A DNA stretch of 41,101 bases, from positions 1 to 41,101 of IMG/VR virus record IMGVR_UViG_3300049789_000030. One strand, written 5' to 3'. Made by a program: the position numbers and the translations under genes. Origin of the DNA: a virus. Of the stretch, positions 1-41,101 are shown in pieces (positions within the stretch are counted from its first letter, which is position 1; every line of letters starts with the position of its first letter). The notes beneath the pieces are model-generated. The model had not been told where the DNA came from and ran no database searches. It was given only the letters and a program-made list of their open reading frames with translations.

Positions 1-454
1 GATTCTCTTCCGGTTTCTCGGTGCGCTTGGCGATCTCGCTCGACTGGTCCATGAGTTGGGTAATCATCGTCGAGAGATCCTTGGCCTTGATCGCCCGGTA
101 GCCCACCACGTCGCCCACCTGGTCGTACACCGGATCACCCTTGTCGAGCCGCTCATCGAGCAGCTTGAAGCAGCGATGGGTGAGCCGGGTGAGATTGGAG
201 AAGGCGATCGATCGGACATCATCGCGGACACAGTCCTCGAGGAATCGCCACCCCGTGCGAGTGACCATCTCGGGCAGATCACGAGGGAGAATTCCCAAGA
301 CCCTGGCCACCAAATGGTGTTGCTCGCCGCACAGGTACATCTGCACGGCGCGCAGGAGCGCCACGTCGGTGGGCGATTCGGGTAGATCAGGGGGGCGACG
401 AAAGGCGCGAGCAGGAAGAACGGGAGCGGTGCTCCCATCGTGCGTTTGCGCCAT
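1..454 (-). CDS. Probable small terminase subunit, 3' end outside window
   Basis: The reading frame is open from an ATG at 454 to the left edge, giving 151 residues without a stop. The order of elements resembles phage small terminases: a short basic/proline N-terminus, a helical segment that could be a helix-turn-helix (around residues 40-75, with LGILPRDLP), then a helical region with LLDERLDKGDPVY and a YRAIKAKDLSTMI segment. In small terminases of podo- and siphophages a similar C-terminal stretch follows the DNA-binding part. The role would be recognition of phage DNA for packaging with the large subunit. No Shine-Dalgarno lies at normal spacing; a TTGACT/TAACGT promoter ends 8 nt before the ATG. 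It runs in the same direction as the late operon at the other end of the window. The family call rests on pattern only; another DNA-binding late protein is possible. Confidence 0.5.
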   Translation of the reverse strand, partial: MAQTHDGSTAPVLPARAFRRPPDLPESPTDVALLRAVQMYLCGEQHHLVARVLGILPRDLPEMVTRTGWRFLEDCVRDDVRSIAFSNLTRLTHRCFKLLDERLDKGDPVYDQVGDVVGYRAIKAKDLSTMITQLMDQSSEIAKRTEKPEEN

Positions 455-462
455 GAGGGCGC

Positions 463-491
463 ACGTTAGCCCTCACTTCGCTGTCAGTCAA
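463..491 (-). promoter_or_regulatory. Candidate sigma70 promoter of the terminase gene, leaderless type
   Basis: On the minus strand TTGACT (491-486) is followed by 17 bp and TAACGT (468-463). The start codon at 454 comes only 8 nt after the -10 box, so the transcript would start at or within a few bases of the ATG. The -35 matches 5 of 6 consensus bases, the -10 only 3 of 6. The same arrangement recurs at 8944-8980 and 9163-9198. Confidence 0.4.
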
Positions 492-621
492 GGGATGTAA
501 GCGGGAAGGAAAACGACGGGGTCCCCACCGTAGAGGAAGGCTTGACTCGAGGACCCCGGAAGACGACCGAGAGCCACCCCCCATGAACCATAGGGTTGCC
601 CCCAAGGCCGGTATATACCGC

Positions 622-658
622 AAAAAGATACCCCGGTCACGCTCGCGAATGACCGGGG
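622..658 (-). terminator. Hairpin with U-tract upstream of the terminase gene
   Basis: CCCCGGTCA (631-639) and TGACCGGGG (650-658) form a perfect 9-bp stem with a 10-nt loop. Read on the minus strand the stem is followed by TATC and then TTTTT (626-622), which resembles an intrinsic terminator with a short gap before the U-run. It lies about 170 nt upstream of the terminase start and could stop transcripts from further upstream or serve as an antitermination target for late transcription. Confidence 0.45.
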
Positions 659-782
659 CACTGATCTCATGGCGCGCAGCCCAGAGACCGGGGCCACCCT
701 AGCCACCTGGGAAGGTGACCATGCGCTTTTGTCGAGGGGAGTCGACGCGCCGGAAGTTAGCACATACTCCTCTTGACAGCAA

Positions 783-876
783 GTAGGACTTCGGACTACC
801 GTCCTACACGCGAGCTCCTACCCGCCGGAACCCAGGCGGGCATGCCTCGCAACAGCGGAGATACCCTTCTCTCCGC
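783..876. repeat. Three consecutive hairpins in the non-coding region
   Basis: Three perfect inverted repeats follow one another: GTAGGAC (783-789)/GTCCTAC (801-807) with an 11-nt loop, CCCGCC (821-826)/GGCGGG (835-840) with an 8-nt loop, and GCGGAGA (855-861)/TCTCCGC (870-876) with an 8-nt loop. A TTGACA lies just upstream at 773-778. They could be a small structured RNA or protein-binding sites near a packaging or origin region. No U-tract follows them, so they are not obvious terminators. Confidence 0.4.
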
Positions 877-1190
877 AGTGCGTCGCTGGATGGCCCAGCA
901 AATCCCGGCCCGGACGACGTTAAACAAACCGAATGCTTGGGAGCCGCCGACATTTCCGGTTCAGCGGCACGAATCTGTATTGCACTGCAGCAAGATGACC
1001 GCGGCAGCACCCGCGGAGAGGGGTACCCCTGTCTATCCCAACCTGAATCAGAGTCAGTGTGTGCTTACTTCAGCCCTAAATCCATAATTCCCTTGCAGTT
1101 TGTGTCCGGGCAGTAATCAGAATTTCCGACTGTACAGATTTCCCCCGCCCCCGTGTCAGGTCAGGGTAGGACCCGCCCGAACCTGATCTC

Positions 1191-1353
1191 ATAAGCCCAG
1201 GTTATCGAATGTCTGGTGATCGATAAGAGGAGTGAGTGAGGGTGAGTCGCAGATCGACAGTAACCGACAGTAATAAGCGACGCTGCTGATATAGCCGAGT
1301 GATAAGGGAGGTCATGCTTATAACCTGCTGGTGATAAGCCAGAGCGTGCTTAT
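1191..1353. repeat. Cluster of ATAAGC-type elements, possible origin or control region
   Basis: Seven copies of ATAAG (ATAAGC in most) occur in 163 bp. Five read on the plus strand (starts 1191, 1223, 1273, 1302, 1334) and two are inverted as GCTTAT (1316-1321 and 1348-1353). The pair 1316-1321/1334-1339 forms an inverted repeat GCTTAT/ATAAGC. Such iteron-like density is typical of replication origins or multi-operator regions, but no initiator gene next to it proves this. Confidence 0.35.
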
Positions 1354-1396
1354 GCTCGGGTTATATCTACCGCGTCTGATAGTGCTGGAATGGGTA

Positions 1397-1416
1397 GTGA
1401 CGCAGAGCGGCGTCAC
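1397..1416. promoter_or_regulatory. Perfect dyad GTGACGC/GCGTCAC
   Basis: GTGACGC (1397-1403) and GCGTCAC (1410-1416) form a perfect 7-bp inverted repeat with a 6-nt spacer, about 170 bp upstream of the first early gene. It may be an operator for the early operon or an RNA hairpin in its leader. Confidence 0.35.
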
Positions 1417-1572
1417 ATAGTGTCGTGGAGCGTCAGGTAAGCACAGGGTATGCCATGACGCGTTATCTTTAGAATCAGAAGGTTAGCAGGTTGGCATGTG
1501 AGGTGCGTTAGATAGGCCATGAATAGCGCACTGTTCCGAACCAATCAGTACTTACACGAGAGGGCGCAGGCC

Positions 1573-1833
1573 ATGACACAGAACACAATCACGCGCGATC
1601 TGTTGGCGCTGGGCTTCCATGTTGAGCATACCGGCGGAGGATGTACCGCGCTGCGTTTGGACCTGCCGAATGGCGGTTACATCATGGTTACCGATGAACT
1701 GTCACACGAGATAACGCACGGCATCTGTATCGGCATTTATCGTGCTGACGATGAAAACGTCGCCTTTGCTGATACGCCACTGACCCGCTCTACAGGTGGC
1801 TTTCATCCTCTGGTGCAATCAGACAAGGACTGA
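1573..1833 (+). CDS. Hypothetical early protein, 86 aa
   Basis: This is the first gene of the early operon. I place the start at the ATG at 1573 (MTQNTITRD), which has an AGAGGG motif 8-9 nt upstream. An in-frame ATG at 1519 has no such site, although a TTAGAT box just before it could make a leaderless transcript. The protein is soluble and mixed in composition, with a GGGCTALRLDLPNGG segment that suggests a small alpha/beta fold. No family was recognised. It ends 4 nt before the start of the next gene. Confidence 0.6.
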   Translation: MTQNTITRDLLALGFHVEHTGGGCTALRLDLPNGGYIMVTDELSHEITHGICIGIYRADDENVAFADTPLTRSTGGFHPLVQSDKD

Positions 1834-1837
1834 TCCC

Positions 1838-2062
1838 ATGACGCTTACAGAGTTACGTACTGAAGCCTTAAAAGCCACAGCGTTTCGCGGTCATCGGATG
1901 CACTGGTGTCCGCCATGGCACGGCGAATCAAAGTCCGTGCAGCATGCATACTGCATCCGCTGCGGTTTAACAGTAGACACCAATACTCGGCCCGCGCCGA
2001 ACGGCATTGACATAGGTGGACCGGCGCTAGCACTTAACTGCCGCCCGAGGAGTAGAACATGA
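1838..2062 (+). CDS. Hypothetical protein with possible zinc-binding cysteines, 74 aa
   Basis: The start at 1838 (MTLTELRTEALK) has an AAGGA motif about 9 nt upstream and is preferred to an upstream in-frame ATG at 1796 that lies inside the previous gene. The sequence has HWCPPWHG near residue 22 and YCIRCG near residue 38, so a Cys/His zinc-binding site is likely. Its stop overlaps the next start as ATGA (2059-2062), the first of a long series of such junctions. Function is unknown. Confidence 0.65.
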   Translation: MTLTELRTEALKATAFRGHRMHWCPPWHGESKSVQHAYCIRCGLTVDTNTRPAPNGIDIGGPALALNCRPRSRT

Positions 2063-2298
2063 CACGACAAGAATGTGAAGAGGCTGTAGCGCGTCCCGGT
2101 AAGTTTGAGGGCGAGGCTGTATATGTCCCGTACTTCTGGGAAGCGTTCCTGAACGGTATGGCGGACCGCGATGACGGGCGCGTGCTGGGCTTTGATGTGA
2201 CCGCCGAGGATAAGGCGATGTTTCCCGAATTGAAAGGGCGACACACGGTCCGGCTAATTGAGACCGAGCAAGGCTTTGTTTGCGAGGTACGCTCATGA
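2059..2298 (+). CDS. Conserved-looking phage hypothetical protein, 79 aa
   Basis: It starts at the ATG of an ATGA overlap with the previous gene and ends in another ATGA overlap (2295-2298). The sequence has a charged N-terminus, a KFEGEAVYVPYFWEAFLNG segment and an acidic middle part (DVTAEDKAMFPELKG), which suggests a compact soluble fold. I do not recognise a family. Its position in the chain of small genes suggests an accessory or host-takeover role, which is inference only. Confidence 0.65.
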   Translation: MTRQECEEAVARPGKFEGEAVYVPYFWEAFLNGMADRDDGRVLGFDVTAEDKAMFPELKGRHTVRLIETEQGFVCEVRS

Positions 2299-2528
2299 CA
2301 CCGCTTCAGATGATGACCTGCACCGCAGGTTGCGCATCGGGCCTGCGCGAGGATAACAGGCACGGCGTGATCTATGGGCCGTATTGGGGTAATTCGCCCG
2401 ATGGTACACGGCGCTTTCTGTCGCGACTGGAATGGGCGGCTTATGCCGATGAGTGTGTCTATTGTCGCGCGCAACTACCGCGCGGTCGTGCGGTTCGGAT
2501 CACGCGCAAACTACAGGCCAAAGCATGA
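2295..2528 (+). CDS. Hypothetical cysteine-containing protein, 77 aa
   Basis: The start at 2295 is chosen because it forms an ATGA overlap with the preceding stop and has a GAGG motif 7 nt upstream; an in-frame ATG at 2280 lies within the previous gene. Two cysteine pairs (CTAGC near residue 9 and CVYC near residue 54) could bind one zinc ion. The C-terminus is basic. It overlaps the next gene by 4 nt. Function is unknown. Confidence 0.6.
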   Translation: MTPLQMMTCTAGCASGLREDNRHGVIYGPYWGNSPDGTRRFLSRLEWAAYADECVYCRAQLPRGRAVRITRKLQAKA

Positions 2529-2647
2529 GAAACGATCGCCAGGTCTATTTTGCCGGCGCTTTCACTGGGGCTAATACCCGGTGGCGCATCCGCCCGCGCG
2601 GGCCGTGGTATCGCCGCCTGTGGCGCGCCTTGTTTCGTCCACTGTAA
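2525..2647 (+). CDS. 40-aa basic peptide, first copy of a duplicated gene
   Basis: The peptide starts MRNDRQVYFAGAF and ends RLWRALFRPL, with many Arg and Trp residues and an amphipathic look. It begins at an ATGA overlap with the preceding gene. A clear paralogue lies at 3280-3399, sharing the MRNDRQVYF start, the RIR core and an LxRxLWRPL-like end. The two genes also begin with nearly identical DNA (ATGAGAAACGATCGCCA). Retention of two copies suggests a real product. Possible roles are a small host-protein inhibitor or a membrane-associated peptide; nothing in the sequence decides this. Confidence 0.6.
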   Translation: MRNDRQVYFAGAFTGANTRWRIRPRGPWYRRLWRALFRPL

Positions 2648-2667
2648 ACCTATCAGGAGCACCGCTC

Positions 2668-3084
2668 ATGAGCGCTGCCAGTGATACCCAAGCCCTACAG
2701 CATCGCGCCAGTGTGCGCGGGATGCAGCTGACCTTTGCCCAGGCCAATACGCTCCGCCGTGCTGCCCTCACCTTGCACCGCTGGTATGAACTCGAATGCG
2801 GCGACGGTAACCAGTGGGGATCGTGGGCGATCGAGCGCGACGACAACGGCGACGGACCGCCGTTCATGGTCTGCCATCACTACCAGCACGGACGCGGTAA
2901 GGACTACACCACGCGCCGACGCTTGTCTGATCGCGAGGCCGGCGCACGCAAGCGCGTGGCCCAGGTCTGCCAGGAGGCCGGCTGTCACTTCTACCACCAG
3001 ACCGACCCGCGCGGCTGTCCGTTGTACATCAGCACTGAGCCGATCGCCGACAATGATTACACGCGCGCTCTGGCCGTCTACTAG
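2668..3084 (+). CDS. Conserved phage protein of unknown function, 138 aa
   Basis: The start at 2668 (MSAASDTQ) has a CAGGAG site at good spacing. Residues from about 40 on (LTLHRWYELECGDGN, WAIERD, a DREAGARKR helix, then HQTDPRGCPLYI) match a widespread phage protein of unknown function that I recall from many proteobacterial phages, where the QTDPRG segment is the most constant part. It is an uninterrupted soluble protein of the usual length. It lies between the two copies of the RNDRQVYF peptide. Function is not known. Confidence 0.75.
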   Translation: MSAASDTQALQHRASVRGMQLTFAQANTLRRAALTLHRWYELECGDGNQWGSWAIERDDNGDGPPFMVCHHYQHGRGKDYTTRRRLSDREAGARKRVAQVCQEAGCHFYHQTDPRGCPLYISTEPIADNDYTRALAVY

Positions 3085-3097
3085 GGAGCTACTCATC

Positions 3098-3283
3098 ATG
3101 ATGACCACACAGAAGCAGGTACGCGCCGCCTTCTGGCAAGGCTGGCAAGGTCGGCAGCGGCCCAAGCGCATGAAAGACGGCGACTATCCCACGTACATCC
3201 GGGTGGAGTTTGTCGACTTTGTAGACATGCTCGTCCGCAACGGGCACATCAGCGAAGCACTTGCCCAACGGGTCACCTTATGA
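3098..3283 (+). CDS. Hypothetical protein, 61 aa
   Basis: Start at 3098 (MMTTQKQVRAAFWQ) with GGGAG about 9 nt upstream; the second ATG at 3101 is equally possible. The N-terminal half is basic (WQGWQGRQRPKRMKDGDY) and the C-terminal half is helical and acidic (FVDFVDMLVRNGHISEALAQ). It ends in an ATGA overlap with the second copy of the RNDRQVYF peptide. No family was recognised. Confidence 0.6.
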   Translation: MMTTQKQVRAAFWQGWQGRQRPKRMKDGDYPTYIRVEFVDFVDMLVRNGHISEALAQRVTL

Positions 3284-3399
3284 GAAACGATCGCCAAGTC
3301 TATTTCTCGGGCGGATTCTGCGGTCCTCGCCGGGAATTCAGGATTCGCCGCCTCTCACCTTGGCAGCGCTTTGTGCGCTTCCTCTGGAGACCGCTGTGA
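3280..3399 (+). CDS. 39-aa basic peptide, second copy of a duplicated gene
   Basis: The peptide starts MRNDRQVYFSGGF and ends RFVRFLWRPL. It is a paralogue of the 40-aa peptide at 2525-2647, matching at both ends and diverged in the middle. It begins in an ATGA overlap and ends in a GTGA overlap with the next, broken gene. The repeated unit suggests a local duplication in the early operon. Function is unknown. Confidence 0.6.
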   Translation: MRNDRQVYFSGGFCGPRREFRIRRLSPWQRFVRFLWRPL

Positions 3400-3485
3400 C
3401 CGACGACACCGTAATCCTCTGTGACAAAATCATTTTCTGACTAGCCGTGGCAGGCATCGCGGCCATGCTGATGGGATTCATATGA
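3396..3485 (+). pseudogene. Nonsense-broken copy of the 30-aa membrane peptide gene
   Basis: A GTG start overlaps the previous stop as GTGA. The frame reads VTDDTVILCDKIIF, then TGA (3438-3440), then LAVAGIAAMLMGFI and a second TGA at 3483-3485. That final stop forms an ATGA overlap with the next gene, as expected if the full frame was once used. The intact gene at 5075-5167 has the same pattern (DD..VLLDKII-W-LAVAG) with TGG where this copy has TGA. A one-base TGG-to-TGA change in a transmembrane peptide gene is the simplest reading. Readthrough at TGA cannot be excluded. If not read through, only a 14-aa peptide is made. Confidence 0.7.
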
Positions 3486-3691
3486 ACATTCGACCTGAAC
3501 ACATCAAACTCACTGAACGCCAGATAAAGGCCATTGCAGCGCTCTGGGATGCTACCGACGAGTTTGCTCAAACAACACCCTATTGGGATCGTGACTGGCA
3601 GGAGCAGCAAACGGCGCTAATCGCTGCCCGAGAAGAAATGTGTCGCTGCTTCCCGCCCGATCATCCCGTGCAAACCAGGATGCTCATATGA
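3482..3691 (+). CDS. Hypothetical protein, 69 aa
   Basis: It starts at the ATG overlapping the terminal stop of the broken gene before it. The protein is mostly helical, with LTERQIKAIAALWDATDEF near the N-terminus and a QEQQTALIAAREEM helix in the second half. No motif or membrane segment was seen. It overlaps the next gene by ATGA (3688-3691). Function is unknown. Confidence 0.6.
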   Translation: MNIRPEHIKLTERQIKAIAALWDATDEFAQTTPYWDRDWQEQQTALIAAREEMCRCFPPDHPVQTRMLI

Positions 3692-3909
3692 GAGTCCTCA
3701 ATATCGACGACCTGGCGGACGATGCTTACGAAATGCACCGCTCCGCCTGCGACATGGGCGAGAAGTGTCCGTCATGCTATCACTGGGCCACGTCGGTTAT
3801 CCCGATCACGGTCACCATGGACATGCAGGGGACCGTGCTCTTTCGCTGTGAGCAGTGCGGGCATGAATGGCCCGATCCTTACGCGGAGGCACCCCATGTC
3901 CAAGCCTGA
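3688..3909 (+). CDS. Small zinc-ribbon protein, 73 aa
   Basis: The start at 3688 (MRVLNIDDL) is fixed by an ATGA overlap with the preceding gene. CPSC near residue 31 and CEQCG near residue 57 form the two knuckles of a zinc ribbon, and HEWPDP follows the second knuckle as in many phage ribbons that bind nucleic acid or protein. An acidic helical segment (DLADDAYEMHRSACDMGE) precedes the ribbon. It overlaps the next gene by 14 nt. Confidence 0.65.
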   Translation: MRVLNIDDLADDAYEMHRSACDMGEKCPSCYHWATSVIPITVTMDMQGTVLFRCEQCGHEWPDPYAEAPHVQA

Positions 3910-4048
3910 CATTCCGATCACCGACAAGCGCTTTGTCTACACCAAGGCGATCGACACCGACATCCGCAAGACCTTCGAGCGCGTGCGCCGTGAGCAACGC
4001 GCCAAGAGCTTGGCGATCGTCAAACCAATAAGGAGCAAGCAATCATGA
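3896..4048 (+). CDS. Hypothetical basic protein, 50 aa
   Basis: The start at 3896 (MSKPDIPITDKRF) lies within the end of the previous gene and has a GGAGG motif at good spacing. The protein is basic and helical in its second half (RKTFERVRREQRAKS). It ends in an ATGA overlap with the next gene. No family was recognised. Confidence 0.55.
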   Translation: MSKPDIPITDKRFVYTKAIDTDIRKTFERVRREQRAKSLAIVKPIRSKQS

Positions 4049-4350
4049 GCAGTATCAGTCGGCAATCCATGCGAGCGGCAGCATTGCGCTTCAACTTCAC
4101 CCAGCACGGAGCAGACCAAGCAGCGGAAAGCAGCATTAGCCGTGCGCGCGACGTGCGCTTGATCTGGGCCGATGACGCACTGAAGCATCTAGCCAAAGCG
4201 CGCGATGCGCTGATCCTTGCTGACGCACCGCAAGCCCTGGCAAAAGTCCGGCGAGCAATCAAAAGCGCCGAGGGTGCACGTAGACATGCAAGGCTGGACT
4301 TTGTCCGCGCCTGTCGCCACGAACGAGAACTGATGAAAGGGACATCATGA
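4045..4350 (+). CDS. Hypothetical Ala/Arg-rich helical protein, 101 aa
   Basis: The start is set by an ATGA overlap and an AAGGAG motif upstream. The sequence is almost wholly helical, rich in Ala, Arg and Lys, with repeated segments of the type LAKARDALILADAPQALAKV, and may form a small helical bundle. It carries no catalytic motif. It overlaps the next gene by 4 nt. Confidence 0.6.
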   Translation: MSSISRQSMRAAALRFNFTQHGADQAAESSISRARDVRLIWADDALKHLAKARDALILADAPQALAKVRRAIKSAEGARRHARLDFVRACRHERELMKGTS

Positions 4351-4583
4351 GCGAAGCTATTGCTAGTTTCAGATTCCGCCTGCGCGAAGCCTCCCGGCTC
4401 GCGCTCGAATTGGGCGACAAGCTGCTGCAACTCTCGCAGGATGCGGTCGAGCCGAACCAGAACCAACTGACCGAACTCCGCCACTTGGAGCAGTCGCTCG
4501 ACGTCAACACTCGCTATCGCATGCCGGACATCGCCCAGGGGCATATCCGTGATACAGCGCCTTTTGTCGGAGAACGCGCATGA
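4347..4583 (+). CDS. Hypothetical helical protein, 78 aa
   Basis: Start and stop both lie in ATGA overlaps (4347-4350 and 4580-4583). The first 50 residues are helical with regularly spaced Leu residues (FRLREASRLALELGDKLLQLS and LTELRHLEQSL), suggesting a short coiled coil. The C-terminus is polar. No family was recognised. Confidence 0.6.
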   Translation: MSEAIASFRFRLREASRLALELGDKLLQLSQDAVEPNQNQLTELRHLEQSLDVNTRYRMPDIAQGHIRDTAPFVGERA

Positions 4584-4891
4584 TTCGCGAAATGATTGTC
4601 AAGGATGACGATCCGGTCCCGACCATTGATACGCTTGACTGGTATCCGCACAACGCGGGCATCGGCGGTGAACGCGCCATAGTGCGCTTTCCGAATGGCT
4701 ACCGTGCCAGTTGTATCCGCGGTGGCCCGTTCTATACCGACAACGGAACCTACGAAATAGCTGTAATGGACGCTGGCGGCTATACCAACTCGACACCAAT
4801 TCATAGCGATGGCCCGCTCGCTTACCAGACCACCAAAGAGGCCAACCGAGCCCTTCGGAAGATTGCGGACCTACCGTGCCTCAAGTCATGA
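4580..4891 (+). CDS. Hypothetical protein, 103 aa
   Basis: Both ends lie in ATGA overlaps. The sequence alternates short beta-like segments with glycine turns (RAIVRFPNGYRASCI, YEIAVMDAGGY), which suggests a small all-beta or alpha/beta fold; the C-terminus is a helix (EANRALRKIADL). No family was recognised. Confidence 0.6.
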   Translation: MIREMIVKDDDPVPTIDTLDWYPHNAGIGGERAIVRFPNGYRASCIRGGPFYTDNGTYEIAVMDAGGYTNSTPIHSDGPLAYQTTKEANRALRKIADLPCLKS

Positions 4892-5016
4892 GGCGCCTTT
4901 TGCGCAGTGACGCGCTGACCATCGTGCTGCTGCTGTCTCTGGGCGTGTTCTACGCCTTTCTGATCGTGGCAGTGGTCTATAACGTGGCGCTTTCCATCAA
5001 CGGAGGGAAGGTATGA
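4888..5016 (+). CDS. 42-aa single-pass membrane peptide
   Basis: The peptide has a basic N-terminus (MRRLLRSDAL) followed by one hydrophobic segment of about 22 residues (TIVLLLSLGVFYAFLIVAVVY) and a short polar tail. It begins and ends in ATGA overlaps (4888-4891 and 5013-5016). A small inner-membrane protein of the early operon is likely, perhaps acting on a host membrane protein; the sequence gives no more. Confidence 0.6.
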   Translation: MRRLLRSDALTIVLLLSLGVFYAFLIVAVVYNVALSINGGKV

Positions 5017-5078
5017 AGGACTGCCCGCTATGCGGTAAGAGTTTCGGCAAGTGTCGATGCAAGTGCTGCAAGTCATGA
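5013..5078 (+). CDS. 21-aa cysteine-rich peptide
   Basis: The frame encodes a 21-residue peptide starting MKDCPLCGK, with six cysteines (CPLC, CRC, CC) and several lysines. Start and stop both form exact ATGA overlaps with the neighbours (5013-5016 and 5075-5078), which supports translation of a frame far too short to judge by length. It could be a single zinc knuckle. It could also mainly keep ribosomes moving along the coupled mRNA. Confidence 0.5.
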   Translation: MKDCPLCGKSFGKCRCKCCKS

Positions 5079-5167
5079 ACGACGACGCGGCAGTCCTCTT
5101 GGACAAAATTATCGTATGGCTGGCCGTGGCTGGACTGCTCGCGCTGGCCGTGGGGTGGGTGGCGTGA
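5075..5167 (+). CDS. 30-aa membrane peptide, intact copy
   Basis: The peptide has an acidic N-terminus (MNDDAAVLLDK) and one hydrophobic segment (IIVWLAVAGLLALAVGWVA) reaching the C-terminus. It starts in an ATGA overlap and ends in a GTGA overlap with the methyltransferase gene. A copy with the same N-terminal pattern but an internal TGA lies at 3396-3485. A tail-anchored membrane peptide is likely; its function is unknown. Confidence 0.6.
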   Translation: MNDDAAVLLDKIIVWLAVAGLLALAVGWVA

Positions 5168-5838
5168 ACCACTACGAGCGCGACTACGACAAGCTGGTGG
5201 CCGACCTCCTGCGCCAATACCCGTCCACCGAGGCCATGCACCGGGCCGTGGGCGGCTGGGGCAACTTCGACCAGGTGGGCGACATCGAGGTCAAGATCCT
5301 CAAGCGCTACGGCCTCACCGATGGCATGTTCCTGATCGATGTCGGTTGTGGCTCGGGCCGGCTGACTGCAGCGCTGGAACGTGGTCCATGGTCAGGGAAG
5401 TACGTGGGGATCGACGTGGTCCGCGCCTTGCTCGACTATGCCGCCCGGGGCGTGGACAGCGATCGGGACGTGAGCTTCAAGCTCACTGACGGCCTGACGC
5501 TGAACTTCAAGGACGCCGACCTGATCTGCTTCTTCTCGGTCCTGACGCACTTAAAGCCGGAGGAGAGCTACGTCTACCTGGCGCAAGCCCGGGATGCCTT
5601 GCGCGCCGGCGGGCGGATCGTGGCCTCCTACTTGGACTACCGCGGCAACTGGGACATCTTCGAAACCATGGCCGTGCACGTGGCCAAGCGCATCGAGCCG
5701 GTACACCTCAACACGTTTTTGGAGGCCAACACGCTGTCGACCTGGGCGGGCCATCTGGGCCTGCGGCTGGTCGACCTCCGTCCTGCCGACGATACCGTGT
5801 TCGGGCTGGGTCAAGCCCTGATCGTGCTGGAAAAATAG
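5164..5838 (+). CDS. Class I SAM-dependent methyltransferase, 224 aa
   Basis: I take GTG 5164 as start because it forms a GTGA overlap with the preceding gene and gives a normal N-terminus. The Rossmann motif I is clear (LIDVGCGSGRLTAAL, about residues 56-70), followed by the acidic strand-2 end (YVGIDVV) and a later FFSVLTHLKPEESYVYL segment with an ALRAGGRIVASYLD strand, the usual order in Methyltransf_11/25-type small-molecule or glycan methyltransferases. Nothing identifies the substrate. It is the last gene of the early chain and faces the cytosine methyltransferase convergently with 35 bp between them. Confidence 0.85.
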   Translation: MNHYERDYDKLVADLLRQYPSTEAMHRAVGGWGNFDQVGDIEVKILKRYGLTDGMFLIDVGCGSGRLTAALERGPWSGKYVGIDVVRALLDYAARGVDSDRDVSFKLTDGLTLNFKDADLICFFSVLTHLKPEESYVYLAQARDALRAGGRIVASYLDYRGNWDIFETMAVHVAKRIEPVHLNTFLEANTLSTWAGHLGLRLVDLRPADDTVFGLGQALIVLEK

Positions 5839-5873
5839 CCCTGCGGCTTGCCAGAATCGCGTCCAGTAGGCGC

Positions 5874-6890
5874 TCAGACAGCGTGGGTAAGGTCTAGACA
5901 GGCCCGGATGAATTCCGCCGCCTGTGGGGCGCAGAGTGCATTGCCGTAGCCGCGCAGTCGCACCACTCGGGCGGCAGCCCCTGAAGCCAGCGGGAAAATG
6001 CCGGGTTGAGCTGGCCGCGCTTTTCCGTCCCGGCAGGCGAGCCACTCAGCATCGGACCAGAAATGTGTACCTGCTGTTCGAGGCGCTTGCCGCGCGTGTG
6101 CGCTGCTCGCTTGCTCAGATGCTGCGACGTCCCTGGGTGCCGCATATCGCTGGCACTCGGCGTCGCCCACGATGCCAGCGTCGCCGCCATCCCCAGCGTC
6201 AGGCCAAATCCGTTCCCGTTGATCCCCTTCGCTTTCACTTCCTCGCGGCGCGCTTCCCAGTTCTCGTCCGTATCGTTCTGCGGTCCCGCGTTCGACGTCG
6301 GCCAAGGCGCGAGTTTCGCGTCCCATGCTAGGCTCGCGTTGAATCCTCCGCGCTCTTTCGCTCCCGGTCCCGTTCTGTCGTGCGTCTGAGGCGTGGGCCA
6401 CGAAGTAAAGCCGCTGCCGGATATGCGGCGCCCCGACATCGCACGCGCCAAATGAGGCAAGCCCTGCGGCGTAGTCGCAAGTCTCGAGGTCCGCTCGAAC
6501 ATGGTCGAACCATAGCAGTCCAGTCTTGCCGCCAACTTGCTCGCCAAAGACCGTGACAGGGCGACACTCGCGAATGAGGGCGAACCACGCAGGCCATAGA
6601 TGCCGCTCGTCGGCGTGGGCTTTGCGCTTGCCGGCGACGCTGAAGGGCTGGCAGGGGCAAGAGCCCGTCCAAACAGGTCTGTCATCGGTCCAGCCGGCGC
6701 AGCGCAGGGCATAGGACCAGACGCCGATGCCGGCGAAGAAGTGGCATTGTCGGTATCCGCGCAAATCGTCGGGTCGAACGTCGAGGATCGATCGTTCATC
6801 GACATCGCCCGGTGCGATCAGATTGCGGCGGATGAGTTCTCGGAGCCATGCGGCGGCTTTGGGATCGCTCTCGTTGTAATACGCCCCCAC
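5874..6890 (-). CDS. dcm: DNA (cytosine-5) methyltransferase, 338 aa
   Basis: C5-methyltransferase motifs appear in order: FAGIG (residues 52-56, motif I), PCQPFS with catalytic Cys80 (motif IV), GEQV at 116-119 (motif VI, with Gln where the common form has ENV), RQRLYFVA at 158-165 (motif VIII), and RGYGNALCAPQAAEFI near the C-terminus (motifs IX-X). The N-terminus (MGAYYNESDPKAAAWL, GDVDERSI) matches a phage subfamily I recall well. It probably protects phage DNA from restriction. It is the last gene of the minus-strand operon. A 303-codon frame on the same strand overlaps it completely (5894-6805). Confidence 0.9.
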   Translation of the reverse strand: MGAYYNESDPKAAAWLRELIRRNLIAPGDVDERSILDVRPDDLRGYRQCHFFAGIGVWSYALRCAGWTDDRPVWTGSCPCQPFSVAGKRKAHADERHLWPAWFALIRECRPVTVFGEQVGGKTGLLWFDHVRADLETCDYAAGLASFGACDVGAPHIRQRLYFVAHASDARQNGTGSERARRIQREPSMGRETRALADVERGTAERYGRELGSAPRGSESEGDQRERIWPDAGDGGDAGIVGDAECQRYAAPRDVAASEQASSAHARQAPRTAGTHFWSDAEWLACRDGKARPAQPGIFPLASGAAARVVRLRGYGNALCAPQAAEFIRACLDLTHAV

Positions 6891-6893
6891 GGC

Positions 6894-7241
6894 TCATACC
6901 TCTCTCACCACGATCCCGTGCACCCAGAGCATCAGCTTGCGCTTGATAACATAGTCCTTGGTCTTGACCCCCTTGACGTCCTCGACCACGAACTTGCCGT
7001 CTTGGTCGTGATAGGTGAAGTCCGCGAAGTAGTACACCGGGCGCTCCCCCGCCTGCTTGGGGATCAACTCGAACCGCCGCTGTTCTCGTAGGTGGTGGAT
7101 CTTCTCCGCCTTCTCCAGAAGCTTGAGCTCCTGCGCCCTTCTCGCCTCCTTGACGCTGGCGTAGCCCCCGGTCGCCCTGGACTTGTACTTACTGGGCTTG
7201 TGGGCCTGCTCTTCCGGCCAGTGCAGGCCGCGATCGCTCAT
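6894..7241 (-). CDS. DUF1064 family protein, 115 aa
   Basis: The pattern is that of DUF1064 phage proteins: a basic N-terminus with KYKSRATGGYASVKEARRAQELKLLEKA, then FELIPKQ, YFADFTYHD, and FVVEDVKGVKTKDYVIKRKLM. The Asp and Glu residues before a Lys in ADF...VEDVKG resemble the D-(E)xK core of the restriction-endonuclease fold, and relatives are thought to be Holliday-junction resolvase-like or other nucleases. It lies 3 nt upstream of the methyltransferase and overlaps the preceding gene by ATGA (7238-7241). A role in DNA recombination or processing fits. Confidence 0.8.
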   Translation of the reverse strand: MSDRGLHWPEEQAHKPSKYKSRATGGYASVKEARRAQELKLLEKAEKIHHLREQRRFELIPKQAGERPVYYFADFTYHDQDGKFVVEDVKGVKTKDYVIKRKLMLWVHGIVVREV

Positions 7242-7450
7242 AACGGTGCACCACAGCCGAAGCAGTTACGGTCCTCCGCCTTGGCTCGACGTCCGCAGTA
7301 AGCACAACACTGCAACGGTTCAGGTTCAGCGCCAAAATCATCCCATGCTTCCCATACCCCGCCAGTCGCCCCTGTGGGACCATGCGGCCAGTTCCAACCC
7401 GTGGCCCCATAGACCCCGCGGACCCCGGGCCAGAATGCCTTCTCGCTCAT
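7238..7450 (-). CDS. Small zinc-ribbon protein, 70 aa
   Basis: The start at 7450 (MSEKAFWPG) forms an ATGA overlap with the upstream gene; an ATG two codons earlier is possible. The N-terminal half is Gly/Trp-rich (ATGWNWPHGPTGATGGVW). The C-terminal half is a clean zinc ribbon, CAYCGRRAKAEDRNCFGCGAPL without its last turn being interrupted, with two CxxCG knuckles. Such proteins often bind nucleic acid or other phage proteins. It also overlaps the next gene by 4 nt. Confidence 0.65.
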   Translation of the reverse strand: MSEKAFWPGVRGVYGATGWNWPHGPTGATGGVWEAWDDFGAEPEPLQCCAYCGRRAKAEDRNCFGCGAPL

Positions 7451-7644
7451 GGGCACAGCCGATAGGACGCCACCCGCTTGCCGCTCGCCAGCGTAACCAT
7501 GGTGGTCACGATCGGCCAGCCCGCCATCTTCAACTCCCAGCAGCGTGCCCCCAGCCGAAAGCAGCCGAACCGGTCCAGCGCCTCCAAGGGCGTGAGGCTT
7601 GCCCCGGTCTCGAGATGCGCCAGGATCGCTTGGGTCTGGTTCAT
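7447..7644 (-). CDS. Helix-turn-helix domain protein, 65 aa
   Basis: The start at 7644 (MNQTQAILAHLETG) is set by an ATGA overlap with the upstream gene. The sequence matches the small phage winged-helix domain of the HTH_39 type: QAILAHLETGASLTPLEALDRFGCFRL, then AARCWELK-type recognition helix (GARCWELKMAGWPIVT) and a SGKRVASYRL wing. The usual length is 65-80 aa. A DNA-binding accessory or regulatory role is likely. Confidence 0.75.
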   Translation of the reverse strand: MNQTQAILAHLETGASLTPLEALDRFGCFRLGARCWELKMAGWPIVTTMVTLASGKRVASYRLCP

Positions 7645-7832
7645 GCCAGCACCGCCTTGACCACCCACGTCTGGGTTTGGAACTTCCTTAGCAATCCCCG
7701 GTGCCCGTTGCGCGCGATCTGCTCCGCTTCACCAGCCGACTCCGCAGGATAAACCCCCAAGGTCTGGTCGGGCACAGCCCCCGCCAAGTCGTGCAGGAAC
7801 ACTCTCCAGTGTGGTAGTTTCGGTGCGCTCAT
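7641..7832 (-). CDS. Hypothetical protein, 63 aa
   Basis: It starts directly after the stop of the upstream gene and ends in an ATGA overlap with the HTH gene. The sequence (WRVFLHDLAGAVPDQTLGVYPAESAGEAEQIA, then TWVVKAVLA) suggests a small beta-alpha-beta domain. No family was recognised. Confidence 0.55.
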   Translation of the reverse strand: MSAPKLPHWRVFLHDLAGAVPDQTLGVYPAESAGEAEQIARNGHRGLLRKFQTQTWVVKAVLA

Positions 7833-8174
7833 TTATCCCGCCTTCCTCTCTGAGAGTTTATCGCTGATCCTGGCCCTGAACTCCGCCCAGGTCTCATGCC
7901 CGCGTGGCGCCAGCCCGACGCTCTTCCCCATCTCGAGCGTCTGGGCCTCGGTCTCCCACCACTTCACCCGCTTCAGATCGAGCAGCGGCGTCTTCGGGCT
8001 GCACTTCTTCAACCAGTTCTCCACGAAGCGTAAGGGGCGCTTGGGCCGGCTGGCTGGATTCTTCTCCAGCCACAGCTTGGCCAGCAGGAGCTCGCGCTCG
8101 ACATTGGCCAGCGGATACCTGATTTGCAGCGCCCGAATGATGTCTGTGGATAACTCATGCCCCGCCAATTCCAT
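7833..8174 (-). CDS. Phage protein, possibly replication-associated, 113 aa
   Basis: A strong GAGGGGGG site precedes the ATG at 8174. The protein has a helical N-terminus (IIRALQIRYPLANVERELLLAKLWLEKNP), then a PKRPLRFVENWLKK segment, and a WWETEAQTLEMGKSVGLAPRGHETWAEFRARI C-terminal part. That order resembles the C-terminal portion of phage replication proteins and stand-alone phage proteins with RFV..WL and WW.T motifs, but no catalytic site is visible. The assignment to replication is tentative. Confidence 0.6.
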   Translation of the reverse strand: MELAGHELSTDIIRALQIRYPLANVERELLLAKLWLEKNPASRPKRPLRFVENWLKKCSPKTPLLDLKRVKWWETEAQTLEMGKSVGLAPRGHETWAEFRARISDKLSERKAG

Positions 8175-8215
8175 CGAGAAGCCCCCCTCTCATGGTGGTT
8201 CTCACCTGAAAGCTT

Positions 8216-8256
8216 CCCCTAACCCACTGGCACGGTCAATGCTAGCAGGTTAGGGG
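8216..8256. repeat. Long imperfect hairpin between operon genes
   Basis: CCCCTAACC (8216-8224) and GGTTAGGGG (8248-8256) are perfect 9-bp arms. Inside them CTGGCA and TGCTAG pair with one G-T wobble, leaving a 7-nt loop. No U-tract follows on either strand. It lies in the leader of the 113-aa gene and may be a processing site, a stabiliser or an operator. A second short hairpin, CATGGC/GCCATG (8288-8293/8298-8303), lies next to it. Confidence 0.45.
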
Positions 8257-8342
8257 CCTCACCCCGACCGTAGTCGGACCGTCATGTCATGGCTCTCGCC
8301 ATGATCCCCCGGCGTGACGGTGCAGCGAGCCGATGCAGACCG

Positions 8343-8621
8343 TTATGGGATTTGCACCCCGGCTGCATTGCCGTTTTCTTCCACGCCACCCGGTTTGGTG
8401 CTTAGTCTCGCCTGGAGTGCGGCTGTCGCCGCCCGACGCTTCTGGGGATTCTTGGTGTCCAGCACGCCGATCGTTTGCAGAACGTAAATACGTGCCAAGC
8501 CGAGGCTAAGATCATGTAGCCGTTTGGCTTCTGCATAGGCTTCGGCAAGGGTTCGATGAGGCACCTGGCATCCCATGGTGCTCTCGACCAGAACGTAGTA
8601 GCGTTCTTTGAGGATGGACAA
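8343..8621 (-). CDS. Hypothetical protein behind a structured leader, 92 aa (TTG start proposed)
   Basis: The credible protein begins SILKERYYVLVEST and continues with a helix-rich AEAYAEAKRLHDLSLGLARIYVLQ and a basic tail. I propose the TTG at 8621 as start because an AAGGGG Shine-Dalgarno lies 7 nt upstream. An upstream in-frame ATG at 8726 would add 35 residues of low-complexity sequence and has no ribosome site; a downstream ATG is at 8576. The Shine-Dalgarno lies in the 3' arm of a hairpin whose 5' arm is inside a short leader frame. Function is unknown. Confidence 0.55.
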   Translation of the reverse strand: MSILKERYYVLVESTMGCQVPHRTLAEAYAEAKRLHDLSLGLARIYVLQTIGVLDTKNPQKRRAATAALQARLSTKPGGVEENGNAAGVQIP

Positions 8622-8720
8622 AGAAAAACCCCTTGAGGTCAAAGGCGGATGGTAACGACGTGCTACAACGTCGGCAGGCTCGCGCCTGCTCCCACCTCCA
8701 ACCTGAAGGGGTCTTTTTTG
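8622..8720 (-). promoter_or_regulatory. Structured mRNA leader that can sequester a Shine-Dalgarno
   Basis: On the minus-strand RNA a 12-bp stem with one mismatch is formed by ACCCCTTCAGGT (8712-8701) and ACCTCAAGGGGT (8639-8628). It encloses two adjoining perfect 6-bp hairpins: GCAGGC/GCCTGC with a GCGA tetraloop (8689-8674), and CGACGT/ACGTCG with a 6-nt loop (8673-8656). The GNRA-type tetraloop exists only on the minus strand, which supports that direction. The 3' arm contains the AAGGGG site of the downstream gene. An A-run precedes and a U-run follows the outer stem, so it may also act as a terminator. It matches no riboswitch class I know. Confidence 0.55.
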
Positions 8721-8746
8721 TAGCATGCTGTTACCAACAGCGCCAT
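8663..8746 (-). CDS. 27-aa leader peptide upstream of the structured leader gene
   Basis: The frame starts at ATG 8746 with TAGGAG placed 8 nt upstream, a better site than any other start here. It runs through the 5' arm of the leader stem (KKDPFRLEV part) and stops at TAG (8665-8663), which falls in the loop of the inner CGACGT/ACGTCG hairpin. A translating ribosome would therefore disrupt the outer stem and expose the Shine-Dalgarno of the gene at 8621. The peptide itself has no recognisable motif. Existence is inferred from the site and placement. Confidence 0.4.
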   Translation of the reverse strand: MALLVTACYKKDPFRLEVGAGASLPTL

Positions 8747-8766
8747 CAGACTAACTCCTACACGGG

Positions 8767-8943
8767 TCATGTGTCAAGTAGGCGGTAATCCCACCAGTAG
8801 TGCCATGGGATAACCACCCTTTTGCGTTCGATCCATTCCAGCCAAGCGTACTCGTCGTCGATCGCCACCGGGCGCCAAGCAAACCAGCGATGCCATTCCT
8901 GGGAATCGGCCCAGCGCTTTCCGCAATTTGTGCCAAACCTCAT
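8767..8943 (-). CDS. Trp-rich small protein, 58 aa
   Basis: The frame starts at ATG 8943 (MRFGTNCGKRW) and contains nine tryptophans, including HRWFAWRPV, WLEWIERKR and HYWWDYRL. The spacing of WFAW...W.W.E..W..Y resembles small Trp-rich phage proteins of unknown function found near regulatory genes. The ATG follows a TAGGCT -10 box by 7 nt and has no proper Shine-Dalgarno, so the message is probably leaderless. It is the first gene of the minus-strand operon and diverges from the HTH repressor. Confidence 0.65.
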   Translation of the reverse strand: MRFGTNCGKRWADSQEWHRWFAWRPVAIDDEYAWLEWIERKRVVIPWHYWWDYRLLDT

Positions 8944-8945
8944 GC

Positions 8946-8974
8946 TTGACAGCCTAGCAAAGTGTTGCCATCAT
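8946..8974 (+). promoter_or_regulatory. Rightward promoter of the HTH repressor gene
   Basis: TTGACA (8946-8951) is followed by 17 bp and CATCAT (8969-8974, 4 of 6 consensus bases). The repressor ATG at 8981 comes 6 nt after the -10 box and has no Shine-Dalgarno, so the transcript should begin at the start codon. The -10 box lies inside the operator at 8964-8980, which implies autoregulation. Confidence 0.6.
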
Positions 8975-8979
8975 GTCAA
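8951..8979 (-). promoter_or_regulatory. Leftward promoter, overlapping the rightward one
   Basis: On the minus strand TTGACA (8979-8974) is followed by exactly 17 bp and TAGGCT (8956-8951). The ATG of the Trp-rich gene follows 7 nt later. The -35 box lies inside the 17-bp operator at 8964-8980. Each hexamer of this promoter overlaps a hexamer of the rightward promoter by one base, so polymerase cannot occupy both. Confidence 0.6.
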
Positions 8980-8980
8980 C
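8964..8980. promoter_or_regulatory. 17-bp palindromic operator, copy 1
   Basis: GTTGCCATCATGTCAAC is a near-perfect dyad (14 of 17 positions symmetric; half-site GTTGNCAT). It covers the -10 of the rightward promoter and the -35 of the leftward promoter, and abuts the repressor start codon. A second copy with 15 of 17 matches (in reverse orientation) lies at 9162-9178. The 61-aa HTH protein encoded next to it is the obvious ligand. Confidence 0.65.
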
Positions 8981-9166
8981 ATGAATATGCAAACCGTGAT
9001 CGCCACCCTGCGCAAGCGCTGCCAGCGCGAGGGTCAGGCCGAGGTGGCAAGGCAGCTTGGAGTCTCGAGCGCGTACATCTGTCGGGTCCTCAATGGCGAG
9101 AGGAGACTGGGACCGAAGATCATCAAGGCGCTGGGTCTGCGCATCGAACTGACCAACGGTCGTTGA
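8981..9166 (+). CDS. Small HTH transcriptional repressor (Cro/CI-like), 61 aa
   Basis: The protein consists of little more than a helix-turn-helix: GQAEVARQLGVSSAYICRVL (residues 18-37) matches the lambda-repressor-like pattern, followed by NGERRLGPKIIKALGL. Such small proteins bind palindromic operators as dimers. The start at 8981 is favoured by its distance from the promoter; ATG 8987 is two codons in. The gene lies between two near-identical 17-bp palindromes overlapping promoters, so it probably represses itself, the leftward operon and the following rightward operon. Whether it controls lysogeny or only early-gene timing cannot be told, because no integrase is in view. Confidence 0.8.
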   Translation: MNMQTVIATLRKRCQREGQAEVARQLGVSSAYICRVLNGERRLGPKIIKALGLRIELTNGR

Positions 9167-9178
9167 CACGTTGGCAAC
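9162..9178. promoter_or_regulatory. 17-bp palindromic operator, copy 2
   Basis: GTTGACACGTTGGCAAC read on the other strand is GTTGCCAACGTGTCAAC, differing from copy 1 at only two positions. It overlaps the last codons of the repressor gene and covers the -35 box TTGACA (9163-9168) of the next promoter, a position that would block polymerase. Confidence 0.65.
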
Positions 9179-9191
9179 TAATCATTAGGAT
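9163..9191 (+). promoter_or_regulatory. Second rightward promoter
   Basis: TTGACA (9163-9168), 17 bp, then TAGGAT (9186-9191, 4 of 6 consensus bases). The next ATG is at 9198, 6 nt after the -10 box, again the leaderless arrangement. AGGA within the -10 box could serve as a Shine-Dalgarno for transcripts that read through from upstream. Confidence 0.6.
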
Positions 9192-9197
9192 CGCCTC

Positions 9198-9395
9198 ATG
9201 AGCAGGTACTACCGCGAACTGATCGAGCGTCATCCGGCGATGCTCCTCTACGATGAGGGCACGTTGGATCAGCGTCAGACCGAATTCCAGCAGGAGCACC
9301 AGGCTTGGCTTGTGGATCAAGCCGCACAAGCCGAGTACCAATCATGGTTGACTCAACTAGGAGCAGGCAATGACCTGGACCAAGACCGGCGGTGA
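9198..9395 (+). CDS. Hypothetical protein, 65 aa
   Basis: This is the first gene after the second operator-controlled promoter. The protein is helical, rich in Gln, Glu and Tyr (YYRELIERHP, DQRQTEFQQEHQAWLVDQAAQAEYQ without a break), and may form a coiled coil. The gene overlaps the start of the SSB-like gene by 26 nt. No family was recognised. Confidence 0.6.
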   Translation: MSRYYRELIERHPAMLLYDEGTLDQRQTEFQQEHQAWLVDQAAQAEYQSWLTQLGAGNDLDQDRR

Positions 9396-9981
9396 TTTTG
9401 AAGATCCACCTGTAGGCACCCATCTCGCCCGTTGCATCCGTCTGATCGACTTGGGCACACAGCAAGGGGAATGGAAAGGTAAGCCTATCATCCGGCGCCA
9501 GAACGTCATCATGTGGGAGTTGCCCACCGAGCTCATGAAGGAAGGTGAATACGCCGGCAAGCCGTTCGTGGTCACCAAGTTCTATACCACGTCACTCAAC
9601 ACGACTGCTAACCTTTACGCCGATCTCGTCAACTGGCGCGGACAGGAATTCTCTCCGCAGGAACTCGCCGGGTTCGAGGAGAAGAACCTGCTTGACAAGG
9701 TTTGCATGCTCTCACTCACTCGCAATGACAAGGGCAAGGTGCGTGCTACCGGCATCATGGGCAAGCCCAAGGGCATCGTATGCCCACCGCGGGTCAATGA
9801 CTTGGTGTACTTCTCGCTTGAGCCGGACCGCTTCAGCCAAGCCACTTACGATGCGCTCTCCAACGGCTTCAAGGAGATGATCGCCAAGTCTCCTGAATAC
9901 GCAGAACTAAAAGGCGGCGGTGGCAAGCGCACGGTGGCACCAGGTCCGGTCGACCAACTCGACGACGACATCCCATTCTGA
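9370..9981 (+). CDS. Single-stranded DNA-binding-like phage protein, 203 aa
   Basis: The N-terminus (PPVGTHLARCIRLIDLGTQQG, KPIIRRQNVIMWELP) and central part (KFYTTSLN, LVNWRGQEFSPQELAGFE, LLDKVCMLSLTRNDKGK) match a common phage protein that pairs with recombination nucleases. The C-terminus ends in DDDIPF, the acidic tip typical of single-stranded DNA-binding proteins that recruit partners. An OB-fold is likely but not shown by a motif. It is followed after 2 nt by the YqaJ-type nuclease, which supports a joint role in recombination or replication. A CTAGGAG motif precedes the ATG. Confidence 0.75.
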   Translation: MTWTKTGGDFEDPPVGTHLARCIRLIDLGTQQGEWKGKPIIRRQNVIMWELPTELMKEGEYAGKPFVVTKFYTTSLNTTANLYADLVNWRGQEFSPQELAGFEEKNLLDKVCMLSLTRNDKGKVRATGIMGKPKGIVCPPRVNDLVYFSLEPDRFSQATYDALSNGFKEMIAKSPEYAELKGGGGKRTVAPGPVDQLDDDIPF

Positions 9982-9983
9982 CC

Positions 9984-10643
9984 ATGCCTTGGAACTCGCT
10001 CGCTGAGAAAGAACCGTTCTCCGACGCTGAACAGGCCGCAGCCCTTGCCCGCTGGCTGGACGAGCGCTGCGGTTGTCTCACCGCCTCACGCATGGCCGAT
10101 GCCATGGACTTCTTAAAGAACGGGAATCCATCGGCCAAGCGCAAGAACTACATGACCGACCTTCTGGCCGAGCGTCTGACCAGCGTGAGCACCCGGCACT
10201 ATGTCACCCCGGCCATGCAGTGGGGTATGGACACCGAGGCCGAGGCGAAACTGGTGTACCAGGAGATGACCGGTCACGAACTGCTGCCGGCGGAGTTCAT
10301 CCTGCATCCCACGATCGGCAACTTCGGGGCGACACCGGACGGCTTCATCGGCAAGGATGGGCTGCTCGAGGTGAAGTGTCCGACCACAGCGACCTTTGTC
10401 GAGTGGCGCCTGGCGGGCGTGGTGCCGGAAGAGCACCAGCCGCAGATGACCGTGCAATTGCTATGCTCTGACCGCGAATGGGTGGACTTCTTTGCCTACG
10501 ATCCGCGGATCAAGGACCGGAAGCTGAATCATTTCCTGCGCCGGTTTGTGCCGCCAGACTCTTTGGTGCGCGAGGTGACGGAACACGCGATGCGGTTCCT
10601 GGACGAACTCGATGATCTCTTTGACCGTTTCGTGACCGCATGA
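9984..10643 (+). CDS. YqaJ/lambda-exonuclease family recombination nuclease, 219 aa
   Basis: The catalytic pattern of this family is present: the N-terminal CGCLTASRMADAM segment, WGMDTEAEAKLVYQ with acidic residues near 85-87, then GATPDGFIGKDGLLEVKCP, giving Asp119, Glu129 and Lys131 (D-(X)n-ExK). A glutamine-rich motif follows (EEHQPQMTVQL). Members degrade 5' strands to make single-stranded DNA for annealing. The length is normal. The partner is probably the SSB-like protein immediately upstream. Confidence 0.88.
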   Translation: MPWNSLAEKEPFSDAEQAAALARWLDERCGCLTASRMADAMDFLKNGNPSAKRKNYMTDLLAERLTSVSTRHYVTPAMQWGMDTEAEAKLVYQEMTGHELLPAEFILHPTIGNFGATPDGFIGKDGLLEVKCPTTATFVEWRLAGVVPEEHQPQMTVQLLCSDREWVDFFAYDPRIKDRKLNHFLRRFVPPDSLVREVTEHAMRFLDELDDLFDRFVTA

Positions 10644-10723
10644 CGATTCTGCTGGCCTACATCACCTTCACAATCGGCGGGTGTCTATTCTTTGTCATCG
10701 CCGCGTGGTGTCTTAACGACTGA
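10640..10723 (+). CDS. 27-aa membrane peptide
   Basis: It begins at an ATGA overlap with the nuclease gene and encodes an almost wholly hydrophobic peptide (ILLAYITFTIGGCLFFVIAAW) with a short polar end. It is one of several tiny membrane peptides in this genome that start in overlaps. Function is unknown. Confidence 0.5.
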   Translation: MTILLAYITFTIGGCLFFVIAAWCLND

Positions 10724-10740
10724 CTGAAAAGGAGACTGCA

Positions 10741-11109
10741 ATGGGCAAGAAGAAACATCCGGCTGAGAAAGTGGACAACCTAGTGTGTTTCGGCGGCCCC
10801 GATCCCGGGACCAATCCCCATTATCCGTGCAAGCATGGTCACGTCGATGAGTGGCTGGAACCGTACTTCACCGACGACGGTGGCATCAACCAAGAATACT
10901 TCAACCAGCAGAACGCCCAGACGCAGTTCAATGCGTACCGCGGCAACAAATATATTGGTGGCGCAATCTACGCCAATGCTCCGAACCAAAACGCGGTCAA
11001 CGAATGGCTCGCCTGGGCCGACGCCAACGGAGGGTACAACGACTCTCTGCCGGCGACGCCGAAGTGTCCCTCCGGAACGGCACCGGTCGTGTACGTGCCT
11101 GTGCCGTAG
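10741..11109 (+). CDS. Hypothetical protein, 122 aa
   Basis: A strong AAGGAG site precedes the ATG. The protein begins with a basic MGKKKHPAEK, then has Gly/Pro and Asn/Gln-rich segments (GINQEYFNQQNAQTQFN) and a C-terminal SGTAPVVYVPVP. It carries a few cysteines but no clear metal site. No family was recognised. It is separated from the following HNH gene by about 110 bp in which no gene is seen. Confidence 0.55.
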   Translation: MGKKKHPAEKVDNLVCFGGPDPGTNPHYPCKHGHVDEWLEPYFTDDGGINQEYFNQQNAQTQFNAYRGNKYIGGAIYANAPNQNAVNEWLAWADANGGYNDSLPATPKCPSGTAPVVYVPVP

Positions 11110-11221
11110 AGCTCAATGCCGCGCCGCTCTTGTCGCTTTCTAGCACTGTCGAAAGTGACGCAACTCCATTTAAGTGTGGGCCATATTTCGACTAACTGGC
11201 CCCCGACATAATGGTGAGGCG

Positions 11222-11671
11222 ATGAGAGATGGCGCGGCCCCACTAACAATGCCCTACGGACCTAATAGAGCGACGATTCCCGGCATCCTCGGATGCTGCG
11301 AGCCTGACGAGAACGGCTGCTTAATCTGGCGCGGGCGCATCAATATGCACGGCTACGGCGTGCTGCATGAGACGCGCGTGCATCGGCTGATCTATGAGCT
11401 TATAGAGGGTCCGATACCGCCGGGATTGCAGATTGACCATCTATGCCGCAATCGAGCGTGCGTAAACGCGGATCACTTTGAGTTGGTGACATCGAGAGAG
11501 AACACACTGCGCGGGGATGGGCCGACTGCAATCAATGCGCGCAAGACTCATTGCAAGCGCGGACACGCCTTCAGTGCCAAGAATACCTACATCAACCGTA
11601 ACGGCGGACGTTCCTGCCGCAAATGCATGAAACTGTACCGCCGAGCGGCCCCTTTGCGAGTGACACGATGA
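11222..11671 (+). CDS. HNH homing-type endonuclease, 149 aa
   Basis: The start at 11222 (MRDGAAPL) has GTGAGG upstream. The HNH core is clear: GYGVLHETRVHRLIYELIEGPIPPG, then IDHLCRNRACVNADHFELVT with the metal-binding His/Asn/His, and a C-terminal zinc-finger-like part (THCKRGHAF, SCRKCMK). This is the standard mobile HNH of phages. It is the first of three HNH genes in 2.6 kb. Cleavage target is unknown. Confidence 0.85.
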   Translation: MRDGAAPLTMPYGPNRATIPGILGCCEPDENGCLIWRGRINMHGYGVLHETRVHRLIYELIEGPIPPGLQIDHLCRNRACVNADHFELVTSRENTLRGDGPTAINARKTHCKRGHAFSAKNTYINRNGGRSCRKCMKLYRRAAPLRVTR

Positions 11672-11835
11672 AGCTTGACGGCAAGCCAAGGCGCGCTGCG
11701 GCGCAGTTGAATTGCGAGGCATGGTATTACCGAATGCCGACTCATCTAGCGATATTTGTCCACACGAAGCCGAATGGGCCAACTGTCGCATGTCGGCTTA
11801 CGAAGCGGCAAATTCTTGCATGGCTAGCGAAATGA
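11668..11835 (+). CDS. Hypothetical basic protein, 55 aa
   Basis: It starts in an ATGA overlap with the HNH gene and ends in another (11832-11835). The protein is basic at the N-terminus (MKLDGKPRRAAAQ), with a beta-like middle (THLAIFVHTKP) and a C-terminal helix (KRQILAWLA). No family was recognised. Confidence 0.5.
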   Translation: MKLDGKPRRAAAQLNCEAWYYRMPTHLAIFVHTKPNGPTVACRLTKRQILAWLAK

Positions 11836-12278
11836 CCGCCACACGCGAGCCGGGGGAGTTGGTGAAGCGACTGCGCGCACTAGCCCGCAAGGAGCACAGC
11901 GACTACAGCATAGGCGACGAAGCCGCCGACGAAATCGAGCGCCTGTCCAAAACTTACGAAGAAATCAAATGGGAGAAGGAGCAGCAGGAACGCGCGCATT
12001 ACTCGGTACAGGAATATATCGGCAAACTGGAGGCGCAGTTATCCGCCCCGCCAGCCGCCCCAGAGGGCGACTATCCATCCGGTAACGTGATTGGACCGTG
12101 CATCTGCGGAGGATGGCCAGGAGGTCCCTGCTTGCACTGCCCGCTGACCATTGCGGCGTCCATCCGCGACTTCGGCTTCAACGCGGGCGTGGAGGCGGCG
12201 GCGAAGGCATTTGAAACAATGGACCCACGCTTCTGGTATGCGGCAGCAGACCGCATTCGCGCCCTCGAGCGGAAATGA
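11832..12278 (+). CDS. Hypothetical phage protein with coiled coil, 148 aa
   Basis: The start is fixed by an ATGA overlap. Residues 1-65 are helical (LVKRLRALAR, GDEAADEIERLSKTYEEIKW, EYIGKLEAQL) and probably form a coiled coil; the middle has a Cys-rich loop (CICGGWPGGPCLHC), and the C-terminus is a conserved-looking helix pair (GVEAAAKAFETM, AADRIRALE). Similar phage proteins with AADxIExL segments are common and of unknown function. Confidence 0.6.
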   Translation: MTATREPGELVKRLRALARKEHSDYSIGDEAADEIERLSKTYEEIKWEKEQQERAHYSVQEYIGKLEAQLSAPPAAPEGDYPSGNVIGPCICGGWPGGPCLHCPLTIAASIRDFGFNAGVEAAAKAFETMDPRFWYAAADRIRALERK

Positions 12279-12685
12279 AAACCTGTACCAAATGTGGTAT
12301 CGCTAAAGGCGCGGAGGAATTTCGCCGCAAGAGCGAACTATCCCACGGCTTAAGTCCGGCGTGTCGCGATTGCACTGCGGAGTACGACCGGCGCTACAGG
12401 CAAGCCAATAGGGCAAGAATAGCTGCATACAACCGCACCAAGCCACGACGCACGGCCGAAGATAGGCGCAGCGTGGAGTGGCAACGACGCCACCCGGCTC
12501 AGACTGCGGCAAGACATGCGGTGAAGCGCGCACTTCAAGCCGGCAAGCTCACCAAGCAGCCATGTTTCGTCTGCGGCAACGACGCTGAGGCGCATCACGC
12601 CTCATACGCCAAGGAGATGAGGCTATCTGTGACATGGCTATGCCGAGCGCACCACGCCGAAGTTCATCGCAAGCGCGGGCGATGA
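12275..12685 (+). CDS. HNH-type zinc-finger endonuclease, 136 aa
   Basis: The N-terminus is a treble-clef-like zinc motif (CTKCGIAKGAEEF ... CRDC), followed by a long basic linker. The C-terminus has CFVCGNDAEAHHASY and WLCRAHHAEVHRK, the CxxCG-HH-CxxHH arrangement of small phage HNH nucleases. The start overlaps the previous stop as ATGA. Likely a homing or nicking endonuclease. Confidence 0.8.
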   Translation: MKTCTKCGIAKGAEEFRRKSELSHGLSPACRDCTAEYDRRYRQANRARIAAYNRTKPRRTAEDRRSVEWQRRHPAQTAARHAVKRALQAGKLTKQPCFVCGNDAEAHHASYAKEMRLSVTWLCRAHHAEVHRKRGR

Positions 12686-13371
12686 GCGCCTGCCTCATCT
12701 GTCGCACGGAAGCGACCGAGCGGCGCGAAGTCTACTTCTGTTGCCCCAACTGCGGTTGCTGGTGGCAAGATCCAGCCCCACCCAAGACCTTCATTGCCGA
12801 GTTCGAGGGCGATCCAGCCGTGATGAGCGAGGGTGATCGCCAGGTCAACCGCGAGCTCGCTGACCGGCTGTTCCGCAACGTCATGGGCGGCAATCCGGGA
12901 AAGACCTTGGACATCGGCTGCAAGCTACCAATTCTTGCCAGCGCTCTAGGTGATCTAGGATGCAGGCCACATGCATGTGACGCGGCGGAATTGAAGTACG
13001 CCTACATGGGCGTTCAAATGCACCGCACGGACATCGAAGATGACGACCAGTGGAAATACCTCGCCTCCTTTGGAAAGTTCGACCTCATCACCCTCATCCA
13101 TGTTCTTGAACACTTGCTGGACCCATTGGCAGTGTTTCGAAAACTACGCCAAGTGATAAGCGATAATGGAGCTTTATTCCTGCGTCTTCCAGACCACGAT
13201 GTTAATGGCTGGGAAAGGGACATGACTCCAGGTCATTTTCAAATTCATAACTACTTCTTTTGTGCCAGAAGCATTCTGCAATGCTGCGTTGAAACGGGCG
13301 CATTCGTCATGGCCGATTCGTGGGCTCTTGATGGTGTTGGACAACGGGACATCGTGTTGAAACCGATATGA
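12682..13371 (+). CDS. SAM-dependent methyltransferase with N-terminal zinc ribbon, 229 aa
   Basis: The start at 12682 is set by an ATGA overlap. The first 30 residues carry CLIC and CPNCGCWW, a zinc ribbon. The Rossmann part has a diverged motif I (TLDIGCKLPILASAL), FDLITLIHVLEHLLDPLAVF (the HVLEH form of Methyltransf_23), and a GALFLRLPDHD strand. The ribbon plus Methyltransf_23 layout is typical of sugar or glycan methyltransferases. The gene sits upstream of a glycosyltransferase fusion, which fits such a role. Its 3' part is visibly more AT-rich than its 5' part. Confidence 0.8.
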   Translation: MSACLICRTEATERREVYFCCPNCGCWWQDPAPPKTFIAEFEGDPAVMSEGDRQVNRELADRLFRNVMGGNPGKTLDIGCKLPILASALGDLGCRPHACDAAELKYAYMGVQMHRTDIEDDDQWKYLASFGKFDLITLIHVLEHLLDPLAVFRKLRQVISDNGALFLRLPDHDVNGWERDMTPGHFQIHNYFFCARSILQCCVETGAFVMADSWALDGVGQRDIVLKPI

Positions 13372-13817
13372 GCGGAAGCTGGGCACGTGGATTAAGCACT
13401 CTGGAAAGATTGATGGCTCGCGTTGAGAAGACCAGCTATTGCTGGAACTGGACTGGTTATCCGAGTTGCGGCGGAAAATACGGACAACTTATGCACGACG
13501 GAAAACGCATGCCAGCGCATCGCGTTTCGTACCTCTTGTTCGTCGGCCACATTCCAGGGGACTTGTTAGTTTGTCATCACTGTGACAATCCACTCTGTGT
13601 ACGCCCAGATCACCTTTTCCTAGGAACCTGTAAAGATAACTTACAAGACATGGCCAGAAAAGGTAGACGCCCAGAACAGAAACGCACGCATTGTCCACGT
13701 GGTCACGAATACACACCGGAAAATACGAAAATAATTCGAGGTCATATTCGTAATTGTCGAGAGTGCGGCAGACAGGCAACAAGAGAATGGGCTAAACGCC
13801 AATGCCTCGCCCGCTAA
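13368..13817 (+). CDS. HNH homing-type endonuclease, 149 aa
   Basis: The HNH core is complete: CWNWTGYPSCGGKYGQL, RMPAHRVSYLLFVGHIPG, VCHHCDNPLCVRPDHLFLGT and the C-terminal zinc-finger part (THCPRGHEY, CRECGRQ). The start overlaps the methyltransferase stop as ATGA. The DNA is more AT-rich than its neighbours, suggesting recent acquisition. The end overlaps the glycosyltransferase start by 16 nt. Confidence 0.87.
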   Translation: MSGSWARGLSTLERLMARVEKTSYCWNWTGYPSCGGKYGQLMHDGKRMPAHRVSYLLFVGHIPGDLLVCHHCDNPLCVRPDHLFLGTCKDNLQDMARKGRRPEQKRTHCPRGHEYTPENTKIIRGHIRNCRECGRQATREWAKRQCLAR

Positions 13818-15787
13818 CCTATCTCTGCTGTATCTGCAAGAACGAAGCTAGAGATATTGGTCGCATGCTTAAATCTACGGAACCAGCCGTCGACGGACTC
13901 ATCCTGATCGACACGGGTTCCACTGATGGTACCGCCGCGATTGCGAGAGAGCTATGGCCCAAGGAGAAGTACTTCTATGCCGAACCGTATCTCGAAGCCA
14001 ACGACGCGCAAGGAAGGCTTGCAGACTTTTCGATGGCACGCAACCGTTATCTGGAACTCGCGGACGGAAAATGTGACTGGGTGCTATCCCTCGACGCCGA
14101 CGACGAGCTCAAGACGCCGGCGGCGATCCGTCGCGCGTCCTACCTGACCCAGTTCGACGCCTTCTCCCTCTGGATTCAGGACGGCCCGCACCGCTGGATG
14201 ACCCACCGCATGTGGAAGGCCGACCGCGGCTTACGCTACGAAGGCCGCTGCCACGAGTACCCGAAGTGGAGCGCGGACATCAAGGACACCCATCTCGATC
14301 ACTCGCTCATCATCCACCACGGAGCCGACACGCCGGGACACGAGAACAACAACACGCGCAACCAGCGCATGCTGGAACTGGAGTGGGCCGAGAAGCAGTC
14401 TCCACGCTGTGCCTTCTATCTCGCCAACACTCACCGCGATGGCAAGCGCTGGAAGGAAGCCGCCTACTGGTACGGCATGCGCATCAGCATGGGTCCGGAA
14501 CCGTTCCGCGATGAGTGGCTGTTTGCCCACCTCTATTGCGGGCGGGCAATTGTGGCGCTCAAAGAGAACGATCTGGCTCGGGAAGCCTTCGAGGCGGGGC
14601 GAAAGGCCGCACCGGACTGGTGTGAGTTCACCAACGAACTGGCCTGGCTCGAGTACAACCAAGGGAACTACCGGGAGGCCATTGCCCTGGCCGTGCAGTG
14701 CGTGAACCAGCCCGAGCCGCCGACCCCGCTATGGCGTGAGCCTGCGTCCTACCGGGATGCGCCGGCGCGGATCATCTCTTGGAGCTACGAACACATGGGC
14801 GACATCGGCATGGCGAGCGCATGGTCGAGCATTGCCTGGAGCCTGATCGGCAAGCCGGACAAGGAATGGGAAGAACGCGGGCAGCGACTCGCCCAGAAGG
14901 TCATGGAGATCACCAAGCCGAAAGAGAAGAAGCGCATTGCCCTGCATCGACCTGGCGCGATCGGCGACATCCTCATGACGCTCAACCTGATCCCGACGCT
15001 CAAGGCAAAGTATCCCGAGCACGAGATCGACTACTTTTGCGCTATAGAGTACGGCGAGGAAGAAGCGTTGGGAAACATCATCAAAGCAGCGGGGTGTGCT
15101 TATGTGAACACCCTGACCACGGGTGTCTACGACCACGAATTCGAGTTGATCGGTTATCCGCTGCGAGAGGGCTACCCCGAGAAGCCCATGAGGAAGCACT
15201 TGCTGCACTACTTTGCGGAAGAGCTCGGTCTATCAACTCCGCCGCAGCATGGGTACAGCCAGTGGGAACTACCGCGAGTGAACCTACCCAAGCCGCCAGC
15301 CCCGCTCAAGACCGGACCCTACGCCACCCTCCAGCGTCACGCCGGCTGGTCGAAGTACAAGGAGTGGCCCAGCGAGCGCTGGGACGAAGTCCTGCGGGAT
15401 CTCAATCGTTCCGGTATTCCGGTGTTCGAGATCGACGAGAAGCAGGGCCTACCACTGTCGACTGTGATCGCCCTGATCGCCAATGCCCGCATGCACATTG
15501 GCGTCGACAGCTTCGGCAATCACCTGACTCATATCTTCCAGGTCCCAGGCGTGATCCTCTGGGGTTCAACGCAATGGAATGCCGCAGGCTATCCGCACAA
15601 CGTCAACATCTCGACCGGCATTGCCTGCCAACCCTGCTTCCGCGAGACCCATCCCAACTCGCTGCACCCGCGCCCGCCGTGCATCAACATGAAAGAAAAT
15701 GGCGTCCACAGTTGCATGGACGCCATCACGGTTGACGAAGTGATCGAGGCGGCGACTTCCCTCTGGACCCAATCTATTGCAGCGTGA
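13802..15787 (+). CDS. Fusion glycosyltransferase: GT2 - TPR - GT9, 661 aa
   Basis: The N-terminal third is a GT2 family GT-A domain: TYLCCICKNEARDIGRML, ILIDTGSTDGT (residues 35-44) and LDADDEL (97-103, the DXD metal site). The middle (about 190-360) is helical with TPR-like repeats (LAREAFEAGRKAAPDW, NQGNYREAIALA). From about residue 377 a GT9 heptosyltransferase-like domain follows (HRPGAIGDILMTLNLIP, VDSFGNHLTHIFQVPGVILWGS). GT9 enzymes usually add heptose to LPS core. All three parts are in one uninterrupted frame. It ends in a 14-bp convergent overlap with the metalloprotease gene. Acceptor could be LPS or virion protein. Confidence 0.88.
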   Translation: MPRPLTYLCCICKNEARDIGRMLKSTEPAVDGLILIDTGSTDGTAAIARELWPKEKYFYAEPYLEANDAQGRLADFSMARNRYLELADGKCDWVLSLDADDELKTPAAIRRASYLTQFDAFSLWIQDGPHRWMTHRMWKADRGLRYEGRCHEYPKWSADIKDTHLDHSLIIHHGADTPGHENNNTRNQRMLELEWAEKQSPRCAFYLANTHRDGKRWKEAAYWYGMRISMGPEPFRDEWLFAHLYCGRAIVALKENDLAREAFEAGRKAAPDWCEFTNELAWLEYNQGNYREAIALAVQCVNQPEPPTPLWREPASYRDAPARIISWSYEHMGDIGMASAWSSIAWSLIGKPDKEWEERGQRLAQKVMEITKPKEKKRIALHRPGAIGDILMTLNLIPTLKAKYPEHEIDYFCAIEYGEEEALGNIIKAAGCAYVNTLTTGVYDHEFELIGYPLREGYPEKPMRKHLLHYFAEELGLSTPPQHGYSQWELPRVNLPKPPAPLKTGPYATLQRHAGWSKYKEWPSERWDEVLRDLNRSGIPVFEIDEKQGLPLSTVIALIANARMHIGVDSFGNHLTHIFQVPGVILWGSTQWNAAGYPHNVNISTGIACQPCFRETHPNSLHPRPPCINMKENGVHSCMDAITVDEVIEAATSLWTQSIAA

Positions 15788-17696
15788 CCGTATCCACGAA
15801 CGCCGTATTGTCACCGGTGCCATTAGTCGCGCTCAGGCTGACGGTGTGCGTTCCAGCGGCAACGCTGAACGAATACGCGAACGGCGCGTATGCTGTGTTG
15901 CTCGTCGGAGTGGCCATGCCGATCGTTACGCCATCGACACTCACCGCGATCGGCTGATTGTTCGATCCCCTGCGCGCCGCGTTGAACTTCAACGTGTAGC
16001 TCCCTGCCGCAAGCGTGAGCGTCTGCACCACCGAGCCTGTCACGCCAGTAACGTACGTGCCTGCGGCCCCAGCACTCTGCAAGAACAGGCACTGCACCCC
16101 ATCCGGAGCGGGCGGATTGCCAAAGGCCGCGTTCTTCGCCACGCCAGCATTGCCGACGAACGCCCAGCCGTAAATCCCGGCCGGCGCGTACGTGATCCCG
16201 TTGGTAAAGGGCGATTCGAAACTCCAATTTTGCAGCGTCGTTGGGGCATCACTCATCAACTGCGCCGCCAACCCGCGCACCTGAGATACCTGGGGGTCAG
16301 TGACGGAGCCCACGGTCAACGCGGCAACCGCCGTCTTGAGCGCGGGTACCACTGTGGCGTTTTGCGTTGAACTCGCCCCCGCCGCTGCAACCGCTGGCCC
16401 CACCTGTACCACCGCGCCATTCGCGTCCTGCGACTTCACCAATACTGATAGGTTGCTCTTGCCATCGAGAAACGGAACCCCGACGGGCAGGAACCATGAA
16501 CCAGCAATACCAACGACTTCAGAATCATCCCCTCCGGAGATTACTTCGAACGGTGCTGTAACCATGATTCGAACGCCGGAAGGCGCTGGCGTGTAAGCCG
16601 CATCGGCGCCGATCGGCTGTCGGTACTCCAAGAAGTAGCGCCGATCCGTGACCCCGGTGAGAATCTGCACCCCATTGTTCACGTTCGTTGTCTCCAGCGT
16701 TCCGATCGTGAAGGTCTCTGGCTGGGTGGCAGTGCGCGCATCGTAGGTCTGATGCGTGGCCCACGTGAGAAGCCACTTCTGGAAAGCGTTGTAGTGCCCG
16801 GCGTGTTGGTTGCCCATCACGCTATGCGGATCACCGTACTCAGTGGCCGAGCCAATGCCCTTGCCCACACCCGGCGTGATGCTGCCAGCGTGCATCAACC
16901 CGTAGTTGTGGCCGAGCTCGTGCGCGAACACGAGCAGACCGGCGGCGCTGCCATTCGCGTACGCAAACATCCCCGGCGCGTACGCCAGACCTTTCCACCC
17001 GCACGGCAGCGCAGTGATGAAATAGACATTGGTGTAGCCCTTCATATCGAGCAGGCTCAATCCTGCCGCCGCCATCGCCGCGCCCGTCCACGAAGTAAAG
17101 TCGCACGTAGTCGGTTTCTTGTTGGCGATCTTGGTGACCTGTACGGTCCCACTCCACGCCACCTGACCGTAGGAGACCTCCGTGAACCAACTCTTGGCGA
17201 GCGCCACCTGAGCCGTGATCCCCGTAACGCTCACGGGCGGGTTGGCCTGATCGGAAAACTGGACGATCAAAAAGGCGACGTTGCTTGTCGCCGTCGCCGG
17301 CAACGTGAGCCCCAAGACTTCCAACGAGCTCGGGTCCACTTCATCATCAGCAGCGATGCCGCTCGGGCTCTGAAACTTCTGACCCTTGTTGCCCTTCACG
17401 CGCACCTTGGCGCCGCCTCTCACATTGGGCGGAAGCGTGTCGATGTTCAGGCGCGTTCGCTTGCCCTTGCTATCGACCACGCCGTAATCCCAATCGCCGC
17501 TGCCATCGTAGTCGGCGTGAATGATGTTCAACGTCCCATCGACTTGTACCGCAGCTTGACCTGAGCCCTTGGCGTGTTTGGTCTGGCCGTGGTGAACGCC
17601 AACGGTCTTGCCGTCAACGATGATGGTGACGTCCACCGGATCGGCGAACGCCGAGCTCGCCCACAAAGCAAACAACACAGAGAGAAACAGTTTCAT
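15774..17696 (-). CDS. Secreted zinc metalloprotease, metzincin type (M11-like), 640 aa
   Basis: The N-terminus is a textbook signal peptide (MKLFLSVLFALWASSAFA, cleavage before DP). At about residues 259-271 the zinc site HELGHNYGLMHAG gives HExxHxxxxxH, and about 25 residues later a Met-turn (HSVMGN) followed by HYNAFQKWLLTW, the form seen in gametolysin-like M11 peptidases. The C-terminus (from about 500) is a beta-sandwich with NWSFESPF and GTHTVSLSATNGTGDNTAF, resembling carbohydrate-binding or PEP-CTERM-type domains. It is the last late gene, behind a terminator, with GGGGG before its ATG. Such an exported protease is unusual for a phage; it may act on surface proteins of lysed or infected cells. 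Confidence 0.85.
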   Translation of the reverse strand: MKLFLSVLFALWASSAFADPVDVTIIVDGKTVGVHHGQTKHAKGSGQAAVQVDGTLNIIHADYDGSGDWDYGVVDSKGKRTRLNIDTLPPNVRGGAKVRVKGNKGQKFQSPSGIAADDEVDPSSLEVLGLTLPATATSNVAFLIVQFSDQANPPVSVTGITAQVALAKSWFTEVSYGQVAWSGTVQVTKIANKKPTTCDFTSWTGAAMAAAGLSLLDMKGYTNVYFITALPCGWKGLAYAPGMFAYANGSAAGLLVFAHELGHNYGLMHAGSITPGVGKGIGSATEYGDPHSVMGNQHAGHYNAFQKWLLTWATHQTYDARTATQPETFTIGTLETTNVNNGVQILTGVTDRRYFLEYRQPIGADAAYTPAPSGVRIMVTAPFEVISGGDDSEVVGIAGSWFLPVGVPFLDGKSNLSVLVKSQDANGAVVQVGPAVAAAGASSTQNATVVPALKTAVAALTVGSVTDPQVSQVRGLAAQLMSDAPTTLQNWSFESPFTNGITYAPAGIYGWAFVGNAGVAKNAAFGNPPAPDGVQCLFLQSAGAAGTYVTGVTGSVVQTLTLAAGSYTLKFNAARRGSNNQPIAVSVDGVTIGMATPTSNTAYAPFAYSFSVAAGTHTVSLSATNGTGDNTAFVDTVTLQ

Positions 17697-17712
17697 GGTC
17701 TAACCCCCGAAA

Positions 17713-17738
17713 GAAAAACCGGCGCACTCGGCACCGGT
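17713..17738 (-). terminator. Intrinsic terminator before the metalloprotease gene
   Basis: On the minus strand ACCGGTGC (17738-17731), loop CGAGT, GCGCCGGT (17725-17718) form an 8-bp stem with one G-T pair, followed at once by TTTTT (the last stem T runs into it) and C. It lies between the Ig-like gene and the protease, whose ATG is only about 16 nt further on, so no separate promoter fits behind it. Confidence 0.7.
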
Positions 17739-17763
17739 GGTGTTGCCCCCCAACCGCGACAGG

Positions 17764-18123
17764 TTACGGCCCGGGCGGCGTATCCGGCGTGACCGCACCG
17801 AAGGCGAAGTTCGCGGCCACCGCGTCACCCGGGATGACGCTGACGGTATCGACACTCGTGATGCTCGTGGTACCGCCCCCCAGGTCGGCGTCGGCCACCA
17901 CGGTCAACTGCGCCGCGCCCGTGTTGTCGGTGATGTGCAGCGTGGACGAGAACGAGCCGTCGCCGTTGTCGGTGAAGGCGGGCGCCTGATCCACGACGTC
18001 GGTGTTGTCCACCGACAGGATTGGCACACCATCGACCTTGGCCGGCTTGCCCTTCGAATCCACGAACGAAACCGTCAGCACGACGGAACCCGGTACTTCC
18101 GTGTCCTTGACTGTCAGCGCCAT
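17764..18123 (-). CDS. Ig-like domain protein, 119 aa
   Basis: The start at 18123 (MALTVKDTEVPGSVV) has GAGGGG 7 nt upstream. The sequence is all-beta with the pattern of bacterial Ig-like domains: LTVSFVDSKGKPAKVDGVP, FTDNGDGSFSSTLHITDN, GAAQLTVVADADLGGG. Many tailed phages carry such a small Ig-like protein, often displayed on the virion or binding surface carbohydrate. It is late-operon encoded between the endolysin and the protease. Confidence 0.7.
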   Translation of the reverse strand: MALTVKDTEVPGSVVLTVSFVDSKGKPAKVDGVPILSVDNTDVVDQAPAFTDNGDGSFSSTLHITDNTGAAQLTVVADADLGGGTTSITSVDTVSVIPGDAVAANFAFGAVTPDTPPGP

Positions 18124-18262
18124 TTGAGCCCCCTCACAGGTAAAAGAGAAATTCGGGAATGCGTAGCGCCGCACCATTTCGACCACCCGATGGGCGGGCG
18201 GACAGAGCAACCGGCAGATGAGTTTCCGGAGCAAGTCGTCGGTCGATTCGGAACAGTCACGC

Positions 18263-18284
18263 ACCCGGGCAGTATAGCCCGGGT
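18263..18284. repeat. Strong hairpin with 8-bp perfect arms
   Basis: ACCCGGGC (18263-18270) and GCCCGGGT (18277-18284) enclose AGTATA. It lies in the 175-bp gap after the endolysin gene. There is no U-tract, so it may stabilise or process the mRNA. Read on the minus strand the loop is TATACT, a good -10 box, but no -35 is visible upstream. Confidence 0.4.
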
Positions 18285-18298
18285 CCATGACAGCCGCA

Positions 18299-18946
18299 TT
18301 ATTTCGTGGCAAGCGTCTGCATCACTGCTGTCTGAGCCTCGGAAACCTTCGACCCATCAAAGCGGTAGGCGAACACGTCTTTCCAGACGCCGAACAGGAT
18401 GGCGAGCAACGGGCCGGCCACCCCGATAAGCCCGGTGTCGATGGAGTGCACGACGACGGCTTGGTAGATCAGGGCGAAGCCGAACCCGAGCCCGAGCGCC
18501 GTGACCGTCCAGCCGGCGAACGCCACCACCGTCGGGGTCATATCCCAGCGATCGACCGTGCTGCGCTGCGCGGCGGCGTCCCGCCCGGCGAGCTCGGCGG
18601 CCCACCGTGCCTTGTCGAGCTCGCCCAGCTTGTCGAGCAACGGGGCGATCTTGTCCAAGAGGTCGGAGGTCTGTTGCTCCACCGCCGCTACTTGGGCGGG
18701 GTCCGCCTTGCTGGCGATCGTCGCCGCTGCCTGAACGGGATCATCAATACCCGTGGCCTTCTTTGCCGCCTCGATGATGTTCTCGGACACCTGGGCCGCG
18801 GTATCCGGCGAGTCGGTATGCTTGGAGAGCGCCTTGGCCAGTTTCTCCTTGAGCAACGGGCTGAAGGCGGTGACCACCAACCCGGCGATCGGATTGAGTG
18901 CGCCAGCGATGGGACCGATTGCGTCGATCCAGTTCGGTGCTGCCAT
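18299..18946 (-). CDS. Proposed internal translation product: holin-like domain alone, 215 aa
   Basis: An ATG in frame at 18946-18944 follows AGGGGGGAACC. This Shine-Dalgarno is stronger than most in the window. The product (MAAPNWIDAIGPIAGALNPIAG...) resembles free-standing phage membrane proteins that carry a helical stalk and two membrane segments at the C-terminus. Two products from one frame, as known for some lysis genes, is an inference from the site. Confidence 0.5.
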   Translation of the reverse strand: MAAPNWIDAIGPIAGALNPIAGLVVTAFSPLLKEKLAKALSKHTDSPDTAAQVSENIIEAAKKATGIDDPVQAAATIASKADPAQVAAVEQQTSDLLDKIAPLLDKLGELDKARWAAELAGRDAAAQRSTVDRWDMTPTVVAFAGWTVTALGLGFGFALIYQAVVVHSIDTGLIGVAGPLLAILFGVWKDVFAYRFDGSKVSEAQTAVMQTLATK

Positions 18947-19384
18947 GGTTCCCCCCTGCTCTTGTGATGGCGGTGTCGGCGCTTGGCCCACCGCGGTCAG
19001 AATCATTGCTGCTTCGTAGGGTTGCTCACCATTCTCGTGCTGGATGATCGCCGTCGCAACCGCCGCCATGACCGAAGGGCTGTGCAGATCGATCGCCAGG
19101 TCCGGACCAATGCCCGTCTGATTCGCGACCGCCGTGACGTAGGCCGAGGTCTGGTTCTCCGTTGGCGGCGCCCAGCGGTTGATGATCGCCCGAATCGTGT
19201 TGAGACCATGTTTGTCCTGGTAGACCAGAAGCAGATGGCACAGTGCGGCAATGCCATGGTCGGCGGTATCGAAGATGCAGAAGCCTGCGTCATCCTTGCC
19301 GGTGCAACCCACGTAGGTCGAGGTGACCCCCTCGACGTAGCGGATGTTGCCAGGGTTGCGATTGCGGATACCGCGCGTGGTCAT
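18299..19384 (-). CDS. Endolysin fused to a holin-like membrane domain, 361 aa
   Basis: Residues 1-146 are a lysozyme-like muramidase/transglycosylase domain of phage type: RGIRNRNPGNIRYVEGV, GKDDAGFCIFDTADHGIAAL, INRWAPPTENQTSAYV. Residues 147-361 are a separate domain with a helical linker and two membrane segments (TVVAFAGWTVTALGLGFGFALIYQ and TGLIGVAGPLLAILFGVW). Met147 has its own strong AGGGGGG site 4-5 nt upstream (ATG at 18946), so the membrane part can probably also be made alone. The gene closes the lysis cassette and starts in an ATGA overlap with the preceding peptide gene. Confidence 0.8.
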   Translation of the reverse strand: MTTRGIRNRNPGNIRYVEGVTSTYVGCTGKDDAGFCIFDTADHGIAALCHLLLVYQDKHGLNTIRAIINRWAPPTENQTSAYVTAVANQTGIGPDLAIDLHSPSVMAAVATAIIQHENGEQPYEAAMILTAVGQAPTPPSQEQGGTMAAPNWIDAIGPIAGALNPIAGLVVTAFSPLLKEKLAKALSKHTDSPDTAAQVSENIIEAAKKATGIDDPVQAAATIASKADPAQVAAVEQQTSDLLDKIAPLLDKLGELDKARWAAELAGRDAAAQRSTVDRWDMTPTVVAFAGWTVTALGLGFGFALIYQAVVVHSIDTGLIGVAGPLLAILFGVWKDVFAYRFDGSKVSEAQTAVMQTLATK

Positions 19385-19467
19385 AGGATGAGAAGGATGA
19401 GAGCGACAATGGCGATCATGCCGAGCACCATGCCCAAGGCCACCCTCAGAACGGTCTTCCAGTTCAC
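19381..19467 (-). CDS. 28-aa membrane peptide in the lysis cassette
   Basis: A GTG start (19467-19465) overlaps the previous stop as GTGA, and the stop overlaps the endolysin start as ATGA. After MNWKTVLRV (reading GTG as Met) the peptide is one hydrophobic segment (ALGMVLGMIAIVALILLIL). Its place between a membrane protein and the endolysin suggests a lysis role such as a pinholin or antiholin, without proof. Confidence 0.55.
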   Translation of the reverse strand: MNWKTVLRVALGMVLGMIAIVALILLIL

Positions 19468-19769
19468 TTGATGTGTTTGCTCAACCAATCCCAGATCGTG
19501 ACCAAACCGTTCCACCCGATCCATAGTGCCGCTGCCAGCACGTAGATCCCGAAGCGGCGGCTACGGATGAATACGTTGTACATCTCGCGAGTCATCTGGT
19601 TGTTCTCGGCCAAGTCCCGCTTCATGGCCTCTTGCCCCACCTCCAGATCACCCAGCCGGGTATTGACATCATCACCCCACTGATTCGTCGGCCCCTCCCA
19701 GGGCTTGCGTTGCTCTGCTCCCGTCCAGTCTTGGTCTCCCTGCCTTCGACGGACCCGGCGAGAGTTCAT
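19464..19769 (-). CDS. Lysis-cassette membrane protein with coiled coil, 101 aa
   Basis: Residues 1-35 are basic and polar, residues 36-70 are a likely coiled coil (RLGDLEVGQEAMKRDLAENNQMTREM), and residues 72-95 a membrane segment (FGIYVLAAALWIGWNGLVTIW). This layout resembles phage holin/haemolysin-like (XhlA type) proteins. Both ends lie in overlaps (ATGA with the upstream gene, GTGA with the downstream peptide). Confidence 0.6.
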   Translation of the reverse strand: MNSRRVRRRQGDQDWTGAEQRKPWEGPTNQWGDDVNTRLGDLEVGQEAMKRDLAENNQMTREMYNVFIRSRRFGIYVLAAALWIGWNGLVTIWDWLSKHIK

Positions 19770-19984
19770 TTCGCCAGGAAGACCTTCTGCTTTGCAGGAG
19801 GCTCCCAGCCTTGCAGGCGCTTTTCCTTGTTGTCCCAGACCGTGCCGTGCTCCCCCCGGTGGAAGCCCTCATGGTCGACTGCCAGTCGACAGTGATCCTC
19901 ATAGGCCATGATGACCCCACCGGGGTACATGCACTGCATCTTGTGCGGACAGCGGTTGCTGTCCTTCATCTTGATAACGGTCAT
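19766..19984 (-). CDS. Hypothetical protein, 72 aa
   Basis: The start at 19984 (MTVIKMKDSNRCPHKMQC) is set by an ATGA overlap with the holin-like gene. Cysteines and histidines (CPHKMQCMYPGG, DHCRLAVDHEGFHRGEH) suggest a metal-binding fold. The C-terminus is basic. It lies within the lysis cassette; its function is unknown. Confidence 0.6.
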   Translation of the reverse strand: MTVIKMKDSNRCPHKMQCMYPGGVIMAYEDHCRLAVDHEGFHRGEHGTVWDNKEKRLQGWEPPAKQKVFLAK

Positions 19985-20244
19985 CGCAGGCTCGGCATTG
20001 GTCCCAGCATCCCCAACAGAAGGTAAATCACGATCAGCAATGCCACCAGGCCAATGATGACCCGGATGATCTTGTTGAACGGCTCCGGCGGCGCGACGTA
20101 GCCCACGAACCACCAGATCGCCCAGAAGATGAGCGCGATGATGCAAATGTAGACCACGAGGTAGACCAACCCCTCGATGGACGGCGCAGCGATCGCGAGT
20201 GACGGGAACAGCAACAGCGGCAGCAAAGCGAGATACCTGCTCAT
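19981..20244 (-). CDS. Holin-like protein with signal-like N-terminus, 87 aa
   Basis: The start at 20244 (MSRYLALLPLLLFPSLAIA) has GGGAG about 7 nt upstream. The protein has a signal-peptide-like first segment and two more membrane segments (LVYLVVYICIIALIFWAIWWFVGYV and IIRVIIGLVALLIVIYLLLGML). Small proteins with three hydrophobic segments next to endolysins are usually holins. Whether the first segment is cleaved is unclear. Confidence 0.6.
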   Translation of the reverse strand: MSRYLALLPLLLFPSLAIAAPSIEGLVYLVVYICIIALIFWAIWWFVGYVAPPEPFNKIIRVIIGLVALLIVIYLLLGMLGPMPSLR

Positions 20245-20257
20245 GGTTCTACTCCCT

Positions 20258-21577
20258 TCAGTAAGTCCAGTCCGTGGCAAAGCCTTGCCCCTGGAGCGTG
20301 GACAGGTCCTTCTCGATGTCACCTACATCGGTACGAACGATCACGTCGTTGGGAATCTCCAGCGACTTGACCGCCTTGTACGAATTGCGCGCCGACTCGC
20401 GCACACTATCCCCGACCCCGGTGGCCACCACCAAGTAGTCGCCGCAGGACACCATGCAGCGCTCGTCCTCGAGCCGATCGTTGGGCGCCATGCCCAACAT
20501 CACGTCGCTGGGAGCGAGATAGTCGCGGTACTCGTTCTTTGGATCAAGGTGCCAGATCGGGATACCCGATACCTTCTTCTCGTCCTTGTCGGGGTAGGGG
20601 AACGGAGGAATGGCCATCACCACCCCGGTCGCATGACTGTTGCTCGGTACGAAAGTGTTTTTGCCGTCGATCAGGTTCACCATCCACTCACACGGCTCGG
20701 GGTGGAGTGACTGGCAGATGTTGAACGACGGCCAGCCCAGGCGCATGGTGAATTCCAGCGGGCGTGGATCTCCGTTCTCGTCGATCATGGCACCCACCGC
20801 GACCGAGCCGGTGCAGCCGATCTTGATGAGTTCGCGCTCGAGCGGCAGCAACATCTCCTTGGCCAGCTGCGAGTCCTCGACGTACTTGCAGCACGTTCCC
20901 ATCTCGCCGGTGTTGGGACCGTAGTCCTCATTCATGAGCTTCTTGTGCTCGAAGAATTCCTCGAAGTAGGGCGCGAAGCCTTTGCTCCCAAGCCAGCCGG
21001 CGACGCCGAACTCGACACCTTCGATCTTCTCCTGGAGCATGAAGCGGCCCTGCTTGTCCCGGTTCAACTCCGCCCAGCGGCGCAGCATGTAGAGCATGTC
21101 CTTGGCCGACTTCGCCACGTAGGAGAGCGCCTTGTCCTTGTCGCCATCGGGCTTGCAGACAAAGGTAGTGTCCGCATGCTCGCGCACGTAGGCTTCGGCC
21201 TTGCGATAGTCCGAGAAGGTCTCGTACTCGATGATGTTGATGCCGTTCTTGCGCAGGAACTCCTGACCCTTGCCGCGGTTCAACTCGAGTTCCGACGCCG
21301 CGAACGATGGGCCGAAGATCGGATAGCCCTTCTGGCGATAGACGTCGAGCTCACGCAGCCACTTCACGTTATCCGACGTAATGACCAGATCGGCCCAGTT
21401 CATGTGTGGTTGCCACTCTTCGCCCTTGATCTTCTCGACCAGGCCATCCCCCACCTTGGAGGGCTGCTTGGTTTCCTTGTCCGCGGCCATGCACACGCGC
21501 ACGTAGTGCCCCGCGCTCATGCAGCGAAGCGCGAAGTTGAGAAACGATTGTGTGGCGTCGAGACAGAGGACGTTCAC
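20258..21577 (-). CDS. PurD-like ATP-grasp ligase, 439 aa
   Basis: The chain follows glycinamide ribonucleotide synthetase: GYPIFGPSFAASELELNRGKGQEFL, a KNGINIIEYETFSDYRKAEAYV segment, CKPDGDKDKALSYV in the ATP-binding part, and PLEFTMRLGWPSFN near residue 285 where PurD has LEFN.R.GDPE. The Asn and the Asp/Glu of that motif are replaced, and the GGREH segment at the N-terminus is missing. It is therefore a diverged ATP-grasp ligase, perhaps with another acceptor. Its position among virion and lysis genes, beside a glycosyltransferase, is not that of a purine-synthesis gene. Its start overlaps the GT stop by ATGA. Confidence 0.75.
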   Translation of the reverse strand: MNVLCLDATQSFLNFALRCMSAGHYVRVCMAADKETKQPSKVGDGLVEKIKGEEWQPHMNWADLVITSDNVKWLRELDVYRQKGYPIFGPSFAASELELNRGKGQEFLRKNGINIIEYETFSDYRKAEAYVREHADTTFVCKPDGDKDKALSYVAKSAKDMLYMLRRWAELNRDKQGRFMLQEKIEGVEFGVAGWLGSKGFAPYFEEFFEHKKLMNEDYGPNTGEMGTCCKYVEDSQLAKEMLLPLERELIKIGCTGSVAVGAMIDENGDPRPLEFTMRLGWPSFNICQSLHPEPCEWMVNLIDGKNTFVPSNSHATGVVMAIPPFPYPDKDEKKVSGIPIWHLDPKNEYRDYLAPSDVMLGMAPNDRLEDERCMVSCGDYLVVATGVGDSVRESARNSYKAVKSLEIPNDVIVRTDVGDIEKDLSTLQGQGFATDWTY

Positions 21578-22269
21578 GCGACTTTGTACTCCTGCACAAC
21601 ACCCTGCGGTGCCTTCTTCACCTTGAGTCCGAACGGAGCATTGAGCCAGCGGTAGGCGTAGTCCCCGATGTGGGTCACCTTCTTCGACAGATCGTGGTCG
21701 AGGTAGACCGGGATGCCCAACTTCTTCACTTCGGTAAAGAATGGGTAGTCCTCGGTGCTCATGAGTTGCTGATGCTCGATCCAGCGCGGCATGAACCGCG
21801 GGCGCTTGAGCACCTGCAATACCCCGACTTCGATCAGGCAGAAACCGAAGCCGCCGAAATCGATTTCCTCGAGACCGTTGGTGAGTTCGTCGGTGACGAT
21901 CTCCACGGCTCGTGCCTCACTGTCCATGCGCCGGCAAGTAAATGGCCATGGCTGGGCCTTGCGCCGGTAGTTGGCGAGCACGATCGGTTGCCGCCGCGCC
22001 AGCGCCAGGTTGAGGCAATCGGCATGGAAACCCATGTCATCATCGATGAACAGAACGTGGGTGTTGTTGGGATCACGCAGGGAATCCTCGACCAACTCAT
22101 CGCGTTGCTGGCCGATGTTGGAGCCGATCAGGCAGTTGTACGACATCGACTGCTCTTGGCCCTCGAACACCGGGTTCTGGAGGTAATGACCGACCATGTG
22201 CAGGAGCGCTGCGGCATAGGTGGCCTTGACGCTGCCTGCGGTGGGTGTGCAAATCGCAACCTGGATCAT
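21574..22269 (-). CDS. GT-A glycosyltransferase-like protein, 231 aa
   Basis: The N-terminus VAICTPTAGSVKATYAAALL is followed by IGSNIGQQRDELVEDSL and HVLFIDDDMGFHADCL, where FIDDDM is the DXD-type metal site of GT-A enzymes. Then comes IVLANYRRKAQPWPF and a second-half GGFGFCLIEVGVLQ with STEDYPFF, as in phage and bacterial GT-A proteins of the Anp1/GT2 type. It lies in the late operon and is coupled by ATGA overlaps to its neighbours on both sides. The target may be a virion protein, DNA or cell-surface glycan. Confidence 0.75.
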   Translation of the reverse strand: MIQVAICTPTAGSVKATYAAALLHMVGHYLQNPVFEGQEQSMSYNCLIGSNIGQQRDELVEDSLRDPNNTHVLFIDDDMGFHADCLNLALARRQPIVLANYRRKAQPWPFTCRRMDSEARAVEIVTDELTNGLEEIDFGGFGFCLIEVGVLQVLKRPRFMPRWIEHQQLMSTEDYPFFTEVKKLGIPVYLDHDLSKKVTHIGDYAYRWLNAPFGLKVKKAPQGVVQEYKVA

Positions 22270-22418
22270 TCGCCGCTATCCTTTTCGTTTTCGGTGTCGA
22301 TCCATTCATCGCTGCCTTCATCGAAGAGCGATGGGGACGGACCTTCGGGGTCGGGATCGTCGTCTCCAAAGGCGGTGCCCGGCACCAGATCGGTGTCCGG
22401 CATTCTATTGCGTCGCAT
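22266..22418 (-). CDS. Acidic small protein, 50 aa
   Basis: The frame starts at ATG 22418 (14 nt inside the end of the giant virion gene) and ends in an ATGA overlap with the GT-like gene. A second in-frame ATG is at 22403. The product is very acidic and Pro-rich (FGDDDPDPEGPSPSLFDEG, EWIDTENEKDSGE). AGAGG lies upstream of the first ATG. Function is unknown. Confidence 0.5.
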   Translation of the reverse strand: MRRNRMPDTDLVPGTAFGDDDPDPEGPSPSLFDEGSDEWIDTENEKDSGE

Positions 22419-25400
22419 CTGAGCCTCTGAATTTCATCTTCTGCTCACGCTCCGAGCGCTTACGTGAGCGCTCACGTGCCTCATCCGCACTCTGCGGACG
22501 GCGCTTGAACTTCTCTGGATGCTCCTGGTATTCCTTCTGCTTGGCCTCTGCTCGAGTCGCGGCTTCTTCCTCGCGCTGCTTGTACGGCATGCCGTAGATG
22601 CCGAAGCTGAACATGCCGGCGAGTCCGGCACCGGGATCGCGCATGATGTTGGCCACCGACAGAGGAATGAACTCCTTGGCCGCATGCACCGGGCGCGTCA
22701 TCCCGAAGGGATATTCCACCATCGGTGGACCATAGAGACCCTTCTTGTCATCCCACGATACCCACTCCTTGCCGAAGAACTGATCGATGGCTTCTTTCGG
22801 AAGCAGGTTGAGCTTGTTCAACAGGAACTTTTGCGGCGACGACACGAGATGCGCCATCTCCATGTAGTGCTTGTTCAACTGGATCTTGGTGCCATCGCCA
22901 CGGTCAACGTAGGTCCAGTCCTTCTGGTCCCAAATGTTGTGACCGGTGTAGTGATTCGAGAGCATGTTGGCCGCACCGAGATAGGTGAGTCCGCTCCACA
23001 CTATGTAGCTTCGGTACATCGAATCCGATGCCTTGCGATCGACTCCTGGTAGCACCGACTTCATGCCTTCGTACCAGGCGCGGGCGGCAGAGATGTTCCA
23101 GTCAGGAGAGAGAAACATGATCTGTTGCACCCGTCGTCCCTGCGGGCTGAAGATCGCTTGCGACATACGTCGGGTAAAGGACCCGGGAACATCGTTGGCG
23201 AGATTGAACCAGTTCTGTCCACCGAACATGTCGTTCACGCCCTTGGCGATCTGCTTGGCGATGAGCGTCGGATCACCCTTGGGATTCTTGAGCACCGCTG
23301 ACTGGAGCTCGGCATTGAACGATGCGAGTTTCAGCGTCGGGAAGATCTCGTTCCACAGAAGGTTCTGCACCCAGTCGTTGGCCACGCGCATCGCCTTGAG
23401 CGGCAGACCCACAGGACCGAGCGCGTTCTGACCGTAGTTCAGGATGCGAGAGACAATGTTCGGGTCCATGTCCTGAGGAGCGCGCATGAACTCGAGACCA
23501 GCCCGTGACGCCACTTCGATGGTCGGCGCTTTGTCACCGTTGCGCAGCATCGCTCGCGCCGCGGGAATCTCGCGCCAGTAACGAGGAAGTTGAGTCAACC
23601 GTGGCAACGCGAGCGTGCCCGCGACCACACCCAGCGCAACTGGATGGAAGAACGACACCGTGAAGAACAGGGCCTTGCCCGCCATCGACGTCGCGTACAG
23701 CGCCCGCTGGATCATGCCCGGGTCAGAGGTGTCGAACAGCATCTTGAGCATCGGCGCCACGTCCTTGTGGACGAGCATGCCGTTGAATGACGGATGCTGC
23801 ACCATTACGTAGTCGCTGCGGGCATCGGCCATCGCCGTCTTCTTCATTGCTGCCGCAGTCTCCGGCTCGACCGCCAGGTGCTTCGACATCTGGTCGCTCG
23901 CCTTCATGATGCGACCCATGGACTTGTCCCAGTTCATGCCGATCACCACCGGCACCGGAATGCCGGTCATCTCCCAGAAGCGATTGCTGGGCGTGTTCTT
24001 GAGATCAGTGATGAGTTTGTCGACCGCGATGGTCTTCTGCACCGAGCGGGCATAGTGACCCGCCATCTTCACCGGATCATTGGTAAGCGGGATCAGCGGG
24101 AACTTGCCTTCGGCGTGCAACCGCTCCGCGGTACGATAGTCAGGGATGGTCTTTTGCAGGTTGAACCTGGAGTTGCGCGACATCCCGGTGTAATTGCCTC
24201 GGAACGCTTCGTCGGTGGTGAGCTCGCGCAGGATGTCGCCCCACTTCTTGAACGGCTTCTTTTGGTAGAGACCGGTAAGGTAGTTCTCACGAAGACGATC
24301 GATGGTCCCGGCGTCGTGTGCCATGGAACCCAGAGTGTCAAGGAACTTCCGGATCTCCTCGGCATAGGCTTTCTCCTGCGGGTGCAACTCCATGTCGCGA
24401 TGGCCCTGCAACCAGTCTCGCACCTTGATGCGGGAAACGTTCTTGTCAGGCAGGCCAGTGAGCAGCGCATCGGTGGTGCGCTCCCAGTGCTTGGTGGCGT
24501 ACTCCACCATCTGCGGACGGGCGAGAAATTCGTTGAACGGACCCATCGGCTTGAGTGATTTGTCCGCCATCTTCCGATCGAAGAACGAGCGCACTGCCCG
24601 TCCCACTCGACCCGCTGCGGCAATCCCCGCCGCTGTTGCACCAATCAGCATAGCCACCTTGATGGCCTTCGACTTGTCCTCGGTGAGCGCGTAAGCACCG
24701 GCAGCGCCCAGACCAACAGCGCCCATTGCTGCAAGCAGCTTGGGGTCGATGCGTCCGTATTGCTGGATTGCGGCACGTTCTTCAGCAGCTTCACGATCGA
24801 TTTCCGAACGCTCGCTCTCGCGCTCCTTAGTGCGCTTCTCCATCTCAGAGCGGGCATACTCGACAAACCGACTCTCGGTCTTGGTAAGCGACTCACCTTT
24901 CGCAGCCTTGTCGAGTGCGGTATGAGCATCGCGCTCGGAGATCTTCACTGGACGGTTGGGCCAGAAGTCCGAACGCGGAATCCATTTGGTCCGTCCAACC
25001 ACCTCACCTTGGGCACCCACCAGACCGCGTACAACATCATCGACTGATTGTTGCTCTCGGATGATGCGACCGCCGTACTCATGCCAGCCAATCTCGGAGC
25101 GCAACGGCTCGAGATCGACTTTGGAAGGCTCCGGCGGGGCTGGCTTGGGTAGCTCTCGATTCGGCCCCAACAAGACATCGGCCAATACCGAATCGGCGTA
25201 CTTCTGCCCGCCCATGAACTTGGTGAGCCGCTGCCGCAGCGCACCAACACTGATCGGGACCTTGCCCGCCATGTCGCGCGCAGCCTCCTCATCGATCCCG
25301 GCTTCCTTCAGGATCGTGAAGGTCTCCTCGGGCGTGACCATCCGCCCCTTGAGTGGCTCGGGCAACGGCTTGAACGCCTGCGGCTTGACTACCTTTTCTT

Positions 25401-26475
25401 CTTCGACGTCAGGCGCTTTCCGGTCTTCAGGCTTTGCCCGGTCGACGACTGGCAGATCGCTGCCGCGCTCGACTTGCCCTTCTTTCCCTTGAGCTTCTGG
25501 TAACACCGGTCTACTTTCGTCCCGCTCGGCATGATCGATCACCTCCTTCGCGTCCTTGACGATACTCGCTCGCTCCTCGGGCTTGACCCCCATGGCTGCG
25601 AGCACCTGGTCCGCCGCCTGCACTGGCGGCATGCCCTGCTCGATCTTCTCCTTCACCTGCTCCACGGCCTTCACATTGGCCTCGGGCGTGACCTTCGCTC
25701 CCTTGGTCTGCGCCGCCCGCACGTGTCCCAGCGTGGTCGCGGCATGAATGACCGTTGCCGGCGCCGCGGTAAGCACGCCCTCGAGGGTGGCTTGGCCCCA
25801 GTCGACCTTGCCGCCCGACGCCTGCTCGAAGGCGGATTCGGCCACCGCCAACAGCGGTGCAGCGGGACCAGCTGGCCAATACTCAGGATGCGCCGCTGCA
25901 CTCTCGAGCAAGTCCCGTCCGAACTTGATCGGGTCGCTGCTCGCCGCTTTCCAGATGGTCTTCAACTGCTCCCCGATCGGCACGTCCGGCGCCGCTTTTC
26001 CATGCACCCGCTCACGCGCCAGATCGGTGGCCCACTTCATCATGGTGGCGGGGTCGGACTTCTCCTTGGCGGCGATGCGCCGCTCCCGCTCGCGGTCGAA
26101 CTCGCTCTTCCCGTCCGGTCCCTTGGCCCCGATCTTCCCCAGCTGCTCGGTCTCCAGGTTCGATGAGGCGAGATAGCGACCCGCGATGGCCGGAAGAGAC
26201 TGCTCGCGCATGCGCTCGAGCATTCCCGGCTCTTCTGACTTCTTCTCCGCAGGCTTGGCCGGACCTTGGGCCTCCTCGAAGGTGAACGATGGCGGTTCCA
26301 TGGTCTTGACTCCGCCCGCGGCTTGGGTGGGCGTCATGGCCATCTTGCCCCCACCCTTGGTGTCGACCGTGAATGAGCCGTACCCCTGTTGCTTGGCGTC
26401 TGCGGCGACGCGCAACAGGTCCTCGGGACTGAGCGCCGGGGACTGCGCTTCCTCGAAGGTGAAAGATTCGGGCAT
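22405..26475 (-). CDS. Giant internal virion protein with LPD38-type region, 1356 aa
   Basis: The N-terminus carries two copies of SFTFEEAQ (residues 4 and about 63). Then follow charged, helical regions, an AAMGAVGLGAAGAYAL and AMLIGATAAGIAAAGRVGRAV hydrophobic pair near residues 585-630, and a long C-terminal half with conserved-looking segments (FFTVSFFHPVALGVVAGTL, SPDWNISAARAWYEGM, HYTGHNIWDQKDW) that match the large polyvalent protein domain LPD38 of phage ejection-type proteins. It probably enters the host with the DNA. No lytic enzyme motif was seen. The C-terminus is strongly basic. Confidence 0.75.
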   Translation of the reverse strand: MPESFTFEEAQSPALSPEDLLRVAADAKQQGYGSFTVDTKGGGKMAMTPTQAAGGVKTMEPPSFTFEEAQGPAKPAEKKSEEPGMLERMREQSLPAIAGRYLASSNLETEQLGKIGAKGPDGKSEFDRERERRIAAKEKSDPATMMKWATDLARERVHGKAAPDVPIGEQLKTIWKAASSDPIKFGRDLLESAAAHPEYWPAGPAAPLLAVAESAFEQASGGKVDWGQATLEGVLTAAPATVIHAATTLGHVRAAQTKGAKVTPEANVKAVEQVKEKIEQGMPPVQAADQVLAAMGVKPEERASIVKDAKEVIDHAERDESRPVLPEAQGKEGQVERGSDLPVVDRAKPEDRKAPDVEEEKVVKPQAFKPLPEPLKGRMVTPEETFTILKEAGIDEEAARDMAGKVPISVGALRQRLTKFMGGQKYADSVLADVLLGPNRELPKPAPPEPSKVDLEPLRSEIGWHEYGGRIIREQQSVDDVVRGLVGAQGEVVGRTKWIPRSDFWPNRPVKISERDAHTALDKAAKGESLTKTESRFVEYARSEMEKRTKERESERSEIDREAAEERAAIQQYGRIDPKLLAAMGAVGLGAAGAYALTEDKSKAIKVAMLIGATAAGIAAAGRVGRAVRSFFDRKMADKSLKPMGPFNEFLARPQMVEYATKHWERTTDALLTGLPDKNVSRIKVRDWLQGHRDMELHPQEKAYAEEIRKFLDTLGSMAHDAGTIDRLRENYLTGLYQKKPFKKWGDILRELTTDEAFRGNYTGMSRNSRFNLQKTIPDYRTAERLHAEGKFPLIPLTNDPVKMAGHYARSVQKTIAVDKLITDLKNTPSNRFWEMTGIPVPVVIGMNWDKSMGRIMKASDQMSKHLAVEPETAAAMKKTAMADARSDYVMVQHPSFNGMLVHKDVAPMLKMLFDTSDPGMIQRALYATSMAGKALFFTVSFFHPVALGVVAGTLALPRLTQLPRYWREIPAARAMLRNGDKAPTIEVASRAGLEFMRAPQDMDPNIVSRILNYGQNALGPVGLPLKAMRVANDWVQNLLWNEIFPTLKLASFNAELQSAVLKNPKGDPTLIAKQIAKGVNDMFGGQNWFNLANDVPGSFTRRMSQAIFSPQGRRVQQIMFLSPDWNISAARAWYEGMKSVLPGVDRKASDSMYRSYIVWSGLTYLGAANMLSNHYTGHNIWDQKDWTYVDRGDGTKIQLNKHYMEMAHLVSSPQKFLLNKLNLLPKEAIDQFFGKEWVSWDDKKGLYGPPMVEYPFGMTRPVHAAKEFIPLSVANIMRDPGAGLAGMFSFGIYGMPYKQREEEAATRAEAKQKEYQEHPEKFKRRPQSADEARERSRKRSEREQKMKFRGSDATQ

Positions 26476-27780
26476 CTACTGGACGAACTTCTCGCCGTCC
26501 CAGGTCGCCGGTCCTCGGGCGGTGTTGTAAATCTTTCCCTTCACCAGGTCGGTCTTGGCCTTGGGCAGGTCCAGCGGCTTCTCTGCCGCAGCAGGCTTGG
26601 CAATGCCCGCGCGCTGGAACGAGTACTTCTCGCTCCCGCCCATGTGCCCGATCACTGGCAGATCGACCCCGCCCACCGTGGTCTTCTTCACGAATGGCTT
26701 CAGGGTCTCGATCGCCTGATCCCGGGCCTCGTCGAGCTCGATTGGCTGACCCTTCTTGGCTGCTGCGGCCCGAATCTCGTTGGTCTTGGCGGCGACCGAA
26801 CGTGCAAATCCGTCAAGCGAATCGTCGAATTCTCCCTTGAATTCGCCGCGGATCGCGGATCGGGCCGAGTCCACCGCTCCCTTGGTCGGTTCCTTGTCAG
26901 CAATGGCCTGCAAGCGGTCCGCGGATTTGTCGGGTGCCGTCTTGCCACCATCCCCAGCACGCTCTTTGCCAGTCTCGTGCCCAAGCAGAGGTTTGCCCGC
27001 CCGCGCACGTTCGGCGTTCACCCGCGCGATCTCGGCCTCAGAATCGAGCTTCTTGGTCCGTGCCTCCTGCTCCTTGCGCAGCGACTCCTTGTTCTTCTGC
27101 TCCTCGGCGAACTTCTGCGCCTTCAGGTCCTCATCGGCCTGCTCCTTGGCCGTCATGGAGGTGTGAGCGATGGTTGATAGTGTGCGCTTACTTGTTTCCC
27201 CGAACACCGGCTGATCGTTTACATCCCGATCCCAGACGTACTTGCGCGCCGCATCGGGGTCGAGTCGGACGACGTCGTTGTAGACCTGGTCGAAGTTGCT
27301 GCCATCGGCCTTGAGTGAACCCGCAGCCCCGCCGATCTCCCGCAACTGGTTGCGCTGCTCGAGCCGCAATTCCCGGTTGGCATTGATGAGCCGGGTCTGG
27401 AGCTCAGTCGCCTGCCGCTGATAGAACTGCGCTGCCTCGACACTGCCACCGGCATTGGCAATCTGCTGTGCCCGGGCATTGGCCTGTGACCACTGGGTCT
27501 GCAAGGCCCGGACGTTCTTCTGGGCGAGCGCCACTGGACTATCGTTCTCGCTCGGCACGTCGCTCTTGTCGATCTGATTCTGCATCCCTCCTTGCAAGTC
27601 CTGCTGGAGCGCTTTGACCGTGGCCTGTCGCTCCTGCATTTCCTGCTGCTTGTACTGCATCTCCTGCTGGCGGTAGTCCCCAAGGATCTGCTGGTTGCGA
27701 ATGTTCGCCTGCCGTTGCAGGGTGTCCTGGATCACCCCCATGACATTCACTGAGCCAAGAGCGCCGAACGGATTGGCCAT
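26476..27780 (-). CDS. Coiled-coil internal virion protein, 434 aa
   Basis: After MANPFGALGSVNVMG the first 90 residues are Gln-rich coiled coil (RQANIRNQQILGDYRQQEM); a second coiled-coil block follows at about 205-260 (AKEQADEDLKAQKFAEEQKN). No enzyme motif was seen. It lies directly upstream of the giant virion protein, and a long helical protein next to an ejection protein is the usual arrangement in podovirus-like internal cores. The abutting stop and start suggest coordinated synthesis. Confidence 0.65.
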   Translation of the reverse strand: MANPFGALGSVNVMGVIQDTLQRQANIRNQQILGDYRQQEMQYKQQEMQERQATVKALQQDLQGGMQNQIDKSDVPSENDSPVALAQKNVRALQTQWSQANARAQQIANAGGSVEAAQFYQRQATELQTRLINANRELRLEQRNQLREIGGAAGSLKADGSNFDQVYNDVVRLDPDAARKYVWDRDVNDQPVFGETSKRTLSTIAHTSMTAKEQADEDLKAQKFAEEQKNKESLRKEQEARTKKLDSEAEIARVNAERARAGKPLLGHETGKERAGDGGKTAPDKSADRLQAIADKEPTKGAVDSARSAIRGEFKGEFDDSLDGFARSVAAKTNEIRAAAAKKGQPIELDEARDQAIETLKPFVKKTTVGGVDLPVIGHMGGSEKYSFQRAGIAKPAAAEKPLDLPKAKTDLVKGKIYNTARGPATWDGEKFVQ

Positions 27781-27782
27781 GG

Positions 27783-28565
27783 TCAGCCCCCGATTACATC
27801 AGTCATTTGGAAGATGTCGCCGCTGCCACCCTGGAAGAAACCATCGAGCACGCTACCGAAGTCACCGGGACCACTTACCCCAGCCACGTCGCCCGGGGTC
27901 ATGATGTCGCCCAGCGTTCCGCCCGTGTCCAGACCGCCCGCGGTGATACCGCCCTGATCCAGTAGTTTCGAAATGTCGATTCCGCCCCCGCCGCCACCGA
28001 AGAGCTTACCGATCGATCCTGCAAGACCGGCCAGCCCGCCTCCAGTGTTCAGACCGAACAGCGAGGCAAGGAGTGGAAGCACGCCGGCGAGACCATTGGC
28101 CAGATTCGATCCCTGCGTTTGCAGGTTGCCCAGCTTCAGACCCGCGGCAGCGACCGGAGACCCGACATTCACGCCCGCCAGGTTGGAGAGTTCGTTGAAG
28201 CGTTGCTTCTCGAAGTCGAGCGCCGAAGACTGCCCGAAGCTGAAGAGGTCCGCCAAGCGATTGCCGCTCGCGCCCATGCCCGCCGCCCCGAACTGGCGGC
28301 TGATATTCTCCGCGCCCACCTTTTGCGCCGCCTGGAACGCTGGATCGGTGAAGATCGACCCCGGGTCCTTCATGAAGGCATTGAGTTGATCCATGTATTG
28401 CTGCCGATTCGGCGCCCATGGATCGGCACTATCCGCGATCTTGTTGGCATCGGGCGAACCGGTCAGACCAGTGATGAGCGAGATAATCGACCCGATGTCC
28501 TGCGGCAACTGTGCCGTGCCGGTCGTGTTCGGAACCGCTGTCGTCGCTTCAGGCATGTCAGCCAC
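27783..28565 (-). CDS. Glycine-rich virion protein, probably DNA-ejection related, 260 aa
   Basis: The N-terminal half has a DPWAPNRQQYMDQLNAFMKDP segment and ISRQFGAAGMGASGNRLADL, a pattern I recall from internal or tail proteins of podovirus-like phages. The second half is hydrophobic and glycine-rich (LAGVLPLLASLFGLN, GKLFGGGGGG), suited to membrane insertion. It overlaps the preceding gene by 8 nt. Confidence 0.65.
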   Translation of the reverse strand: MADMPEATTAVPNTTGTAQLPQDIGSIISLITGLTGSPDANKIADSADPWAPNRQQYMDQLNAFMKDPGSIFTDPAFQAAQKVGAENISRQFGAAGMGASGNRLADLFSFGQSSALDFEKQRFNELSNLAGVNVGSPVAAAGLKLGNLQTQGSNLANGLAGVLPLLASLFGLNTGGGLAGLAGSIGKLFGGGGGGIDISKLLDQGGITAGGLDTGGTLGDIMTPGDVAGVSGPGDFGSVLDGFFQGGSGDIFQMTDVIGG

Positions 28566-29193
28566 CGCCTTTCAGTCGGCTCAGGAGCAACAGGATCGGG
28601 AGCAGCGCCCCCGCGTTGGCCTGTGCTCCGCTCGCCGGCGTCGTTGTACCACCGCCGGACACTCCTGCACCCGTTGTTCCACCACCCGCTGCCCCACTCA
28701 ACAGATTGCCCGCGGTCTGACCCAAGCTGGGTATCTTCCCCAAGAGACTCCCGGGACCGAACATACCGCTCGCCCCACCGACCGCGCCGATCGCGCTGCC
28801 CATCCCCATGGTCATGAGGCTCATGGCGATCATCGGAAACCACCGGCTCATGAAGTCGGTGTCCTCCGGGTGCTTGATGTTGTAGACCGAAGTGATGTCG
28901 CCGTAATTGGTGTCCTTGGCCACCCCTGCCGGATTGATGACCTGTCCCGTCCCGCTGATCCCCTTGGGGTCCCAGAATGATCCAAAGGCCGCAGTCTTTC
29001 CTCCGGGCAACTGCGCCGCGGGGATGTTACTCCCCAAATAGTTATAGGTGGTCTGTCCGGCATCGTTGGTCCCGGCAGCGGAGATGTACCCCTTGTTCAG
29101 GAAGTACTGGGTCTCCGCGTCCGGTGCTCCCGTGGTCGAGTAGCCCCCGGCGTACTTGAAGAGATCGGCCAGCGGATAGGAGGGATCAGCCAT
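28558..29193 (-). CDS. Virion protein with hydrophobic C-terminus, 211 aa
   Basis: The first 120 residues look soluble (DLFKYAGGYSTTGAPDAETQYFLNKG), followed by a Met/Gly-rich hydrophobic stretch (WFPMIAMSLMTMGMGSAIGAVGG) and a Gly/Thr-rich low-complexity part ending in LLPILLLLSRLKGGG. It overlaps the tail tubular-like gene by one base (TGATG). Its hydrophobic glycine-rich make-up matches its downstream neighbour, so it is probably another internal or ejected protein. Confidence 0.6.
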   Translation of the reverse strand: MADPSYPLADLFKYAGGYSTTGAPDAETQYFLNKGYISAAGTNDAGQTTYNYLGSNIPAAQLPGGKTAAFGSFWDPKGISGTGQVINPAGVAKDTNYGDITSVYNIKHPEDTDFMSRWFPMIAMSLMTMGMGSAIGAVGGASGMFGPGSLLGKIPSLGQTAGNLLSGAAGGGTTGAGVSGGGTTTPASGAQANAGALLPILLLLSRLKGGG

Positions 29194-31523
29194 CAGGATT
29201 CACCCGAACTGGCAGTCACTTCGAGGGCTTCCCAACGCAAGGGCTGGTCATCGGTGCGCGTAAGCCGGAACGCGCGTCGGCGCGCCGAGCCACCCCGGTT
29301 GAGCATGGGCCGCATGCGCGACTCATCGAAGATGCCCCACGTGTTCCACGTCTGGTAGTCGTCGTCGCTCACCTCGAGCGTCGATGTTGCCGTGTTCAGG
29401 TCCGCGACCAGATCGGCCTGGCCGAAGAACTTGCGCACCAGCGTATCGCCATCGATCTTGTCGGTCTGGGAGCGGGTATCGAAGGCGATCCCATCGTCGT
29501 CGTAGAGCTCGAACGACGCCGAGAAGATCATGCCGCCAAAGTCATCACGACCAAACCAGATGTCGCCGCCCGTGAAGAACTCGGTGAGCGCGATCGAGTA
29601 CGGCACGGAACCATCCGCCGTGACATTCGAGTTCCACGGCCCCCAGACGCCGGTGTCCATGTCGTAGGCGATGCAGCCGCCGCCAAAGAACTGGAGCACG
29701 TAGAAGGTGTGACCCTCCATGCCGGTGATCCATGAATTCACCGCGGAATTCATGTTAACGTTCAGCACCTTGTCGACCCACTTGTTCGACACCTTCTTCG
29801 GGTTGAGACCGTCGAAGAGGTACACCCCCCAGTTGCGCTCCTTGGTCTGAGCCACCCAGATCAGCGTGTTCTTGGCTGATTGCAGGGTCGAGGCAAACGA
29901 CAATCCGACCTTGATGTTGGTCGACTGGTACGGCGAGAGCGCAATCCCCGGCGCCGGATTGCCGGCATCGTAGAAGAACTGGCAGGTGTATTGCCCGAAC
30001 GCCACCAGGTAGTTGAGGTACTTGGCGATCGCCACACCCGGATCATCCTCATAGCTCGCCACCACGAATTGCAGGCTCGGCCACTGGGTCGCGTCCTCGA
30101 GCGCGCAGGCGCGAATGGTGCCATCCGGCTCCATCACGTAGGCGAAGAGGTTGAGCACCACCAGCCCCGGCACCGTGATGGTCGGGTAATTGGTGTCGGT
30201 CACCGGAATGAGCGTGCCGGAAGACAGAATCCAGAAGTTGCTCTGATTCTTGATGAGCAGCTGCGCGCCATTCAGGAAGGTATTGAACTGGTACGGCTGG
30301 CCCGAGAGTACCGGACTCATGGTGAAGGTCGACGGCAGGGCAAGATCCATGGTGCCGTACCAGACTTCCTGCAAGTCGGTGGCGCCGTCGTTCCCACCCA
30401 GCATCCACATGTCGAGATAGCGGAATGAATTCACCGTCACCGGCGTCTGGAAGGTCACCGCTGCCGCACCACCGCGCGGAGTGAAGCCTGCGCCACCGCT
30501 CACTTGGTTCCACGTGGAACCATCGGGCGAGCTCGCCCATGTGTCGCTCACCAGCACTCCGCCCGCATCACCACCGATCAGCCACATGTGGTTGTTGTAG
30601 ACGGTGTAAGCCATGATGGCCTTGCCGGTGGTGAACACCGAGTTGACGTTGGTCCACGTCTGTCCATCCGGCGATGAAGACACCTGGTTGATGGTGATGG
30701 TGCCTGCCGCATCGGCATAGCCGCCGACAATCCAGACCTTGTTCTGGAAGAAGAACATGGCGTTGAGGAATCGCGGCGTGCCCGTCGCAGTGGCCGTCAA
30801 CTGAGTCCAAGTCTCCCCATCGGAAGAGAACCACACGTCGTCGAGAAGCGTGCTGGTTCCATCTTCTCCGCCGTACAAGTAGATGCCATTGTTGGCCGCG
30901 ACCGCGGTGAAGTTGACCCGAGCACTCCATGCCGCGGCAGCGGTCACCTGCGTCCAGTTGGCCCCGTCGCTGGTGCTCCAGACGTCGTTCATCACCCCGA
31001 CGTGCATGTCATCGTTTTCTAGCCCGCCAAGCAAGAACATCTGACCATTGAAGGCCACGCACTGGTGTCCCTGCCGGTGTCCGAAAGGCGCACCGCTCGC
31101 GCTCTGGGACCAGGTCACGCCATCGGACGAGTACGACACGTCGGCTCGCAACTGGGTGGCCTCGCCCCCGATCACGTAGATGCGGCCTTGAAACACCGTC
31201 GCACTGAAGAACGCCCGCCCATACCACGCCGGCGTGGTTGCTTGGGTGAAGGTCGAGCCGGTGCTGCCCACGAACGATGCCCCACCACTGCGGTACATCG
31301 TGTCGCTGTAAACGGCGTAGACATTGTTGCCGTAGAAGGTCGCTCCCTGTGGGTCGGTGCCGGTGCCGAAATCGTGATTGAGCACCGTGCCGGGGCGCTT
31401 GAGCACGTAAAGCTTGTCGCCCTGCTTGTCGAAGCAGCCGTTCTGGACGAAGGAGTCCACGACGCCCAGCGTGCCATCGCGGGACATGAACTCCTGCACC
31501 AGAGGTAGGCGCGACTTGGGCAT
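29193..31523 (-). CDS. Tail tubular B-like protein with kelch-type propeller, 776 aa
   Basis: The N-terminus (RLPLVQEFMSRDGTLGVVDSFVQNG, LYVLKRPGT) and the C-terminal two fifths (FLNGAQLLIKNQSNFWILSSG, YDMDTGVWGPWN, WNTWGIFDESRMRPMLNRGGS) follow the pattern of podovirus tail tubular/nozzle proteins. Between about residues 120 and 390 lie at least five kelch-like blades, each with a SSDGxTW-type segment and a GG strand (MFLLGG, IYLYGG, VWIVGG, MWLIGG, MWMLGG). The insert would form a beta-propeller on the tail. It is coupled to the P22 gp4-like gene by TGATG. Confidence 0.75.
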   Translation of the reverse strand: MPKSRLPLVQEFMSRDGTLGVVDSFVQNGCFDKQGDKLYVLKRPGTVLNHDFGTGTDPQGATFYGNNVYAVYSDTMYRSGGASFVGSTGSTFTQATTPAWYGRAFFSATVFQGRIYVIGGEATQLRADVSYSSDGVTWSQSASGAPFGHRQGHQCVAFNGQMFLLGGLENDDMHVGVMNDVWSTSDGANWTQVTAAAAWSARVNFTAVAANNGIYLYGGEDGTSTLLDDVWFSSDGETWTQLTATATGTPRFLNAMFFFQNKVWIVGGYADAAGTITINQVSSSPDGQTWTNVNSVFTTGKAIMAYTVYNNHMWLIGGDAGGVLVSDTWASSPDGSTWNQVSGGAGFTPRGGAAAVTFQTPVTVNSFRYLDMWMLGGNDGATDLQEVWYGTMDLALPSTFTMSPVLSGQPYQFNTFLNGAQLLIKNQSNFWILSSGTLIPVTDTNYPTITVPGLVVLNLFAYVMEPDGTIRACALEDATQWPSLQFVVASYEDDPGVAIAKYLNYLVAFGQYTCQFFYDAGNPAPGIALSPYQSTNIKVGLSFASTLQSAKNTLIWVAQTKERNWGVYLFDGLNPKKVSNKWVDKVLNVNMNSAVNSWITGMEGHTFYVLQFFGGGCIAYDMDTGVWGPWNSNVTADGSVPYSIALTEFFTGGDIWFGRDDFGGMIFSASFELYDDDGIAFDTRSQTDKIDGDTLVRKFFGQADLVADLNTATSTLEVSDDDYQTWNTWGIFDESRMRPMLNRGGSARRRAFRLTRTDDQPLRWEALEVTASSGES

Positions 31524-32308
31524 CAGAATTTCGGGTTGTAGCCGTAGGTCATGCGCCAGTCCGGCGTCATCTGCATCGGGGCCTGCTCCATAGCACCCCA
31601 GTCGGCGATCTCTTCCAGCGCCATCCGCGCCTCCTGCTTGATCCGGGTGATGCGCTGCTCGGGGATCTCGAAGGCATCCGCCATGTCGGAGGCGAGATTC
31701 TTGGTAAGCGCCTCATACCACTCGAGCGGCAAGTCGAAGGTCTGCGCAGTATCGGTCACATCCTGAATCGGACGCTGAACGTCCAGGAAGATGGTCCGGG
31801 TCATGTCGTCGGGTGCCACCCAGACATAGAGCACCCCTTGGGCGTTGGCCGGGTCATAGGCCGCGAGCGGAGAAGGTGCCATCTGGGGATCGTAGTAGAT
31901 CGAGTTGGGCACCCCGAGCGCGCCCTTCTGGCTCATCTGGTCGTACTCGAGCCGAGAGAGAATCTGAAGCTGCACGTCGTTCGGGCTGGTGGTGCCACAG
32001 GTCTGCCGGACATATGAGCCGGGGAAGACCCGTAGTGGACGATAGGTGTCGACGTCGCCGCCGGGACCGATGGTGTAGCGGTACTGGTTGGTAATCATGA
32101 GCACCTGAATCCAGTCGCGCACCCAGAGATACCAGCCTTTGATCGCCCACTTCTTGAGCGCGAAGTTGAGCTTGCGCATGCCCTTGGTGACGTCGCCCGC
32201 GGTGGGCGAGGCCCCGTCGAGCACCACGCGCAAATCCTCGAGCGCGTCGGTAATGAAGGTCAGCGCCGAAACGGTGACGGTGTTGATGCTGCCGGCTGTG
32301 GTTGCCAT
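31523..32308 (-). CDS. Tail accessory/head-completion protein, P22 gp4-like, 261 aa
   Basis: The pattern ALTFITDALEDLRVVLDG, MRKLNFALKKWAIKG, YLWVRDW, then a beta-rich part (NQYRYTIGPGGDV) and LPLEWYEALTKNLASDMADAF with a C-terminal helix (EARMALEEI) is that of P22 gp4-type proteins that close the portal after packaging. The length is normal for the group. It lies between the fibre genes and the tail tubular-like gene. Confidence 0.75.
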   Translation of the reverse strand: MATTAGSINTVTVSALTFITDALEDLRVVLDGASPTAGDVTKGMRKLNFALKKWAIKGWYLWVRDWIQVLMITNQYRYTIGPGGDVDTYRPLRVFPGSYVRQTCGTTSPNDVQLQILSRLEYDQMSQKGALGVPNSIYYDPQMAPSPLAAYDPANAQGVLYVWVAPDDMTRTIFLDVQRPIQDVTDTAQTFDLPLEWYEALTKNLASDMADAFEIPEQRITRIKQEARMALEEIADWGAMEQAPMQMTPDWRMTYGYNPKF

Positions 32309-32311
32309 GAT

Positions 32312-33043
32312 TTATCCGATGTAGACGAGACTGATGTAGCCCTTGGCGCCATTCCCACCGTCATAAGTATTCGAGCCTCCGTCTTGCTGGGTCCCGCCTC
32401 CACCCGCACCATAGTTATTGACTGCGGCAGAGTCGCCGACATGCGCGGTCCGACCATTACCGCCAGGACCCCACAGAAGATTTCCACCACCTCCTCCCCC
32501 GCCCGGTGGTGCCGGACCTGTGGCACCGATCGGATAGCCTGCGGCAGGCGCTCCAGATCCTCCTGCATCGCCACCACCCCCGGAATTTCCACCGCCACCA
32601 CCACCGAAGAACTTGGGTGTCTCCAGCGCCCCGATCCGACCATTGAAATTTCCGCCGGGAAGAATACCACCGCGCACACCGCCTCCATCCGAACCGTGGC
32701 CAGCAATGACGGCGCTATGCCGTCCCCCTGCCGTGGTGAAAGTACCAAAGACCGACGCCTCACCTCCTTGCGGGACACCAAATCCTCCGGGTGTCGTTGT
32801 ATGTTGGCCAGCGCCCGCAACAGCGACATTGCCGGTAATCATCTCGCCCGGGACAAGACGGATCAGCATTCCGATCAGGAACTCCGCGGAACCACCAGCC
32901 TGTGTTGCGTTGTTTCCTGGTCCCTTTACTCCACCTCCGCCACTACCGCTCCCGACCATGGTGAGCCATGCCGCATTGACCCCTGCCGGCACCGTCCATG
33001 TGAACGGACCTGGCGTCACGAAGTCGATGCGCACCATGCCCAT
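32312..33043 (-). CDS. Glycine-rich domain virion protein, 243 aa
   Basis: The N-terminus (FVTPGPFTWTVPAGVNAAWLTMVGSGSGGGG) is the start of the phage glycine-rich domain: a short beta segment, VP, then V.VTM.G.G followed by Gly-rich loops. It ends with GYISLVYIG. It is one of four paralogous domains here (also 33044, 34579, 35306) and lacks a collagen-like stalk. It is probably a receptor-binding or fibre-tip protein. Confidence 0.65.
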   Translation of the reverse strand: MGMVRIDFVTPGPFTWTVPAGVNAAWLTMVGSGSGGGGVKGPGNNATQAGGSAEFLIGMLIRLVPGEMITGNVAVAGAGQHTTTPGGFGVPQGGEASVFGTFTTAGGRHSAVIAGHGSDGGGVRGGILPGGNFNGRIGALETPKFFGGGGGGNSGGGGDAGGSGAPAAGYPIGATGPAPPGGGGGGGNLLWGPGGNGRTAHVGDSAAVNNYGAGGGGTQQDGGSNTYDGGNGAKGYISLVYIG

Positions 33044-34276
33044 TCAGGCCACCCAGTAGAACACGACGTACCCCGGACCTCCGCTGCCACCACCCGTGGT
33101 CAGCGCCGCTCCCGTGGCTCCGCCCGCTCCGCCACCGCCCGCACCGTAGACGCTCGCGCCGACATTGAGTCCCGCCCCACCACCCGTACCACCCGTTGCA
33201 CCCGTACCCCAAGGGGTCGAGGCACCACCCCCGCCACCTGCTGAACTGCTGAGATTGGTCCCGCCTGCGGCGCCCGAGTACCCGCCGCTTCCCGCCCCGC
33301 GCGATCCATTGCTGGCGGTGCCTACACCACCACCGCCGCCGCCACCCCCGCCGAAGTAATCCGGCGCCTCGGCTGAACCAAGCGCTCCGGTCGCCCCTAC
33401 CCCACCACCTGCCCCATGATTGGCACCACCACCCTGACCGCCGCTGCCTGTGGACGATCCTGAACCGCCGCGCGCGTAGAAGGTCGTCGTTCCGTTGTTG
33501 ACCGACGTATCGCCACCGTCCGTGCCAACAGAGAGTGCAGTCGCACCTGCGGCCCCGCCGGCACCTGCGGCCCCGATCGTTACGGCCACTGTACCGCTCG
33601 CCGTGACCGGGATGAGCATGTCCTGCACGAGCTCGCCCGAGCCTCCACCACCTCCGCCCAAACTATTACTTTGGAAACTCGATCCACCTCCACCCGCCCC
33701 GATCATCGTGACCCAAGCCCCGCTCACATTGGAGGGAACATTCCATGTGCCGCTGGCCGTGAATTGCTGGGATTGCAGCACTCCACCCGGACCGGTGGCA
33801 CCCGTACCTCCGGTAGGCCCTGTCGGTCCTGTACCTGCCGTTCCACTGGCTCCAGTGTTACCCGTATTGCCGGTTGCTCCTGTTGGCCCTGTCGGACCCG
33901 TCGGTCCGGTCGGTCCTGCACTTCCAACTCCTTGCAAGTCATAGAGCGACTGCGCATTCAGAAAGAACAAGGCGAAGTCACACTCCGAGAAGTCCATCGC
34001 CGTGGTGTGATCCACTCCGCGCTCGATCGTGAGTGTGTAGCTGCCATCAGCGTTCGGACCTGACAGCGCGGTGACCTTGACGATCTCGCGCTTGGCCGGC
34101 GGGATCAGGTTATTGTTGATCGAGTTGGCATCGACCAGGGTGAGATAGATCCAATTGCCACCAGTGATAAGCGTGGGCAACCATGCCACGCTGGCCACGT
34201 TCATCGTGGTGGCCGCGGCAGTGAGCGCCGCGGTCAGCGTGGTCTGGTAGAAGTTGATGAACTGAACATTGGCCAT
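33044..34276 (-). CDS. Tail fibre protein: adaptor, collagen-like stalk, glycine-rich tip, 410 aa
   Basis: Residues 1-118 form a phage adaptor-type domain ([50 protein letters not shown]). A short collagen-like GXY stretch follows (about 120-165, [17 protein letters not shown]), then the glycine-rich domain with [20 protein letters not shown] and a terminal GYVVFYWVA. The build suggests a trimeric fibre. The Thr in the Y position of most triplets could be glycosylated. Confidence 0.75.
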
Positions 34277-34279
34277 GGT

Positions 34280-34582
34280 CTATCCCAAGAGTCTCGAGCC
34301 AAGGAAGTACGCATCCAGCAACATCGGGTAATCCTGTGTGGTGGTCGGCGAACTCGTATCGTTGATGAACACCGGCGGCGGATCACCCGTCGACCACGGC
34401 ACGGCCTGGCGATCGGGAATGCCGCGCACGAAGTCCTGCGGGTTCCTGATCTCCCAGCATTCGGGACCGACCCAGAAGCCGTCCCAGCGGCGTCGACCCA
34501 AGCTGGACTTCAACTTCTGTCCGCACTCCTGGCAGCGGAAGTTGTACTGGCCCTCGGCGTAGTAGTCAGCACGTCCCATCAT
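34280..34582 (-). CDS. Small zinc-binding phage protein, 100 aa
   Basis: The start at 34582 (MMGRADYYAEG) forms an ATGA overlap with the upstream gene. The segment RADYYAEGQYNFRCQECGQKLK, then WDGFWVGPECWEIRNPQDFVRGIPD, matches a small protein that I recall from the structural regions of many tailed phages; cysteines CQEC and C in GPEC are its metal site. It lies between fibre genes. Its function is not known. Confidence 0.7.
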   Translation of the reverse strand: MMGRADYYAEGQYNFRCQECGQKLKSSLGRRRWDGFWVGPECWEIRNPQDFVRGIPDRQAVPWSTGDPPPVFINDTSSPTTTQDYPMLLDAYFLGSRLLG

Positions 34583-35304
34583 TCGACCCAATCGATCAGC
34601 AAATACCCATCCCCGCCTTGCCCGCCGTTCGTGGTCCGAATGCCTTGTCCGGCTCCACCACCGCCACCACCCGATCCATTCGAGCCAGTGAAGCCATTGC
34701 CAGGCGTTCCTGGGCCACCATTACCGCCGTTGGCGAAAGGCGATGCCCCACCACCCCCACCGCGCGATGCACCGAGGTTGTTGACCGTGTTGTCGTAGCC
34801 ATTGATCGACCCGGTCCCGCGTGAGTTATTGGCTGCCAGTGTTCCACCCAATCCACCGGGATTCCCGCCAATGAACCCAGACCAAAACCCCATCTCTTCG
34901 ATCGATGGCAGCGTCACGATACCCGCGGATAACGTGCCGCCTCGAGGGCCACCCCCGCGGCCACCCGAACTGACGTCATTCGTTGCTCCGCCACTGCCGC
35001 CAAGCAGGGTGATGAATCCGAACGTGGTCGATCCTCCTGTTGCGCCATTCTGGCTAGCCACACCCCCGGCACCACCCGCACCGATCGTTACCGACATTGC
35101 ATCTGAGGGTGTCACCTTCATCGGTATGCGTTCGCAGAACTCGCCCGACCCACCACCCGACGCGGCGCCGGAATCGTTCAGGGCGCTACCACCGCCTCCT
35201 CCGCCAGCACCATTGCCGGTGACGTACACCGAAGAGACCGTCGCGGGAACATTGAATGTTCCGCTGGCCGTGAACTCTTGGCTCTTGGATACGCCGGTGC
35301 TCAT
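34579..35304 (-). CDS. Glycine-rich domain virion protein, 241 aa
   Basis: The protein is a single glycine-rich domain (QEFTASGTFNVPATVSSVYVTGNGAGGGG without a stalk), with SGEFCERIPMKV and TIGAGGAGG segments and a terminal GYLLIDWVE. It parallels the domains at 33044 and 35306 closely. A cysteine pair or tip function cannot be judged. Probably a second fibre-tip or short tail protein. Confidence 0.65.
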   Translation of the reverse strand: MSTGVSKSQEFTASGTFNVPATVSSVYVTGNGAGGGGGGSALNDSGAASGGGSGEFCERIPMKVTPSDAMSVTIGAGGAGGVASQNGATGGSTTFGFITLLGGSGGATNDVSSGGRGGGPRGGTLSAGIVTLPSIEEMGFWSGFIGGNPGGLGGTLAANNSRGTGSINGYDNTVNNLGASRGGGGGASPFANGGNGGPGTPGNGFTGSNGSGGGGGGAGQGIRTTNGGQGGDGYLLIDWVE

Positions 35305-35305
35305 C

Positions 35306-36763
<1,458 letters not shown>

Positions 36764-36764
<1 letters not shown>

Positions 36765-38181
36765 CAGGCCACCGTCATCAGCGGGTCCACATAGACTGTC
36801 GTGGACGCATTGCAGAGCTTGACCGTGGCGAGGAAGTAGCCCTTCAATTGCGGCGTGATCGGACCCACGCGCAGATAGCCCTTCTGCGGATTGCTCATGC
36901 CCGTCGTCGTCCACGTCGCGCTGCTCGCCGGTATCGCGGTCGCTGTGGTGAGCACGGTAGCTGGCGCGCTCGATACCAGCGTGCCCTGCGGATTGCCCGA
37001 GGCAGCGTAGTAGGTCACTTCGAGCCAGACTTGATTGTTGTTTAGAACCGTCGCCGAGTCGTAGACAATCTCGACGGTGATTGTCTTACCGGAGCCAGTC
37101 GTGTCATTCCAGATGACAAACTCACCAGTTTGAAGCGCGGTGACCGGGAACGTACCGGACGCCGCGAGGCTGACCATCTTCCACGACAGCGGCGTGGTGC
37201 CGTCCGACGCGCCTCCGGTGCGCACTACTGTGGTCTCACTGTAGACATCCCCGAACTGCGTCTGCCGATGCAGGATGTAGTTCGTGCCTGAGGAGTCGCA
37301 GTTGTTGAGCGTGAAGACTGACCCCCATCCTGTAGTGGTCGAGTTAATCTGCCCGCTCCACGAAGATGGGAGCAAAATGTTTCTGAACGTGGCCTGCAAA
37401 TTAGCAACAGCGCTTAACAACAAGTTCACACTTGAGGAAGCATTGGTGAGGTCAATGTTCTGGATCGTGCCGACGACAGAGCTAAATAAATTGGTCGGCG
37501 AGCTTCCCCCCGCTAATAAACTGCCGCCCGTCCATAAAAACTGCGTCGTTGTCTGGCCCAATATCCTCTGCCCGGGATCAGCAAACTTTACGGTGCAGTT
37601 GATCCAAGTTTCGCCATTGGGCGAGACTTGAGCGGTCGTGCTCGTTGAAGCAATTTGGAACGAGCAACTTTCGCAGACATTGGTGCCGCCGACATTGCTG
37701 ACAAAGGACGATGTTCCAGCACCAACGATAAACGTCAACCCATAGAAGTAGACGACGTTCGATGCGCCCGCGCTACGAGTGAGATTATTCGCCCCGGTAA
37801 CATTGACCGTGTAACCCGCCGCAACCGTTGTTGGCGGCTCGCCAGTGGTTTTATCGGCGCTGATGATTCTCGTCGAACTTGTAGTCGTCCCAGCCCAATT
37901 CCATGACACAGCACTCGCCGTTGTTTCGGAGCCGGTGCTGGCGCAATAGGCGACGTTGCCTGGCTGATCTATCGCTGCAATCGTCGCCAGCGTCGTCGCC
38001 GCATGCGCCCATGTGTCATAGGGATAGACGTTCCCACCGGCACTATCGACGTAGAACGGATTACCGAGCGTTGCATAGGAGAACGGCGGACGCGGCGGCG
38101 GGAAATACTGCACCACCGGCAGACCGGTCGAGAACGGTATGCCGCCGCCTCCGGGTACGCTGGGTCCGCCTGCGCTGAACA

Positions 38182-38182
<1 letters not shown>
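36764..38182 (-). CDS. Beta-rich virion protein, possible tailspike-type, 472 aa
   Basis: After a Pro/Gly-rich N-terminus (SAGGPSVPGGGGIPF) the sequence is a long series of short beta segments rich in Thr, Ser and Asn, including IISADKTTGEPPTTVAAG, NVVYFYGLTFIVGAG and SCSFQIAS, consistent with a right-handed beta-helix. The DNA in the middle (about 37350-37760) is more AT-rich than its surroundings, suggesting exchange of a host-recognition segment. No enzyme residues were identified. Confidence 0.55.
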
Positions 38183-40412
<2,230 letters not shown>

Positions 40413-40421
40413 ATGCGCTCC

Positions 40422-40820
40422 CTAGTGTTTGGTGGCGTGAATGGTGAGCGAACCGACCACCGGCTTACCTTCCTGCCAGCCCGTCGCCGAGATGAGCACC
40501 GACCCCGTCTTGGTGTCCGCCAGATTGTGAATGCCCGCCCGCGATTCGACCTCGGTCTTGCCCCGACCCTCCAGATGGCGGATGAGCCGTGGCCCTTCGG
40601 TGGTCTCCCACCACAGGTCGACCTCGACATCCTTGTGCAGGGTGTACTCGACGAAGTCGATGCGGAAGGTCGACGGTGGCGTGCGCGGATCGCGATACGC
40701 CTTAGCGATGTCGAGCAGCATCGTCGGCTCGATCCCTTCCTTGGTGTCGAGCACGATGTTCACCTCGGCAATGGTGTTGCGCGCACCATCGACTGTGATC
40801 TCGGGATCGAACCGGCTCAT
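40422..40820 (-). CDS. Hypothetical virion protein, 132 aa
   Basis: A polar, mixed alpha/beta protein (ITVDGARNTIAEVNIVLDTKEG, VEYTLHKDVEVDLWW, GSVLISATGWQEG). No motif was recognised. It starts in an ATGA overlap with the coiled-coil gene upstream (40817-40820) and precedes the beta-rich protein at 39849. A structural or head-tail joining role is likely from position only. Confidence 0.55.
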   Translation of the reverse strand: MSRFDPEITVDGARNTIAEVNIVLDTKEGIEPTMLLDIAKAYRDPRTPPSTFRIDFVEYTLHKDVEVDLWWETTEGPRLIRHLEGRGKTEVESRAGIHNLADTKTGSVLISATGWQEGKPVVGSLTIHATKH

Positions 40821-41101
40821 ACCCTCAAGTCCGCGGACAGCTTCGACACAATGCCATTGACCTTCGATTCCCGCGCCGTCAGGTCCACATCGCGCTTGTG
40901 CAGTGCCCCTTGCAGGTCGTTGACGTCGGCTTCTCGCTTGGCGATCTTCGCCCGCTCGGCGGCAAGGGCCTTGGCTTCTGCCGCTCGAGTGTAGGCAATG
41001 GCTTCGCGATCGACGGCCAACTGCGTCAAGTCTTCCTTATGGGCCTTGACCGCCGCAGCATGCTTCTCTTCCTTGGCCTTGAGATCGGCTTCCCACTTGG
41101 T
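40817..41101 (-). CDS. Coiled-coil protein, C-terminal part only
   Basis: The frame is open at the right edge and gives 94 residues: almost pure charged helix (KAKEEKHAAAVKAHKEDL, AEAKALAAERAKIAKREADV), ending VSKLSADLRV. It may be a scaffolding, tape-like or other structural protein. The start lies outside the window. Confidence 0.6.
   Translation of the reverse strand, partial: TKWEADLKAKEEKHAAAVKAHKEDLTQLAVDREAIAYTRAAEAKALAAERAKIAKREADVNDLQGALHKRDVDLTARESKVNGIVSKLSADLRV

Follow-up and report, generated by a model that had tools for sequence, protein, structure and literature searches.

A proposed single-repressor early-control module with interlocked promoters and a repeated operator in a viral DNA sequence

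The window analysed here, a stretch of 41,101 nucleotides of viral DNA, contains a gene for a 61-aa HTH protein preceded by two opposed promoters that share one operator. An earlier note on this DNA called the arrangement a compact genetic switch and inferred bistable behavior from it. Our analysis agrees with the earlier note on the overlapping promoters and the shared operator, but not on a switch in the bistable sense. We consider it likely that the locus serves early control through a single repressor, and that the HTH protein (hereafter R) would shut three early promoters, including its own, in a Cro-like manner.

Interlocked promoters and operator copies

The promoter of the HTH gene, PR, is located on the plus strand at positions 8946–8974 (TTGACA at 8946–8951, 17 bp and CATCAT at 8969–8974, with a TG preceding the -10) and scores 10/12 in the match to the sigma70-type consensus. 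The promoter of the leftward gene, PL, is located on the minus strand at positions 8951–8979 (TTGACA at 8979–8974, 17 bp and TAGGCT at 8956–8951) and scores 9/12, its -10 by itself giving 3/6. The two promoters are opposed and interlocked within 34 bp (8946–8979), and each -10 has exactly one base in common with the -35 of the opposite promoter (8951 and 8974). The start codons, ATG at 8981 on the plus strand and ATG at 8943 on the minus strand, are found 6 and 7 nt 3' of the respective -10s, and two complete promoters and an operator are accommodated in the 37 bp between them. These elements can be read directly in the sequence as the earlier note had described them, and its statement that polymerase can hold only one of the two promoters at once follows from the geometry, since the core elements interlock.

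The operator O1 (8964–8980, strandless) is the 17-bp palindrome GTTGCCATCATGTCAAC, in which 7/8 palindromic pairs match. It covers the -10 of PR and the -35 of PL, the latter being inside one of its half-sites, and the R gene begins directly after it, as had been noted before: O1 ends at 8980 and the frame runs from 8981 to 9166. Our study also uncovered a second copy, O2 (9162–9178, strandless; GTTGACACGTTGGCAAC), which was absent from the earlier note. O2 is 198 bp from O1 in the opposite orientation, overlaps the stop codon of the R gene and shows 15/17 identity to O1 reversed, that is, 2 mismatches, whereas operator matches with at most 2 mismatches have an expectation of 0.02 per shuffled window. 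A matrix scan of the window gave 25.7 bits for O1, 23.4 for O2 and 9.7 for the next site, with a matrix built from O1 and O2 themselves. Both operators have the half-site GTTGACA facing the promoter and GTTGCCA in the opposite half, and conservation of GTTGACA in the promoter-facing half is expected where the half-site doubles as a -35. A possible weak site, O0 (8945–8961, strandless; CTTGACAGCCTAGCAAA), is located 2 bp from O1 over the -35 of PR and the -10 of PL. It ranks 12 among 41,101 positions with a matrix from the O1/O2 half-sites, the -35 hexamer itself giving much of the score, and we tentatively regard it as an additional weak operator site.

Single features of this locus are weak when compared with chance. 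The window contains eighteen 17-mers with at least 7/8 palindromic pairs, so palindrome quality is not rare, and a shuffled window is itself expected to contain about one promoter-like site that scores 10/12 or more. The joint pattern, on the other hand, is far beyond chance. In 200 dinucleotide shuffles, an exact opposed TTGACA pair at the 34-bp spacing was seen a single time. No sigma70-type site in the 41 kb ranks above PR, PL and a third promoter, P2; other 9/12 sites equal the total of PL, but none of them is at leaderless distance from any scored gene start.

This part of the window is rich in promoter-like sites, with four of the best falling within 450 bp; the fourth, on the minus strand at 8777–8748 (TTGACA, 18 nt, TAGTCT; 9/12), is found at the end of the leftward gene.

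A third promoter and the predicted transcript starts

P2 (9163–9191, plus strand; TTGACA, 17 nt, TAGGAT), also missing from the earlier note, has its -35 in a half-site of O2. PL and P2 display a common layout, consisting of GTTGACA, the rest of the operator, 7 nt, TAGG[C/A]T, 6–7 nt and ATG, with a 17-nt spacer, and the -10 of P2 is the better of the two. A search for this layout in viral contigs gave no match, and a search of viral contigs for the pattern of operator plus ATG gave only one, which is within a coding region and represents chance.

Start points were predicted by the rule that the -10 ends at position -7, and gene starts were scanned for a -10 ending 5–8 nt before the codon. The predicted +1 of PR (8981) and that of P2 (9198) are the A of an ATG, and that of PL (8944/8943) is on the ATG or one base before it. 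Promoters with leaderless spacing score 10, 10 and 9 at the starts 8981, 9198 and 8943, the only three of the 46 gene starts scored that reach at least 9/12, with all remaining ones at 7 or below. The same threshold is reached at 4 of the 1302 ATGs on both strands of the window. In addition, the ATG of the HTH gene has no good Shine-Dalgarno sequence, with a duplex of -1.9 kcal/mol versus -8 to -12 for well-led genes. Since each of the three promoters has its predicted +1 at the A of its ATG or one base away, their mRNAs are probably leaderless, a conclusion from spacing that the earlier note had not drawn.

The -10s of P2 and PL, TAGGAT and TAGGCT, are also weak Shine-Dalgarno sequences (-4.9 kcal/mol each), which could be used in translating read-through RNA. 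Such sites could instead be their only role, a point that counts against the shut-off module together with the 3/6 match of the PL -10. On this alternative PL would be no real promoter: its TTGACA, which belongs to the operator half-site sequence GTTGACAT anyway, would be operator only, TAGGCT would serve in ribosome pairing, the leftward gene would be read from elsewhere, and O1 would be left with the autoregulation of PR. We consider this unlikely, given that P2 has an identical layout with a better -10, that the predicted +1 of PL is next to the ATG, and that the sole DNA upstream of the leftward gene is the HTH gene, in antisense. PL, despite its poor -10, appears to be real because the layout of P2 and the half-site pattern match it, which is indirect support.

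The HTH protein and the surrounding genes

The R gene (8981–9166, plus strand) encodes a protein that is probably of the XRE/Cro type, as judged by profile matches and a structural model. Comparison with Pfam gave HTH_31 at E=3e-5 (24.6 versus a gathering score of 27) and HTH_3 at E=3e-4 (21.1 versus 23), both just under the cut-offs, and PHROG transcriptional repressor families were matched at E about 5e-6. The frame has the best codon score of the six frames (GC3 0.77). The model is helical, with helices at residues 3–17, 19–26, 30–37 and 45–50 (mean pLDDT 79, fair confidence), and its layout fits the XRE/Cro class. Distant HTH relatives only were detected, in Synechococcus phage Sc-Yong805-2 (39%) and a Deinococcus plasmid (41%), and none was found in the viral and genome contig collections. 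The earlier note had proposed the 61-aa protein as the operator ligand, and R does appear to be the likely one, because two sites alike at 15/17 positions flank its gene. The HTH matches under the Pfam gathering scores argue against the shut-off module, as does the result that the collections searched yielded no homologue of R accompanied by this operator. A role of R as the antitoxin of a toxin-antitoxin pair was rejected, as the Y4mF/HigA models gave only E 0.02–0.04, far under the cut-off.

The best fold matches of the model in the PDB include C.BclI, C.Esp1396I and C.AhdI, with P22 C2 and the 434 repressor also among the matches, and would be in line with R being a restriction-modification controller (C protein) that activates and then represses its own gene. 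A DNA methyltransferase gene at 5874–6890 would also agree with such a role, as would the leaderless C transcript of AhdI and the overlapping C and M promoters of EcoRV (PMC5333194). Nevertheless, the fold matches are weak, with E at least 0.04, and of a kind that XRE proteins give in general. The methyltransferase gene stands 2 kb off behind other genes, no endonuclease gene adjoins R, which is followed by genes for a 65-aa protein, a replication protein and YqaJ, and a tandem operator that includes an upstream activating site is not clearly discernible. A C protein is therefore extremely unlikely.

On the left, PL would transcribe a gene for a 58-aa Trp-rich protein (8767–8943, minus strand), whose frame is the best of six by codon use and which has weak tblastn matches, at E from 0.05 up, in numerous phages unrelated to each other. 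An alignment of seven members of this family revealed 8 invariant residues and the motif WHxWFAWxPV...WLExVxRR. No Pfam or PHROG model matched the 58-aa protein of the window and no HTH or other DNA-binding domain was found in it, and the product is most likely a real protein without HTH. Six sequences of the family come from Rhizobium, Pseudomonas, Arthrobacter and Rhodococcus phages.

The 58-aa gene is followed by a branched hairpin (8618–8724, minus strand) that ends in GGGGUUUUUCUUU, with -57 kcal/mol and z=-7.6 versus shuffles, and which is probably the terminator of the PL transcript. The plus strand of the same segment is likewise structured (z=-5.7), and U-runs are present on both strands. 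The 3' arm of the hairpin on the minus strand, AAGGGGTTTTTCTTTG, could carry the Shine-Dalgarno sequence of a leftward gene that begins with TTG and whose frame ends at 8343, in an attenuator-like arrangement. The segment 8160–8345 has no clear gene and many inverted repeats, such as CCCCTAACC...GGTTAGGGG at 8216–8256. A gene for a winged-HTH protein is located further left, at 7447–7668.

On the right, the first gene behind P2 encodes a 65-aa protein (9198–9395, plus strand) with a relative at 51% identity over 43 aa, located just upstream of the YqaJ gene in one of the loci found via YqaJ. It is followed on the plus strand by genes for a phage replication initiation protein of the NGO0469 family (9370–9981; NF046043, E=4e-50, 170 bits versus a cut-off of 75) and for a YqaJ-like viral recombinase/exonuclease (9984–10643; PF09588, E=2e-18). 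In gonococcal prophages, ngo0469 is annotated as acting in replication initiation (PMC12186493). An alignment search with the replication protein of the window gave no usable conserved stretch.

Comparison of the segment from 7.8 to 10.7 kb with phages by blastn gave no match, and the collections searched yielded no relative that shares the layout of the locus. The HTH gene is absent from the five relatives found via YqaJ and the eight found via the methyltransferase, and Rfam gave no credible match. In a scan of the larger late genes from 15.7 to 41 kb, PHROGs identified no terminase, portal or major capsid protein, so that the record is incomplete or else very divergent. Late-strand genes with recognisable domains include those at 15774–17696, with a gametolysin-type metallopeptidase domain (Peptidase_M11, E 8e-9), and at 20258–21577, with an ATP-grasp domain (GARS_A, E 3e-14). 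A 776-aa protein of the late region (29193–31523) has Kelch repeats (PF24681, E 3e-34) and a C-terminal part that resembles a head-closure PHROG.

The proposed circuit and comparable systems

We infer sigma70-type promoter use, start points, binding by R and the dynamics of the circuit from the DNA itself. In the proposed module, just after infection and without R, the promoters would fire, PR and PL being mutually exclusive, and the three mRNAs, starting at or next to the AUG, would be translated without a leader. P2 would feed the 65-aa gene and, since they come next in line, also the genes for replication initiation and YqaJ. As R accumulates, its dimer would bind O1 and O2. At O1 it would cover PR, its own promoter, at the -10 and the start point, together with the -35 of the divergent PL, and for this reason R should repress both sides at once; at O2 it would cover the -35 of P2. 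All three promoters, PR included, would be closed, and expression is expected to peak early and then to cease or be kept low, with no toggle. A single repressor with negative autoregulation should have one steady state because R production falls monotonically with R, and promoter occlusion alone creates no second steady state; bistability would need an opposing regulator.

These considerations bear on the earlier proposal of bistable behavior. In a bistable lysis-lysogeny switch, the HTH protein and a leftward product would antagonise each other via the shared operator. Divergent overlapping promoters with one operator do resemble a cI/cro region, both mRNAs are predicted to be leaderless, as reported for the cI and cro mRNAs of PY54 (PMC4488713), and the winged-HTH protein is encoded further left. 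We nonetheless judge a switch of this kind very unlikely: O1 should repress PR and PL together, the first leftward product has no HTH, the strong terminator-like hairpin separates the 58-aa gene from the genes further left, and no match to Phage_integrase or Resolvase and no second HTH_3 protein were found in the record, which may be incomplete, in addition to the single steady state expected from monotone negative autoregulation. A more specific variant, for which we see only a slim chance, is that the 58-aa protein antagonises R (as an antirepressor) or PR, turning the strand-exclusive binding of polymerase on 34 bp into a double-negative loop. If true, the locus would be a minimal decision circuit of two leaderless genes, its outcome set by whichever polymerase lands first, and the small WHxWFAWxPV-type proteins that are widespread in phages would gain a function.

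R could also act alone as an immunity repressor that silences a prophage, with a low, self-limited level of R holding PL and P2 off. The presence of its operator at all early promoters of the locus, including one before the replication genes, is consistent with this idea. The 61-aa protein, however, has no cleavable C-terminal domain, and the missing integrase and resolvase matches also argue against it, though the record may be incomplete; we regard such a role as quite unlikely.

The single-repressor module that we favor can be compared with phage lambda. Lambda Cro is an HTH repressor of about 60–66 aa with 17-bp operators that represses the early leftward and rightward promoters and itself, with replication genes downstream. 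R is similar in size, in operator length, in the proposed repression of early promoters and of itself, and in the replication genes downstream. In contrast to lambda, no cI partner is detectable here, the operators are single and not in triplets, and the second site comes after the repressor gene; R also has no sequence relation to lambda Cro beyond the HTH class.

In the telomere phages PY54, N15 and phiKO2, the cI/cro regions combine a small Cro-type repressor, divergent promoters, leaderless mRNAs and a nearby palindromic operator, much as is proposed for the present locus, and in PY54 the leaderless cI and cro mRNAs come from the divergent promoters (PMC4488713). Their opposing gene, however, encodes a second repressor, CI, whereas here it has no HTH; their Cro is reported to suppress cI and not itself (PMC4488713), whereas here the operator covers the -10 and start of the gene of R. 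The second operator copy, which would control a third promoter, is a further difference.

The EcoRV C/M pair is also comparable, since its divergent core promoters overlap and polymerase uses only one of them (PMC5333194), and both loci have exclusive promoters and a small regulator encoded by one of the genes. The EcoRV C protein has no direct effect on PM and activates PCR from a distal site, and its transcript is not leaderless (PMC5333194), whereas in the present locus one site would block both promoters. Finally, in phage MW202545 a 66-aa HTH gene (annotated as antitoxin) adjoins the relative of the NGO0469-type replication gene, with an inverted repeat in the gap; it differs in that the HTH gene is transcribed away from the replication gene, the gap is 114 bp, the repeat is TTAGAT-N12-ATCTAA and the Shine-Dalgarno sequence is normal.

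Each ingredient of the locus is known from other phages or restriction systems, and the locus extends a familiar kind of control by bringing them together within a single compact module whose operator is repeated. It would represent a very compact form of phage early control, in which a 61-aa protein would govern three transcripts, predicted to be leaderless, through two copies of a single 17-bp site, with the replication genes among its targets, and the layout is simple enough for promoter occlusion and leaderless translation to be tested with short oligonucleotides.
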